From assembly GCF_021155765.1 (NCBI RefSeq), contig NC_060113.1, positions 5,347,001 to 5,411,000 of the forward strand: a stretch of 64,000 bases of DNA, written 5' to 3'. The notes below the pieces were generated by a model. The model saw only the letters and a program-made list of their open reading frames with translations. It was not told the origin of the DNA and made no database searches. The DNA is from Diprion similis (lineage: Eukaryota > Arthropoda > Insecta > Hymenoptera > Diprionidae). This document shows, piece by piece, positions 1-64,000 of this stretch; position 1 is the first letter of the stretch; each line of letters opens with the position of its first letter. Made by a program: the position numbers and the translations under genes.

Positions 1-2164
1 TTATACAGAGTGATTTCCTAACCACCGCATAACCGCATGACCCGTCGTCTGATAAAATTTAATGCGCATGCGTTAAGACGCGAGAGCAACTGTTTGACGG
101 GGTTACCAACTGTTGTCTCTAACCTCAAAAATTTTTACTCTTATGAATTGAGTACAATTGCTAACGACGTTGTTGAAATTTTTGAGATAACATTTATGAC
201 GGTCGGTCGCCCTGGCAAACAACCACTCTGGGATTGTAGCGCGTTCGCGTTAAATTTTAGCAGACGACGGATCATGCAGTCGTTAGGAATTCAATCTGCG
301 CATCAATTTTCATATAATTTAGTATATCGGACGGCCGGAAACATTTAATTGTAAATCATCGATATCATTGGCAAATGAAGAGCGGATTATTTGAGTAATG
401 AATATAACAACAGGAGGAAATGCAGGATTGATTGAGAAAATCTTCCGTTACAATTGTATTTCGGCCTTCCGTTATAATAATCACATTTATTATATTTATT
501 TTAATCTTGTACAATATAATTTATCCTCACATCCGTTATCCTAGTTCCTTGTATATGTCGAAATATTCAATATTTACAAATTATTACATTACAGTTCGAT
601 TATATTATACGAGTTTTTATTTCTTCTTCGGTCTTAAACTTCTTGTACATTTCCTGCAATTTGCAGTTTTTTAGGTATAATAAGGTACAGATATTTATCT
701 CCTTAAATGTATAAATACAAGTTCTTTTTGTTTTTCTTCTTCTTCTTCTCTTGTATCATTAAACTTAATTAATTCAAACAACAACTTGATTTTAATTGAT
801 ATGAAACAAAAAACACGAATGCATTGCGCGCGATGTAACAATCGATAATAATGAATTAACATATTCGAAATGAACTTCGTTGTCTGTTCTCGATCATTGA
901 AAACAACATCAAGTTTGCAATTTAAATCCCATTTCGCCTACACGTCCGACGCGAATGTCCCAAAATTGATCGTTTCGTTGATAACGTAATAATAACAGTA
1001 TAATAACAATTCGCAAGGATTTTCTGAGATGTCGTGAAAATGACAAATTACGTGATATCTATATATCTATATATATATTATATTAAATATAAGCTTCCCC
1101 GTTACTTTTTGTCACTTAAACCCAAGCCTCGTCCGTCGATCATCACAGTCAATTTATCAAAATTATCCGAAAAGGTCGTTGCGTCTGGCTGTTTTCCCGA
1201 TTGACCCATCGTCAGCCGGAGCGGCAACCCTCTTGAAAGCATGTCTAATATTTTTAACGATTACAGCCCCTGGAAGTGGCCACAGTGCTCCGTGAGTGCG
1301 GCGGGAATGTGCGGGAATCCTCCTCCTCCCTCCTCTCGCTCCATGGAAGAGGGGGAACGGGAAGAAGGAACGGTACAGGAACATCCACTCCGGCAAGGCA
1401 TTAATGGGAAGAAATCGTACCTTCGGCCATTATACGCTAAACTGCACTTAGATGTGGATTTATGTATATGGGTCTATTAGCTATACGAAATAGCGTGCGA
1501 AGGCTGCCTTCCTCCCGTGAAACTCGGTGCGGCGTGCTTATCTGGCCCCTGGTTAGACCGGCTTAAGCTACCCACCCTTAAGTCGGGTTAGCACGTGAGG
1601 AGGGGGAGGGGGGGGGAGGAGGGAGGGTGCACACCGACGCGCTTTCCACACACCGATTATACAAGCGCTGACGAGCCAACGGGTGGCCCATTCCGAGTGT
1701 CCTTCTAATTTAGAAGGGCTGAGTGCAATGACATTTCGGAGATAACAGGGCGAAAACACCCCCCGGAAGGAAGGGTGATACGAGACGCTCGAGAGATCCC
1801 GAGCCAAAGATTTGCCCTCAAACTTATCGGTCACTCTCACAAGTCGAGGGGCTGGCTATTCGCTCAAGGAAGTTGTAAATTTAACAGTTGGAACGGTCAG
1901 ATTGCGCGAGTCACGAAGGAACTTGAATTACTCGAATGTCTTTTCAAATCGGGAGTAATCGGGTAAGGGATTTGGAATGGTCGAAATCAATTGGGAATCG
2001 ATTGAAAGCACCTCATGGCGTTGAAGGAATCACGCGGTAAGCATTGAAAATCGTTGAAATTGCTCTAGTGTCTTGAACTGGTGATAAAGTCGAATGGTTT
2101 CAATGTATCGTTAATATCGATGTAGAGTGTTTTTTATTGATTTCTATCTCGACATTTGATTCCG

Positions 2165-2508
2165 TTGATTCACAATTTACCGAGATCTATTTTCATGATT
2201 TCACAGTGTTTTAAGCGATTTCTTTACTCTATCGAATTAATATGGAAATTAATTGACAGACAGGGAATGAAATCTGATGAATTGAAATCACTGATTTGAT
2301 TTCCAAGTGATTTAGTTGATTCACAATTAACCGAGATCCATTCCAATGATCTCACAGGGTTCTGAGTGATTTCTAACGATCTGTTGTGACTTCCTGTTAC
2401 TCTACTCGATCCAGATATCGCTGGAAATCGCCAAGGATAAATGGAAATGAATTGGCAGACAGGGAATGAAATCTGACGAATTGAAATCACTGATTTGATT
2501 TCCAAGTG
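2165..2508. repeat. Diverged tandem duplication, GATTTC-rich
   Basis: Two blocks recur in the same order. 2165-2224 matches 2314-2373 (both begin GTTGATTCACAATT). 2254-2308 matches 2454-2508 nearly base for base (GACAGGGAATGAAATCTGA followed by AATTGAAATCACTGATTTG). The copies lie 149 and about 200 bases apart, so the second copy carries about 50 extra bases. No coding potential is evident. Confidence 0.8.
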
Positions 2509-4386
2509 AACGGTCCCTTGCTTTCAATAGGAACAGCGGAGCTCTGTCGCCGATTGTGCGGAGTGGAGGAAAGCTTTATATTCTTTAGATTTTTACGTAG
2601 GTATACCGAAGCGGTTGATGCAGAGGGGAAACTGAATCCTCGTCTTATTGAGAATCCCTTTTCCTTATCTTTATTCTTTCTCTCTTTTCTTATCCTCTTG
2701 TTTCCTTCTCTGTCTCTATCTTTTTCTCCCCCATAGTGGAGTGAACTTTCTAATCACAAAGAGTGGAATTTTTACGCTGAATTTTGACGTACAGCGTTGT
2801 ACAGATCAGCGGTTGGAAATCCCGCGAATTTTTATTCGTTCACAACGAATTTGCAAACTTTTAAAAATACACTTTCCTCAACCCCATCAAACCGAAAAAT
2901 ATAATTTTCTCCTACCGCAGTTGAATGATAAAATTTCATTTCTTTCTTTCTTATGCAATAATGGAAAAGAAAAAAAAATTCTGCCAAGTTTCATAAAAAG
3001 TATCCGCGAATTTTCATATCTTCTGCAAACGATCGTTCTACTTAAAATCATTTCACTCACTCGTCAATAGCTATAATATCAAACAATCTCCATATATTCC
3101 AAATAACCACGAACGATTGTTTGGAAATAAATTTTCAATAAACAGAATAAAATTTAATCCCATATAATACAGCTTATTAAATCTCGAACGAAAGGAAATA
3201 TCACAAACATAAAAATAATCGTTAAACAACAATTTCTAGGTAGAAAAAAAAAAAAACTTGCACAAATATTCGAGGAAAAACTAACAAGTAATTACACTAA
3301 AATAACAATAACAATAATAATAATAACAGCGATAATATTTCATCTGCAAAAAATCTTCAAGATTAAAATCAGCACAAAATAAAGTCCCTCCCTTTCACGT
3401 AACTCGGATCACCCCGTGTAGATGAGGGTATATAATCCAGCCGGATGTATGTATACATATACAAGGCAGAGGTATAAAGCCGCGGACCAACCAAGCGAAG
3501 CGCAGAATTCGACCAACACTCGCAAGGCCCGAGGCATGCATATACATATATTAACATTTACACAAGGGTGGGGGGGTGGGGGGTGAAGAGGGTGCGCCCC
3601 TAAGGAGATATATTACTCGCGTCAGGTGGTAGGTAGGCCCGTCTTTGCAGAAGATCTAAGATAGCGTTGCGGAGCCAAGGGTGCTGGTAGCGAGGCCGGA
3701 GATAAAGACGGCCGGAAAGAGAGAAGAAAGGGGCGTCGAACGGGGGTGGAAGAGGGTTTATACCGGTGCCCAGGGATATCGAGGGAATAAGGGGTTGAGG
3801 GGATGAAGGGCGCGGGTTTGGTATAAAAACACACGGTCTTATCGAGACTTCCAGGGGCGCCTTATCACTCCCTTAAAAAAAACTCACCCTTGCATTTTAT
3901 ACATACGTTTTCCCGCCTGGGTATGGTACTGTAACAACGCTATATAGCTACGGCGCGTTTTAATCATTCAGAATCAGGTTCGTCACATGACTATCGAATC
4001 TCTGGTGTAATAAGAAATTTTTTTACGGATACGAATAATAGTAGAATTTTTATAATTACGAAACGTTTCTTCTCTTGTTCGTAACGACGTTCATTCGACG
4101 TTTCATATAGCTACGATTTCAAACGAAACATTTTAACCGACAATACCAACCCCGTTATCCCTGCTGCGACGACGTACGGAGAGGGAATGAAATAATTGAT
4201 TTCGAAAGATATCCCAGTCAAAATTGATCACATAGTAACAACGATAAATATATATGATAGTACAGCGATCATGATTGAAAACACAACGAAGTAGTCTAAA
4301 TATTTTAAACAATAACAATTGTAATGATGATAATTGTAATAATAATACACGCTGTTGGGAAAAATATGTTGATATAGGTATGGTTT

Positions 4387-4399
4387 TTTATTTTTTATT
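4387..4399 (-). terminator. Candidate poly(A) signals of the dpr gene
   Basis: Two AATAAA hexamers on the minus strand (plus-strand TTTATT at 4387-4392 and 4394-4399) lie about 400 bases downstream of the dpr stop codon. Position and orientation suit 3' end formation. No transcript evidence is available. Confidence 0.5.
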
Positions 4400-4647
4400 T
4401 CCCGTCGTTTTATTCATTGAAAATTAAGAGTTGAAAACACTCGATCATACATTGTATGAAATCGAGATGATTAATTTTCCGAATTTAAATTTGAACCTCT
4501 GATATTGTTTTACACGCGAATCAGGCTTGTATTATAAAATTTTCACGACATACCACAGCCTTCATTGCAATAAATACAATAATTCAATGTACGTTTAACG
4601 GGCGATTATTTTTATCGTCGACAAATGATTACCAACAGCGTGCGTCA

Positions 4648-4649
<2 letters not shown>

Positions 4650-4723
<74 letters not shown>
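4650..4723. repeat. (TA)n microsatellite
   Basis: An uninterrupted run of about 36 TA dinucleotides, in the 3' untranslated region of the dpr gene if the poly(A) signals near 4390 are used. Such a run is expected to be length-variable. Confidence 0.95.
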
Positions 4724-4731
<8 letters not shown>

Positions 4732-4788
4732 ATACATGATATTCAATATACATATGCATTATACCGACATATCATTTTACAACGATGA

Positions 4789-5224
4789 TCAGTGAAGGTT
4801 TAAAAACGCCAGTAGAGATGCGAGGAGTATGACGAAGGGTGGATTGGCGAGTTTGAGCTGCCCGCCGTGCTGCATCGCGGCCGGATATTCACCTGGAATT
4901 AAAACGTTGGTTAATTGCGACGATGCTAATTAGGATGACGAAGGTGGTGGAGTGCCTCGATCATCGTTAGCTTCAACCTAGGAGGAAAGGTGGACACCAA
5001 AAGGGCACCTTTTCGAGGGGGATCAAGACCGGCCAACTATGGCCAATCCAAACAGGGCTAATCCTCCACCTCCACCTCCACCTCCACCCTATGGATGTGT
5101 GCCCGATTTAATAAGACCATTGTTCCACGCAAGCGAGGCCCGGCTTAGCCTGGGCTTCCAGATGCTCTTGTATAAGGCCTCGACCTCTGTCAGAGAGCGA
5201 TTCGTGTTCGTTCGTATAAGTCAG

Positions 5225-5255
<31 letters not shown>

Positions 5256-8200
5256 TTGTGTCCGCCGCGTGTAACGTGTTCCCCCTTTATCCACGTCAAT
5301 GTAATTGTTGTTACCCGGGTTCCGTTCTGCTTGCTACCGTTTCGGCATTCCGGAAACTCTCCTACAATGTGGGGACTGAGGGTCCGTATGTTAGCCAGAA
5401 ATTAAACGCAACATTATTTCATCCCGTATCGTGTTTACTATGTATAAGGGATAACTTGTACAGGATGAGAAACTCCTTCGACGAACAATACCTGCACGTA
5501 TCCAACTTCCTACACTGTTCAATCACGCTTTTGTTACAAGTTATAACTAGCTATGGTTGTTTCGATTCCACGTCTTTATTGGCTCGGATTTGCCTCATTA
5601 TTGGGTTTGTCGTGGAAGAAAAAACTTTTAACGTTTTTTCAAAATAGCTAGTTTGACGTCACCATTGATTTAAGTTTTCATAATTTTCCAACAGAATTAA
5701 CACGATTTTCATAAATCGAAGGGCCCTGCAACGGAGCAAAAATCAACACCATGATTACGTATTTCTTGAATACTTACATTTTATAGAGTAGTTATAGGAG
5801 ATTATTTGACAGATAAATTTTACTCTGATCATGTGACTTTTCATGATTTCTAAGATTTCGTATGATTTCTTCGGACTACAAAGAAATTCCTATAATCCTA
5901 AATGACTTCTCACGACTAACAATGATTACCTCGATGATCACTGATGCAGAATTTTATTTTCAATACTACTGATTTCAGTGTGACTCCAGATATTACAAAG
6001 TGAATACTTTCTTCCACGTAACGCATTTCGATAGAAAAAATGTTTCGATTTTTAAAGGCATTGATATTCAATCTTACCAATAGTTACGTACTAGCAAATA
6101 TAAAGTTTAGATCTCCTTTTCTATCTTCTCTATTTTTATCAATATCGTCAAAAAATCATTTTTATGAATAAATGTAGGGAAACAAGAAAAACGGTTGAAA
6201 AATTTAGATATCAAATTAAACACCATATTTCGTGTAATCTCCAAGAACACGTGCAAGCATGTGTTAAAATTGGCTAAAATTTCCCAAACTTTTCCGTACC
6301 AAACGGAATTCCTTGAAATTTCCCGGTTTCCCAGATTTTCCAGACAAGTGGCCACCCCGGTTATTTGGCAACTTGAGAATTAGTTTGAAAGTACGCTTTG
6401 CTTTATTCCAGCCTTTATGGCTGACGTCTTACTGAATTTCTGGCAATTCTGAAGTTGCGAGATATAGCAATTTCATTTGACGCTACGTTACCTTAACGAT
6501 ACAAACTTCAACCTTTCGACTTGTTATAATTTTTTTTCCTCTTATCTTCCGTTTCAAAAACAGCGTCTATATCAATGTGTGTGACAAGATGCTCAAACAG
6601 GTCGTGAATAATTAATTCTTCAATAATCGTTGATTGGATGTGAATCGTTTGTAAAATTAAAGTATAAAAGAGCGAATTGTTAAAAAAGAAAAACATGCAT
6701 GGCTGATTCGAGGACGCGCGATAATTTTTCTTCGTCACCTCTTTTACATTTTTCACTATTAATTCTGACACGCTGACACACCAGCTTAGAGTTGTTCCCT
6801 ATGTGTGTGTGTGTGTGTATAAAGTATTCGCGTGATAAAAAATATGTGTACATCGTTTTTCCTCGCTCCTTTCCGCCCGGAACTTCTACATACGAATGTC
6901 CACAAAGACGGTGTTTATTTATTTATTTTTTTTCTTTTTATCATCTCTATTTTCTTTATTTTTCCACCATACACACATTTCCACACAAATTTCAATTGCG
7001 AATAGGTTTCTCAAAGGGTGACGACGAGAAACCCGCGACGCGGGAGGAAAGAGGATCTGCGTTTCAAGGCAGCCGTGAACAAGACGGAGTACCGCATAAA
7101 ACGGGGTAGGGAATGAAAATAGGGGGTTGTGAAAAAGTAAAGGGTAGAAAAATATACTCCGTGAAGGGAGTTCGACTCTATTCACGCATGATCCCCGTGT
7201 TATAAAATTCCGTAACTGCAGCTGGTTATAAATATGAAAGACAGTAGAGCTGCACGGTGTGTAACATTATTATAAAGAGTGTGAGAGGTACGGAATTTTT
7301 CTTCGATCCTCGAATGAAAGACCCGATCGCGTTCTTGGCGAGAATTATGAAAGGGAGTATCATCGATTCATTTTAATACTCGAATGAATCCGCAGTATTC
7401 CAACAGAGCGTGAAAGTCTAACAAATTGGATAATAAAGAAGAGAACATACTTAATGGAATAACTGGAGCGTGCGGACTCACTTCTTAAACTGCAAGGTTG
7501 CAAAACTTGGGTACACGTACACGTACGTTTTCGAATGAAATAGAAAAAACGTGAAATACAGTCGCGTTGTCATGTTGGAATTTCCGAATACCGCCGTCGG
7601 GCACGATTCGGTCAACACGCGAAAACTGTGTAAGCGTATTAAAAATTTTACCGAGGGAAAAATATTTGCTCGCACAAAACGTAAAGCAACGTAAAATTAA
7701 AATTTTCTTCTTTTTTTTTTATCGTTTATTTCCTTACTTATTCGTCAACATCGACGTTTTCAAATAAACTGCTCTGCCACGAAATTTTTCGTCAAAGCAA
7801 ATATCAGAGCCGATTTAAAAAGATAAATAATAAAATACGTATACATCGAGAGCAGATTTTCGAACGGCAGGAATATTTCTGCCAACATGGAATGTGAATG
7901 CACGTAGCGTATATTTGCATTGATGGTAATTGGTAGTGAAATTAAAAAATAATTCATAGTTTAATTTACACGTGGACTATTTAATGCGGTTTCAATCGCC
8001 ATGAAATTTTACGTTCATATTTGCACTACGTGACATTTCAGTTTTGTTTTGCAGGGCAATTGCCCTTGACAAAAAAAAATCTATCAACTTATAATTATTA
8101 AAGAAGTAAATGAAATCTTGTAGTCAAGAGAATATTGGAGTAGAAATCGAGTGAGCAAGTTCTATTCAATACTCTTTTCAGTCTTGGAAAATGATGAGAG

Positions 8201-11200
8201 GGTTGCTATTGTGCTTAGTGTGGACGTTAAGAGACGTTCTTTCCGGAAGTCCGGCAATAATCGACAAAGCTTAAATGCCATAAGTAATCCTAAATGATTT
8301 CTCATTAATGCAGAATTTTATTTCAATATTACTGATTAAATTACTGATAGAAACACATAAGTACCATTGAGCACATGGACGAGAACCGTTTTAGTGTTCG
8401 CGTTGCTGGGATGACACGTGTACCGACCACTGTCGGCAGGCTGGGCCCTCTGGACGAGGAGGTAGGACGTGGTGATTTCTCCCTTCTCCGTGATCACGGA
8501 AACCCCGCCACGAGGACTGTCGTAATTGATTTCCTGTAAGTTAGAAATTCCGATTATTTCAGGACGGGTGAAGATTTCTAGAAAGAAAAGGAAAAGAAAT
8601 GTGAAAAGACTTCGGTTCCAATGGCATCTGGCGACGTGACGTTGCCCGCAAGATCACACGTCCGATATTCTCGGGGTGGTGAAGAGAATGAGGAAAATGG
8701 CGCAGGCTGCGATCCGAGATTGGCTCGCAAGTTTAATCTCCGCATCGTGGAGTTTCGTCGCCAAGAAAAACGAAGCTGCACCAACGTTGACCAGCCGATA
8801 TCTGGCCCGATGCACACTCGACTGCGTTCAAATTTCCCGCGCGAACTACTCGCCGCACCGAGACGCCTGCAGCTCTCTCATCGCGGAAATTGTTTCTTGT
8901 GTAGCTGGTCTGACCGAGTATTTGGTATTGATCCCGAATTGAACTCGTATTTTATTTTTCAATTTTCCACTGATTTCTTCTTCGTCGAGATGATCGATGA
9001 TTCTGCGCCGGGTGTGCCCGCGCAGTTCAAAGCACATCGTCGCATTAGTCAGCCATCTTTGAACCGATAACGATAATTGGACATCCGTCGATCTAACGTG
9101 CTTCCTGACTTAAGCTCGTAAATCAAAGCGTGGCGTATTACAGGAGGCTCCATTTGCCCTGGATGATGGCTGCGCGTCAAATTGCCGTTATATTCGAGAT
9201 TTATCGAAAATTATGATTGAGTATTGACCGATCGATAGATAGAGTTTGTACCCGGACTACGCGGAATTTTACTGCCGATGTTGAACAACTGTGGGCATCA
9301 AATTACTTGCACAACGGTGTGGAAACTGGTGCAGCTCAATTATTTCCTGCGTTAAAAAATTCCGATTTTCAATTTGTCAAACCGGTTGTACGTACATGGG
9401 AACGATATTTCGCATCTATACGTCAAAACTCGTTACTATATCTATAATACGATCCAAACTACAGGCGAGAACACGGTGCTAAATTGCTGAGAGTAATTTC
9501 AACGCCCGTATCCATTCGAGCGTGTTTCTATTATATTCAACTACACGCGGATACTCTACAATCTCTGTGAAACAAATTTGTATACAGTCGAAACGATCCA
9601 AGTTTTGGATAACGATTGAATCGCGATTTTCGCACATTGCACGCACAAGATAATAAACAAAAGACTTGGAGAAAAAATGGAGTCACTTATTGCATTCCTT
9701 TTACTGTTCCACAAAGGCCTTCTGAACGTTTGAAGAGTAATAAAAAAATTCGAGTACGACGAAGAGGACCAAGGGATGGACGAATCAAATCAAATCAACG
9801 CGGCGTTTACAGGGAGCCCGAGTACCGAAGTCCTTTGACATCAACGAGTCTTGCGTTTGTTGATCTATCGCCGGACTGGAGGGGCCTTAGCTTAGCTAAC
9901 CAACAGTGTGGCCGCCTAGTAAATTTGGAATTCGAATGCAAACCTTGTGTTCGTGCGTCCAGTAGATAACTGGCGGTGGCTCCGGGCTGTGTCTGACCAC
10001 ACAGGTGAGGTTCATTGTGCTCCCACGGTTTATGTACATTTCCGGACCTCCGATAATTGTCGTCACCGGCTCTGATCCAATCGATGTTTAATACACAGAC
10101 CATAGACGTAGGGTTAATTAACGGGCTCTCATCCCTTCCTCTCACTCTCTGTGTCTCTCTCTCTCGCTCTCCTGATTGAGACTTCCCAATTTTAAGGTGG
10201 TCTGCACCACCAAATTTCCTTAAAAACTTATCACCCTTCAGTCTCGTCACGCCTTCAGCTTCGTCAGGGCAGGACAACAATAATAAAAAATAGGTCAAAG
10301 GTATTCTTTATTATTGAATTTCACTAATAAAACTGTCAAGACCACCAGGCGTCACCAAAGTGAGGAAAGGTTTATTAGATGAGACTATACGTCACAGACG
10401 CCATGACGTAGAGTTCTGAAAATCTCATTGTGAGACGGGGTACTAATACACATCATTTTCCAGAGCGTAAAATTCCGCAGCGTTTACCTACTTTAAAAAC
10501 GTTGAAAGTTCGGCGATTCTGAATTCCTAAGGTAACAAGCTGCGGCAGACTACATATGCACACATTCCTGGTAGTGATTTAGTCCAAAGTCAGATTTGCT
10601 ATTCAGGCAATGTGTTTATAGAGGCGGTTCGGCAAACAACCTATATGGTACATGTATAGCCTGCACGTAACGTCAGCGAACTTCTACAAATAGCTGAAGG
10701 AGAGAGGCGGACACTTAGATTTCCGTTCGGAGTGTTAACTGTCCCAATATCCGCGGATATAGTCGAATCGATGAAGCGAGCTTATACTACCGCAATTCAG
10801 AACTAGGTATATAAAGTTGAAAGGCGCCACAGCAGCATACTGCTGCATCTTCGGAAAAGTTATTTCTCGAATATATACCTATGATAAAGTGCGAAGAAGA
10901 GGGAAAATTCTACACGCAGAGAAATTTTATCAACGGAATCGAGAGATTCGTCTCGAAGGGAAATCTAAACTCGAAGAAAAAAGAATGCAATTTAAACTTA
11001 CTAATTCCAAGATATGTACCGACAGCCGGTAACTGTCGGTAACTGCCGGTAACTGCATGTGATAATCGTTGATTATACAGTGCAAGATGAATTTTCAGGG
11101 AATGCTTTTGGAAGAAAGAGAAACAAAAACGGTTTTAACGAATAAAACGTGGTACAGAATGTACATACGTGTTCGGATTCATCGGATTTATTTTCGATTG

Positions 11201-14200
11201 TAAAAAGTTCATTCCCCCAGTCAGCCGTTGCGAATGTTCACGTACGCGCGCGCGTGTGTGTGTGTGTGTGTGCGTGTGTGTGTGTGTTTACTGGGAACGG
11301 AATTAAATTGCAAGCGTTACAAAGCGATATACGTTCGACTGGGAAATCCAGCTTCGCTAGGTGAAACGAGAGAACGAGAGACGCTGCTTTGGTATTCGTT
11401 GGGAAAAAGGCAATGGTCGAGGAGAAAAACTGTATAGATATTGTCCCGTTCTAGTTTAGGTACCTTTATCGACTGAGCGAGCCGACGTTTATTGCTTATT
11501 TCATTTGGTCAATAAAATTACATTTATAAGCTCCGCCTGTGCTTCTGGTTCTCTCTACTCTCAACGCGTGAGAAACTAAAGGAACGGCTCATTTCTTCCC
11601 TCGTAGTTCGTTTCGTCTGGTTTGTTTTTACCATTAAAACTGGCAGTTCCTCACCTCGAAATGAGCATCACTGATAGTGACAATTCACCGAATACGTATG
11701 GATGACAGAAAGTTGTCGGTGGTGGGAAACGGGGAAGTTTTATCGGATCACCCACCCTGATGCTCGACCTACACCCACACCCACTTCTCCTCCTCTCGGG
11801 CAGACATCGAGTGTGTACGTAAGGGACTGTAGTGTGGTCTGTTCTCGGATACTGACAATACCTCTTTCAATACCTCTCAAACTCGGTCAGGTCTCTCGTC
11901 ATTCCCGGCTAGCCTTGTCCTGGAGTTCATCTCGCTTTTTAGAATGTTACATTATAAGAGAAGGAGTGTTGGCTTGTCGTTGAGCAAGTGACTCGACGCT
12001 CTTATGGTCGAAGAAATACGTGTGTGTGTAGAATATTAAAACTCTCTATATATAGGTATAAAATGAAGAAAAGGACTTTATATTACGAAGAAGACGCCTT
12101 TGTACATCGCATGGCCTGTAATAAATGGAAGAGGAAAAGATGGTCTCAACTGTCTTAACGTTCACGTATCGCTTTTGCATTATTTGCTCATGCCAACGCA
12201 TACACAAAACTATTGTACATACATCAGGAGTATGAGCAGCAACAATAGGAGTAGAAGGGGACCTTCTATTTCTACAAACTTTTCTCCGATGAGCTGCTGC
12301 TCAAAGTTTGCTTGGTACTAAAATTGCGAACAAAGTATACGAGAAGCGTACTTTCTATGGGTATAAGGTATATAACCAAGGAAGGAAGGTGGATGGTTCG
12401 TCGTAGTCGTATGTATACTGCAGACTTGATATAGATTGTAGCAAAGTAGAACGAATTGGCAGAATATATAACCCCTGGGATATCTCCTGCGCTTTCTGGT
12501 TGAGCGTTGGTGCCAACCTTATAAATATATATATACATACACGCGAAACGAGAAAGCGAAGACGTGCAATACCAACGATTCTTAAACTTTCTCGATTACA
12601 TTACACCCGGGGTGTATTGAATAATTTCAAATCCGTTGTAAAGTTCAGGTATAACAGGTTCATATAGATGTACATTTGTATATATATATATCGGTATGTA
12701 TATATCAAGTACAGCAAACGACAAGCGCGAAAACTTTTTTCGCGATTTCCCTCTCTCTTTCTTTCTCTCCATCTCTTTCTCACCCCCGCCCCCAATACCC
12801 AGTCATTTTTACCTCGAACTTTTAACAACGGAACGTCGTACATTGGCCAAAAATATATTCCAGTCTGAATGTGATTAAAAATTTTCGCTCGAGTAGGCAG
12901 CTCTCTCGGGTTTTAATTTTATTTTATCGTGAAAGTAAAATGCGGTCTTTTTCCTCACAAATAATTATTTCTTGTCTTCAACCGCGTGTTTTATACCTTA
13001 ACTAAGGACGTGGTACCACAGGCAACGTAGAAGCTAGAAAATTACGAAGAAGAAAACCGACTGCTGTTTTACTTCACGAGTTCAACTGCCGTCGGTTCCG
13101 TCAGTCATTCCGTCAACCGTTCCAAAGGAAAGTGGTCATTTGCAGCAGAGGAAAAAAGTAGATTAAAAGGATGCGGTTGTCTATTTTTTCTCCCAAAGAT
13201 CTTTCACCCCTGCACGCTAGGCCAAGCTTTTGGTATCTCAACTCATTCAACCTCCCCCAAAATCCTGGACGTCACGCTGAGCGGAAATTTCATACACAAA
13301 CCTCTAAGAAAGTCACGCAGATCTTTTGGGCGGAGTTAAAATAGAAAGACACTCACGAGACTCAACGATGAATTGTCAAAGTCAGGGTGAAAAAATCAAA
13401 ATGTCTCCGAGACTCAAAAAGGTAAGTTGAAGTTGAAGTGGATTTAATTAAGCACAGAAGTTTTCAATAGAAAACTCAATTTTTCCGTTTTTCATGCCAC
13501 CTTCATATCACTAATTATTTCATTTTAATACATAAGAACTCATTTCATTTCCAATATGTTCTCGAAAGACTTACTTACTTACTTTGTTGATAAATCAGAA
13601 CAAGTTTATCACTTATAATCTATGATCGAAAAAAACATTAGCCACGAAAAATTTTCGAGAAAGTTGTTTGATTTTAATGGAACGTTTCAACATCAAGAAA
13701 AAATTATAAACAGATAATTAAATTACCCTAGAAATATCCTGATTCGTGGTTTTTCGGTCAAAATTTATTGGAATTGAAGACGTTTTGACTTTGAGTTTTA
13801 AGACCATCCTCTCCTTCAAGAATAGCTAAATTATTTCGTGTTTTACATCCTAATCTAAGCTCGCATGAAGGCATTAACTCGACCACAGAATTCATCTTTA
13901 GAAATTTATTGTCAACGTATAAAATTCCAAAAAAAATTTCATTGTTGTAGATCTGCCTTCTTCGCTTCGAGACTACGTCGCGAGACTCGTAATTACTCAA
14001 ATTAGCGTCGTAGTAGCGATTCAGCGTTTAATTTAACGCGAGTTTAGCTTTCCGGAGAATAAATTAGTAAACTCCGAGCCACCAGAAGCGTTTCAACAAC
14101 TCGCAAGCAAGAACACCACCCATCCCCTCAAACCTAAAACAACGCTTAAATTCCCCATTGACTATGTAACGACGTTGACTGGATTACGATGAAAACGTTG

Positions 14201-14662
14201 AGTTCCTTATCCGCGATAAGTTTCCAAATTATCCGTAACACCTCGCGTTCCAGCGATTCGATTGCCCTGATATTTCTTATACTTCTCGAGACCTAAGAAC
14301 AACGACTGATAGAGCGAGTGTTTTCTGATTCCAAAAACTCCCGCTGAAAACGACAGCAGCTTTCCTTTCCTTTCTCACTCTCACGTCCTGAGCCCAGAAT
14401 TTATCTATCACTGCACAGACGCAGTCAAACATAAAATTGTATAATTTTCTTTTACGACAAGTGTACAAACGCGCTCGTTACTTCCCTCATCAGCTATAAA
14501 AAGCAACGAATTCCAAAGGAGTTTAACACATTATATTCCCTTACTCGACTATGTACTTCAGTGAAGTTAGACAAATGCCAAGGAAAATTGGAGAGCATTC
14601 CATGCCAAGTAACCGCTCATTCACATGTCGTTCACTACTGCCGAGGTCTATTTCCAAGAAAC

Positions 14663-14693
<31 letters not shown>

Positions 14694-15460
14694 GAGAGAC
14701 AAAGACAAAAAGCAGCCAAATGGCAGATGTCATTTTCTCTCTCCATTCCTTGGCACAAGTTCCCTCGGCTTATTGCTGATCAGGAGAGCGATGAGACTGA
14801 GGCTGAGATGAGATCGATTATAAACGACAAAACGAACCGACGACTGATAGGTGCATCGAGTGACCGATCGGCGGCGTCGTCGAGACCTGACACTCGTAAG
14901 TCCCGGAGTCCCGACGCTGCGGAAACTTGACCTGCAGGGTCCAGTCTTCCGTTTGGGGAAAATGGGTCGCCTGGAACCTGCCATCAGCCGTGTAGGTATC
15001 CTGGCCAACTGTCAGGAGGTGAATGTCCCGATGACGAACCCACGACACCTGCGTATCCGAAGCCGAAACCAGATTCAATGCAAGTAATAGTGTCAATCAA
15101 TAGTGTAACTCTCTCATGCACTCTGTCGGGATCCAAAGGATGAAGGAAGAAAGGATCAAGAAGGATCAAAATTGATTTTCATCTACATTACATTGTTATA
15201 ACAACGTTAACAAATCCTTGGTGAAAAGACGGCTTTCTGATCATCCCTCGTTCTGTCCGTTGCATATATTAGGAAAAAGGATCGAGAAAAAGAGAAGCCT
15301 TTCCTCCCCCCCTCGTACCCCGTTCGCTCTAAATATGTAGGTATATAATGAATTATGTATGGTACAATAAGATTGGCGGATATCTCGGCTAATGCGGGAT
15401 CAGATTGAAGCTGAGGGTAGTAAGTTCTTACTTTATCCGCCGCGGTGTGTACAGAAATGG

Positions 15461-15529
<69 letters not shown>

Positions 15530-17335
15530 GGTGAAAAATCTACCGCCGACGGAATATTAGATCATCCAACGTCGAGTCGTCGTCTCCTTTTTCGCATCCT
15601 CAACGAACCTCTCAGGTCTCTTAATTAATTCCCCCAAGCAACGAGAGGCGAAAGACTCAAGACTCCACGAATGTGCGACGGCAGTCTTCTCTTGACTGAC
15701 TCTCGAGAATCGCGTGTTATCCACTTCCTTTAATTCTAAGGTACAGTTGTGTCTGCATTATAGCTTCAATTTAGTATACAAGAGTCGCAGAACTACGCGC
15801 CACATTCCACCGAATTCTATATCGGGCTGAAACTCGTCTGCCGCCGAAAGCAATTAAAGAAGGGTTAATTAAACAATTAAAACTCAGGAGAAAAGTTTTA
15901 CGGAGCGATTTACACCCGCGCACGATATCAACTTGTAGTCATCAAATCTAGAGAATGATGCACAGTTTTTTTTTTTTTTAGTTTTTTTTTTTTCTTTCTT
16001 TTTTGCTCTGTCGTCGCCGAAGTTTTCGACTACAGATTATACGAGAAAACCGCGTTACAAAGATGAAGCGTAAAAATCACAAAATTTCACCTTCGGACTT
16101 GATGTTTGACGTTTTATAACGACGGTTGGAAAAGTTCTGTAAAGAAAGAAAGAGAGAAGAATAAAAGACAAAAAAAAAAAAAAAAAAAAAACCCCGTACC
16201 GTAATCCCAACTTTCCCTGTTCTTTCCATAAGATATTAAAAGTGTTATACGCGTGGCGCAGTTGTATGAGCGAAGAAGAAGCGGTAGAGAGAAAAAAAGT
16301 AAAAAGAAAAAAAAAAAGACGATGAAAACGATGAAAAAAAAGTTTAAAAAAAAAACCAAAAAAAAAAAAAAAAAAGCAAGACACAGGCGAAGGAGAAGAA
16401 GAAAAATAAGGAGAAAATTTTTGCCGTAGACTTGGGAGCTATAAAAATGTACCTATAGTATACGCGACGGGAGCTCGAGAAGCGATCTTTCATAGAAGGA
16501 GTTTTAAAGGCGATGCGATCATGGACGAAGTGCGATCCGAGAGCGTGTGATTAACATAATACGATATGTATCGAAAAGTTGGACCGATGTATGTACATAG
16601 TTACATACATACAGTCAAGTTACACGGATAAGCGGGGAGTCGTAAAATTTTATTTCTAAATTTATTTTCTCCCTTGTAGGTGGGATGGTTTTTTCGATAA
16701 GATAAGCGATAAAAATACATAATAATAATAATAACAACAACGATAATAATCATGATAAAAAACAATAACGAAAGTAAAAGAAAAGGGAGAAAGAAGATTC
16801 CGTTTTGAATACGCACATTTGCGAGGCCCGCATATATTATCAAAAATCCGTGGTTCGAGCTTTTTTCTTTCTTTCTTTCTTTCTTTCTCCTCCCCCCCCC
16901 CCCCCCCACTCCCCTCTTTTTTGATTAAGAAAAGTACTTAAAACCGTTTAGAACACGTCTCGAGGACAAATGATCTTCTCGCGGTCATACTCGAATTAAA
17001 GTTGACAATTTGTATTAACGCGGGGGTGAAAACCACCCCTTATTTTACACCGCTCAGGTAGGTGGGTAGATACTGCCAAATTACACGCGGTTGACAACTG
17101 AATTAGCGACGTTATATAACAACCGCCAGCATACTCCATCGGTGAATTCTCGCGGTCCAGCACCGACACCCTCCCTCCCTCCCTCTCCCTCTCTCTCTTT
17201 CTCTCTCCTTCTCCGTCTACCGACAAATTCCCGATCCATTGTTCGCCGACATACGCGGAGTGCACTTTATACCTATATATACCCACGTCCGGTGCAGTTG
17301 TCGCGCGATATTCGGTTTTACCGCTTCCAAAACAC

Positions 17336-17372
<37 letters not shown>

Positions 17373-18992
17373 TGTATAGCTCACTAGTGTTTTCACAGAG
17401 GAGAAGTATAGGGGACTTTCAAGTCCCTCGAGTGTCTCTGACACCGAATAAACCGACGATTTTAAACCTACAACTTCTATTTTCTAACAAAGTGCGACGA
17501 CAGGCCGGTGAAAAACGATAAAAAAAAAAATTTTCTAATTAGCGAATCGCGATAAACAATTGCCGGATTGACGATTGTTCGAACATTTATCTACAATTTC
17601 TCTACGAGGGTACGAATTGCGCAGGATGGACAGAAAGAGGGTGCGATTAACGTGGAATTCTATCGAGAAAGCGTGATATTCGCAAATTTCGTTTCATGTT
17701 TTTTTTTTTTGTTTTTTTTTTGTTTTCTCTTCTTTTCTTTCACCGTTTCGTTATTAACGAGATGAATATATTCTGTGTTCAAGTTTGCAGGAAATGGAAA
17801 AGAAACGATGGTTGGGTCTGATTGGTCCGCCGTCTACCGTCGCTCGTTGTTGGTTGGCGTGTCAAGAGAATCCAGTACGTGTTAAGTTTGCAAATTGGAT
17901 GAATTTAGATTCAAATTCAACCACACCTCGTGTCGTCTATGCGGGTAAATGATTTTAGGAGAAACTCAGTTTTTTATACACGTCGACAAGGTAAATCAGA
18001 AACTAATTTCGGCAAAATCATTATTACGCGTTTAATTTTTAAGTACATCGATTTTATGTTGACAGGGTGTAGTCTGATATGTGCGATATTAACAATAATA
18101 AATAATAAATAATAATAATAATAATGTAGGAAAGGATAAAATTTCCCAGAGATTTTTCTACGTCTAAAAACGATTCCAATTTCCGTGGGAAAAATAAAAA
18201 TTCAAGATATATCGAAAAAGAAACTCTTTTCAAAATGAAGAAAACTGTAGAAAAAAGTTTGATTATCGATACGATTTTTCAGTTTTCCCGGCACATGCAG
18301 AGGATTCATTATTTTTTTTTTTTTTTTTTTTTTTTTCTCACGTTTGTACGATGAAAATCGCGTAACACAATCGAAGCTTTATCATAAATTTATCGCGATC
18401 AAATATTGAAAAAAAAAAAACGATTTCTTTCATTATTTGTGTAACCAAAAACCGAGATTTCTCCGAAAATAATTCTGTGAAACGGTGAATTTCCTTTAAA
18501 AACCGTCCAAGTGCATCCATTTCCTCGGATTATTTTACCTACCGTACGATTGCCTAAATTCTTAACGCGACAATGCAGGACCGCGGTTTGTCCAACGAGT
18601 GCGGTTACGTTGTGCGATGCCAAGACATCGAAGTAAGGACCGCGATCCAGGGGTACAAAGTCGTCCTCGCGATCATCGTCGTCTCCGGTACACCAGGCCG
18701 GACCTTGTAACCCATACATTAAATTCAATTTTCTAATTTACGATTTCATAAATTATTATGCATTGCATACGCGATACAAAATTAAATGCAAGATAGTATT
18801 TCGGAGGAAAATAAATTTTTTAGAATAACAATATTAACTGCAAATACGTAGAGTGAAGTGCACTTTTTATCATTCCTGATGCAACACTCGAATCCTAAAC
18901 CATTTGAGACTAAAATAAAATATTTTTTGGTTATAAACGATTAGCAACTTACCGGCAATTATAAGTGAGAAAATGATCAACGAGCCTCTCAT
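4789..18992 (-). CDS. dpr-family: Dpr-family immunoglobulin cell-surface protein (complete, 6 coding exons)
   Basis: Coding exons on the minus strand are 18992-18953, 18703-18543, 15048-14838, 10071-9944, 8533-8365 and 4892-4789. All have GT/AG introns and compatible phases, giving 270 residues. Residues 1-14 form a signal peptide (MRGSLIIFSLIIAG). An acidic linker follows, then Ig domain 1 (Cys58-Cys120, with the VSWVRHRDIHLLTVG stretch typical of Dprs) and Ig domain 2 (Cys161-Cys220, DSGRYTCHPSNAN). The end is the family's GEYPAAMQHGG segment and a hydrophobic tail suggesting a GPI anchor. Dpr proteins pair with DIP Ig proteins at neuronal surfaces in synaptic partner matching; that role is family knowledge. 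I cannot assign a specific dpr number. The start was chosen because its exon encodes the signal peptide and joins in phase. Upstream untranslated exons are probable but not located. Introns reach 4.8 kb and are rich in microsatellites. Confidence 0.93.
5064..5249. repeat. CCACCT hexamer run and (TC)n microsatellite
   Basis: About four tandem CCACCT units at 5064-5089 and a (TC)n run at about 5224-5249 grading into TGTG. On the plus strand they create an open frame with polyproline, which I read as repeat translation inside a dpr intron. Confidence 0.85.
5893..5970. repeat. Dispersed repeat, copy A
   Basis: It shares the start AATCCTAAATGA(C/T)TTCTCA and the end TGCAGAATTTTATTTTCAAT-ACTGATT with 8284-8335, but carries about 26 extra bases between. 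Both copies lie in the dpr 3' introns. Unknown element; no inverted ends seen. Confidence 0.6.
8284..8347. repeat. Dispersed repeat, copy B
   Basis: Second copy of the 5893-5970 sequence, shorter by an internal deletion. It ends only about 20 bases from the 3' border of the fifth dpr coding exon, so it lies within the first part of intron 5 on the minus strand. Confidence 0.6.
8534..9943. other. dpr intron 4: nothing further seen
   Basis: Single-copy looking DNA between dpr coding exons 4 and 5. An overlapping plus-strand open frame at 8621-9070 matches no family I recognise. Confidence 0.6.
11245..11288. repeat. (CG)n-(GT)n microsatellite
   Basis: Alternating CGCG passes into GTGTGT for about 44 bases. 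Alternating purine-pyrimidine tracts of this kind can adopt Z-DNA in general; nothing in the window shows that this one does. Confidence 0.9.
14661..14699. repeat. (GA)n microsatellite
   Basis: GAGAGAGATA units pass into pure GA, 139 bases from the 5' splice site of dpr coding exon 3 and inside intron 3. GAGA runs can bind GAGA-type factors in flies, but no function is shown here. Confidence 0.85.
15463..15524. repeat. (TA)n microsatellite
   Basis: About 30 TA dinucleotides in dpr intron 2. Confidence 0.95.
15966..16375. repeat. Cluster of poly-T, poly-A and purine-only tracts
   Basis: Poly-T at 15966-15994, an A/G-only stretch leading to a 22-base A run at 16170-16191, and further A runs at about 16300-16375. 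Strand asymmetry flips from pyrimidine to purine inside 200 bases. Confidence 0.85.
16862..16907. repeat. (CTTT)n followed by a C homopolymer
   Basis: Six to seven CTTT units, then a short CTCC segment, then a C run of about 17 bases. The whole stretch is pyrimidine on the plus strand. Confidence 0.9.
17337..17366. repeat. (TA)n microsatellite
   Basis: About 15 TA units in dpr intron 2, in a wider stretch of imperfect TATACATA. Confidence 0.9.
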
Positions 18993-21900
18993 TTTCACTT
19001 TGAATGCGTTGAATAAAATTATATGTGTGTACTTTATAGTTTCAAATAAAGTAAAAAGGAAGGAAAACGTTAAAAAAAAAGAGATCGGTAAATATATATA
19101 TATATATGTATATGTATATAAACCGCAAGATTTTTTCGCTCTTTGGTTTTTGAAATCCCTCTTCTTTATTTATTAACTGTGGATTGGCCCCAGGGCCAAC
19201 CCAATCGCCGGTACAATCCTCATTGCACTTTATCGCACCCGGGCGATGCTTTTAAAACTGCACCCTCAAAGCACTGGGAGAAAAGAAAGAAAGAAAAAAA
19301 AGATTCGTCTCACGTTAAAAGCATTGGCGCGACACTTTTTCGTATCTTCTTATACACGGCTGGTAATCCGATCTTCTTTTTTATCGGCGAATCCATTAAT
19401 TGTATTATATCGTCAAGTTAAATGAACCCTCGAGATAAAAATGTTCCATTATTACACTTTACGATGAATTCTAAGACGACGGTGCTGCAGGAAGCGCCGT
19501 CTCTTTAGTTATTACACGCAGTCTTTCGTCAAGGAAATAAAAATGTAAAGAATTCGTTCGAGAGAAGAGCATTAAAAAAATACGAAACAAAGAAAAGAAA
19601 AGAAAAACTAAATGAATCTTTAATGCTTAAACCGTCTGAAAAAAATATACCGGGCGTTCTTTACTCGGTGTTTTAACTACGTTGAAAACGGCAGCACATG
19701 ATGCAAACGGGTGACGCATTAATTTTACAAAACAGTTTAAACAACACTTTTCAATTTAAATAACACCTCAGTCAAGAGAGCCGAAAGCATTTGCATTCGT
19801 TTTTCGATTATCCTACAGGTCAAAAAACGATGATAATCGACGTATCCTGGGTAGTTGACACTAAAAGTTTACTTCATTTTACGCTAATTATGCACCTCGA
19901 TACACCCACACTCACTGAAGAAAGAAAAAAATTACTTCAAAGTTTATAAGTATAAAAACTTAATTTTCAAACAGCAGATAGAAAGACACACTCGTTTCAT
20001 CACATCAACGTTATTTTTATGCATTAAACGCCGATTCAATTCAACTATTATATCCTTAGCGAAAAAAAGTTCCTTACGATCCTTTCACCCACTTTCATCC
20101 ACAATCAACGAATTGTCAACGCATAATTTCAACTCACGTTTTCGGGCGGTAAATGTTAACCATCACAATTATAATCTCTAGGTCTCTGCACGGTAACCAT
20201 AATGATCACAAACCAGTGACAGAGTCGATCGGAAACCCCTTTTCCTCCCCCGACTATAAAATAAAAATAATCACTCGGGAAAAGACCGGAATGTCCGCTC
20301 GTTATTAGCCCCGAAAAAATGAACGAATCGCGATCGAGGATCGAGACACATCCGGCCGACGGATGATCACAGGCTTTGCCGCGAAGGAGGCTGAGTCAAG
20401 ACTGGTACCACAACCGAGGTCCACCCCCGGCGGTGGCGCGCAGACGCAAAACAGCCACCACTTGCACACCGAGGTGCAAGTATACATATATACATATACA
20501 TATACGTGCAGGATTCATCGCCGAGAGGGAAGGATGTGTGCGAATGTGTGTCGTGGCGTAGACCGAGGTTGGCACATCGACGTCCCTTTTATCTTACGGG
20601 GGTTGGAGGACACCCTGTACGTGCACTACGGAGCTGAGAGAAAATCCAACATCCAGCTCGGTATCGCGTTACCGAGTTGCCCTCACCTCGCCCCGAGAAT
20701 CCTGACACCCCTCGGAGAACACCCCCGAGAATAGGGAGGCGGCAGAGCGGGGAAAAGATATTTGGAAAATCAGGGAAACGGCCAAGGCAAAGGAGCGAAC
20801 CACGGACGGATTTTACAATAAGTCAAGGACCTCGAGGCTCTCGACACTCGATTACCGTGCAATTGTATCTAGCTCGAACTGACCATTGGTGTGGGGTTGT
20901 TTGTAGATTTATCGGTATCGGGCATTAAGCAGAAACTGTTTTGCACATAACGAAATTTCCGCAGTGAACGGAATAGCAGTGGACAAACTTTCCAGATGGA
21001 ATTCAAATTGCTAACAGCTGCGGTGTTGATTCTCCTCTTCATCTTCACTTCGTTCTTTTTAACATTTACATTTCTTTCGGGCATATAATAAATCAATGAA
21101 CATAATATATAGCTTTAAGACTATAACTAATATGCAAATGACTGTGCGGATTGCGGCCAAAACTCAGTCAACGAATTCAAAGTGTTCGCACGATCAGTAG
21201 TTGCACGTTTTGGTTTCTATTTCGATGTATTCGACGATTGAAAACTAATCAAATTGTGATATCAAGCATTAAAGTAACAAGGAATCGAAAAAACGCTTCA
21301 CGCAACATCGATTCTTGATAGAAATTACTTCACTGTCTACATTTATATGGACAATTTTATGACCCACGTTTTTCTGGAAGCTGTGAAAACACATAGGATA
21401 TAGAAAGCTTTCAAATTTTCAGAGGGTTGATTTTCAGAGTTTTTTCCTTGGTGAGCTGTTACACGTTTCTCAGAAAGATCCACGTTCATCTTTGCGGGAC
21501 GTCCGGGGCTCATGAATTTATCATGAAATTGAAAAAGGACAGATGAAGATACTAAACCGACAGAAACGTACATTTAGGCCCAATATATGAGGCCAACTTT
21601 CAAATGTATTTTTATGTAATGTTATTTTCCTGTTATTCTCAGCAACACGAGGAATGAAAAAAGGCTGATTGACACATCAGACTATGGCATTCAGACGCTA
21701 TGCAGACTATTCTTCGCGAGTTTTCTCAAGCAAGCAAATCGCGCGATTATATTGCAACTCGAATTGTTGTCAAACTTTTCCACCCTCCTTTCACCAATCT
21801 TTGCATCACCCAAATCGATATTTTTCATTGTCAAGCTCAGGTGTGTACATTTGCACCCGGATTTTCGTACGCATGAAATTTTTTCAGTTTTATCATCAAC

Positions 21901-23044
21901 TACCAGAACTAATCGCTTAAACTCTCTGCGGCAAAGTGAAGAAACAGAAAAGCGAAATCACGTGGTGCGGAAAAGCACCGACAGAAAAAAGAGAGGACAA
22001 ATCTCGGTTTACCCAAGTATGTGAATTGCTATACATACGAACGTGTCTCATCCTCAGACTCGGCTAGCCTCTTTCAGTTACTGTCTTATGAAGAGTACAT
22101 AGGTTGGTGGTAGGCGCCACACAACTTGTTGCTCAACGTGCGTTGATGCTTCAACATAACAGCAGCATTTTACCGAAATCAAGTGCAGCGTACAAAACTC
22201 CCGCGTGTTTACCATCGCCATGCAGTTACCATAATAGCAGCGTCCATGAGCTTAATTACATATTACAACGCGTAATGACAGGGTGCACCGTTACAGACCG
22301 AAAGCGGCGGCCCGCCTCCCTCGAAGAAAGCTTTTCCTACCCGCTGCAAGCTACAGAAATCGATAAAAGTAATTACAATGAGGAACGACGGTGCTCTTCT
22401 GAAGCTTGCTGCACTAACCGGGAGAAAAGCTCTAATTTTGTGAGCCAAAGTTACTCCTCGACATGGAAAAGTGAATGGAAAATTACAGTGTGAAGTAATA
22501 AGCCCAATATTAATATTTCATTTTATAATTCAGTTTGAATACAAGATTTTTTCGAGTAAACGTCGCATTACGTTGGATTGCCTGCCACTGAGGGGAGCAA
22601 ATATCGATACGAGTTATCGGTAAGAAGCGCGTTTAGAGTCCTCGCAAGTGAGCTGGAACTGCCCGTATTACCAAGTTGTGCAGATTTAGCCAAGCCGTTG
22701 TTACGTCGTTCATAACTTGTGCTAAATCCTTCAGTAATCGTGTTCCGGAGTTACATTGAAGTGATTATATGACTTGATTTGACTAAAGTGAGTATGACTC
22801 GGTAAGTCTGCTTTACCGATATTTGTTCTCCTGGTTGGTAGGCAACCCAACATACTACGGTGTTTACTTGGAAACACTTTCCGTCAATGCATCGTTCATC
22901 TTAGAAGTTGGAAGTAGATATGCTAATTTCGCATCCTAGATGTATAATATATTATACGGTTGGATTGGATTTCTCTTTCAGACTGAGTAAATCACCGAGT
23001 GAGAACAACGTATTTATCGAGAGATAAACCAGCCGCAGTATGTA
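18993..23044. other. 5' flank of dpr: no gene supported
   Basis: It probably contains the dpr promoter and untranslated leader exons on the minus strand, but I cannot place them. A GC-richer patch at about 20300-20800 is the best guess for a promoter region. Open frames here (for example 22104-22493) begin at non-ATG codons and resemble no family I know. Confidence 0.5.
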
Positions 23045-23274
23045 GTAATGTTAATTAATGAGTTCCCAGCGGCTCGCCATTTTTTTCGGATTAAATCTGA
23101 AACAAATTTTCTTTTTATGGGATTTTTACACATCTACGATCAACGTTTCTTTCATTTGCTATATCACTCGCGTCGCTAGTCATTGTCACGTAAAATTTGC
23201 TTATAAAGGAAACTGGTTCCAGTTTTGATTCGAAAAAAATTGTGAGACACTGGGAACTCATTAATGAACATTAC
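23045..23274. mobile_element. MITE-like element, 25-bp terminal inverted repeats
   Basis: The left end 23045-23069 (GTAATGTTAATTAATG...) and the reverse complement of the right end 23250-23274 (GTAATGTTCATTAATG...) agree at 24 of 25 positions, both ending GAGTTCCCAG. The element is flanked on both sides by TGTA (23041-23044 and 23275-23278), a likely 4-bp target duplication. The 180-bp interior has no open frame of note. The structure fits a non-autonomous DNA transposon; the superfamily cannot be told from this alone. Confidence 0.8.
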
Positions 23275-26200
23275 TGTACTCGGAACGAGTTTTTCCACTA
23301 CATCTCAACGACAGCTTTCCCCTGATGCTTGATCATTCCGCAAGCACGCGTGATCAACCGCAAAGAAATCATCCCGGTTCCCTCACATTGTTATTCCGCG
23401 CGCGAAACCCTGCATAATATTTTTGCGATTGGTGTACAGCCTCTGGAAAACGTGCAGGTCCAGACTCAAGCCCCATTTTTGTGTTATTTATTTCCCACAT
23501 CAGCGGCGAGAGAGCAGAAAATTTACAGTGGTATCCTCTGCGTAGGTGCTATAACTTAATTTCTTTTATTCATTTCCAGCTTTGCGTTGCTCTGGTACGA
23601 ATTTCTCTTTCTGTCCGCGTATTTTTCCCATGGTAGCCCCAACCCATCGAGCGGAGTCCACACAAACGCAGAAATTCTCACACTGTTTCCATTCTAATTT
23701 TATTGTATGTGTATTTCGCAGCTGAAGCCGTTGTTACGTTTTGAGAATCTGAATTAGCGCTGAATTTATCGACGGTAAAAATAATTAATTTTCACACTCT
23801 GTAGTTCTTTATTAGATACGAATTCAATCAGTTTTATTGATTACAACGCGAACAATATGGATTCACAGTACAATAGAAACTGGAGTTGAAGCGCACCAAT
23901 TGTTGATAATATAATGAGCCGGATGTAGGTATGTATAGGCTTCTCTTTACTCTCAACTATAAATCGAAAAATTCAACACGACTGGCCACGGTGAAATAAA
24001 ATAAATCGCGGAAAAAATTCCCGCTCGATTCGCAGACAAAAGTTACTCACCTAATTTATATTTTTATCCAAAGTTATACAATAGGGGTACAAGAGCTGGC
24101 GTACATATCTGAACTCCCGCATACAGTCTCGGTGTTAAAGGGTTACGAGAGTTTAATATCGTTGTTAATTTCGTTCCCAGAAAGCTTTTTCCCGGCTATT
24201 GCTTTTTCCGAAAAGACCGATCGATTCGGGCTTTTCCTCGTTAAATCTATACGGAGATTATTCGGAGGCAAGCCAATTTAAAACTAAATAAAATAATTTA
24301 CCGCAACGCACTTTTTGAAATGATGTTTTTTGTTCCTTTGCTTCTATTCATTCCACTTTTTTCTCTGTCAATATAATTGATGGAAAGAACTCTGCCCAGC
24401 GGTATTCCCGGTGTAATTCGATAGGCCAGCGTTCCAGAGGATACGAGGTACACTTTCACCCCCTGAAATTGGCACGTCTCAATTTAAGGGTTGAATTTCT
24501 TTCGTTAAACAAGTCCCTGGTAGACATCTTATTAGGATATAAGCAGCCTTACATTCTATAACTGGCGAAAAAGATTCGGGGATTTTCGAAGCACAACTTC
24601 CTGTATTAACTTCGCTTTTAAAGTCACGTGACTGCAGGGTCAACTTCAGTGGTGATAAACTTTCTTCGACAACTCTTTATGGATTTATCAGACAGCAACT
24701 ACAGCTGGGATGGACTGAAGGAGATGGACTGGGATGGCAACAACTCGCGGAAACGCTGCAAGATAGTAGCAAGCGAGCTCAGTTTTAGCAGCAACCCAAT
24801 TTCATGCGAGTCTGTCGTAAAACCTAATCTTTGGCGTCAAGACGTTCGACACAGAACTTCCGTCTGCTTCGCGGAAACAATTTTCGGGGTTCTGATTGAA
24901 TGGGCAGTTGGGTCCGCCTGATTCTGGCATGATGACAGACTCGTGTTTCTCACCGTTTTATTATAAATCACAGAATTCTTCTCGCGCATGCGAAAAACTT
25001 CAATCCTGTGTCAACATTTCATCGACACATCGACAATCATTTATTATTTCAATTTTTCTTAATCCTCCTTACTACTTCTTGGCTATCAGGATTATCTAAA
25101 TAATTGAGTTGAAATGTTTGGATGTGTTTTTCAATAATTTTATCGAATCCATTGAAGAAACGTGTTTTTTTTTTTAATATTTTGCCTATGGCCATAACTA
25201 AAGACGATTTTCAAAAATCGTGTGCGGAGTGTCATGTAACAATTATGATCCGCCAGCGTTCGTAAAAAAAATAGTTTATTTTATTATAATTCAAACTTAA
25301 AATTTATTTTATAATAACTATTCCAGCCTCTGTTCGAATAAAGGAGGATTTTTCGAATAAAAGCTCGCAGAATATGAGTCAGAACTATGAAATCAGAACA
25401 TGCGAGAACACTCGTCACGTTTTTCCGTAGAGCAATAATTACAGTAACTTGATGCGAATTTTCCCTATTGTGGCCCATGCCATTATTTATATTCGGGGAA
25501 AATCCCGTTGTTGATCAAAAGTTTTCCAATTAAACCTCACATCCACAGCTAACAACTTTCGTGAGAAATTACATTGTTCGAAAGTATAAGCGCGTCCAAG
25601 CGGGGCTTTAAGCGAATGCGAATGTTCAAATATTGCGCTCTCATTATGTATGCTAACTCATCTGCGCATCATTATACTTGAATGAAAATTCCGAAAGCTA
25701 TTGAAGTTTGTAGCTTGGAGCGAACTTGATCATTGGAATGTTATTACCGGAGATAATCATCGATTTATGACGAGTCGCGGCATCTGTACGTTGCTCGAAC
25801 GACTTAAAAAAATATATCAGTGTTTTACTCCAATCGAATATCCCCAACTTACCGACTCATATAAGATAAGTGAAAAAATATTGCTAAAGCAACCACTCAC
25901 GGGTATTATTTTGCAGCATGGAAAAGGGCATGGGGATAAGGGTAGTGCCCTACAGTTACCGATTCGCTTATGGTGGCTACGACGTTAGATGAGTCGGTAC
26001 GGTAGGAAATTTCTTTACCGCAAATACCAGCTTCCTCCCTCGCTAATAATCGACGAGCTCCAAAATGCCCCATTTAGCTAGCTGCCTTTATCAATCCTGA
26101 GTCAACGCTTTCGTGAGATGCGAAATAAAGTTGCCTGCGTAAGCAGAAAAAGGACAATTTTTTTCGCCTCAAATTCGAATTTAAAAAAACGAAAATCATT

Positions 26201-26352
26201 TTGTTCGAGTAACTTCCGATACACGTAAGATTGCTTATCAATCTACGCGTTAAATAATTAAAAACATTTGTATAAACCTGAACTTGTTGAAAAATTTAAT
26301 ATCTGATAAAGTCAAGTTAGAGGTTAAGATAACTGTCAAAATCTGGCAAACG
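23275..26352. other. Intergenic DNA upstream of NGLY1
   Basis: No gene supported. A short internal duplication of GGGATGGACTG/GGACTGGGATGG lies at about 24708-24737. The last few hundred bases should contain the NGLY1 promoter and leader. Confidence 0.5.
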
Positions 26353-28921
26353 ATGAGTAATGTAAAACGGTGCTTCGATTTGTTGAAAGAGAATGATGAA
26401 AAAGTTTACACTGAAGTACGGGACGTATTGTCGAGGTTGTGCAGAAACGTGATGAAAAATCCGAACGAAATTAAATACCGCAAGGTTCGCTTGAGCAACC
26501 CGATCGTTGCTGATAAAATTTTACCGGCCGTTGGAGCGATGGAGTGTCTCTTCGAAATTGGATTTGTCGAGGTAGGTGATAATTGATCAAGGATTGTTAT
26601 CCTTGAGAATAAACAAACGATAATCAATTACCATTCCAATAGCGAGACGATCACCTTCTGTTACCTGAAACCACCTCCCTGACGAATCTACAAGAACTGC
26701 AACACCTACTCTCAGACCCAGGCCAAACAAAAGAAGCAGAAACTAAACCGCCTGCCCAGAAATCGTGTGCAGCAAGTCATCCGACTAGTCCCGTTCTCGC
26801 TGTCACATCAAGTTCCAACATTCAGACTAATGTCACACCCACAGTACAAGAGGAAAAATTTTTCCAGCAGATACGAGCACATTTTCAGGATGTATTAAAA
26901 TACGAAAATACTGAGCTACAAAACAGAGCAAGAGCGATCATACCTCTGACGGAATTGCAAATAAACGCTATGGAGAAAATGAGATTAATTCAAAGGTATA
27001 TGCAGCATAAGACGCTTCACGTATTAACAAAATCACTCTTCCCTTATCATCGTATCAATTGAATCTCTGGAATGTTAAGTATGCCGGTAAATTTAGTCAG
27101 AAGAAAATCTCTCCCTAAGCCACCGACAGGAGTTTTGGTTTTGCATGAGAAAACTGTTATAAGCTAAAGCCAGCATACTTACGTATCATCATGTGATTTT
27201 TACACATCACTACTATGTATTCAAAATAGCACGCAAATGAACTAACTGATGAAAAATCTTTGTTACAGAGAAGTAAAGTCAAACAGAGACGATAAACAAG
27301 TGGAAGATATTTCCATAGAGGATTTGGTTTTTGTCGAAGTATTAGGATGGTTTAAAGAAAAATTTTTCAAGTGGGTCGACAGTCCAGAATGTAACAAATG
27401 CCCGGGAAAATGTTCCTTCCAAAGAGTGATACCTGCCAGAGGACCAGGTGTATCAAGAATAGAGATTCACAGGTTTGTAATATTGTGCACCATTAATCGA
27501 TGGACAGAAACGTAACCGAAAATTATACATTAAGTTAACAGTACAAACAATGAAAATGCCTATTTCGGTATAAGAAGTCTTATAGAAAAATGTTCATTTG
27601 TAGATGTACAACGTGCGCCAACACCGTTGAATTTCCTCGCTACTCAGATCCAGCTTTGCTGTTACGTACTAGAGAAGGACGCTGCGGTGAATGGGCAAAT
27701 GCATTTGCATTGATTTGCCGCTCACTTAACTACGACACCCGTTTAGTGTGGGATTACACGGATCATGTCTGGGTGGAGGTAAATACGTGATCGTTGAAAA
27801 CACGAAGCACGTAATGTATCGTAATTATTGATTCAGGTGTGGTCTGTAGCTGCGAACAGATGGATACATGCCGATCCATGCGAAAACGTATTGGATCGAC
27901 CATTGATGTACGAAAAAGGTTGGGGGAAAAAGTTGAGCTATATTTTAGCTTTTTCAAAGGATGAAATGCAGGATGTGACCTGGAGATACACTTCCGACCA
28001 AAAGGCTGTTCTGAAACGTAGAAAACTGTGCTCCGAATCAAATCTTTTGTCAATTATGACATCGTTATCGGAAAACCGGCGTCGTACGAGCTGTTCCATT
28101 CCACGCCAAAAATATCTCATACGTCGATCTCTTATGGAACTAGTAGAACTGATAATTTACCACGTTGGTAGCAGTAGAAAAGACGAAAGTGATAAAGACT
28201 ATCACGGAAGAACCTCCGGATCGTTAGCGTGGAGACTGTCTCGCCAGGAGGCAAAAGTAAGACGGCGTATACTTGCACCGATTTTATAAAAATAGTCTCC
28301 AATGACATTGAACTTCAATTGGTGGAATATTTTTGTAAAGTTGCATTCTTTCCACAGATTGATTCAAATCCATCCCATGTATGGCGTATACCTCCAGATG
28401 TGGAATCGATAAAACTTAGTTATACAGCATCAAGTGATAATTATGTCTTGGTTGACACGAGTGGAAAAGTGTTGGAGAAAATTGAGGGCTGGGCAAAAGG
28501 TGTTTACGAAGTGAATGGAGGAATTTTTCGCAAAGTCGAAAACGATTGGAAAATGGTATATCTGGCCCGCAGTCCAGAAAATGAAAGCGGGAATGTAAGC
28601 TGGAACTTTGAAATATCTGACTCTAAATTAGAAATTTCCAACGTCAGTTTGCGAGCTATCGCTGCTGTTTTTCACGGTGCAAGCATTGAGTGGAAAATTC
28701 TAGGATTTTACAGAAATGGCCAAACAAAAGTGGTCCGTATCAATGATTCAAAAGAATTTGAAACAGAGCAACTTAAAGGGACTTTTAAAATCAGCTTATC
28801 AGCCACACTTAGTGGAGGCGATAAGGACCTAGCCTGGCAACATGCCCAATTATTCCGCCAGAGCCTAGATTCCAAAGATCATTCCATAGAAATTTGTATC
28901 AATATAGTTGAAGTCATCTAA
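26353..28921 (+). CDS. Pngl/NGLY1: Peptide:N-glycanase, PNGase (NGLY1), complete
   Basis: Coding exons are 26353-26571, 26643-26995, 27269-27472, 27604-27778, 27837-28256 and 28358-28921 (644 residues; human NGLY1 is of similar length). The enzyme cleaves N-glycans from misfolded glycoproteins in the cytosol during ER-associated degradation. An N-terminal PUB domain (about residues 5-90) binds p97/VCP in the family. The transglutaminase-like core has two zinc-binding CxxC pairs (Cys232/235 and Cys260/263). The catalytic triad is Cys286 in GRCGEWANAF, His313 in TDHVW and Asp330 in IHADPCEN. The C-terminal half carries the mannose-binding PAW domain (from about residue 470). The start is the first ATG in the PUB-domain frame (MSNVKRCFDLL); the frame stays open upstream without another ATG. 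It is convergent with hop. Confidence 0.96.
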
Positions 28922-29888
28922 CACACACTTTTAAAATCAATCGATTGGTTGATGGTCATAAAATTAACAGACAATTTATTGTATATACATTATTACAGAC
29001 ATTTATTATTATATACTTCATATCACATGTACCACTCACTTAAATCAAACGGTGAAATTCATTTCTTATGGTATAAAAAGAAAACAAAAGGCGATTATTA
29101 ATACATATTATAATACATGATTTATGTGGGAATAATTGCAGAAGGTATATCTATATTGTATATTTACATGTATAGTGCATGTATATGTGTATAGCATATC
29201 GATTCGCGATAATATTATTAAATTTGTACTGCCCTACAAGGTACTGCGCATGATATATGAAGAAATTCATTTGTTCGTGTTACGATTGTGTGATAAAAAT
29301 TTTTTTTTATAAATTTGGTAAGTATAAATATTTCGAAACTTCTAAGTTCAGTCACAGACTTTCTTCAGTTTATAAAAGACTTTCATATACATAGTTATAG
29401 ATAGTTATTAATAATTATTATGACCATTATGATATTATCAAGGGTTTCAAAGATTTTAAAAAGGGAAGAAAGATATAATAAATATATACTAGTTGAACAA
29501 CAATTTTACTAATCTATTGTTCATAATCTCTAAGAAATTTACAGATAATACGTTGTCAAAACAATTTTGAACAACTCGGAAATTGTTCACAATAGAAGAA
29601 TTACACACACTAGCCAAATTATGAAAAAATGATAAATATTTATGACAGCTGCCTATTCATGATTACAACATTTTTTCAAATTTACGACATCCGCTATCTT
29701 TGATAAAAACGGAGAAAGTTTTTTCGTCACCTGAATCTAATCAAAGAGATTTAAGAATAATAATTCACACAGGATGCGAGACGTATCCTCGTATGATGAA
29801 TAGAAATTATGTACAAAATTATGGCACCTTTTGTCATGTGCGAATTATGGATGGCAGCAATCACGGTCTAGCATTTTTGCCGCGCATC
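28922..29888. other. Shared 3' region of NGLY1 and hop
   Basis: AT-rich, no gene. The minus-strand AATAAA (plus TTTATT) at 28975-28980 and 29002-29007 lies left of plus-strand signals at 29217-29222 (ATTAAA) and 29477-29482 (AATAAA). If these are used, the two 3' untranslated regions overlap. Confidence 0.6.
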
Positions 29889-32800
29889 TCAGTATTGCGT
29901 CAACAAGTCTTGTATATCGTTGCAGAGAGTTAAAAAATCAGGTCGCTCGTGACTCTGAAACTGCCAGCAGGGATACATCAGTTTAACGTAAACAGCTTGC
30001 GGGCAAGTGGGAGGGCATGGTAGTCTAGAACCTCTTTCTAGCGCCTCGAATAGTTCGGTGCTACCTTCAGAGTTCCCACCATCCCCAACCCCAGGTACTC
30101 GAGGCTCGTCTCCAAGGCCGAATGTCTCATACATCGTCACTCCGAAAGACCAAACATCTGACTTCGACGAGAACTTTCCATCCTTCAAACTCTCTGGCGC
30201 GTACCTACAATAAAATGATTGTATAATTTCTGGGGAATCTTTGGATGGTTCAAAGTCATTGAAAGTAAGACAAGCTATTGACTTACCATTTTATGGGAAG
30301 ATTTCTAATTGTCTGCAGAATATAGTAATCGTTTATTCCAGTTACTTGCGCTAATCCGAAATCGCTAATTTTTACTCTATCCTCACTAGCAACAAGAATA
30401 TTTCTAGCTGCTAAATCTCTGTGTACAATACTTTTACGGCCTAAATAATCCATTCCTGTTGCAATATCAAGGGCGAAGCCTAGCAATTTCCTATGTGTGA
30501 GGGTCTCCCTGTGTATCGCTAAGTAACTCTGCAACGAACCATGCTTCACAAATTCCATTACCAGGCAAACTTCTGGCTCTGATATAACTCCTAGAATTTC
30601 CACAACATTCCGATGTTTCAGAGTCTGAAATGGTACGTAATTAATTTTCTATAAGATACCACAGAGATAAGAGATACTTCCCAATTTAGCATAACCAGAT
30701 ACATGGGTTTCATCCAAAAAAAATTATTGCAACATCTTACCTTCATAATTGATATTTCTCTTTCGAAGTCCCGTAAGTCTGCTTCCAAAGCTTGAGTCTT
30801 GAGCTTTTTTACGGCAACTTGCTGAGGCTCCGCGTCTTTGTTGTCTCTTTCGAGCAAACCTTTGTATACTTCTCCGTAAAAACCTTGTCCTATACGTCCT
30901 TGGAGTATCACATTGCAATCCGCATCCAGTTCAAAAATGCCTTGCATTTGTCCCAACGGTCCGCTTTTTACACCTCCTTCCTTAGCCAACCAAATCAAAT
31001 ACGTGGATAACTCCTCTTGATCATCTTGATCAGTTTCTCTTGATTCACCCTCTGCTGAAATAGAATAGCTGCTGTATACCACTGATTATTACGATAAGGC
31101 GAATTGAATTATGAAAAGTTGTTTGGGCACCTTCGTCACCATCATCCCAGGCCAGGCTGGTGCGATCAGTAAATAGACTACTAGCCCGAGATTCGCTGTC
31201 AGATGAATCGATCTCTCCCTCTCCCTCTACCTCGTTGTAACTGGTGTCAGTGAAGAGTTTAGGGAATGCAGTTTCGTAAGCGTGAATTCTTCTCGAATTA
31301 TACACTTGGTACAAAATCTGATTGATATCTCGCATTACCGCTTGTGGTTGTTTTCTAGATCCACCACTCTCCCCCCAACATTCAAGCATTAGTTTATAAA
31401 CTTCAGTTGGACAGCCAGCGGGCATATGCAATCGTTTTCCACTTGAATAGTACTGCAAGTGAAATATACAGACACGAATATAAGCTTGTAAATTAATCAG
31501 AGAATACAAAAACCGTCTGAACATTTTTTCATTTATAAATCAGAGGTAATCCCATGCATGAGAAGATGCTCTTAAGACTTGTGAATAACGTATATCACAT
31601 ACCCTTTTTACAGAATCAATGTCTTTGTAAGGAGGTAAAGGCGCGCCACGGGAGAAAATTTGCCAGAAGGTAGTTGCCAGAGCCCAAACATCTGCCTGTG
31701 AACTACGCTTAGCTAATTCTGCATTGCCATAACATTCGGGTGGCAGCCAATGAACACTAAATCAATTCGATCTGGTTAGTTTTATTATAAGAATTACCAT
31801 AAATATGATGAACATGCAAACTGAAATGTGATGAATCTTGCGGGATTTTCAACTTGCTTTCTGACCTGCAAATTATGTGTAACCATGCAATAGCTATTTT
31901 TATCATTTTTGATAACTCGTGCTCAAAATACTCAAATAAAAAATATTCTTACTCTGCTTGTGTGTAGTCAAACAGGCCTGGGTCTGCTAATTTTACTATC
32001 AGACTATTCGCAGTATGCGTGTGTACCAAAAGCTTTCTGCACCTGATATTGCCATGCACAACACCGTTTTCCTCCTAGAAGCAGACGAGAGTGATTAAGG
32101 GGAAAAAGAATTTTATCTCTTGAACCAGACTATCAGAAATGCACAATTAAATGCAACACAATGTACGACTTGAACTCACCAAATGCCACAGAGCTGTGGC
32201 GAGACATGCAGCTGCTTCCACCATATCAACAGTTTTGATTGTTTGTGGTGAAGTGTGTGTTTGTAAGTATGCATCGAGCGGACCATATCGCACTAGTTCC
32301 AGTACCATTCCAATAGCTGGTGCAAGCGTCAATCCATACAACCTAACGAAAGATGATTGGTATTTTTTGGTTTCAAGGATTCTCATTTATCGTCGTTTTC
32401 TATCAAGATATATCATCTCAACGACATTTAAAATAATTGATGTACTGTTTAGTTCCAAGTTACTGACCGAGCTATCGCTGTAGATCTGAGCTGACCCCAT
32501 TTGCCAGCCAGCTCGAAAAATTCTCGAGTGACTCTCGACTCTTCTTGTTCAAGAATTTTTATCACAACTTCAAGTTTTTTGCCTTTAGCTATTCTCCACA
32601 TTGCTCGGTATGACGTAGTCGCCGGTGGTTTGGATTCGGATATTGACTCATAGTGTTTACGAAAAGGTTGTGCTTTGTATACCTGTAACTCATGAGGTGG
32701 AATGCAACGTGGACCGCCTTTCAAAAGCTCTGCCACTAACTCTTCGTCAGCAACTACATCACTCACACCGCTTTCACTGGCACAAATTAATAACGGTGAT

Positions 32801-34576
32801 TTATCTAAAAATGTAAATTCAAGCCAAATCGTCAACAAGTTATATAAACTTTTTGCATGTATAATTGTAGAATTTTTAAGTTTTAGAAATATACCATATT
32901 CTGAAGGCGGCAGGCATTCACGGAGGAAAAGTTGATTATCAGGGTCTTGATGAGCAGCGACCAATTGCGCAAGGGACGTATACCTTTGCACGCTATCAGA
33001 CAAAATAAATTCGTCAGGTCCCAATTGATCAATCTTCCTTGTTCGTGGCTTGCTGTCTTTACCACATACATCCAAGTAAAATACATTGTATTTTGTTTCA
33101 CTTTCCCTCAGAACAAATGTGCCGGGTCGATTACTACGTTTCTCTTCCAATTTTGCATATGAAAATTCGCCGCTGTAATAATGTATGAATGACAATGAAG
33201 CAGTAAATTATTTTAATAAAATTTTAGAGAAAAAAAATTTTAGACTGACAAAGATTCTCACCCTACAGGTCCATGACACTTCATTTTATGAAGCTTTTGC
33301 AAACTTGGCGTTGTGAGATCTCTGCATAAATTAAATGTCCACTTAATAGCCAAACGATAATATCCATCCAGTCCAGAAACGAATGATAGTAAGAGAGCAT
33401 TTGTACCAAACTTCAAATTTGCAGGGATCCCATTCTTTCGAGATATTTCTACCGTTCCATCGTGCCTTGAAAAAGAATTTTATCTTAGAATTTCTAAGGA
33501 TACAGTTGTAAATTTCCTGAGCTTTTAATCTATGTAATTCATCAATATTCTTAACAAAGATGAAAAACAGAAACGGTGAAAAAGATATTCATTAATTACC
33601 TGATGGAAATGAAGCAGAGGTCTTCTATGGCACACAAAGTATCCTCAATGTTATTTTCCATATCGGTATACGTGACTTCCTTAGAATTAATTCGGAGTAA
33701 AAGTTTTCGTGGAGGATTAGGTATACCTCTGTCCATCAAAGCCTTATATTCTTCCAACAGATAATTTGGAGCCATGCATTCCAATTGATTTAAATACTGG
33801 TCCTTTACATAGGCAGCGTCGTGACCAGATATTCTAACCAAAGCATTATGAATGGGTTTTTTCACAAAGAATGAATGACGCTTTAGGCATTCCTTGGGAA
33901 TGTATTTCTTATAATCGGATTCCACAATCTCTCTTGGTATATCTTTTTCTAGCATCACTCTGTAAGTAATAAAAATTATCAGTACACGAAAATTTGATTC
34001 AGATCAAACTTGCTGATATATTTCGATAAAGAGCTTTGGAAACTGTAATATTTATATTAGGAAAATGATCACCTGTACATATCGCATACTCCCAATCCGA
34101 TCAATTCACGTTTATGTTTTTCATAAACGATTTCCGAAACCTTGTTATCCATGACATCGGTACGAGCTTGTAGAAAATAATAATCATAGGCTTTGATATC
34201 GATTTGTTTAAGCCTCTGTATACTCGACGGTTTGAACCTCAGCCTGAAGTCAAATTTCAATTTTTCTTTAATTTCCAGTTTGTGTCCAGGAGGACACCAC
34301 AGCTTGGTCGATCGATTTCTAAGTGCAAATAAATGTCTTGCCACTGGACCGATACCGACTTGCTTGCAGACCTGATGAACACAAAGAACAAAAACAGAAA
34401 GATTACATAAATCTCTGTTGTTTGTATAATAGCTGAGATGTGAAGTGGATGGAAAACAAATAACCGTCACCTACCTTGATACACAAATCTTCTGCAGTCC
34501 ATCCAGCAGTGTATGGAACAATTATACCCTTTGCATCAGTGGCCAAGTTAACTGTTGCTACATTTTTCTCCTCCAT
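29889..34576 (-). CDS. hop: Janus kinase (Hopscotch/JAK), complete, 13 coding exons
   Basis: Exons (minus) are 34576-34475, 34371-34073, 33959-33600, 33465-33262, 33172-32895, 32804-32468, 32342-32180, 32074-31953, 31756-31603, 31452-31131, 31054-30741, 30624-30287 and 30204-29889, giving 1102 residues in phase. Order of domains: FERM (about 15-315), SH2 (from about 323; phosphate-binding Arg344 in TFVLRES), pseudokinase JH2 (HGN in place of HRD and DPG in place of DFG), then active kinase JH1. JH1 has GQGFYG, Lys863 in VAVKK, HRD 953-955, DFG 973-975, twin activation-loop tyrosines 985-986 (NDYY) and APE. The protein is the cytoplasmic kinase of the JAK/STAT pathway, docked on cytokine receptors through FERM-SH2. 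The hop symbol rests on insects usually having a single JAK. It is head-to-head with PSMA4 (820 bp between start codons). Confidence 0.96.
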
Positions 34577-35395
34577 TGTTGGGCAAATTTATTATTACTC
34601 AAGCTTTTCTTTTTCTTAAACTTATAAGTTGATATTCACCACATTTTTTTAGGTTACGTTGCGCATCTCACTAACAACAATAAAACTATTCTGTTGACAT
34701 TACAAATTACAATGGTCGCCTCCGTACCCGGACTTCGACTCTACAAACTCTAATCGATAGAACGCAACACCAACATGTGCAGGACAGATCGATCGTTTCC
34801 TCGATTTTTCGAAGAATTTAAAATCACGTTTAAAACGCGAACGCGAAATTATTTTCAGTCGAAGACTTGTCTATATGATATGACTACCTTGACTGTGGTA
34901 ACATAGTGCCGATACAGCATCCTCTAAGATTACCATAAGATCACGTAACGCGAAAAATAACCCAAGGCTGTTGGTCTTTCAACGTTATCTATACCGAGGA
35001 ACTGGAATTGTGGAAAGTTTTAAATACATTATAAGTAGGTAGAAACGTTAATGTTATGATAATCATATTACAACATTAGCTTGCCATATTTTTATTTATT
35101 AATGTTAACATTGACTTTTCTACCTACTTACATGTGTTTAAAACTTCCCGCAATTTCGGATTGTCAGAAAATGGAGGCGATCGGACTCTACTACTGCTGC
35201 TGTCTAGCTGCAAATTATGGAAGCATGATTCAAAAGTATAGAGATCAGTGTTCAAACAGACCGTGGTTCAAACACTTTTACAAATCTACGTATCGCATAG
35301 TTCATGCAGTTTGGGCCGGCCGTCAAACTTGCTTTCAGTGTGTTGCTGTTATTTAATTGCTACGTTTTTTGCTAGTTTTGAATAGGTTTGACAAG
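34577..35395. promoter_or_regulatory. Head-to-head promoter region of hop and PSMA4
   Basis: About 820 bases separate the two start codons, so both promoters must lie here or overlap the leaders. No TATA box is convincing. An imperfect inverted repeat occupies 35005-35156, nearer the PSMA4 side. Confidence 0.6.
35005..35156. repeat. Imperfect inverted repeat (long hairpin)
   Basis: The left arm 35005-35056 and the reverse complement of the right arm 35100-35156 share AATTG-GG-AAGTTTTAAA-ACA and TAAGTAGGTAGAAA, then AATGTTA, with small indels. The loop is about 43 bases. A transcript through it would fold into a stem of roughly 50 pairs with bulges. I see no clear target duplication. Confidence 0.75.
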
Positions 35396-36628
35396 ATGGT
35401 GAGCATAGAATTATTCATTTCCTCAAACTATCTGTAAACAACTATAGACTTATTTTCTAATTACTTGAATACTCTGAACTTCTGAGCTCGGAACAGAAAT
35501 AGGTTAGAATACCTCTATTGATGCATTGTCATCCATACAGTTATTCCATCTAATTTCAATAAAAATTCCCCATAGCTCCAGATGTATCCACCTCAGTATT
35601 GTTTGTTGCGAAAATGTTCAGCCCTCTAATCGAGAAAAGGCTACTAAGTGAAAATAAACCGTAGCAACGATGCGACTAATTGGCGCATCGTCATGCTGAC
35701 TGTAATCCAAAACTCACCACGTACCATTGTAATTCATTCCCAATTATTTCTCGATTTGTTGATCAGGCTCGCCGGTATGATACCAGAACAACTATATTCT
35801 CACCAGAGGGACGGCTATACCAAGTGGAATATGCAATGGAAGCTATAAGTCACGCTGGTACCTGTTTAGGAATCCTGGCTAATGACGGAATCTTACTAGC
35901 CGCAGAAAGAAGAAACACCAACAAGCTGTTGGATGAAGTATTTTTCTCAGAAAAAATCTATAAACTAAATGAGGATATGGTTTGCTCTGTCGCCGGAGTG
36001 ACATCTGATGCAAACGTCCTAACTAACGAGCTCCGCTTAATCGGTCAAAGATACCTACTCCAATACGGTGAAACCATTCCTTGTGAGCAACTGGTTTCTT
36101 GGCTTTGTGATGTCAAACAAGCCTACACTCAATACGGAGGTAAACGACCGTTCGGAGTTTCCATACTCTACATGGGTTGGGACCGGCATTACGGTTATCA
36201 GCTCTACCAGTCAGATCCTAGTGGTAATTACAGCGGCTGGAAAGCTACCTGTATTGGCAACAATTCGGCAGCAGCTGTGTCTTCTCTCAAACAGGAATAT
36301 CAAGAGGGAGAAACTACTTTGAAAGACGCAATGGCTCTTGCGATTAAAGTTCTCTCAAAAACTCTAGATATGACTAAACTCTCCTCTGACAAAGGTCAGT
36401 TGAAGCTTCTCAATTGTTGAATTGAGTTTGGTGGAAGGAGCAACAACTGTTCATTCTCCATATTAATACTGTATTTTTGTTATAGTCGAGATGGCAACTC
36501 TAACTCGTGAAGATGGAAAAACAAAGACTCGTATTCTACCAGCATCTGAAGTGGAGGCATTGGTTGCTGAACATGATCGACTAGAAGCACTTGCTGAACA
36601 GGCAAAGAAGGAAAAGCAAAAACTGTAA
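35396..36628 (+). CDS. Prosalpha3/PSMA4: 20S proteasome subunit alpha type-4 (PSMA4), complete
   Basis: Exons are 35396-35398 (the ATG alone), 35767-36394 and 36486-36628, giving 257 residues. It is an outer-ring subunit of the 20S proteasome, without catalytic residues of its own. The N-terminal alpha signature is intact ([19 protein letters not shown], then VEYAME), followed by the NTN-hydrolase fold. The charged C-terminus ends in [10 protein letters not shown], as is typical for alpha4. The start was placed on the isolated ATG because the signature begins immediately at the acceptor GATCAG and needs an initiator. ATG followed by GTGAGC gives M+ARRYD in phase, matching the family's N-terminus. 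Human PSMA4 is 261 residues. A longer in-frame extension into the intron exists but lacks similarity. Confidence 0.95.
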
Positions 36629-36737
36629 AATATCAAACTATCGAATTTTTATTACTTATTAATTCATAGTGAATAATGATTATTTGATTACGTGAACTTG
36701 AGCATCTGGCGTAAGTGATAAATAGCTTACATTTTTG

Positions 36738-36743
36738 AATAAA
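36738..36743 (+). terminator. Poly(A) signal of PSMA4
   Basis: AATAAA 110 bases after the PSMA4 stop codon. A minus-strand AATAAA at 36648-36653 may serve the convergent ERMP1 gene. Confidence 0.6.
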
Positions 36744-37272
36744 AATGAATTACAATAAGCATTCCTTTTCTCCTATAATTGCACACGTTGCCGCACTTCA
36801 TACTTATAACAGTCATTGATTCATTCATCATAACGTCTTTTGAAAATAACAAGGTAACTCAGCATCTTTTTTAGAATCTCTTTAGTGATGTAACATTTAT
36901 CGTATTTAATAAGAATGGGGACTGATGCTGTCAAAAAATGTTGTCGAAACTTTTTAATGTCATGTAGTGTGTTGGGTCCCCCAAACCTTTGATTCCGACT
37001 AAATATCGGACATACTAACTCACATTTATACTGGTATGAAACTATGATATCTCTTACTATTAACACTGAAAGCTATTACATACTGATGGTTCACCTTTCT
37101 TATTCCAGAAAAGTTTTCCCAAAATCACAATAGTCTTATCTTTTCAAGTTAAGTTTTAAAGCTTCATGTCAAGTCGTATACTCCAAGTTAATTTAACTAC
37201 CAATATTCAAGTTGTGTTCTCAGGCCCCAGTTCAATAAAATAACCAGTAACTAAAATAAAACTTTCTTTTTT
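36744..37272. other. Spacer between convergent PSMA4 and ERMP1
   Basis: Contains no gene that I can support; probably ERMP1 3' untranslated sequence on the minus strand. Confidence 0.55.
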
Positions 37273-40200
37273 CTAAAAAATATAAGATTTGTAAGTAGAT
37301 GACCAATGAAGTGGAGCAACCCACAGTGGCAACTGTTTGAGAATAGAGGCATAAGGTGTGCTCGCACTTGTCGTGTTATGCACATAATGAGCATTTAGAG
37401 AGATATCAATAACTGGATTTACTCCATCTGCAACCTGTAAGAAAATAATGGTAGATTGAATTTTATATTTGAATTAAAAACCAAATAACTATTAAACTAT
37501 TGGAAAAAAAAAACATGATAAAACACTCACCACTAAGTCTAACCAAATTTCCACAGCAGTTTCCGGTTCTACAGCATAGTCGTGAAGCACAAAGTAAACC
37601 GATCTCCCATTCCACATAGTTGACGTAGGAACTTCTTCGAGCAATGACCAGTTGGATAAAGTTACGCCGTCTCTCGGTGCAAACACCAGACTCATATGGT
37701 CGGGCCCTGTTAAATTCAGGTACAACCGCCTTGATTCTGTAGTTGTGTCATTCCAAACACCTAAAAGTGCCGATGGTTGATACAACTGAACGGTTGGCAC
37801 TTCACTTGGTATCCAAAAGCTCTTATTTCTGAAATGAAGTAATAATGTAACATAATTATGTACTTTCTGACATACTGGGCTTTAATCTACATTGCTTGAA
37901 ACATGTCTTTCCAACGTAAAAAATACTTCTGAATAGCATTATAACTCACAACATGCCCATGTCTCTACCCTTCCAGATTGGAAGTCCACAGTAGATTGTA
38001 TCCAGGCACGCATCTGCTACAGTTGTAGCATTGCTGTATTCAGATATGTATTTCTCAACTGTTCTCGGACCGTTCCGATCTAGATTTTGAATCCAGAATC
38101 CCCCATCATTATATGTCACATTCCCATTAATATCATACATAGTTCTTTCCGTATGCTGAAATCACATGTTCAGGTTATATTAGTGAGTTGTAAGGAGTTT
38201 GCACTGTGATTCAGTGAAACTAAAAAGACTTGAATAAGTAAATTTGACAGCGACTTACAATAAGCCAAAACCGTTGTGGCTTTGGACTTGTGAGATCAAC
38301 TGTGTATGGAAAACCATATGTTGTGACAGTAGCTGCTAAGACAGTGATAACAGCAGCTAATGAAAATCCAAGTACTAAAACCTGCGGCCTTCGAACGACA
38401 GCTATCAAAGGTGCCCAAAAACTGCCGATCATTGAAGTTACCACAGCCATAATCAGGGATATGTAGAGATCAGGAGTGATTTGAGACCCTGATCTTCCCA
38501 TTATTGGTAAAAAACTGGTCAGCATTGATCCGAGCCACAGCAAATACAGAGTTGGAATGAACAACCCCACACCGATAAAAATCGCGAGCCAAACTCTGAC
38601 TGAAAGTGAAGACAATATGAAAAATGGATAATTCGATGATTAAACTTTCATTGGGCAAATTTTCTTATTTCTAGTCATCCTCAAGATGTAAGCACTATCT
38701 GAAATGAACGTAAAGTTGTGACCTTCTCAAGATTTTGTGCAAATCGCTTAATCAGATTAACTATCAGACATTGAACGAATGTACAGAGATCATATAGTTT
38801 GCAAATACATTCAAAGAATATAGACTTATTGAAGATTGAAATTTGGAGTATTAAGATTTCTAGTACACTAACCAAGTCTTTGCAGTTTGAATATTGAAGT
38901 AATAATGTTGGCTGCAGATACAAATCCAACAATTATAGCTATTACATATGCTGATTTCAAACCATAAATTGTCAATGCAATTAAAATGATTGCCCATAAC
39001 ATTCCTACAGCCTGTGTGTTTAGCTGTACTCGTTGTCCAGTACCTAAACGGTTCTGAAAATGAAATGCCTCTATAAGTACTAACGCATTAAAATTGCTGT
39101 CTGTGAAACTAACTTATTTACCTGGTCAAATGAAATTCTTTTTAAAAATATTGTTAAAGGTCATTCTTTGTAGCAAATTATTTAATAATATTATCAACTT
39201 TTATTAATCGATTCAATTTCTATAAAATAAAAAATTAACCAAAATTGCCGAACTAACTGAGATCACCTGCTCTATAGGTTGAGCAGTCAGTGCCCAATTA
39301 ACACCCAGCATCGGAATCATAGTCGGTGCAACGAATAATCCAATCAATAGCCCTGGATTACTGTACCAGCTCATTGCATTGTCTGTCCAGTCAAGCAGCA
39401 TGCCAAAAAAGACAGAGAGTCCAAGTCCTAATAGAATCCCCAATATCTGGAAGGACAAGCTTATTCCAAGGCTTTTTGCCGTGTCTTTGATGCTGCACCC
39501 GGGAATTGGCCAAAAGGGTGAAGCAAGGGCCAAAAGTGCTGTCAGTGCGTTCAGTATAATCGCAATCGTGGTTGAATATCGAATAACGAACAATCCCAGG
39601 AAATCATAGTATACTGAACTACCCTCGACAGAACTTTCCAAAAGTTCTGGTGCGTTACCTAGGGCTTTAATTAGTGCCAGCATGTTGTCTCCGGTGTGTT
39701 GATAGCATCCGTCTGGGATTATTTGATAATCATCATACAGCGTGTGGTAAACGTGGCCACCTGCATAATAGGCCATATCCAGGCCATGAAGGTTTCCAAA
39801 ATCTCGGAATATCCTAAAATCGGTATCAGATGGGACCAAGCCACTCTCAAACAAGTCGGTAAGAACTGCTGATGCATGGGGGTGAGGAGCAGCGGAGGCA
39901 TAATATGCGTCAAGCCACGGATCTTTTGGACCAGATTGAAAAAGTGCTTCTCTACCGCCAAATCCTGCCGAATCATAGTTGAGGAATACGCGTACGTCTG
40001 CCGCCCAACGATGAGTAGTTACAAAGGCGTGAGATGCTTGCAATGGATTTTCTTCGGCACCGTTGAACAGAAAAATGATGTCGTGAGTCAATGTAGTTTG
40101 ACTTTGGGATAAAACTCTAAGTACTTCGAGCATTGCTGCACAGTTTATGCCATTGTCACTTGCACCCGGACTGGAAGGATGCGAATCATAATGACAATTC

Positions 40201-42592
40201 ACTAGTAGAGCCACACTGGAATTATCTCCATCCGACAATCTAGCGATCACATTGCCAACATTGAGGTAAACGTTCGTAAACGAACGACGATTGGATATAA
40301 AATAAGCACCACTACCTCTTGCGACATCAATTTGGACAGTCTTGTTATTTGTCACTTCGGCCTGAATTTCTTGTAAAAGATTGCTCAAGTATTCCACAGC
40401 AAGAACTTCATTCTCATAACTACCAACTATCTTCTCTCCTATTTCTGCCAACCCAGTTAAATCAGACTTAGCTCTCTCGGTGATAAAGAGATCTTTGCCA
40501 GCTACTAAGTCATTGACTGTAAGTGGCGTTGGCAATCCGTTGTAGAGGTAATGATGTAACGTCATATTGATTAACAATATCAACAATATCGCCAGACCAC
40601 ACCACAAACTTGGTATTAAATCCTTTTTCTTTCTCTCCTCATCATAGTCAGAACTATCTGACGTCACAGCATAAATGGCTTCGTTACGGCGTGGTAGCTT
40701 CACCATGCTGTATACCGGGTCCTCACGAGTACGCCTGTAGCGTGCGTCTGTTCTTCTCTTTGGATCCTACAAAATTTGATCGGGGGAAAAATATTACTGA
40801 AAATTCTACATGCTTCAACTTGAAAAAAATGAGCTCAAAAAAGCAAAGTAGCTGTTAGTCCTTCAGTTCTTTTAAGTTAGCACATGAAAAAAGTTGAACG
40901 ACGCCCTCCTTCACACTCAACTGAATCACGTTATCACCAATTGAATTGCCTATTTAAACTGAATTGGATAGAACCAGACTGGTTGTCGATCATACGACTA
41001 ACGAACATCAAGATTCGTGTATGCTTTTGATTTTTACAATGACTATCAACTACTCTTTGATAATCTAACCGATATTTTCAATCGCTAAGAACAAAATATA
41101 ATCGTGATGAATCCCGATCTTCATAGACTGAGGAACCAATTTTTTAAACTAGTATCTGATGTTGTCAATTTGATTACATTATCTGTAGTGACAAAGCCAG
41201 AGGGTAATAGCCCATTATAAATTATACGGATTAACTTATTTGGAATGGTATCGTAGCAGGTTGTTATTGTAAAATTTTGTTACATCAAGGGTATTCTATT
41301 GAGCGACATGCAGCATTTTTCAAGTGCAATAAAGATCGGACTTATTGACAGTATCAGAATTACACGGAAAGATTTAGTGTTCAAGAGATTCTATCCTCAG
41401 TAATGAGTTGTCCTAATCATAGCACCACATGATATTCAAGTAAAGAATTATAAAAAAAACTTGTAATAAGTCACTCCTTGTCTTCGTATAAACCAATAAC
41501 TATCAGTGTAACTTTCTTTCAATAAAAGTGAATTACGTTTTGTTTCATTGGACAAAGGATAAGTGCATAATCATCACAATGTGTTAAACATTTGTGAAGC
41601 TGCTATCAATATAGCATTCAAAAAATCAATCTATCATCTTTACAAGGATAAATGATTATCTCAATTATTCATTATGTACCATAAATTATATAATCTTGTT
41701 TTATTTATTCTTCCATCTCATTTCATTCTTGATTCAATTCCTATAGATTTAAAATTTAATTTTTCCAGTCCACAATGACATCTACTTTCAGTTTATTTTT
41801 AGATTAAACTAGTTATTTTTTCTTCTCTAACAAAACTATCACACTTTTGAAGTTGTGTAGATCCACTTTAGATTTTCAAGATCGTGATAACATCAGCGAT
41901 TGTAAGTACTGTTACTATTTCTGTAAAATAGCAAATGCGATGAAGTGTAAGATTATCGCACATGATAATCATGTTCTGCCAAATACGTATAAGACTTTGA
42001 TGACATGTGAATTTTGTTGTGCAGCTTCGTGAAAGAAGTTTCATATGCACGATGTTAGATTACTGATAATATAGGATATTAATCAAATTCTAAAATCGAT
42101 TTTCTTGATCAAACATGTAAATGAATAATCATTTGAATCAACATTGAACCGAGTTTTTTTCTGCAACATTTCATGGAATGATGAAAATGCTCATTTCAAT
42201 ATACTTATGATATGAGTAGTAGGTACAGGTGAATGGAATGTATGTACACACATTTTGGTCCATCATAACTGTACATACTTCTTATATTAAAAAATTTAAT
42301 GATAAAGGTGTATTTGTAACAGGCAAAATATTTATCACTGATTGTGTACTCATGTTTTAAGGTGTGACCAATAATTTTTTAACAAAAATGTAATAATTCT
42401 TAGCACAAAAATTACGGAAGATAATCTGTAGTGAAACTGTAGAATATGTGCTAAAATTTTTAGTAATAGTGAATATTGCAACCGCTGATTTTATTTCCTA
42501 GTCATGTATATACGTAGGTAAATGTTATGTATAATATGCCTCGGCATGGAACGTTGCATCGTTATCTTTTCTATCGATCAACTTACCGCCAT
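37273..42592 (-). CDS. ERMP1: Endoplasmic reticulum metallopeptidase 1 (M28 family), first exon tentative
   Basis: Firm coding exons (minus) are 40766-39267, 39053-38873, 38599-38259, 38155-37950, 37828-37531 and 37434-37273. The frame opens at an acceptor before DPKRRTDARYRR. A two-codon first exon at 42592-42587 (ATGGCG then GTAAGT) would join in phase and give 897 residues, close to human ERMP1 (904). The alternative is the internal ATG at 40706 (875 residues). An N-terminal membrane segment precedes a lumenal M28 zinc-peptidase domain. Ligand motifs are CHYDSH, GASDNG, NGAEEN (catalytic Glu plus ligand), NYDSAG and YHTLYDD. Several more membrane segments follow, then a lumenal C-terminal domain. 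The family is ER-resident (Felix-ina in rodents); the substrate is not established. The gene is convergent with PSMA4. Confidence 0.93.
40767..42586. other. Putative ERMP1 intron 1: no gene
   Basis: AT-rich sequence with no recognised exon, RNA or mobile element. Confidence 0.5.
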
Positions 42593-43014
42593 TACCACTT
42601 ATGGAAATTCTTCAGGTAATAAAAAGAAGAAAATAATTTGCGTAAAATCGTAGGAATGCAGAAGCGCTGCAGTGGCGGTGGTTTTAAATTATTTCAAACC
42701 CCGAAAATTCATTCTACGTTACTGAGAAGAAAAATGTCAATATTGTAACAACAAAGAAGCATCAAGACGTTTGAAACCGGTGGATTGAAACAGTGGTTCG
42801 CCAGCGTCGTTGGCTGAAGTCATCGTTTAATCATCACAGTTCGATCCGGCTGTGGTTAGCACGTGATAAAATCCTGACTCGAGGAAGTAAAGTAAAAGCG
42901 ACCGAATTCGGTGAACCATAGACTAAATTAACACAATGCTTTCGAAATGAGTAAGCAGCCGGTTCCATCGACTCTTCACAGAAAACATTTGCCTTCTGTG
43001 ATTGCAGTTTTCCC

Positions 43015-43056
43015 CACAGATTTCTGTTACGCAAACGCTTTGTATAGAAATCTGTG
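43015..43056. repeat. Small hairpin, perfect 11-bp stem
   Basis: CACAGATTTCT at 43015-43025 pairs with AGAAATCTGTG at 43046-43056 across a 20-base loop. GTTTTCCCC flanks it on both sides in direct orientation. Confidence 0.7.
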
Positions 43057-44704
43057 AGTTTTCCCCGACAATTTGCTAATACATACATTATTGTCAACCA
43101 TTTTTTCTCCATAGAGGTCGAATCGACCTTGAGAGTAAGGTGTGGTAAAGTATCTGGCCCTACACGTAGATTGCTATCTTTCTCCCTCTTGCGGCGCACG
43201 CGCGGTCGAAATTAAATAAATGAGAGTCTGCTATACGTCGATGAATTTAACCAATCAAAATATCGGTAGCGTTACAGCAGTCGTGTTCTGCATTGCCGGT
43301 AGAGCCTGTTGAAACTGTCGGTAACATTATTATCGATCTGGATACTATGATGTCGATGTTTTTATGAACAAAGTTTTCGATTCTGGTCTTATACCAAATT
43401 TCTCTTAAAACGTATTTCATTGCATTCAAGCTTGTGAATGAGTCGTGAAAAATCGAAAGATTCCCATGACATTCCGTTCGTGATTTTCAAATCTACGACT
43501 GGCGCTGCGACATGCAAAATCTGGCTGTGTTGTGCGCAACTCCCGTGCGCAGGTTAGTCCAACCAATCGATACCGGTCTTCGGCGTACCGGTCAAAAACG
43601 CGAGAGCAAATCACGCAGCGCTCATTCCGCTCCAGTCAGTGCTCGGTGGCAGTCGCGTCGGAAGAGTAAAGTTTGCTCAGATTCAAATAGCTCGACGAGA
43701 GCTGCGCACTTCAGTGTTGTAGAATCCAAATCGCAGTGTTATAATCAGTGCATATTTCTGGAAATTTAAATTCGGTAATTACTACGTAAGATGCAGAAAA
43801 GTGGCTCAGAGAATCAAAGTATTACTAACATCAAAATGGTCTACAATTGTTGAAGGTGAGTTACATTCATCCCATTTAACCATCGTGCGTGTAAGTTGAA
43901 GTTGCCTCTGTCCGCAGGATGTTGTGTTTTGTTTTTTGCCCGCACATTTTTGGTAACCACTCGATATCAACTGATGAAAAAAAAATGTAATCTCGATCAT
44001 TCTTCAGAATAATCCAACATGCATATTACTTTTTCTATTGCAATGAGGAGATACGTTGATTGTATGGTGAATTGGCTTGATAAAACAGACCTTGCGATGG
44101 ATGACCTTTGTTTGAATTAGTATTTCTCACTTCAGATCGCACATAACGCTCTCACAGGTCTATAAAATCCAATTATCGCGTATAGGTCACTTCAGCACAG
44201 ATTTTTGCGTATTGAAAACAAGTTAGATGAAAAAAAATAGTGTCGGTCGAGCTTAAGGATTCATTGTTTACATACCTATAGTGGCGCTTATGTGGCGGCT
44301 GGTGCAGCTTACCTTTCGAAAACATACCGAGATTCGTGTTTATCACTGTGAGTGTTTCCTTGAATTCCAAATCAGCAAATTCATTTTCCTTTGCGTTTCT
44401 TTCTGATGATCGATATTATAATACGTCGTTTCATATTCTATTATATTATCTTCTTTCAGAAGTTCATATACTACGACGTTACTTATTTTCGGATTTCAAA
44501 TACCTCGTACGTTCGGCAGCTTAGTTTTCTCGTTTTAAAATTATAATCTTATTATATGTCTGACAACGACGAAGTATATAACGGTAAAAACCAAGGAACG
44601 TAAACGTTTAATTATTCTCTAATCATGGTATTATTTTTTCTGAAAATGGTATAAAAGTTAAATTTTGCTTGATTAGTGGATCGATAAAGTTATATCGCGG
44701 TATC

Positions 44705-44910
44705 TTACCTGTTTACAGAAACGAACTACAATAACATTGATTGGTGTTAGCGATTATCTGGATCGAGTGACCCTATCCATGAATTTTGAAAATGAGATAT
44801 TAACAAAATCTGGTGTTTTATCTGATTACAGAAATAAACTGTAGCAAGACTAATCGAGGTTCGCGATTATTTGAATTGAGATCAGCAATGAACATCGAAA
44901 AATAAAACGC
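44705..44910. repeat. Diverged tandem duplication, about 110 bp
   Basis: Copy 1 (about 44705-44795) and copy 2 (about 44816-44905) share TTACAGAAA-GAACT/TAAACT, GCGATTAT-TG-AT-GAG and a final ATGAA-(T)-AAAAT, in order. Identity looks like 65-70 percent by eye. Confidence 0.5.
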
Positions 44911-45242
44911 AACATGTGACCGAGCCGCTGTTGAAATATAAAAAAGCAGGTACATACATGATCAAGATCATTTTCGATTACACTATCACGCTAAATTCAC
45001 CCTAAGAAAGTTGACCCTTTTAGTTGAAATTCAATATTATTCACTCTTTAATTACGTTTCATGAAAATGGTAGTAATTTTCAATGCTTTCTATGATTTAT
45101 TCTGTGGTTCATGTATCGGTGCATGAAAAATTACTGAATTTTATAAAAAAAAAAAAATTGTTTGAAATAGACAGTTTCTGATGAAACGAAATCTGATCCA
45201 AGTATGTTACATGAGTATTATTCTGTTATATTCTTATTGCAG

Positions 45243-45332
45243 TGTCAAAAGTGCTTCACTTCACGATTGAACCTGAGATCTACCAGAACTACTACATCTG
45301 AAGTATGGAGCAGCCCGGAGGAGGTGAAAATT
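45243..45332 (+). CDS. Candidate orphan first coding exon (MEQPGGGENW...)
   Basis: A good acceptor (TTATTGCAG) ends at 45242 and a good donor (GTGAGT) begins at 45333. Between them is ATG at 45306 followed by MEQPGGGEN and a split Trp/Cys codon. This looks like the start of a protein whose later exons I cannot find in the next 4.7 kb. A leader exon ending at 43854 is possible. If the gene is real, its remaining exons lie either beyond the plus-strand neighbours, which would then be nested, or in sequence I failed to recognise. No product can be named. Confidence 0.35.
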
Positions 45333-46754
45333 GGTGAGTTTGCATGTGTTTAGGTTACGGATATTTCCCTGGTTTTCCCTGTCACGTGGCGTGGCGGTAA
45401 CAATAATATTACATCAATCTTCGATTTCTTAGCTGCATGGGTAGGCTCATTCGCAATCGCAACGGTGCTTGACTTTCATTTGAATCTTTCTTTTTTGCAC
45501 TTGGATTTACCTTAGCTTACTTAAAGTTAGAAATTTTGCACGTTGCTAAATGTGGAATGAGCATCGCGACAGGTAACCATCACTCATTCGCAAATCACAA
45601 GATCGAATCGTGTTTCGCTACTGATGTAATAATCTAGATTTGAATTTAACAATTATGTCGTTTAAGTGGTGGTTTCACCTGAGGTCTGAATGTATTCAGT
45701 TATTCACATTATTGTTGAATTGATGAAACTACAAAGTTCAGCATAAAGTAACGTAATGAAATTGTATTTTATATTATGAATCATTTTCAATTTTTTAACA
45801 AGCAAAAAGTATCTGTCAGATGTAAGCTTAGCTCGTTTAGAAAAATGCTGATTGGCATACAGGATGTTTTTAATCCATTTTACAAAAGGTTGATGTACCG
45901 ATAGTCTGCCGGTATTTTCTAAAATAATGCATACAATATTAGAGTTGGCGTGATACAACCGCGATACTGTATTCTGAGTTGACGGACTATGGTACAAAAA
46001 CATTTTGCTCCCTACAGGTAATCAACGAAAAAGTAAGTGACAGTGACCACGGCGCGAATGTGGAAGAACGATGTGTGTTGGAAAAAATGGAGAATCGTTT
46101 AGATCGAATATAGGTAACCGGGTAGGTAGGTGGTCGTTTTGGGATCCGTCGCGGGGGTTGATGTGGATGTGCGTGTGAATCGTTTTTCAACATTTCCGTT
46201 GGGTGGTTCCGTTGGGAATCAGGCGAGGGTAGGAAGGTCGCGATGTACCGTGATGTGACTAACTTTTGTAATCCACAGCGTCAAACTATCACAGAAATTT
46301 AATCCCGAAACAATTGAAAGACTCTGTATCTGAGTCTAGACTATTTATCAGTATTTGAATATTAAGAAGGTTGAAATTTTAATTTATTGTACTCTGCAAT
46401 TATTTACCAGCTGTTATTCAATTCAATTATTCAGTCATTATCCATCATTATTTTATTCAATTAATCTCTGTGATCGTTTGAATGGGCAAAACTCATCTCT
46501 GGACTATCTATCGCGTTCCGTGGTACGCTAGATAGGGAGAGATGCTGAGCTCGAAGACTTCGCGTCGAAGAGGACCGCCGACCGTCACGCCACACAATAA
46601 TGCATGCTTTCCAACCTCCCTCCCGAACTTGATTCGTATCTGAGAACAACAACCCGCATCGCAGTGTATCTGATTTGAAAAAACGTAGATGTGGATTGGG
46701 TTTCTACAGATTTTTTACGACAAGTTCTAAATATAAGAAACTTTTTGACAATTC
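45333..46754. other. No gene recognised
   Basis: Mixed AT-rich sequence. Open frames on the minus strand (for example around 46461-46652) lack similarity to anything I know. Confidence 0.5.
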
Positions 46755-47040
46755 ATTCGATTGCGCCTTTCTGTGCGCCGAGTAATCACTGAAACCGGAC
46801 GCACTTTTAATGCGATAATTGATAATGCGAATCGATTGCTCGTGCCTTTTGCGCATCGATTTTGCTAATAGTACGTGGGAAAGTGAAGCATATGCTTAGC
46901 TTTCAGCTGATGAGTCAATTTTCTTATCAACACACAAGTTTTCAAGTTTGACCGCGCCTTTTGCGCGTCCACTTGATACTTTGTGGTTATGAGAGAAAGC
47001 GCGGCATATATAAGCCGGTACTCAACGCGCGCGGATAAAA
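46755..47040 (+). promoter_or_regulatory. TATA promoter-like block with repeated GC palindromes
   Basis: CATATATAAG at 47005-47014 is a canonical TATA element in a GC-rich setting, with an initiator-like CTCAACG about 20-25 bases on. Upstream are three variants of one imperfect palindrome: TTGCGCCTTTCTGTGCGCC (about 46764-46782), CGTGCCTTTTGCGCATCG (46841-46858) and CGCGCCTTTTGCGCGTCC (about 46953-46970). An AP-1-like TGAGTCA lies at 46911-46917 and a palindrome AAGCATATGCTT at 46886-46897. No protein-coding frame with an ATG follows, so any product is unknown and may be noncoding. Confidence 0.5.
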
Positions 47041-47370
47041 ATCGCAGAGTGTATATTGATAGTGAAGAACCTTAGCCTCAGTATTTATGAAATACATCTG
47101 AGGTATATAAACATTTTTTTTTTTTTAACCACGGTATTACTTTTTCTTCCAGGACAACAAAGCAATTTTTTTTACAAGTACACTGATACCTATAAATTCC
47201 AGTCGAACAAAATATTTATTTCAATAACTCTTGGTGAGAAATAGATAATGATAAATAAATAGATGATTAAAAAAATAAGGAATTTGTTGTCATTATTAAA
47301 AATCATCGAGTTAAATTTTGTTGCCGCGAATATCATGTTGGACTCACTGGAATCACTGTACTTGTAGCAA
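47041..47370. other. Region between promoter-like block and minisatellite
   Basis: AT-rich; the only open frame starts at TTG, not ATG. Two acceptor-like sites (TTCTTCCAG ending at 47152 and AATTCCAG ending at 47202) are present. If the TATA block is active this is the 5' part of its transcript. Confidence 0.4.
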
Positions 47371-48510
47371 CTTCCTCTGTTTCAGCTAATCAAACCTTTC
47401 ATCTGTTTTAGCTTATTAAACCTTTTATATGTTTCGGCTAATCAAACCTTTCTTCTGTTTCAGTTATTAAACCTTTTCTCTATTTCAGCTAATCAAACCT
47501 TTCCTCTGTTTCAGCTAACTAAACCTTTTATCTGTTTCAGCTTATCAAACTTTTCCTCTGTTTCTGCTAATAAAACCTTTCCTCTGTTTTAGCTAACTAA
47601 ACCTTTTGTCTGTTTCAGCTTATCAAACTTTTCCTTTGTTTCTGCTAATAAAACCTTTCCTCTGTTTCAGCTAATTAAACTTTTTATCTGTTTCAGCTTA
47701 TTAAACTTTTCCCCTTGTTTCTGCTAATCAAACTTTTCCTCTGTTTCAGCTAATTGAACATTTGTCTGTTTCAGCTCATCAAACTTTTCCTCTGTTCATG
47801 CTAATCAAACCTTTTCTCTGTTTCAGCTAACTAAACCTTTTATCTGTTTCAGCTTATTAAACTTTTCCTCTGTTTCTGCTAATAAAACCTTTTCTCTGTT
47901 TCAGCTAATCAAACTTTTCCTTTGTTTCAGCTAATTGAATATTTGTCTGTTTCAGCTCATCAAACTTTTCCTCTGTTCATGCTAATCAAACCTTTTCTCT
48001 GTTTCAGCTAACTAAACCTTTTATCTGTTTCAGCTTATTAAACTTTTCCTCTGTTTCTGCTAATAAAACCTTTTCTCTGTTTCAGCTAATCAAACTTTTC
48101 CTTTGTTTCAGCTAATTGAACATTTGTCTGTTTCAGCTCATCAAACTTTTCCTCTGTTCATGCTAATCAAACCTTTTCTCTGTTTCAGCTAACTAAACCT
48201 TTTATCTGTTTCAGCTTATTAAACTTTTCCTCTGTTTCTGCTAATAAAACATTTTCTCTGTTTCAGCTAATCAAACTTTTCCTTTGTTTCAGCTAATTGA
48301 ACATTTGTCTGTTTCAGCTAATCAAATCTTTTCTCTGCTTCAGCTAATCAAACGTTTTCTCTATTTCAGCCAATTAAACCTTTTGTCTGTTTCAGCTAAT
48401 TAAACCTTTCCTCTGTTACAAGCTAATTAAACCTTTTGTCTATTTCAGCTAATCAAACTTTTCTTCTGTTTCAACTAATCAAACTTCTCTTCTGTTTCAG
48501 CTAATCAATT
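47371..48510. repeat. Minisatellite whose unit mimics a 3' splice site
   Basis: About 43 tandem units of about 26 bases. The consensus is CTAATCAAA followed by CCTTTTCTCTGTTTCAG. On the plus strand every unit carries a branch-point-like CTAAT or CTAAC, a pyrimidine tract and CAG, with 20-23 bases between the branch A and the AG. Some units have lost the AG (TTTCTG, TTCATG). Within 47751-48300 the units are arranged in a 181-bp higher-order period. It does not encode protein and is not CRISPR: there are no unique spacers. Confidence 0.95.
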
Positions 48511-49299
48511 TTCCCTTTTTATCACCAATCATAATTCATATGTGTATAATTTATTAGTATGTATGTAGTATAACTGTCTATTAGTATGTACTAACATTGA
48601 GAATGTCATTAATTACAACGTGAAAATTAAATGCCAACGACTCAACTAATAAACAAAGCATTTTTCTGTCATGTGTCTCAATTGTAAGTGACAAATCGTA
48701 ATGATTGACATCTAGTTGGTTGTCGTATTTTGGAGTACAAAAAAGTAATCTGAAACTGTCTATTTGAGTCAGTTACATTTTTCGTTTTCACGGTGTAAAA
48801 TTTAAAATATTATTCTATCCGCAAATTCTGGGCTTACAGTTAAAGTGAACACAGAAACTTATTATTAAGATTTCCTTGAAACTTTTTTGTTATTTTCTCG
48901 TTTTATTTTAAAATAGAATTTCATGCCAAGTTGTTGATCATGGTTTTATTGATACTCCTTCATAAATTTTTCGTTTTGAATCAAACTGTAGAATTCTGAA
49001 GATCTTACGTTTTGTGGTGATTGGGATTCTTCTTCCCCTCTTCCTTCTCTCATTATTTGTATTGCATACAAAAACAAATTTATCAATGTCGTTGAGATCA
49101 ATTTTACATTTCTTCTTCGTGGAGTAGGCCTACTGGGGATACCACGTTTAAAAAAAACGCACTGAATGCTCTACCCCTAGTGGTGGTGTGGAAACGAGCT
49201 GTCACTATTATATTTATATGAAATTTTAACAAATATATTATTATAGTTATGATTGTCTTCATCTTCTTAAGGACATATACACAAGATTGAAAGGGATTT

Positions 49300-49733
49300 T
49301 AATTGAATTATATTATTAGAATGTATCGTTACAATTGTTATATGAATCTTATAATCTTTTAAGCAACTGGACTTTTTTAGAATAATCATCTTTCATACTG
49401 TCAACTAAATGCTGTTTTATTTCAAATATAAACCACTCAATGCTGGAACATGAATTTAATCAAAACTACCTTAAATGTGTACATATTTATTATTTATATT
49501 AATATATTTTAATTGAGTTATATTGTCACAATTTATTGTTACAATTTATTGTTACAATTTATTGTTACAATTGTTATATAGATCTTAAACTCTTTTGAGC
49601 AACTGGACTTTTTTTAGAATAATCATCTTCTATATTTTGTCAACTAAATGCTGTTATTTTTTTCAAGTATAAATTACCCAACGTTTGACCATGAATCTAA
49701 TTAAAACTACCTTAAATATGTACAATTTACTAT
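49300..49733. repeat. Diverged direct duplication, about 200 bp
   Basis: 49300-49496 and 49509-49733 share, in order, AGCAACTGGACTTTTTTAGA, ATAATCATCTT, GTCAACTAAATGCTGTT, TAAAACTACCTTAAAT-TGTAC. The second copy contains the extra 13-bp tandem. Confidence 0.85.
49528..49571. repeat. 13-bp tandem repeat (ACAATTTATTGTT)
   Basis: Three consecutive units of ACAATTTATTGTT and a partial fourth. Each unit is itself close to palindromic. Confidence 0.9.
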
Positions 49734-49855
49734 TGCAACTGACTGTGGTCAGAGCGTATTTTGAATCTGCCGGGGTGCGCCGTATTCCTATTGGTCGAGA
49801 ACTCTGTATCGTAAAAATTCAGCCTATGTAGTACTCACACTCTTCGGGTTCTGGA

Positions 49856-49870
49856 TTAGGTTAGGTTAGG
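49856..49870 (+). repeat. Three TTAGG units
   Basis: TTAGG repeated three times, the canonical insect telomeric unit, about 195 bases upstream of the EF-Tu start codon. Too short to be called a telomere relic; it could equally be a promoter motif. Confidence 0.8.
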
Positions 49871-50064
49871 ATAAGTGAAGTTTGATTCTGAAAGGCTGGA
49901 GCAGGCTGGAGATCGTCGGTAGCTCTATGGTGCGCTGATCTCAGCTGATCTCGATATCCAGTCTATGCTGCACACGGACTTAGTTCTGCATGATGTCAAA
50001 AACAAGATGAGAGGTTATCTAACCCTAAACTCGTTCAAATGTTGGTAAAATAAATAAGGACATC

Positions 50065-51695
50065 ATGCGTGGAATCAATAACTTGGCCCGTGTTGTTTTA
50101 TCCGTTAAATCGATAAACGTGCAAAGATGGAATTCGAAAAAGTTTTACACTTTGAGTAATAAGTTGTTAAATGTACGTTCGCCGTTCGGCATAACCTCTC
50201 GTCTCTTTTCTGAAAAAGCTGACGATACAGAGAAGATTTGTAATGTTGGAACGATAGGTCACGTAGATCATGGGAAAACTACTTTGACAGCTGCTATAAC
50301 TAAGGTTCTATCCTCCGAAAACGAATATTCCAAATATGTATCTTACGGTGAAATAGACAAGGCACCCGAAGAGAAGGCTAGGGGTATAACTATCAATATT
50401 GCACACGTTGGATACAGGACAAAAGCAAGGCGCTATGCTCACACCGATTGTCCTGGTCATTTAGACTTTGTCAAAAATATGATTAGTGGAGCTTCACAAA
50501 TGGACGGTGCAATATTGGTAGTTGCAGCTACCGATGGCACAATGCCACAGACTCGAGAACACTTACTTCTAGCTAAACAAGTTGGAATAAAAGAGATTGT
50601 CGTTTTCATAAATAAGGTAAAACTGAATTTAAAAAATTTCACTAAGATGGTCGAATAAATTTCAAATATCATCTTAAATATAGAACAATGAACTTTCCAT
50701 GTTTAGGCAGACATTGCAGATATGGAAATGGTAGAACTAGTTGAGATTGAAACCAGGGAATTACTGACAGAAATTGGATTCGATGGAATTAATAGTCCTG
50801 TCGTATATGGGTCTGCACTCCTAGCTATCCAAGGAGATATGTCAGATCTTGGAGTTCCTTCTGTCAGAAAGCTGCTTGATACTCTAGACAGTTATATCAC
50901 GACTCCTACACGGGATTATAAATCACCATTTATCTTACCCATAGATAATGCTTTCACAGTTCCTGGTAGAGGTACGGTTATTGTAGGTACTCTGAAGCAG
51001 GGAACATTGAAAAAGAATGCTAATGCCAGTCTACTTGGCTTTGACGAACAGATTCCGACCACTGTTGGAGATATGCAGGTAAACCAAAAGAGTAAACCGG
51101 TAGATACTGTTTGCTAAGGTTTTACGATATGAATCTTAAACCTGTGTATAGATTTTCAAACAAAGTGTTCTAGAAGCAAAAGCAGGAGAAAATGTTGGAG
51201 TTTTAATTCGTGGCATTAAAATCAGTAGAGTTCAAACAGGCATGCTTCTGTGCGCAGCCAACTCACTGTCTATCAGCAATCACTATGCAGCCCAAATATA
51301 TTTATTAACTAGACATGAAGGTGGGCGGAAAAAACCGATGCAGGTATTGCAAAAAAATATGGAGATAATATTTTTAAGATATTTATATTTGAATTAACAT
51401 TTTAACTTGACTCATTTTCAAATAGGCTTCCGGATATATTCAACCATTGTATAGCTCTACATGGCACATAACATGTCGAGTTGATCTCAAGTTAACCAAT
51501 GGCACCGAGCTACTGATGCCTGGAGAACATGCAGAGGCAAGACTAACGTTAATGAAAAAAATGCCGGTTTTGGAGGGACAAGCGTTTACTATTCGAGAAA
51601 ATAAATGTACTGTAATAACTGGAATCATCACTAAGAAATTGGAAAGTATTCGAGTTATTAACAGAAAACTTAAAAAGCTACAGTTTCCTGAATGA
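50065..51695 (+). CDS. mEFTu2/TUFM: Mitochondrial elongation factor Tu, divergent form
   Basis: Exons are 50065-50616, 50707-51078, 51152-51343 and 51426-51695 (461 residues). EF-Tu carries aminoacyl-tRNA to the mitochondrial ribosome as a GTP complex. The first 50 or so residues are basic and hydroxylated, fitting a mitochondrial presequence. GTPase motifs are intact: GHVDHGKT 65-72, DCPGH 128-132 (with the catalytic His) and NKAD 183-186. Domains 2 and 3 follow. Sequence after PGH is unusual: [17 protein letters not shown] where ordinary EF-Tu has HADYVKNM. Domain 3 is strongly diverged and ends in a basic tail ([12 protein letters not shown]). This fits a second, fast-evolving insect mitochondrial EF-Tu; the assignment to mEFTu2 rather than mEFTu1 is an inference. 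It is convergent with ATP synthase alpha. Confidence 0.9.
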
Positions 51696-52396
51696 AAGAA
51701 AAGAATATTTTATTATCACTGCACAGTGACTTGATAAATCTAATCACTGATTATGAAATTGATCTGTGATTATGTACCAACGCGATGTACCTCCACGTAA
51801 TTAATTTATGCCAGCATATAGCAGAATTGCATTTTAATTGCAATTTACATCATCTCATTTTCAGTGAAAAGGAATTGTAATATATTAACATTTCAACGAT
51901 GTTTGCGAGTGTATCAATAAAATGTTATAGTTGCGAATTATAAATTTCCCGATTATCTTTTGACAAAAATACAATCATTCACGTAATACTGAACTATGAA
52001 TAAATAGTAAATAGGTAAGTGTAAATGAAAATATAACAATAGTGGATACTTTACATTTTATTAAAGTCCAACATGTAACGTACAGTATGTATTTGTTTGA
52101 CTATCGTGTTATTTATCGTTCGAATGTGGAATTATTTTTCATTTATCAAATTCTTGTGTATCCTCACTTGGTTCTCACAGGATTGGCTCCTCATTAAACC
52201 TTTTTCGATCAGTTATATTACAAATCTAATCTCTTAATACAGGCTGCCAACAGAGCGCAAATAACATGTATTTTCATATAAAAAATTGAACAAAAGTACA
52301 CGGTATCTGGACCAGTTATTTGCAGAACGCAACCTAAGACAAGTGGTTACTTAGCTAGTGATGGCTTTGAACTGATGTCTGGTGTTGAATATTAAC
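51696..52396. other. 3' spacer between EF-Tu and ATP synthase alpha
   Basis: Plus-strand AATAAA at 51916-51921 suits EF-Tu. Minus-strand AATAAA (plus TTTATT) at 52057-52062 suits ATP synthase alpha. Here the two signals do not force an overlap. No gene seen. Confidence 0.6.
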
Positions 52397-55221
<2,825 letters not shown>

Positions 55222-56067
55222 TTCTGTCTTCGATGCCCGTCGACCGTACCACGGAGCCAAAGATGGAGAACGGTCAAGACAGGGGCGAGCAGAAGGAACC
55301 TTCGGTTCTAACCCCACTACGCCTACCCTGGTTTCCGGTACCGGAAATATCGAGCAGCGACAGAACCAGGAACTACGCTCGAACCCAAAATTCGGAATCT
55401 TTGAACCATTCCTCACGATATTTGCTTGCGATTATTTTAGGTTTGGTTTAGTTTGAGTAAAAAATTCTACACAATACGCGCCACGAGACTGTTTTTTGTT
55501 TTATAACAGCTGTCGTATTTGAGATGTTAATTTTAAATTGAAGGTAATAGAAGATAAGCTTTGTTGTCGAGACTATAAAAATGGCGGTGACATAGAAGAT
55601 CAAGTGCATTTTAGTTTCTAGTAGCATTTTCGATGGTTTTTACGCGTTGAAATGGTATAAAGTGTCCGTCAGTATCTTTAATTTCCAAATCCCTGATATT
55701 TTGAAACTTTGCCATTCTATGTACGTTGAAAAAATGGATTTAAATTAACGTTTTCAAAATTGGTATCTCGTAGGCAGTTCATGGTTCGGTAATGTTCGTG
55801 TTTGTTCGTGTGGTTTCTCGCATCGGCGCCAAATTTTATTATTATCGATGTATTGATTAATATTGTTGACAGTTCCTAGGATTTAAAATGTTCCATAGTT
55901 GTAGTTAAAAAAAAGTTGAAAAACGAAAGGCAATTACGAGGCACAGGTTATACAGAAACACTAATTTGTGTCGTATTCTCTGCATCATTTATGACGGCGA
56001 TATCATTAAGGACTTACTATTGTTTCTGACAGGACACGCCCAGGATATAATTGGAAAATCTGAAAGC
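55222..56067. promoter_or_regulatory. Head-to-head promoter region of ATP synthase alpha and G-beta-5
   Basis: 847 bases between the two start codons; both promoters must lie here. No TATA box stands out. An acceptor-like CGCCCAG ends at 56042, so the G-beta-5 start exon is probably preceded by an untranslated exon. Confidence 0.55.
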
Positions 56068-57563
56068 ATGGATTCTACTACTGAATTAGAACAGATCGAA
56101 ATTTTAGCCAAGGAAGCGGAAACTTTGAAATTACGCCTCGACGATGAGAGGCAAAAACTAAACGATGTTACACGTAATTACAAACTCAGATTAAAATATT
56201 TCATCATTTCAAAAAATTGTCACAAGTTGTAAGAAAAAAAAAAAAAAGTTGCAAGAAATCAATTATGAATCGCTCATCACTCGCATTTGATATTTTTTAG
56301 TCGCCTCTGTAGCGGATAGACTGGAATCTATAAATTGTATGAACGTGAAGCCGCGTCGTATACTGAAAGGGCATCAAGCTAAAGTTTTGTGCTCAGACTG
56401 GTCTCCAGACAAACGACACATCGTTTCTTCTTCACAGGTTCGAATTGCTGCTGTTATAAGTCAATACATACTTTGAAGAATTTAGCCATATAATCCATAA
56501 ATATATACAAATGATTTCCTTGTTCCATAGGATGGAAAAATGATAATATGGGATGCATTTACTACAAACAAAGAACATGCGGTAACCATGCCTACGACCT
56601 GGGTAATGGCATGCGCATATGCACCAAGCGGAACTCTTGTAGCTTGTGGGTAAGTAACAACTGAACATTACAAAATCACGGTTTATTAGGGCCATTGCCA
56701 AAATGCAAAATTATTCTTGTGCAAAATCACGTCAATTTTACTGGAGAAATGTTACAAAGGTTTATCTGATTTTTCTTTTTTTTCAGGGGCCTTGATAACA
56801 AAGTAACAGTCTACCCGCTCAGTTTAGAGGACGATGTTTCTGCACGGAAGAAAACAGTCGGTACTCATACCTCGTACATGTCGTGCTGCGCCTTTCCTAA
56901 TAGTGATCAGCAAATTCTAACTGGTAGCGGGGACAGTACATGCGCTTTATGGGACGTGGAGAGTGGTCAATTGCTTCAAAATTTTCACGGACATTCCGGC
57001 GACGTTATGTCTCTAGATTTGGCTCCCAGTGAAACAGGAAATACTTTTGTTTCCGGAAGCTGTGATAAAATGGTACTCATATGGGACATGAGAAGTGGAC
57101 AATGTGTGCAAAGCTTTCAAGGACATCGTTCAGACGTCAATTCGGTACATTGTGATACAAATTCTACACACAGTTTCTGTTTATGAGTTTCATATGATGA
57201 ACAAATCTTACTGTCGTATGCGCTACGTTTCAGGTCCGGTTTCATCCAAGCGGCGATGCAGTGGCAACAGGTTCCGACGATGCTACCTGTCGACTATTCG
57301 ACTTACGAGCAGACAAGGAAGTCGCTGTTTATGCAAAAGAAAGTATTATTTTTGGTGCCAACGCGGTAGATCTCAGCGTCAGTGGTCGTCTACTTTTTGC
57401 TGGATATAATGATTACACTGTCAATGCTTGGGATACCCTCAAGTGCCAGAGAGTCGCGCTGCTCTACGGTCACGAAAATCGTGTTTCGTGTTTACGTATC
57501 TCACCTGACGGTACAGCTCTCTCGACGGGAAGCTGGGATGCAACACTTCGAGTCTGGGCTTAG
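56068..57563 (+). CDS. Gbeta5/GNB5: Guanine nucleotide-binding protein subunit beta-5
   Basis: Exons are 56068-56173, 56301-56437, 56531-56649, 56787-57144 and 57234-57563 (349 residues; fly and human forms are slightly over 350). A short N-terminal coiled coil ([19 protein letters not shown]) precedes seven WD40 blades. Diagnostic stretches match G-beta-5 rather than other G-beta proteins: [20 protein letters not shown], then [25 protein letters not shown] and [13 protein letters not shown]. In the family this subunit pairs with R7-type RGS proteins instead of G-gamma and speeds shut-off of G-alpha signalling, largely in neurons. The start at [11 protein letters not shown] gives the family-length N-terminus. 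Tandem with USP14 downstream. Confidence 0.96.
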
Positions 57564-58728
57564 TAATCTTGTGTTGGGCATTGCTTCGGCCCTGTTCATA
57601 AATCTGATATTAATTCAGAATGGTTCAAAGTATCCAATCAAGCACATTGACTGGTTGTTTTGATAACGGAACAAGCTGGTCTTGGCGTTTTGAGAATCTA
57701 AAGAGATTACATGAATTGACAAAGAAACTGTCTTATACGTGTATATCACACTGAATTCATCTGCAATACTTGTAGTACTTAGAGCATGTCTAAGGAGAGA
57801 ATGGAATTATGTACCGTGTATTGTATAGTGCCATAAATTGAATTCATGTGCGACAGTGTATGGAGCGCGAATTGTTATAGAGATGATGATACTTTTATTA
57901 AACGTAAAACTGATGGAGATTCCGTAAAATGGAAGAATATCAAACCCTATATGTTGACAAAGATTAATTTTTAAAGTGTAGTTACGAGTACGATAAATTA
58001 GATGAAGCTGGATGTCAAGTCGTTATGTTCTTATTGTTATACATATTGTTATAATGTAATAAGACAGTGATAGCATAAAAAATGCTGAATATTATATCCA
58101 CCCATAATTGATCAGATATTTCAATGAAAAGGTAGAAATCGTTATCGAGTATGTAGATTATACAATCGTATTAATTGTATATTTCTGAATCATAATTTTA
58201 ATAATTTTAATAAATATTTTGTTATCAGCGTTTTATTTTATGGTATACATTTTACAACTAATCACTCATCTTAATTATATTAAGTAACAAATTCAGGCAT
58301 GCACATATAGACGAAGCATATCTCAATTCAAGTTAAATTTTGCCAGTCACTCAATTCAAAGCTCAGTCTATTGTCGGTGTTCCACTTTCTTGCACGATAA
58401 TTCGATTGTTTTTGTATTACCACTGAAAGGCAATATATTTTTAATGATACCTTAAGTATTACCTCGCGGTGAAACTTTTTCATCACCAATAAATTCGATT
58501 CTAGTAAATTCCTTTTTGAAGTTAAACCCCACTCTAATTATTTTATTTAAAATCGTAGCCGGTTGCGCAGTGCCAAGTGCGCACGGATCGACGGTGACTC
58601 GCGGGGTGTGCAACTGACTTTGCATTTTATTTGCATTCAAATATCGTGATTGAAAGGGTGTACATAATATTTTAACCGAATACCTACAAATCGTCGTTCA
58701 CATTCCTGTTTACGGCGATATATTAACA
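57564..58728. other. G-beta-5 3' region and USP14 promoter
   Basis: AATAAA at 58209-58214 is a likely poly(A) signal for G-beta-5 (about 650 bases of 3' untranslated sequence). The rest should contain the USP14 promoter and leader. No other gene seen. Confidence 0.55.
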
Positions 58729-60898
58729 ATGCCGTTGTACACCGGTAAGTCGCACGAAATGAATACATTATTCAAACAAGAAAATCTAACCTATAAGCGG
58801 TTTGTAAAAATTCTTCGCTACCGTATTGTATTCATTCTTTTTTAATACTTGTAATTGCAGTTAAAGTTAAATGGGGCAAAGAACTTTTTCCAAATGTCGA
58901 AGTCAACACTGACGAAGAACCGATGCTCTTCAAGGCTCAGCTTTTTGCGCTGACTGGTGTTCAACCGGAGAGACAAAAGGTTATGCTAAAAGGAACCACT
59001 TTGAAGGATGAAGACTGGGGAAACATGAAGCTTAAGGACGTAAGAACTCTTTCCAATTCAAACCTTATTAACTACACCATTGATCTCTAAGAAAATATTA
59101 GTCTATACGAAATGCAACGCACTTTTTTACTTGTCCCTTGCATGTTGCTTTTGAGTTGGCTTTATATTGTTGTACTATAGATGATTCGTTACATGTCACT
59201 AAATTCTTACACTAATCGGGCCTCTTTTAAAACAGGGAGTAACTGTTTTGATGATGGGATCCAAAGAGGAAGATGTGCCAATTGAGCCGACGGAAAAGCC
59301 TTTATTTTTGGAGGACATGAATGAGTCAGAACTGGCAACAGCCTTGGACCTGCCAGCTGGTTTAACTAATCTTGGAAATACATGTTACTTGAATGCAACT
59401 GTGCAGTGTTTGAAGACAGTTCCAGAACTGCGAGAAGCACTGAAAAAGTTTTCTGGTGGCCTCGCTGCAGCTGGTAGCTCATCTTTGGTCCCTGCCCAGA
59501 GCATAACTGCAGCTTTAAGAGACCTGTACGAAACGATGGATAAAGGATCTTCACTACCACCAGTGGTCTTGGTCCAGATGTTGCATTTAGCCTTCCCTAG
59601 ATTTGCTGAAAAATCTGAACACGGAGGATTCCAACAGCAGGATGCTAACGAATGCTGGACTGAGCTTGTGAGAATGTTGCAACAAAAGCTACCAGCTAAG
59701 GTATATTCTCATTTCATAAAAATTTAATTCTTTCAAAAAACCCAATAATTTTTACTTTTCTCTAAACAATGATCACGTTCAAAGTGTCGCTAACGTTGAT
59801 AATGTTTAATTCTTATTTACAGGATGGTGCGTCAACGTCTGAAGATAGTGCCCAAGGTTCTAGCAAACAGCGATCTGTTATTGAACAATATTTTGGTGGC
59901 ACATTTGACACCGAATTAAAATGCGTCGAGTCAGAAGATGAACCTCCGACGAAGGGCAAAGAGGACTTTTTGCAACTTAGCTGTTTTATTTCGACTGATG
60001 TCAGGTACATGCACTCCGGATTGAGGTCCAAAATGCAAGAGCAGATCACAAAGCTATCGCCAACGTTAAACCGGGATGCTGTATACACGAAAACAGTGAG
60101 TGGAGATACCAGAATTACTACGAAAATCTCGAGAATAGAAATTCCGTCATGATTTTATTTTATATTTCACTAACAAGATTAATCTACAAAACATTTTCAG
60201 TCCAAGATCAGCAGACTTCCGGCCTACCTGACTGTACAATTTGTTCGTTTTTACTACAAAGAAAAGGGAGCAATCAATGCCAAGATTTTGAAGGATGTTA
60301 AATTTCCTCTAGATTTTGATGCTTTTGAATTATGCTCGAGTGAACTACAGACTAAGTTGACTCCGATGCGTGATCGATTCAAGGAATACGAAGATAGTTT
60401 ATTGGAAGAACAAAGGACCGTTAAAGACAAAAAGGACATGGGTGACGTGATTAAAAAAAACGTAAAACAGGAACCGTATTGGTTTCCAGATGGTAAGTTG
60501 CGTGGTTATCATTGCCAGTATTTTCTCTTAAACGGAATTTTGGGTATATTCGATTTTCCTGCTAAGTTATAAGCATAAAAATAAAAAACATTCGCCAGCT
60601 GCAATGTCTCATGTTTTAAAAGATGTCTTTCCAATCTTCAGACTTGGGCTCAAACAATAGTGGGTACTACACGCTTCAAGCTGTTCTGACGCATAGGGGG
60701 CGATCAAGCAGTAGTGGCCATTATGTAGCATGGGTCCGTCAAAAAGGTGATACATGGCTGAAATGCGATGACGACGTCGTCAGCGCTGTAACAAGCGAGG
60801 AGGTGTTGAAACTGAGTGGAGGTGGTGATTGGCATTGTGCTTATGTCCTGCTGTATGGGCCAAGAATTTTAGAAACACCCATTCCAGAAAGCAACTAA
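58729..60898 (+). CDS. USP14: Ubiquitin carboxyl-terminal hydrolase 14 (proteasome-bound DUB)
   Basis: Exons are 58729-58744, 58861-59039, 59236-59700, 59823-60095, 60201-60492 and 60642-60898. They give 493 residues, one fewer than human USP14. The N-terminal ubiquitin-like domain (1-75, MPLYTVKVKWGK...LMMGS) docks on the proteasome lid subunit Rpn1 in the family. The USP catalytic domain has Cys115 in NLGNTCYLNA, the QQQDANE motif and His435 in SSSSGHYVAWVR, with the following DDDVV. It trims ubiquitin from proteasome-bound substrates and also regulates the proteasome allosterically. Only 16 coding bases sit in exon 1. Its proteasomal link parallels PSMA4 elsewhere in the window, but the two are not adjacent. 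Confidence 0.97.
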
Positions 60899-63147
60899 TT
60901 TTTCTACACTAAAACAACGATAATTATTTAAATGCTAACGCAAACGAATATATAGCCAAGTGAATCGTCGAGGAAGTTTTAAATGATGAAAAGAGTGTTC
61001 AAATTTTTTTATTCGGAAGAAATCTTATTCCAAAAAAAATTGAAAAAGATGAGTATTTGAGAGCACAATTGTTGGAGTCGACAGACGAACGTTCATGTCT
61101 TCTAAAAGATTGTTTAGTTTCATTATTTGTTCTAATTAAACAAAGTGGAAGCAATGCAGTGACACATGATGGTGTGACTGTTGACTTTGTTCTAGAATGT
61201 TGTCTAAAGGGAAAAAGATGAAGTAAGCGAATGCCGAGTGCTAAATTGTAAATGCAATTCAACAGCCAGTTTCAAGACGAGCAGAACCTGGAATACTGGA
61301 TGATGGCTAATTAAATAATTTCAACATCTTTTAAGCTTCGTTTGAGCAGTCAAACATCACCTTACAAAAGTGAGGCAAGCAACGCAAAATTATAACGGTC
61401 TGTAAAATAATATATGATTGTAAGCCTTGAACGTGTTCTTTTCTAATAATAAAGTAACAGCTATTATTTACAAACAAAAGTAAAAAAATATTGTTTTCTT
61501 CAAAGTATAGATCGACAACGATTATACAAGTAAAATATTATGTAATTCCGAAAATTATGACGGAGTAACTCAGAATACGAAGAAACGGATGAAAATATTT
61601 CAAGACGAGTAACCGTGATCACAACAGAAAGTTTAACTGGGAACAAGTCCTACTGTATAAAAAAAATTCTTAATTTATCAAAATTCTTCCAAGTTCGGTA
61701 ATGGAATTTTTTCGTAATGTTCAACGTTTCCTCGATATGGAGCAAAAAAAAGTATTCGTATATTTTCACATTTAATTGGTAATTTGTAATGACAGCATTG
61801 CTTTCTATAATGGTTTTATTAATATTTGAACGAAAATTAATTAACTCTTTTTACCGATTAAGGAAGTAATTGCGTAACAAAAGTATAAATACCAACAAAC
61901 AAAACAACGTATGTAATTAATTATGTTGAAAAATTGATGGTTTGAAGAATTAGAAAAAAAAAAAAAAAACTGGTAATTTGGACTAGGTGGACAAATTTTT
62001 CTGCTAGATGGGAAGTTTTATAGTCACTGAAGTTTTTACATACATACGGTGAATTCTAATTAAAGAGAAAAAAATGTGGCCTACCACTGGCATATTCATC
62101 CTATTAATATAGTTTATCATTTTTCATATCTTTTAAATCTCGTGCGTATGTACACATGCACAGTAAGAGGGCAGACCGCATACGTATGTGTTTGATACTT
62201 GAAATAGCCGATAGGCGCGAAATTCTATTGTCATAAACTATGTATATACGTCGCTTAATCAAGATCGAGGTAGGATAAAGTCGATTTGAAACTTGAAAGA
62301 TAATTCGAGTCTTAATCAGTTAACTCGGACAGTTGTCTTCGGGCAGTCTTGCCGACGAAGTACATTTTCTGACATTCTTGCCTCAGAACGCGTGTACATG
62401 TTGAATAAGTGACAACAAGTGTGTTGCCTGCGTGTAACAATCGTAGCTGGTGAACATCATGTACCAAAAGCTTTTCAGATCCGGTACTTTCCGAACATTG
62501 GCAAGCGTCTTTCAAAGGTGAATTATTTTTCACATCTAACTACCTATGTATTTTCTATTCTCTATCAGCGATCGAACGGTGTCGTTCTGTTCACCTTACA
62601 TAAAACAATTGATTTATCTTTCGATTGATAAGAAATCGTCTCAACGTTGTCAACAAATAATCGCCATTATCAGCGGGAGTAATTCGGACTTAGAGCATAT
62701 ATTCGGTTCATCATATTGCCGCAGGCGATTACAGAATTCGGAAATAAATACAGAAATGAATTTAAATGTCCGATAATAAGACGACAATCCCGGAGTTCGT
62801 GGTTGGACGCACATCCTCCGTGTGCATAAATCATTCCAACAGGCATTTCGACATCGTTTATACTTAAGCACGACAGATTTATATCACGATAATCTCGCCA
62901 TGCACGTCGGTATCAGTTCTGCCTCAATCGAATCTAAATGCTGCCGGGAATTATTGTAAAGGAATTAAGTAAGAAGATGCATATCGAAGAGTGGCGAGAT
63001 TTGAAGGACGAGCCACAGGTCCGAGGACGTCGAGCACCGGTTGTTCGGCTTCCTTCGGACACTGTACCGAATTCTTCCGAACCGAACAATCTGGATATTC
63101 CCCTCATCCCCCCTCCTTACTGGGTGTTTTCACTTCGAACCGATGTA
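60899..63147. other. USP14 3' flank and intergenic DNA
   Basis: AATAAA at 61448-61453 is the best poly(A) signal for USP14. AT-rich with homopolymer A runs (for example 61954-61969). An ATG at 62938 opens a short frame with a donor-like GTAAGA at 62968, but there is no similarity and I do not call a gene. Confidence 0.5.
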
Positions 63148-63274
63148 TTAAAAATCGTCTAAATCAGGATAATACGATGTCCTGATCGTCAGTTTATCGG
63201 GCAGAGTCTCATCGACGTCAAAGTGCCGTTTGTGTTTGCCCCCGCCGCAGGGGCGTGTGCTCTTGGTGATTCCG
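63148..63274 (-). CDS. Candidate 3'-terminal exon of a gene beyond the right edge
   Basis: On the minus strand an acceptor (GGGTTTAG) is followed by 42 codons to a TAA. The codons have G/C-rich third positions, unlike the flanks, and read GITKSTRPCGGGKHKRHF, then an acidic end YYPDLDDF. No family is recognised, and no AATAAA is evident close downstream on that strand. It may be chance. Confidence 0.25.
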
Positions 63275-64000
63275 CTAAACCCGAATATATAACAATTATA
63301 TTTCTGTCCCCGCATGTGAAATCGGATTTGACGGCTAGCGGACAGACGGACTGACGGACAATGGCGAACGCTGCAAGGAGGTTCCCTCGGCCAGAAAGTT
63401 GATCGGGATTTTCGGGGATTCGTTGAGGGCAGGGAACAGAGACCTGTGATCGTCATATGTTCCCGATTTTATCCCGACAATAAATGCGCTGTTCCGCTGA
63501 CTGTCCGATAGCGTTGTTGGTTGTTTTACGCTTTCGTAATACCGTGTTGTAAATGTTTGAAAATAAATACATGTATACGTAAAGGGGTATGCGTTAGGCC
63601 CAGTGCTGCTTGCTGTGTGGAAGTGGAGTTTAATCTCTGTGTGTCAGTTTTATCGGTAAAGTTTCGACTCGAAATATTTGCTTTTTATTTCGACGCTTTG
63701 CAAATCCGAGTTCCTCCTCGTCAAACTGACAACGAATTGTGAATACCTTAGTGTTATCTCGTGTCTGTCTTTGTAACGTCAACGAATCTGATTTCCCAGC
63801 TCTTGTTACCAGTAACCACAAATCGCTGTATCTTTCGTTAGCTACCGACTCGTTATTATCCTTGTATATATAACGCAGAAAAAACGGTGTTTATTTATAA
63901 GCAAAAGGACGAGCCAAGTTTTTTTTATCATTAATAATCTACATTGAAACAAGAAATCTCCTCAAAGGAACAAAGAATCTCGTCTCTGTTCTTCCAATAT
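63275..64000. other. Right edge: nothing assignable
   Basis: No gene, RNA or repeat that I can support. If 63148-63274 is a real exon this is its intron. Confidence 0.4.

Follow-up and report, generated by a model that had tools for sequence, protein, structure and literature searches.

In humans, intron 18 of ABCA7 is reported to contain a VNTR whose 25-bp unit begins with a splice donor. This repeat has about 12 to 427 units and affects splicing (PMC5954066). In Drosophila, the lncRNA gene hsr-omega is described as an exon-intron-exon arrangement followed by long tandem repeats of 280 bp; its RNA sequesters RNA-binding proteins, and the locus also carries a microRNA gene (PMC9865238). Another kind of repeat RNA is the human PNCTR, a long tandem-repeat noncoding RNA made by RNA polymerase I and bearing PTBP1 motifs (PMC6224606). 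In Drosophila virilis, tandem repeats have been provided by Tetris, a foldback DNA transposon (PMC4079207). The VNTR of MIR137HG was also considered as a precedent and was set aside, as its novel splice donors are said to lie in the pre-miRNA and not in the repeat (PMC6692358). The ABCA7 VNTR, hsr-omega and PNCTR can be regarded as precedents for the locus discussed here. As described in the available portions of these papers, none of them is a minisatellite whose unit resembles a splice acceptor, and no such minisatellite was seen in the titles and abstract openings of the matches listed for repeats with splice signals or factor decoys. A preliminary description of the locus had stated that no system of this kind was known. 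This goes too far, since the ABCA7 intron-18 VNTR, on the part of its account available, repeats a splice donor (PMC5954066).

The locus lies in a 64,000-nucleotide stretch of the genome of Diprion similis, referred to here as the window. Like the ABCA7 VNTR, it holds a short-unit minisatellite with a splice signal in the unit and a variable length, whereas the ABCA7 unit is a donor, belongs to one protein-coding gene and has splicing effects that were measured, as far as that source describes them (PMC5954066). With hsr-omega it shares a noncoding nature and a putative exon-intron-exon arrangement followed by tandem repeats; hsr-omega, however, is described as one gene with 280-bp repeats, while in the present case a signature of the core occurs at 88 dispersed or clustered places and the repeats are of 26 bp (PMC9865238). 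PNCTR is similar in being a tandem-repeat noncoding sequence with many pyrimidine-type protein-binding motifs, which in the present case are predicted, but no unit resembling a 3' splice site is described for it in the text available (PMC6224606). Like Tetris, the present element is dispersed and carries tandem repeats; unlike Tetris as described there, it has no long inverted terminal repeats, and its core is conserved in splice sites and RNA structure (PMC4079207).

Repeat detection places the 26-bp tandem array at 47372-48508 on the plus strand, with 43.8 copies and 79% matches, and unit alignment gives the consensus TCTGTTTCAGCTAATCAAACCTTTTC. The position, period and copy number of about 43 in the preliminary description are borne out. 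When the unit forms TCTGTTTCAG and CTAATCAAACCTTTTC are read head to tail, CTNAY stands 22 nt before YAG, with a pyrimidine-rich tract in between. The branch-point-like motifs number 42 in the window array (CTAAT 27, CTTAT 7, CTAAC 5 and CTCAT 3). YAG is intact in 32 of the 44 units, one unit has AAG, and AG is absent from 11 (TTTCTG in 6, TTCATG in 3, TTTCGG and TTTCAA in 1 each). The resemblance to a 3' splice site on the plus strand holds, but the claim that every unit is a complete 3' splice site was an overstatement, with 12 of the 44 units lacking YAG. The array also has a second period of 181 bp (6.3 copies, seven units each). This higher-order repeat occupies approximately 47740-48307 on the plus strand, where the identity of units seven apart is 0.89, against 0.78-0.83 at lags of 1 to 6. 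Two of its seven unit types, TTTCTG and TTCATG, have no AG, and several copies of both broken types in the window array were made by the higher-order repeat.

A 3' splice-site matrix approximating insect frequencies, which were taken from general knowledge, was used to score the AGs, together with branch-point and AG-exclusion conditions. A threshold of 6 bits is reached by 17 of the array's 33 AGs on the plus strand, by none of the 161 on its minus strand and, with both strands counted, by 19 of 6533 outside the array. At 7 bits or more, the counts are 1 of 33 and 6 of 6533, and at 8 bits or more, 0 of 33 and 4 of 6533. The array AGs are therefore moderate and not top-class acceptors by matrix score. 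A random 26-mer set in tandem passes 6 bits in 0.1% of 20,000 trials with the composition of the window and in 1.0% of 5,000 trials with that of the array. Since the units descend from one, the acceptor-like array represents one unlikely event and not 44. The density of acceptor-like sites in it is far above background and stems from a single ancestral unit.

The array is part of a dispersed noncoding element and not a free satellite. Homology among genome copies places the element at approximately 43231-49901 on the plus strand, and the array and both of its flanks recur together across the 269-Mb genome of 60 contigs. A 2-kb left piece was found at 20 places at 89-100% identity, including the window, and at 20 more at 78-84%, these being the best 40 of 120 candidates. 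Matches to the right piece lie at 19 places, again counting the window, with weak ones at others. With the array itself as query, 55 match rows at 76-100% identity were obtained from the best 40 of 71 candidates. An exact 16-mer of the unit occurs 234 times in the genome (114 forward, 120 reverse), and its reversed control is absent. Among the 100 of these 234 matches that were listed, all 19 array places are in the same orientation as a core copy, and the nearest core lies upstream in 15 of the 19. The other four are in tandem clusters, where the core of the neighbouring unit is nearer and another core lies about 5 kb upstream. The preliminary description had asked whether copies elsewhere sit at intron ends or in random orientation. 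The orientation is not random, all 19 places being on the core strand, and the copies belong to one element and do not represent independent intron ends.

No terminal repeats of at least 30 nt were found in 36000-54000, which contains only two weak internal inverted pairs, and an alignment of 15 copies shows ragged left ends, with sequence farther upstream shared by four of them. A mobile element with long terminal repeats was rejected on these grounds; shorter repeats are possible. In five copies (L049, L050, L058, L065 and L066), insertions that start with a CAGGGTGGCGA-like and end with an TCGCCACCCTG-like sequence are visible by eye between the core and the array position. They probably represent a separate inverted-repeat mobile element, with ends that are degenerate in some copies. 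A viral origin was also considered and dropped: the exact 24-nt signature of the core (46584-46607, plus strand) is absent from viral contigs, where an exact 17-mer of the unit gave two single matches.

The window copy of the element shows nothing that convincingly codes for protein. No stop-to-stop ORF of at least 120 aa exists in its 43231-49901, and, of 13 ORFs of 63-105 aa compared with Pfam, 12 are without a match at the E limits applied and one has a sub-threshold match at E 0.018. Neither a transposase nor a reverse transcriptase was seen in this copy by ORF scan and Pfam. Two tandem clusters were each scanned over roughly a single unit for ORFs of at least 100 aa: L045 has none and L046 has four, of 102-131 aa. 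Outside the element, a 125-aa ORF at 42834-43211 on the minus strand resembles Circovir2_Orf1 of Pfam (E 0.00011, 22.6 bits against a cut-off of 27.9). Pfam also identifies EF-Tu, proteasome and ATP synthase genes near the element.

Diverged copies of the element are found in tandem clusters, as in the case of six cores on contig C1 at a spacing of about 10.27 kb (C1:10219867-10271226). Others lie at C2:5890680-5912060 (about 7.12 kb) and C2:7618485-7635555 (about 8.52 kb). TTAGG repeats were observed at the start of contig C1, in keeping with an insect-like genome. On the 3' side of the array, a box at 49101-49200 (plus strand) is conserved at 0.94-0.98 identity among about 17 copies. It has no extra folding stability as a whole against shuffles (z 0.80), and it recurs elsewhere at 82-86% identity, at some single sites but chiefly in clusters on C2, C11 and C12. 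The L046 cluster, on C2, shares only this box with the element (window 49118-49198). It contains a minisatellite with a 117-bp unit and TTTTTTCAG twice per unit (L046:653-3722), followed by 143-bp and 36-bp repeats. Repeat search and copy comparison show tandem repeats of about 240 bp at the right end of the element (49306-49734, plus strand), with a number that varies between copies.

The core-bearing element is more unusual than the array itself. Over most of the core, which lies on the plus strand at 45210-47000, the mean pairwise identity among 18 aligned close copies is 0.86-0.98, with gaps counted as differences. It dips to 0.73-0.84 at about 46298-46417, and the flanks are lower than the core (0.52-0.82 on the left and 0.64-0.89 on the right). 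A genome search with the 24-nt signature, allowing up to two mismatches, gave 88 places (72 exact, 14 with one mismatch and 2 with two) and none for the reversed control. Of 43 copies tried, 42 could be aligned, and in these a block of about 128 nt hardly varies. A reading frame through this block was considered and dropped, as a stop or loss of frame is visible by eye in some copies; by eye also, the variable columns show no preference for third codon positions.

The core also carries conserved splice-site letters. A putative exon at 45243-45333 on the plus strand is bounded by an acceptor CAG (45240-45242) and a donor GTGAGT (45334-45339), neither of which is broken at any of the 22 independent loci in which this region could be located. 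Near this exon, the diverged copies L027, L045, L047 and L048 have about 200-290 bp of extra sequence, which would consist of a GT-AG intron and a further exon; the window copy lacks it. An attempt to read the 45243-45333 exon as zinc-finger-like coding sequence was given up in view of non-triplet indels, which occur in the putative exons of the copies. Just 5' of the array, a candidate acceptor CAG at 47150-47152 (plus strand) was read by eye from the alignment. Among correctly aligned copies, all 11 close ones retain its AG, as do 10 of the 11 diverged ones, the exception being L068. Transcription of the element family from the plus strand is plausible, with indirect support from the acceptor and donor of the 45243-45333 exon that are intact at the 22 loci.

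Three predicted RNA hairpins lie in the core on the plus strand. Hairpin 1 (46494-46544) has a z of -1.92 in the window copy, and one of its pairs is changed on both sides among 39 distinct rows (CG 18, UA 13, AU 1, unpaired 6, gap 1). Hairpin 2 (46627-46725), a long stem resembling a pre-miRNA, has a z of -2.98 in the window copy and of -5.47, -5.48 and -6.92 in the diverged copies L050, L061 and L058. The third (46936-46981, z -4.03) has a GCGCCTTTTGCGC-type tip, and a similar motif occurs again upstream. In the first two, 95.6% of cells are paired, a share that drops to 28-49% if the pairing is shifted by one to three columns, and their changes on both sides amount to 25 cells against 10.3 in shuffles, none of 500 shuffles being as high. 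The number of pairs with a change on both sides (5; 201 of 500 shuffles as high) and that of further pair types (21; 171 of 500) do not exceed shuffles, and the covariation is therefore only moderate and may reflect few events. Two further candidate hairpin regions show no extra stability (z -1.14 and -0.08), and a 146-nt block taken whole is no more stable than shuffles (z 0.86). The element has no Rfam match at gathering score; the sole match at E up to 5, snoZ107_R87 (E 3.3, 18.7 bits against 50), was taken as chance.

The units of the array were also compared across loci. The statistics cover 33 arrays, some of them clipped at the fetched ends, with 1,015 full units, 793 of which have YAG. 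YAG is kept in 631 of the 826 units at the 18 close loci, the family of the window, and in 162 of the 189 units at the 15 other loci. In the window's family, conservation of the AG pair is 0.798 against a median of 0.849, placing it only 17th of 24 adjacent pairs. At the other loci it is 0.899 against 0.757, rank 2 of 24. Preferential conservation of the AG is thus not supported in the window's family, and the AG is better kept in the diverged group. Unit types with a broken AG have been amplified, TTTCTGCT in 47 units at 9 loci and TTTATGCT in 38 units at 10 loci. Units are hardly more alike within than between arrays (0.812 and 0.803, and 0.747 and 0.738 in the second group), so that the arrays are old, with units that drift separately and are little homogenised.

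It is probable, on balance, that the array is an old, intron-end-like minisatellite, mostly a tolerated passenger towards the 3' end of an apparently spliced noncoding family that is dispersed in many copies. This reading is supported by the 234 unit matches, with all 19 listed array places on the core strand, and by the low rank of the AG pair in the window's family, the amplification of broken-AG units and the separate drift of the units. It is also supported by the variable array length and by the poorly shared 3' flank of the array among the close copies. The element family would be transcribed from the plus strand, and the first unit may have come from an intron end, or from a chance intron-end-like sequence, in a family transcript. 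Slippage and unequal exchange would then have multiplied it. The splice-acceptor look of the array would be mainly heritage, single units serving at times as cryptic acceptors or binding proteins of the U2AF or PTB type, and the functional part of the element would be the structured core upstream of the array. The preliminary description had offered a neutral satellite as its alternative, and it is this alternative that is favoured.

Several points count against the passenger reading. One is the high rank of the AG pair at the 15 other loci, along with contrasts, bootstrapped over loci, that are above zero in both groups for the four core splice letters. These contrasts are small and include G10 with a single control position: +0.027 (CI 0.017-0.038) in the window family, where A9 alone is below its controls, and +0.060 (CI 0.026-0.092) at the other loci. 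The branch-point T.A, at rank 3 of 23 in the window family and rank 7 at the other loci, is a further such point. Nor is an origin of the unit from a neighbouring acceptor demonstrated. Compared with the flanks of the window, the unit aligns no better than chance (76 of 300 shuffles as good). Against the acceptor regions of diverged copies, the likeness is clear in L028 (0 of 300 shuffles), L047 (4 of 300) and L058 (10 of 300) and not clear in the other six of nine (29 to 189 of 300). Duplication of a neighbouring acceptor was therefore set aside as not significant in the window and suggestive in three of nine diverged copies. As for the position near a 3' end, AATAAA occurs within roughly 120 bp 3' of the array in three of seven aligned diverged copies (L028, L051 and L061), so that a predicted transcript may have its 3' end close to the array.

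A protein-binding role is possible, given that the AG is better kept in the diverged copies and the pyrimidine tract is constant. In its full form, the proposal holds that SF1-, U2AF- and PTB-type sites in the array act as a platform or decoy that titrates factors, slows splicing or retains the transcript in the nucleus, working like hsr-omega or PNCTR, with the AG dispensable in some units. We regard it as unlikely. The pyrimidine tract, with 0.96 and 0.94 Y in the two locus groups, speaks for it, as does the rank of the branch-point T.A in the window family, 3 of 23. It also agrees with the fact that the array and the conserved splice sites share a strand, with the total of 1,015 units and 793 YAGs, and with the resemblance of the gene plan, exon-intron-exon and then tandem repeats, to that of hsr-omega as far as the source describes it (PMC9865238). 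It is opposed by the array size, which among complete arrays spans 5 to 55 units, from 34 to 55 in the close family and from 5 to 34 at the other loci. Moreover, 10 of 20 further copies have no array within the 1.55-kb stretch examined, some having one farther away, and the AG is not favoured in the window family. A broader version, in which the 88 signature places would be a family of spliced, structured ncRNA genes whose transcripts end in an SF1/U2AF/PTB-binding array that regulates factor supply or nuclear retention, is rather improbable.

The preliminary description had also considered the array as a source of many isoforms. An upstream donor would then be spliced to varying units, and such an array of alternative acceptors seems very doubtful. 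A GTAAGT donor does stand near the array in 10 of 11 correctly aligned diverged copies, about 70-75 nt upstream of the 47150 acceptor (near 47.08 kb), and it is in the diverged group that the AG pair ranks 2 of 24. However, this donor is absent from all 11 correctly aligned close copies. The 47150 acceptor, upstream of the array and kept in both groups, would compete with the units. In the diverged group, the share of intact AGs does not track the donor, with 82 of 95 units at 10 loci that have the donor and 80 of 94 at five where it is missing or unaligned. Comparison of the close copies gave no conserved exon end or donor 3' of the array to which the units could be spliced. The sole strong donor on that side (48684) is confined, among these copies, to the window copy and L010, and in 9 of the 17 remaining close copies the sequence does not become similar to the window's 3' flank before 48591.

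A role at the DNA level, with the TAATC and TAATTA of the unit, which we take to be homeodomain-like sites, bound as such, or with the array as a spacer or terminator of the element and the splice look incidental, is highly improbable: positions 14-15 of the TAAT stretch are among the better kept in the window family (0.958 and 0.964 of distinct variants), but position 15 falls to only 0.646 in the diverged group, and binding sites do not need the single strand relative to the core found at all 19 places among the 100 of 234 matches listed.

The element matters even if the array is a passenger, for its near-invariant block of about 128 nt, its hairpins and its dozens of dispersed and tandem copies. 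It stands as an unusual noncoding family of this sawfly, with neither convincing coding content nor an Rfam match, and it can be traced by ordinary RNA sequencing. A functional array, for its part, would amount to a titration of early spliceosome factors that occurs naturally in vivo, and counting units would be a way to test it.
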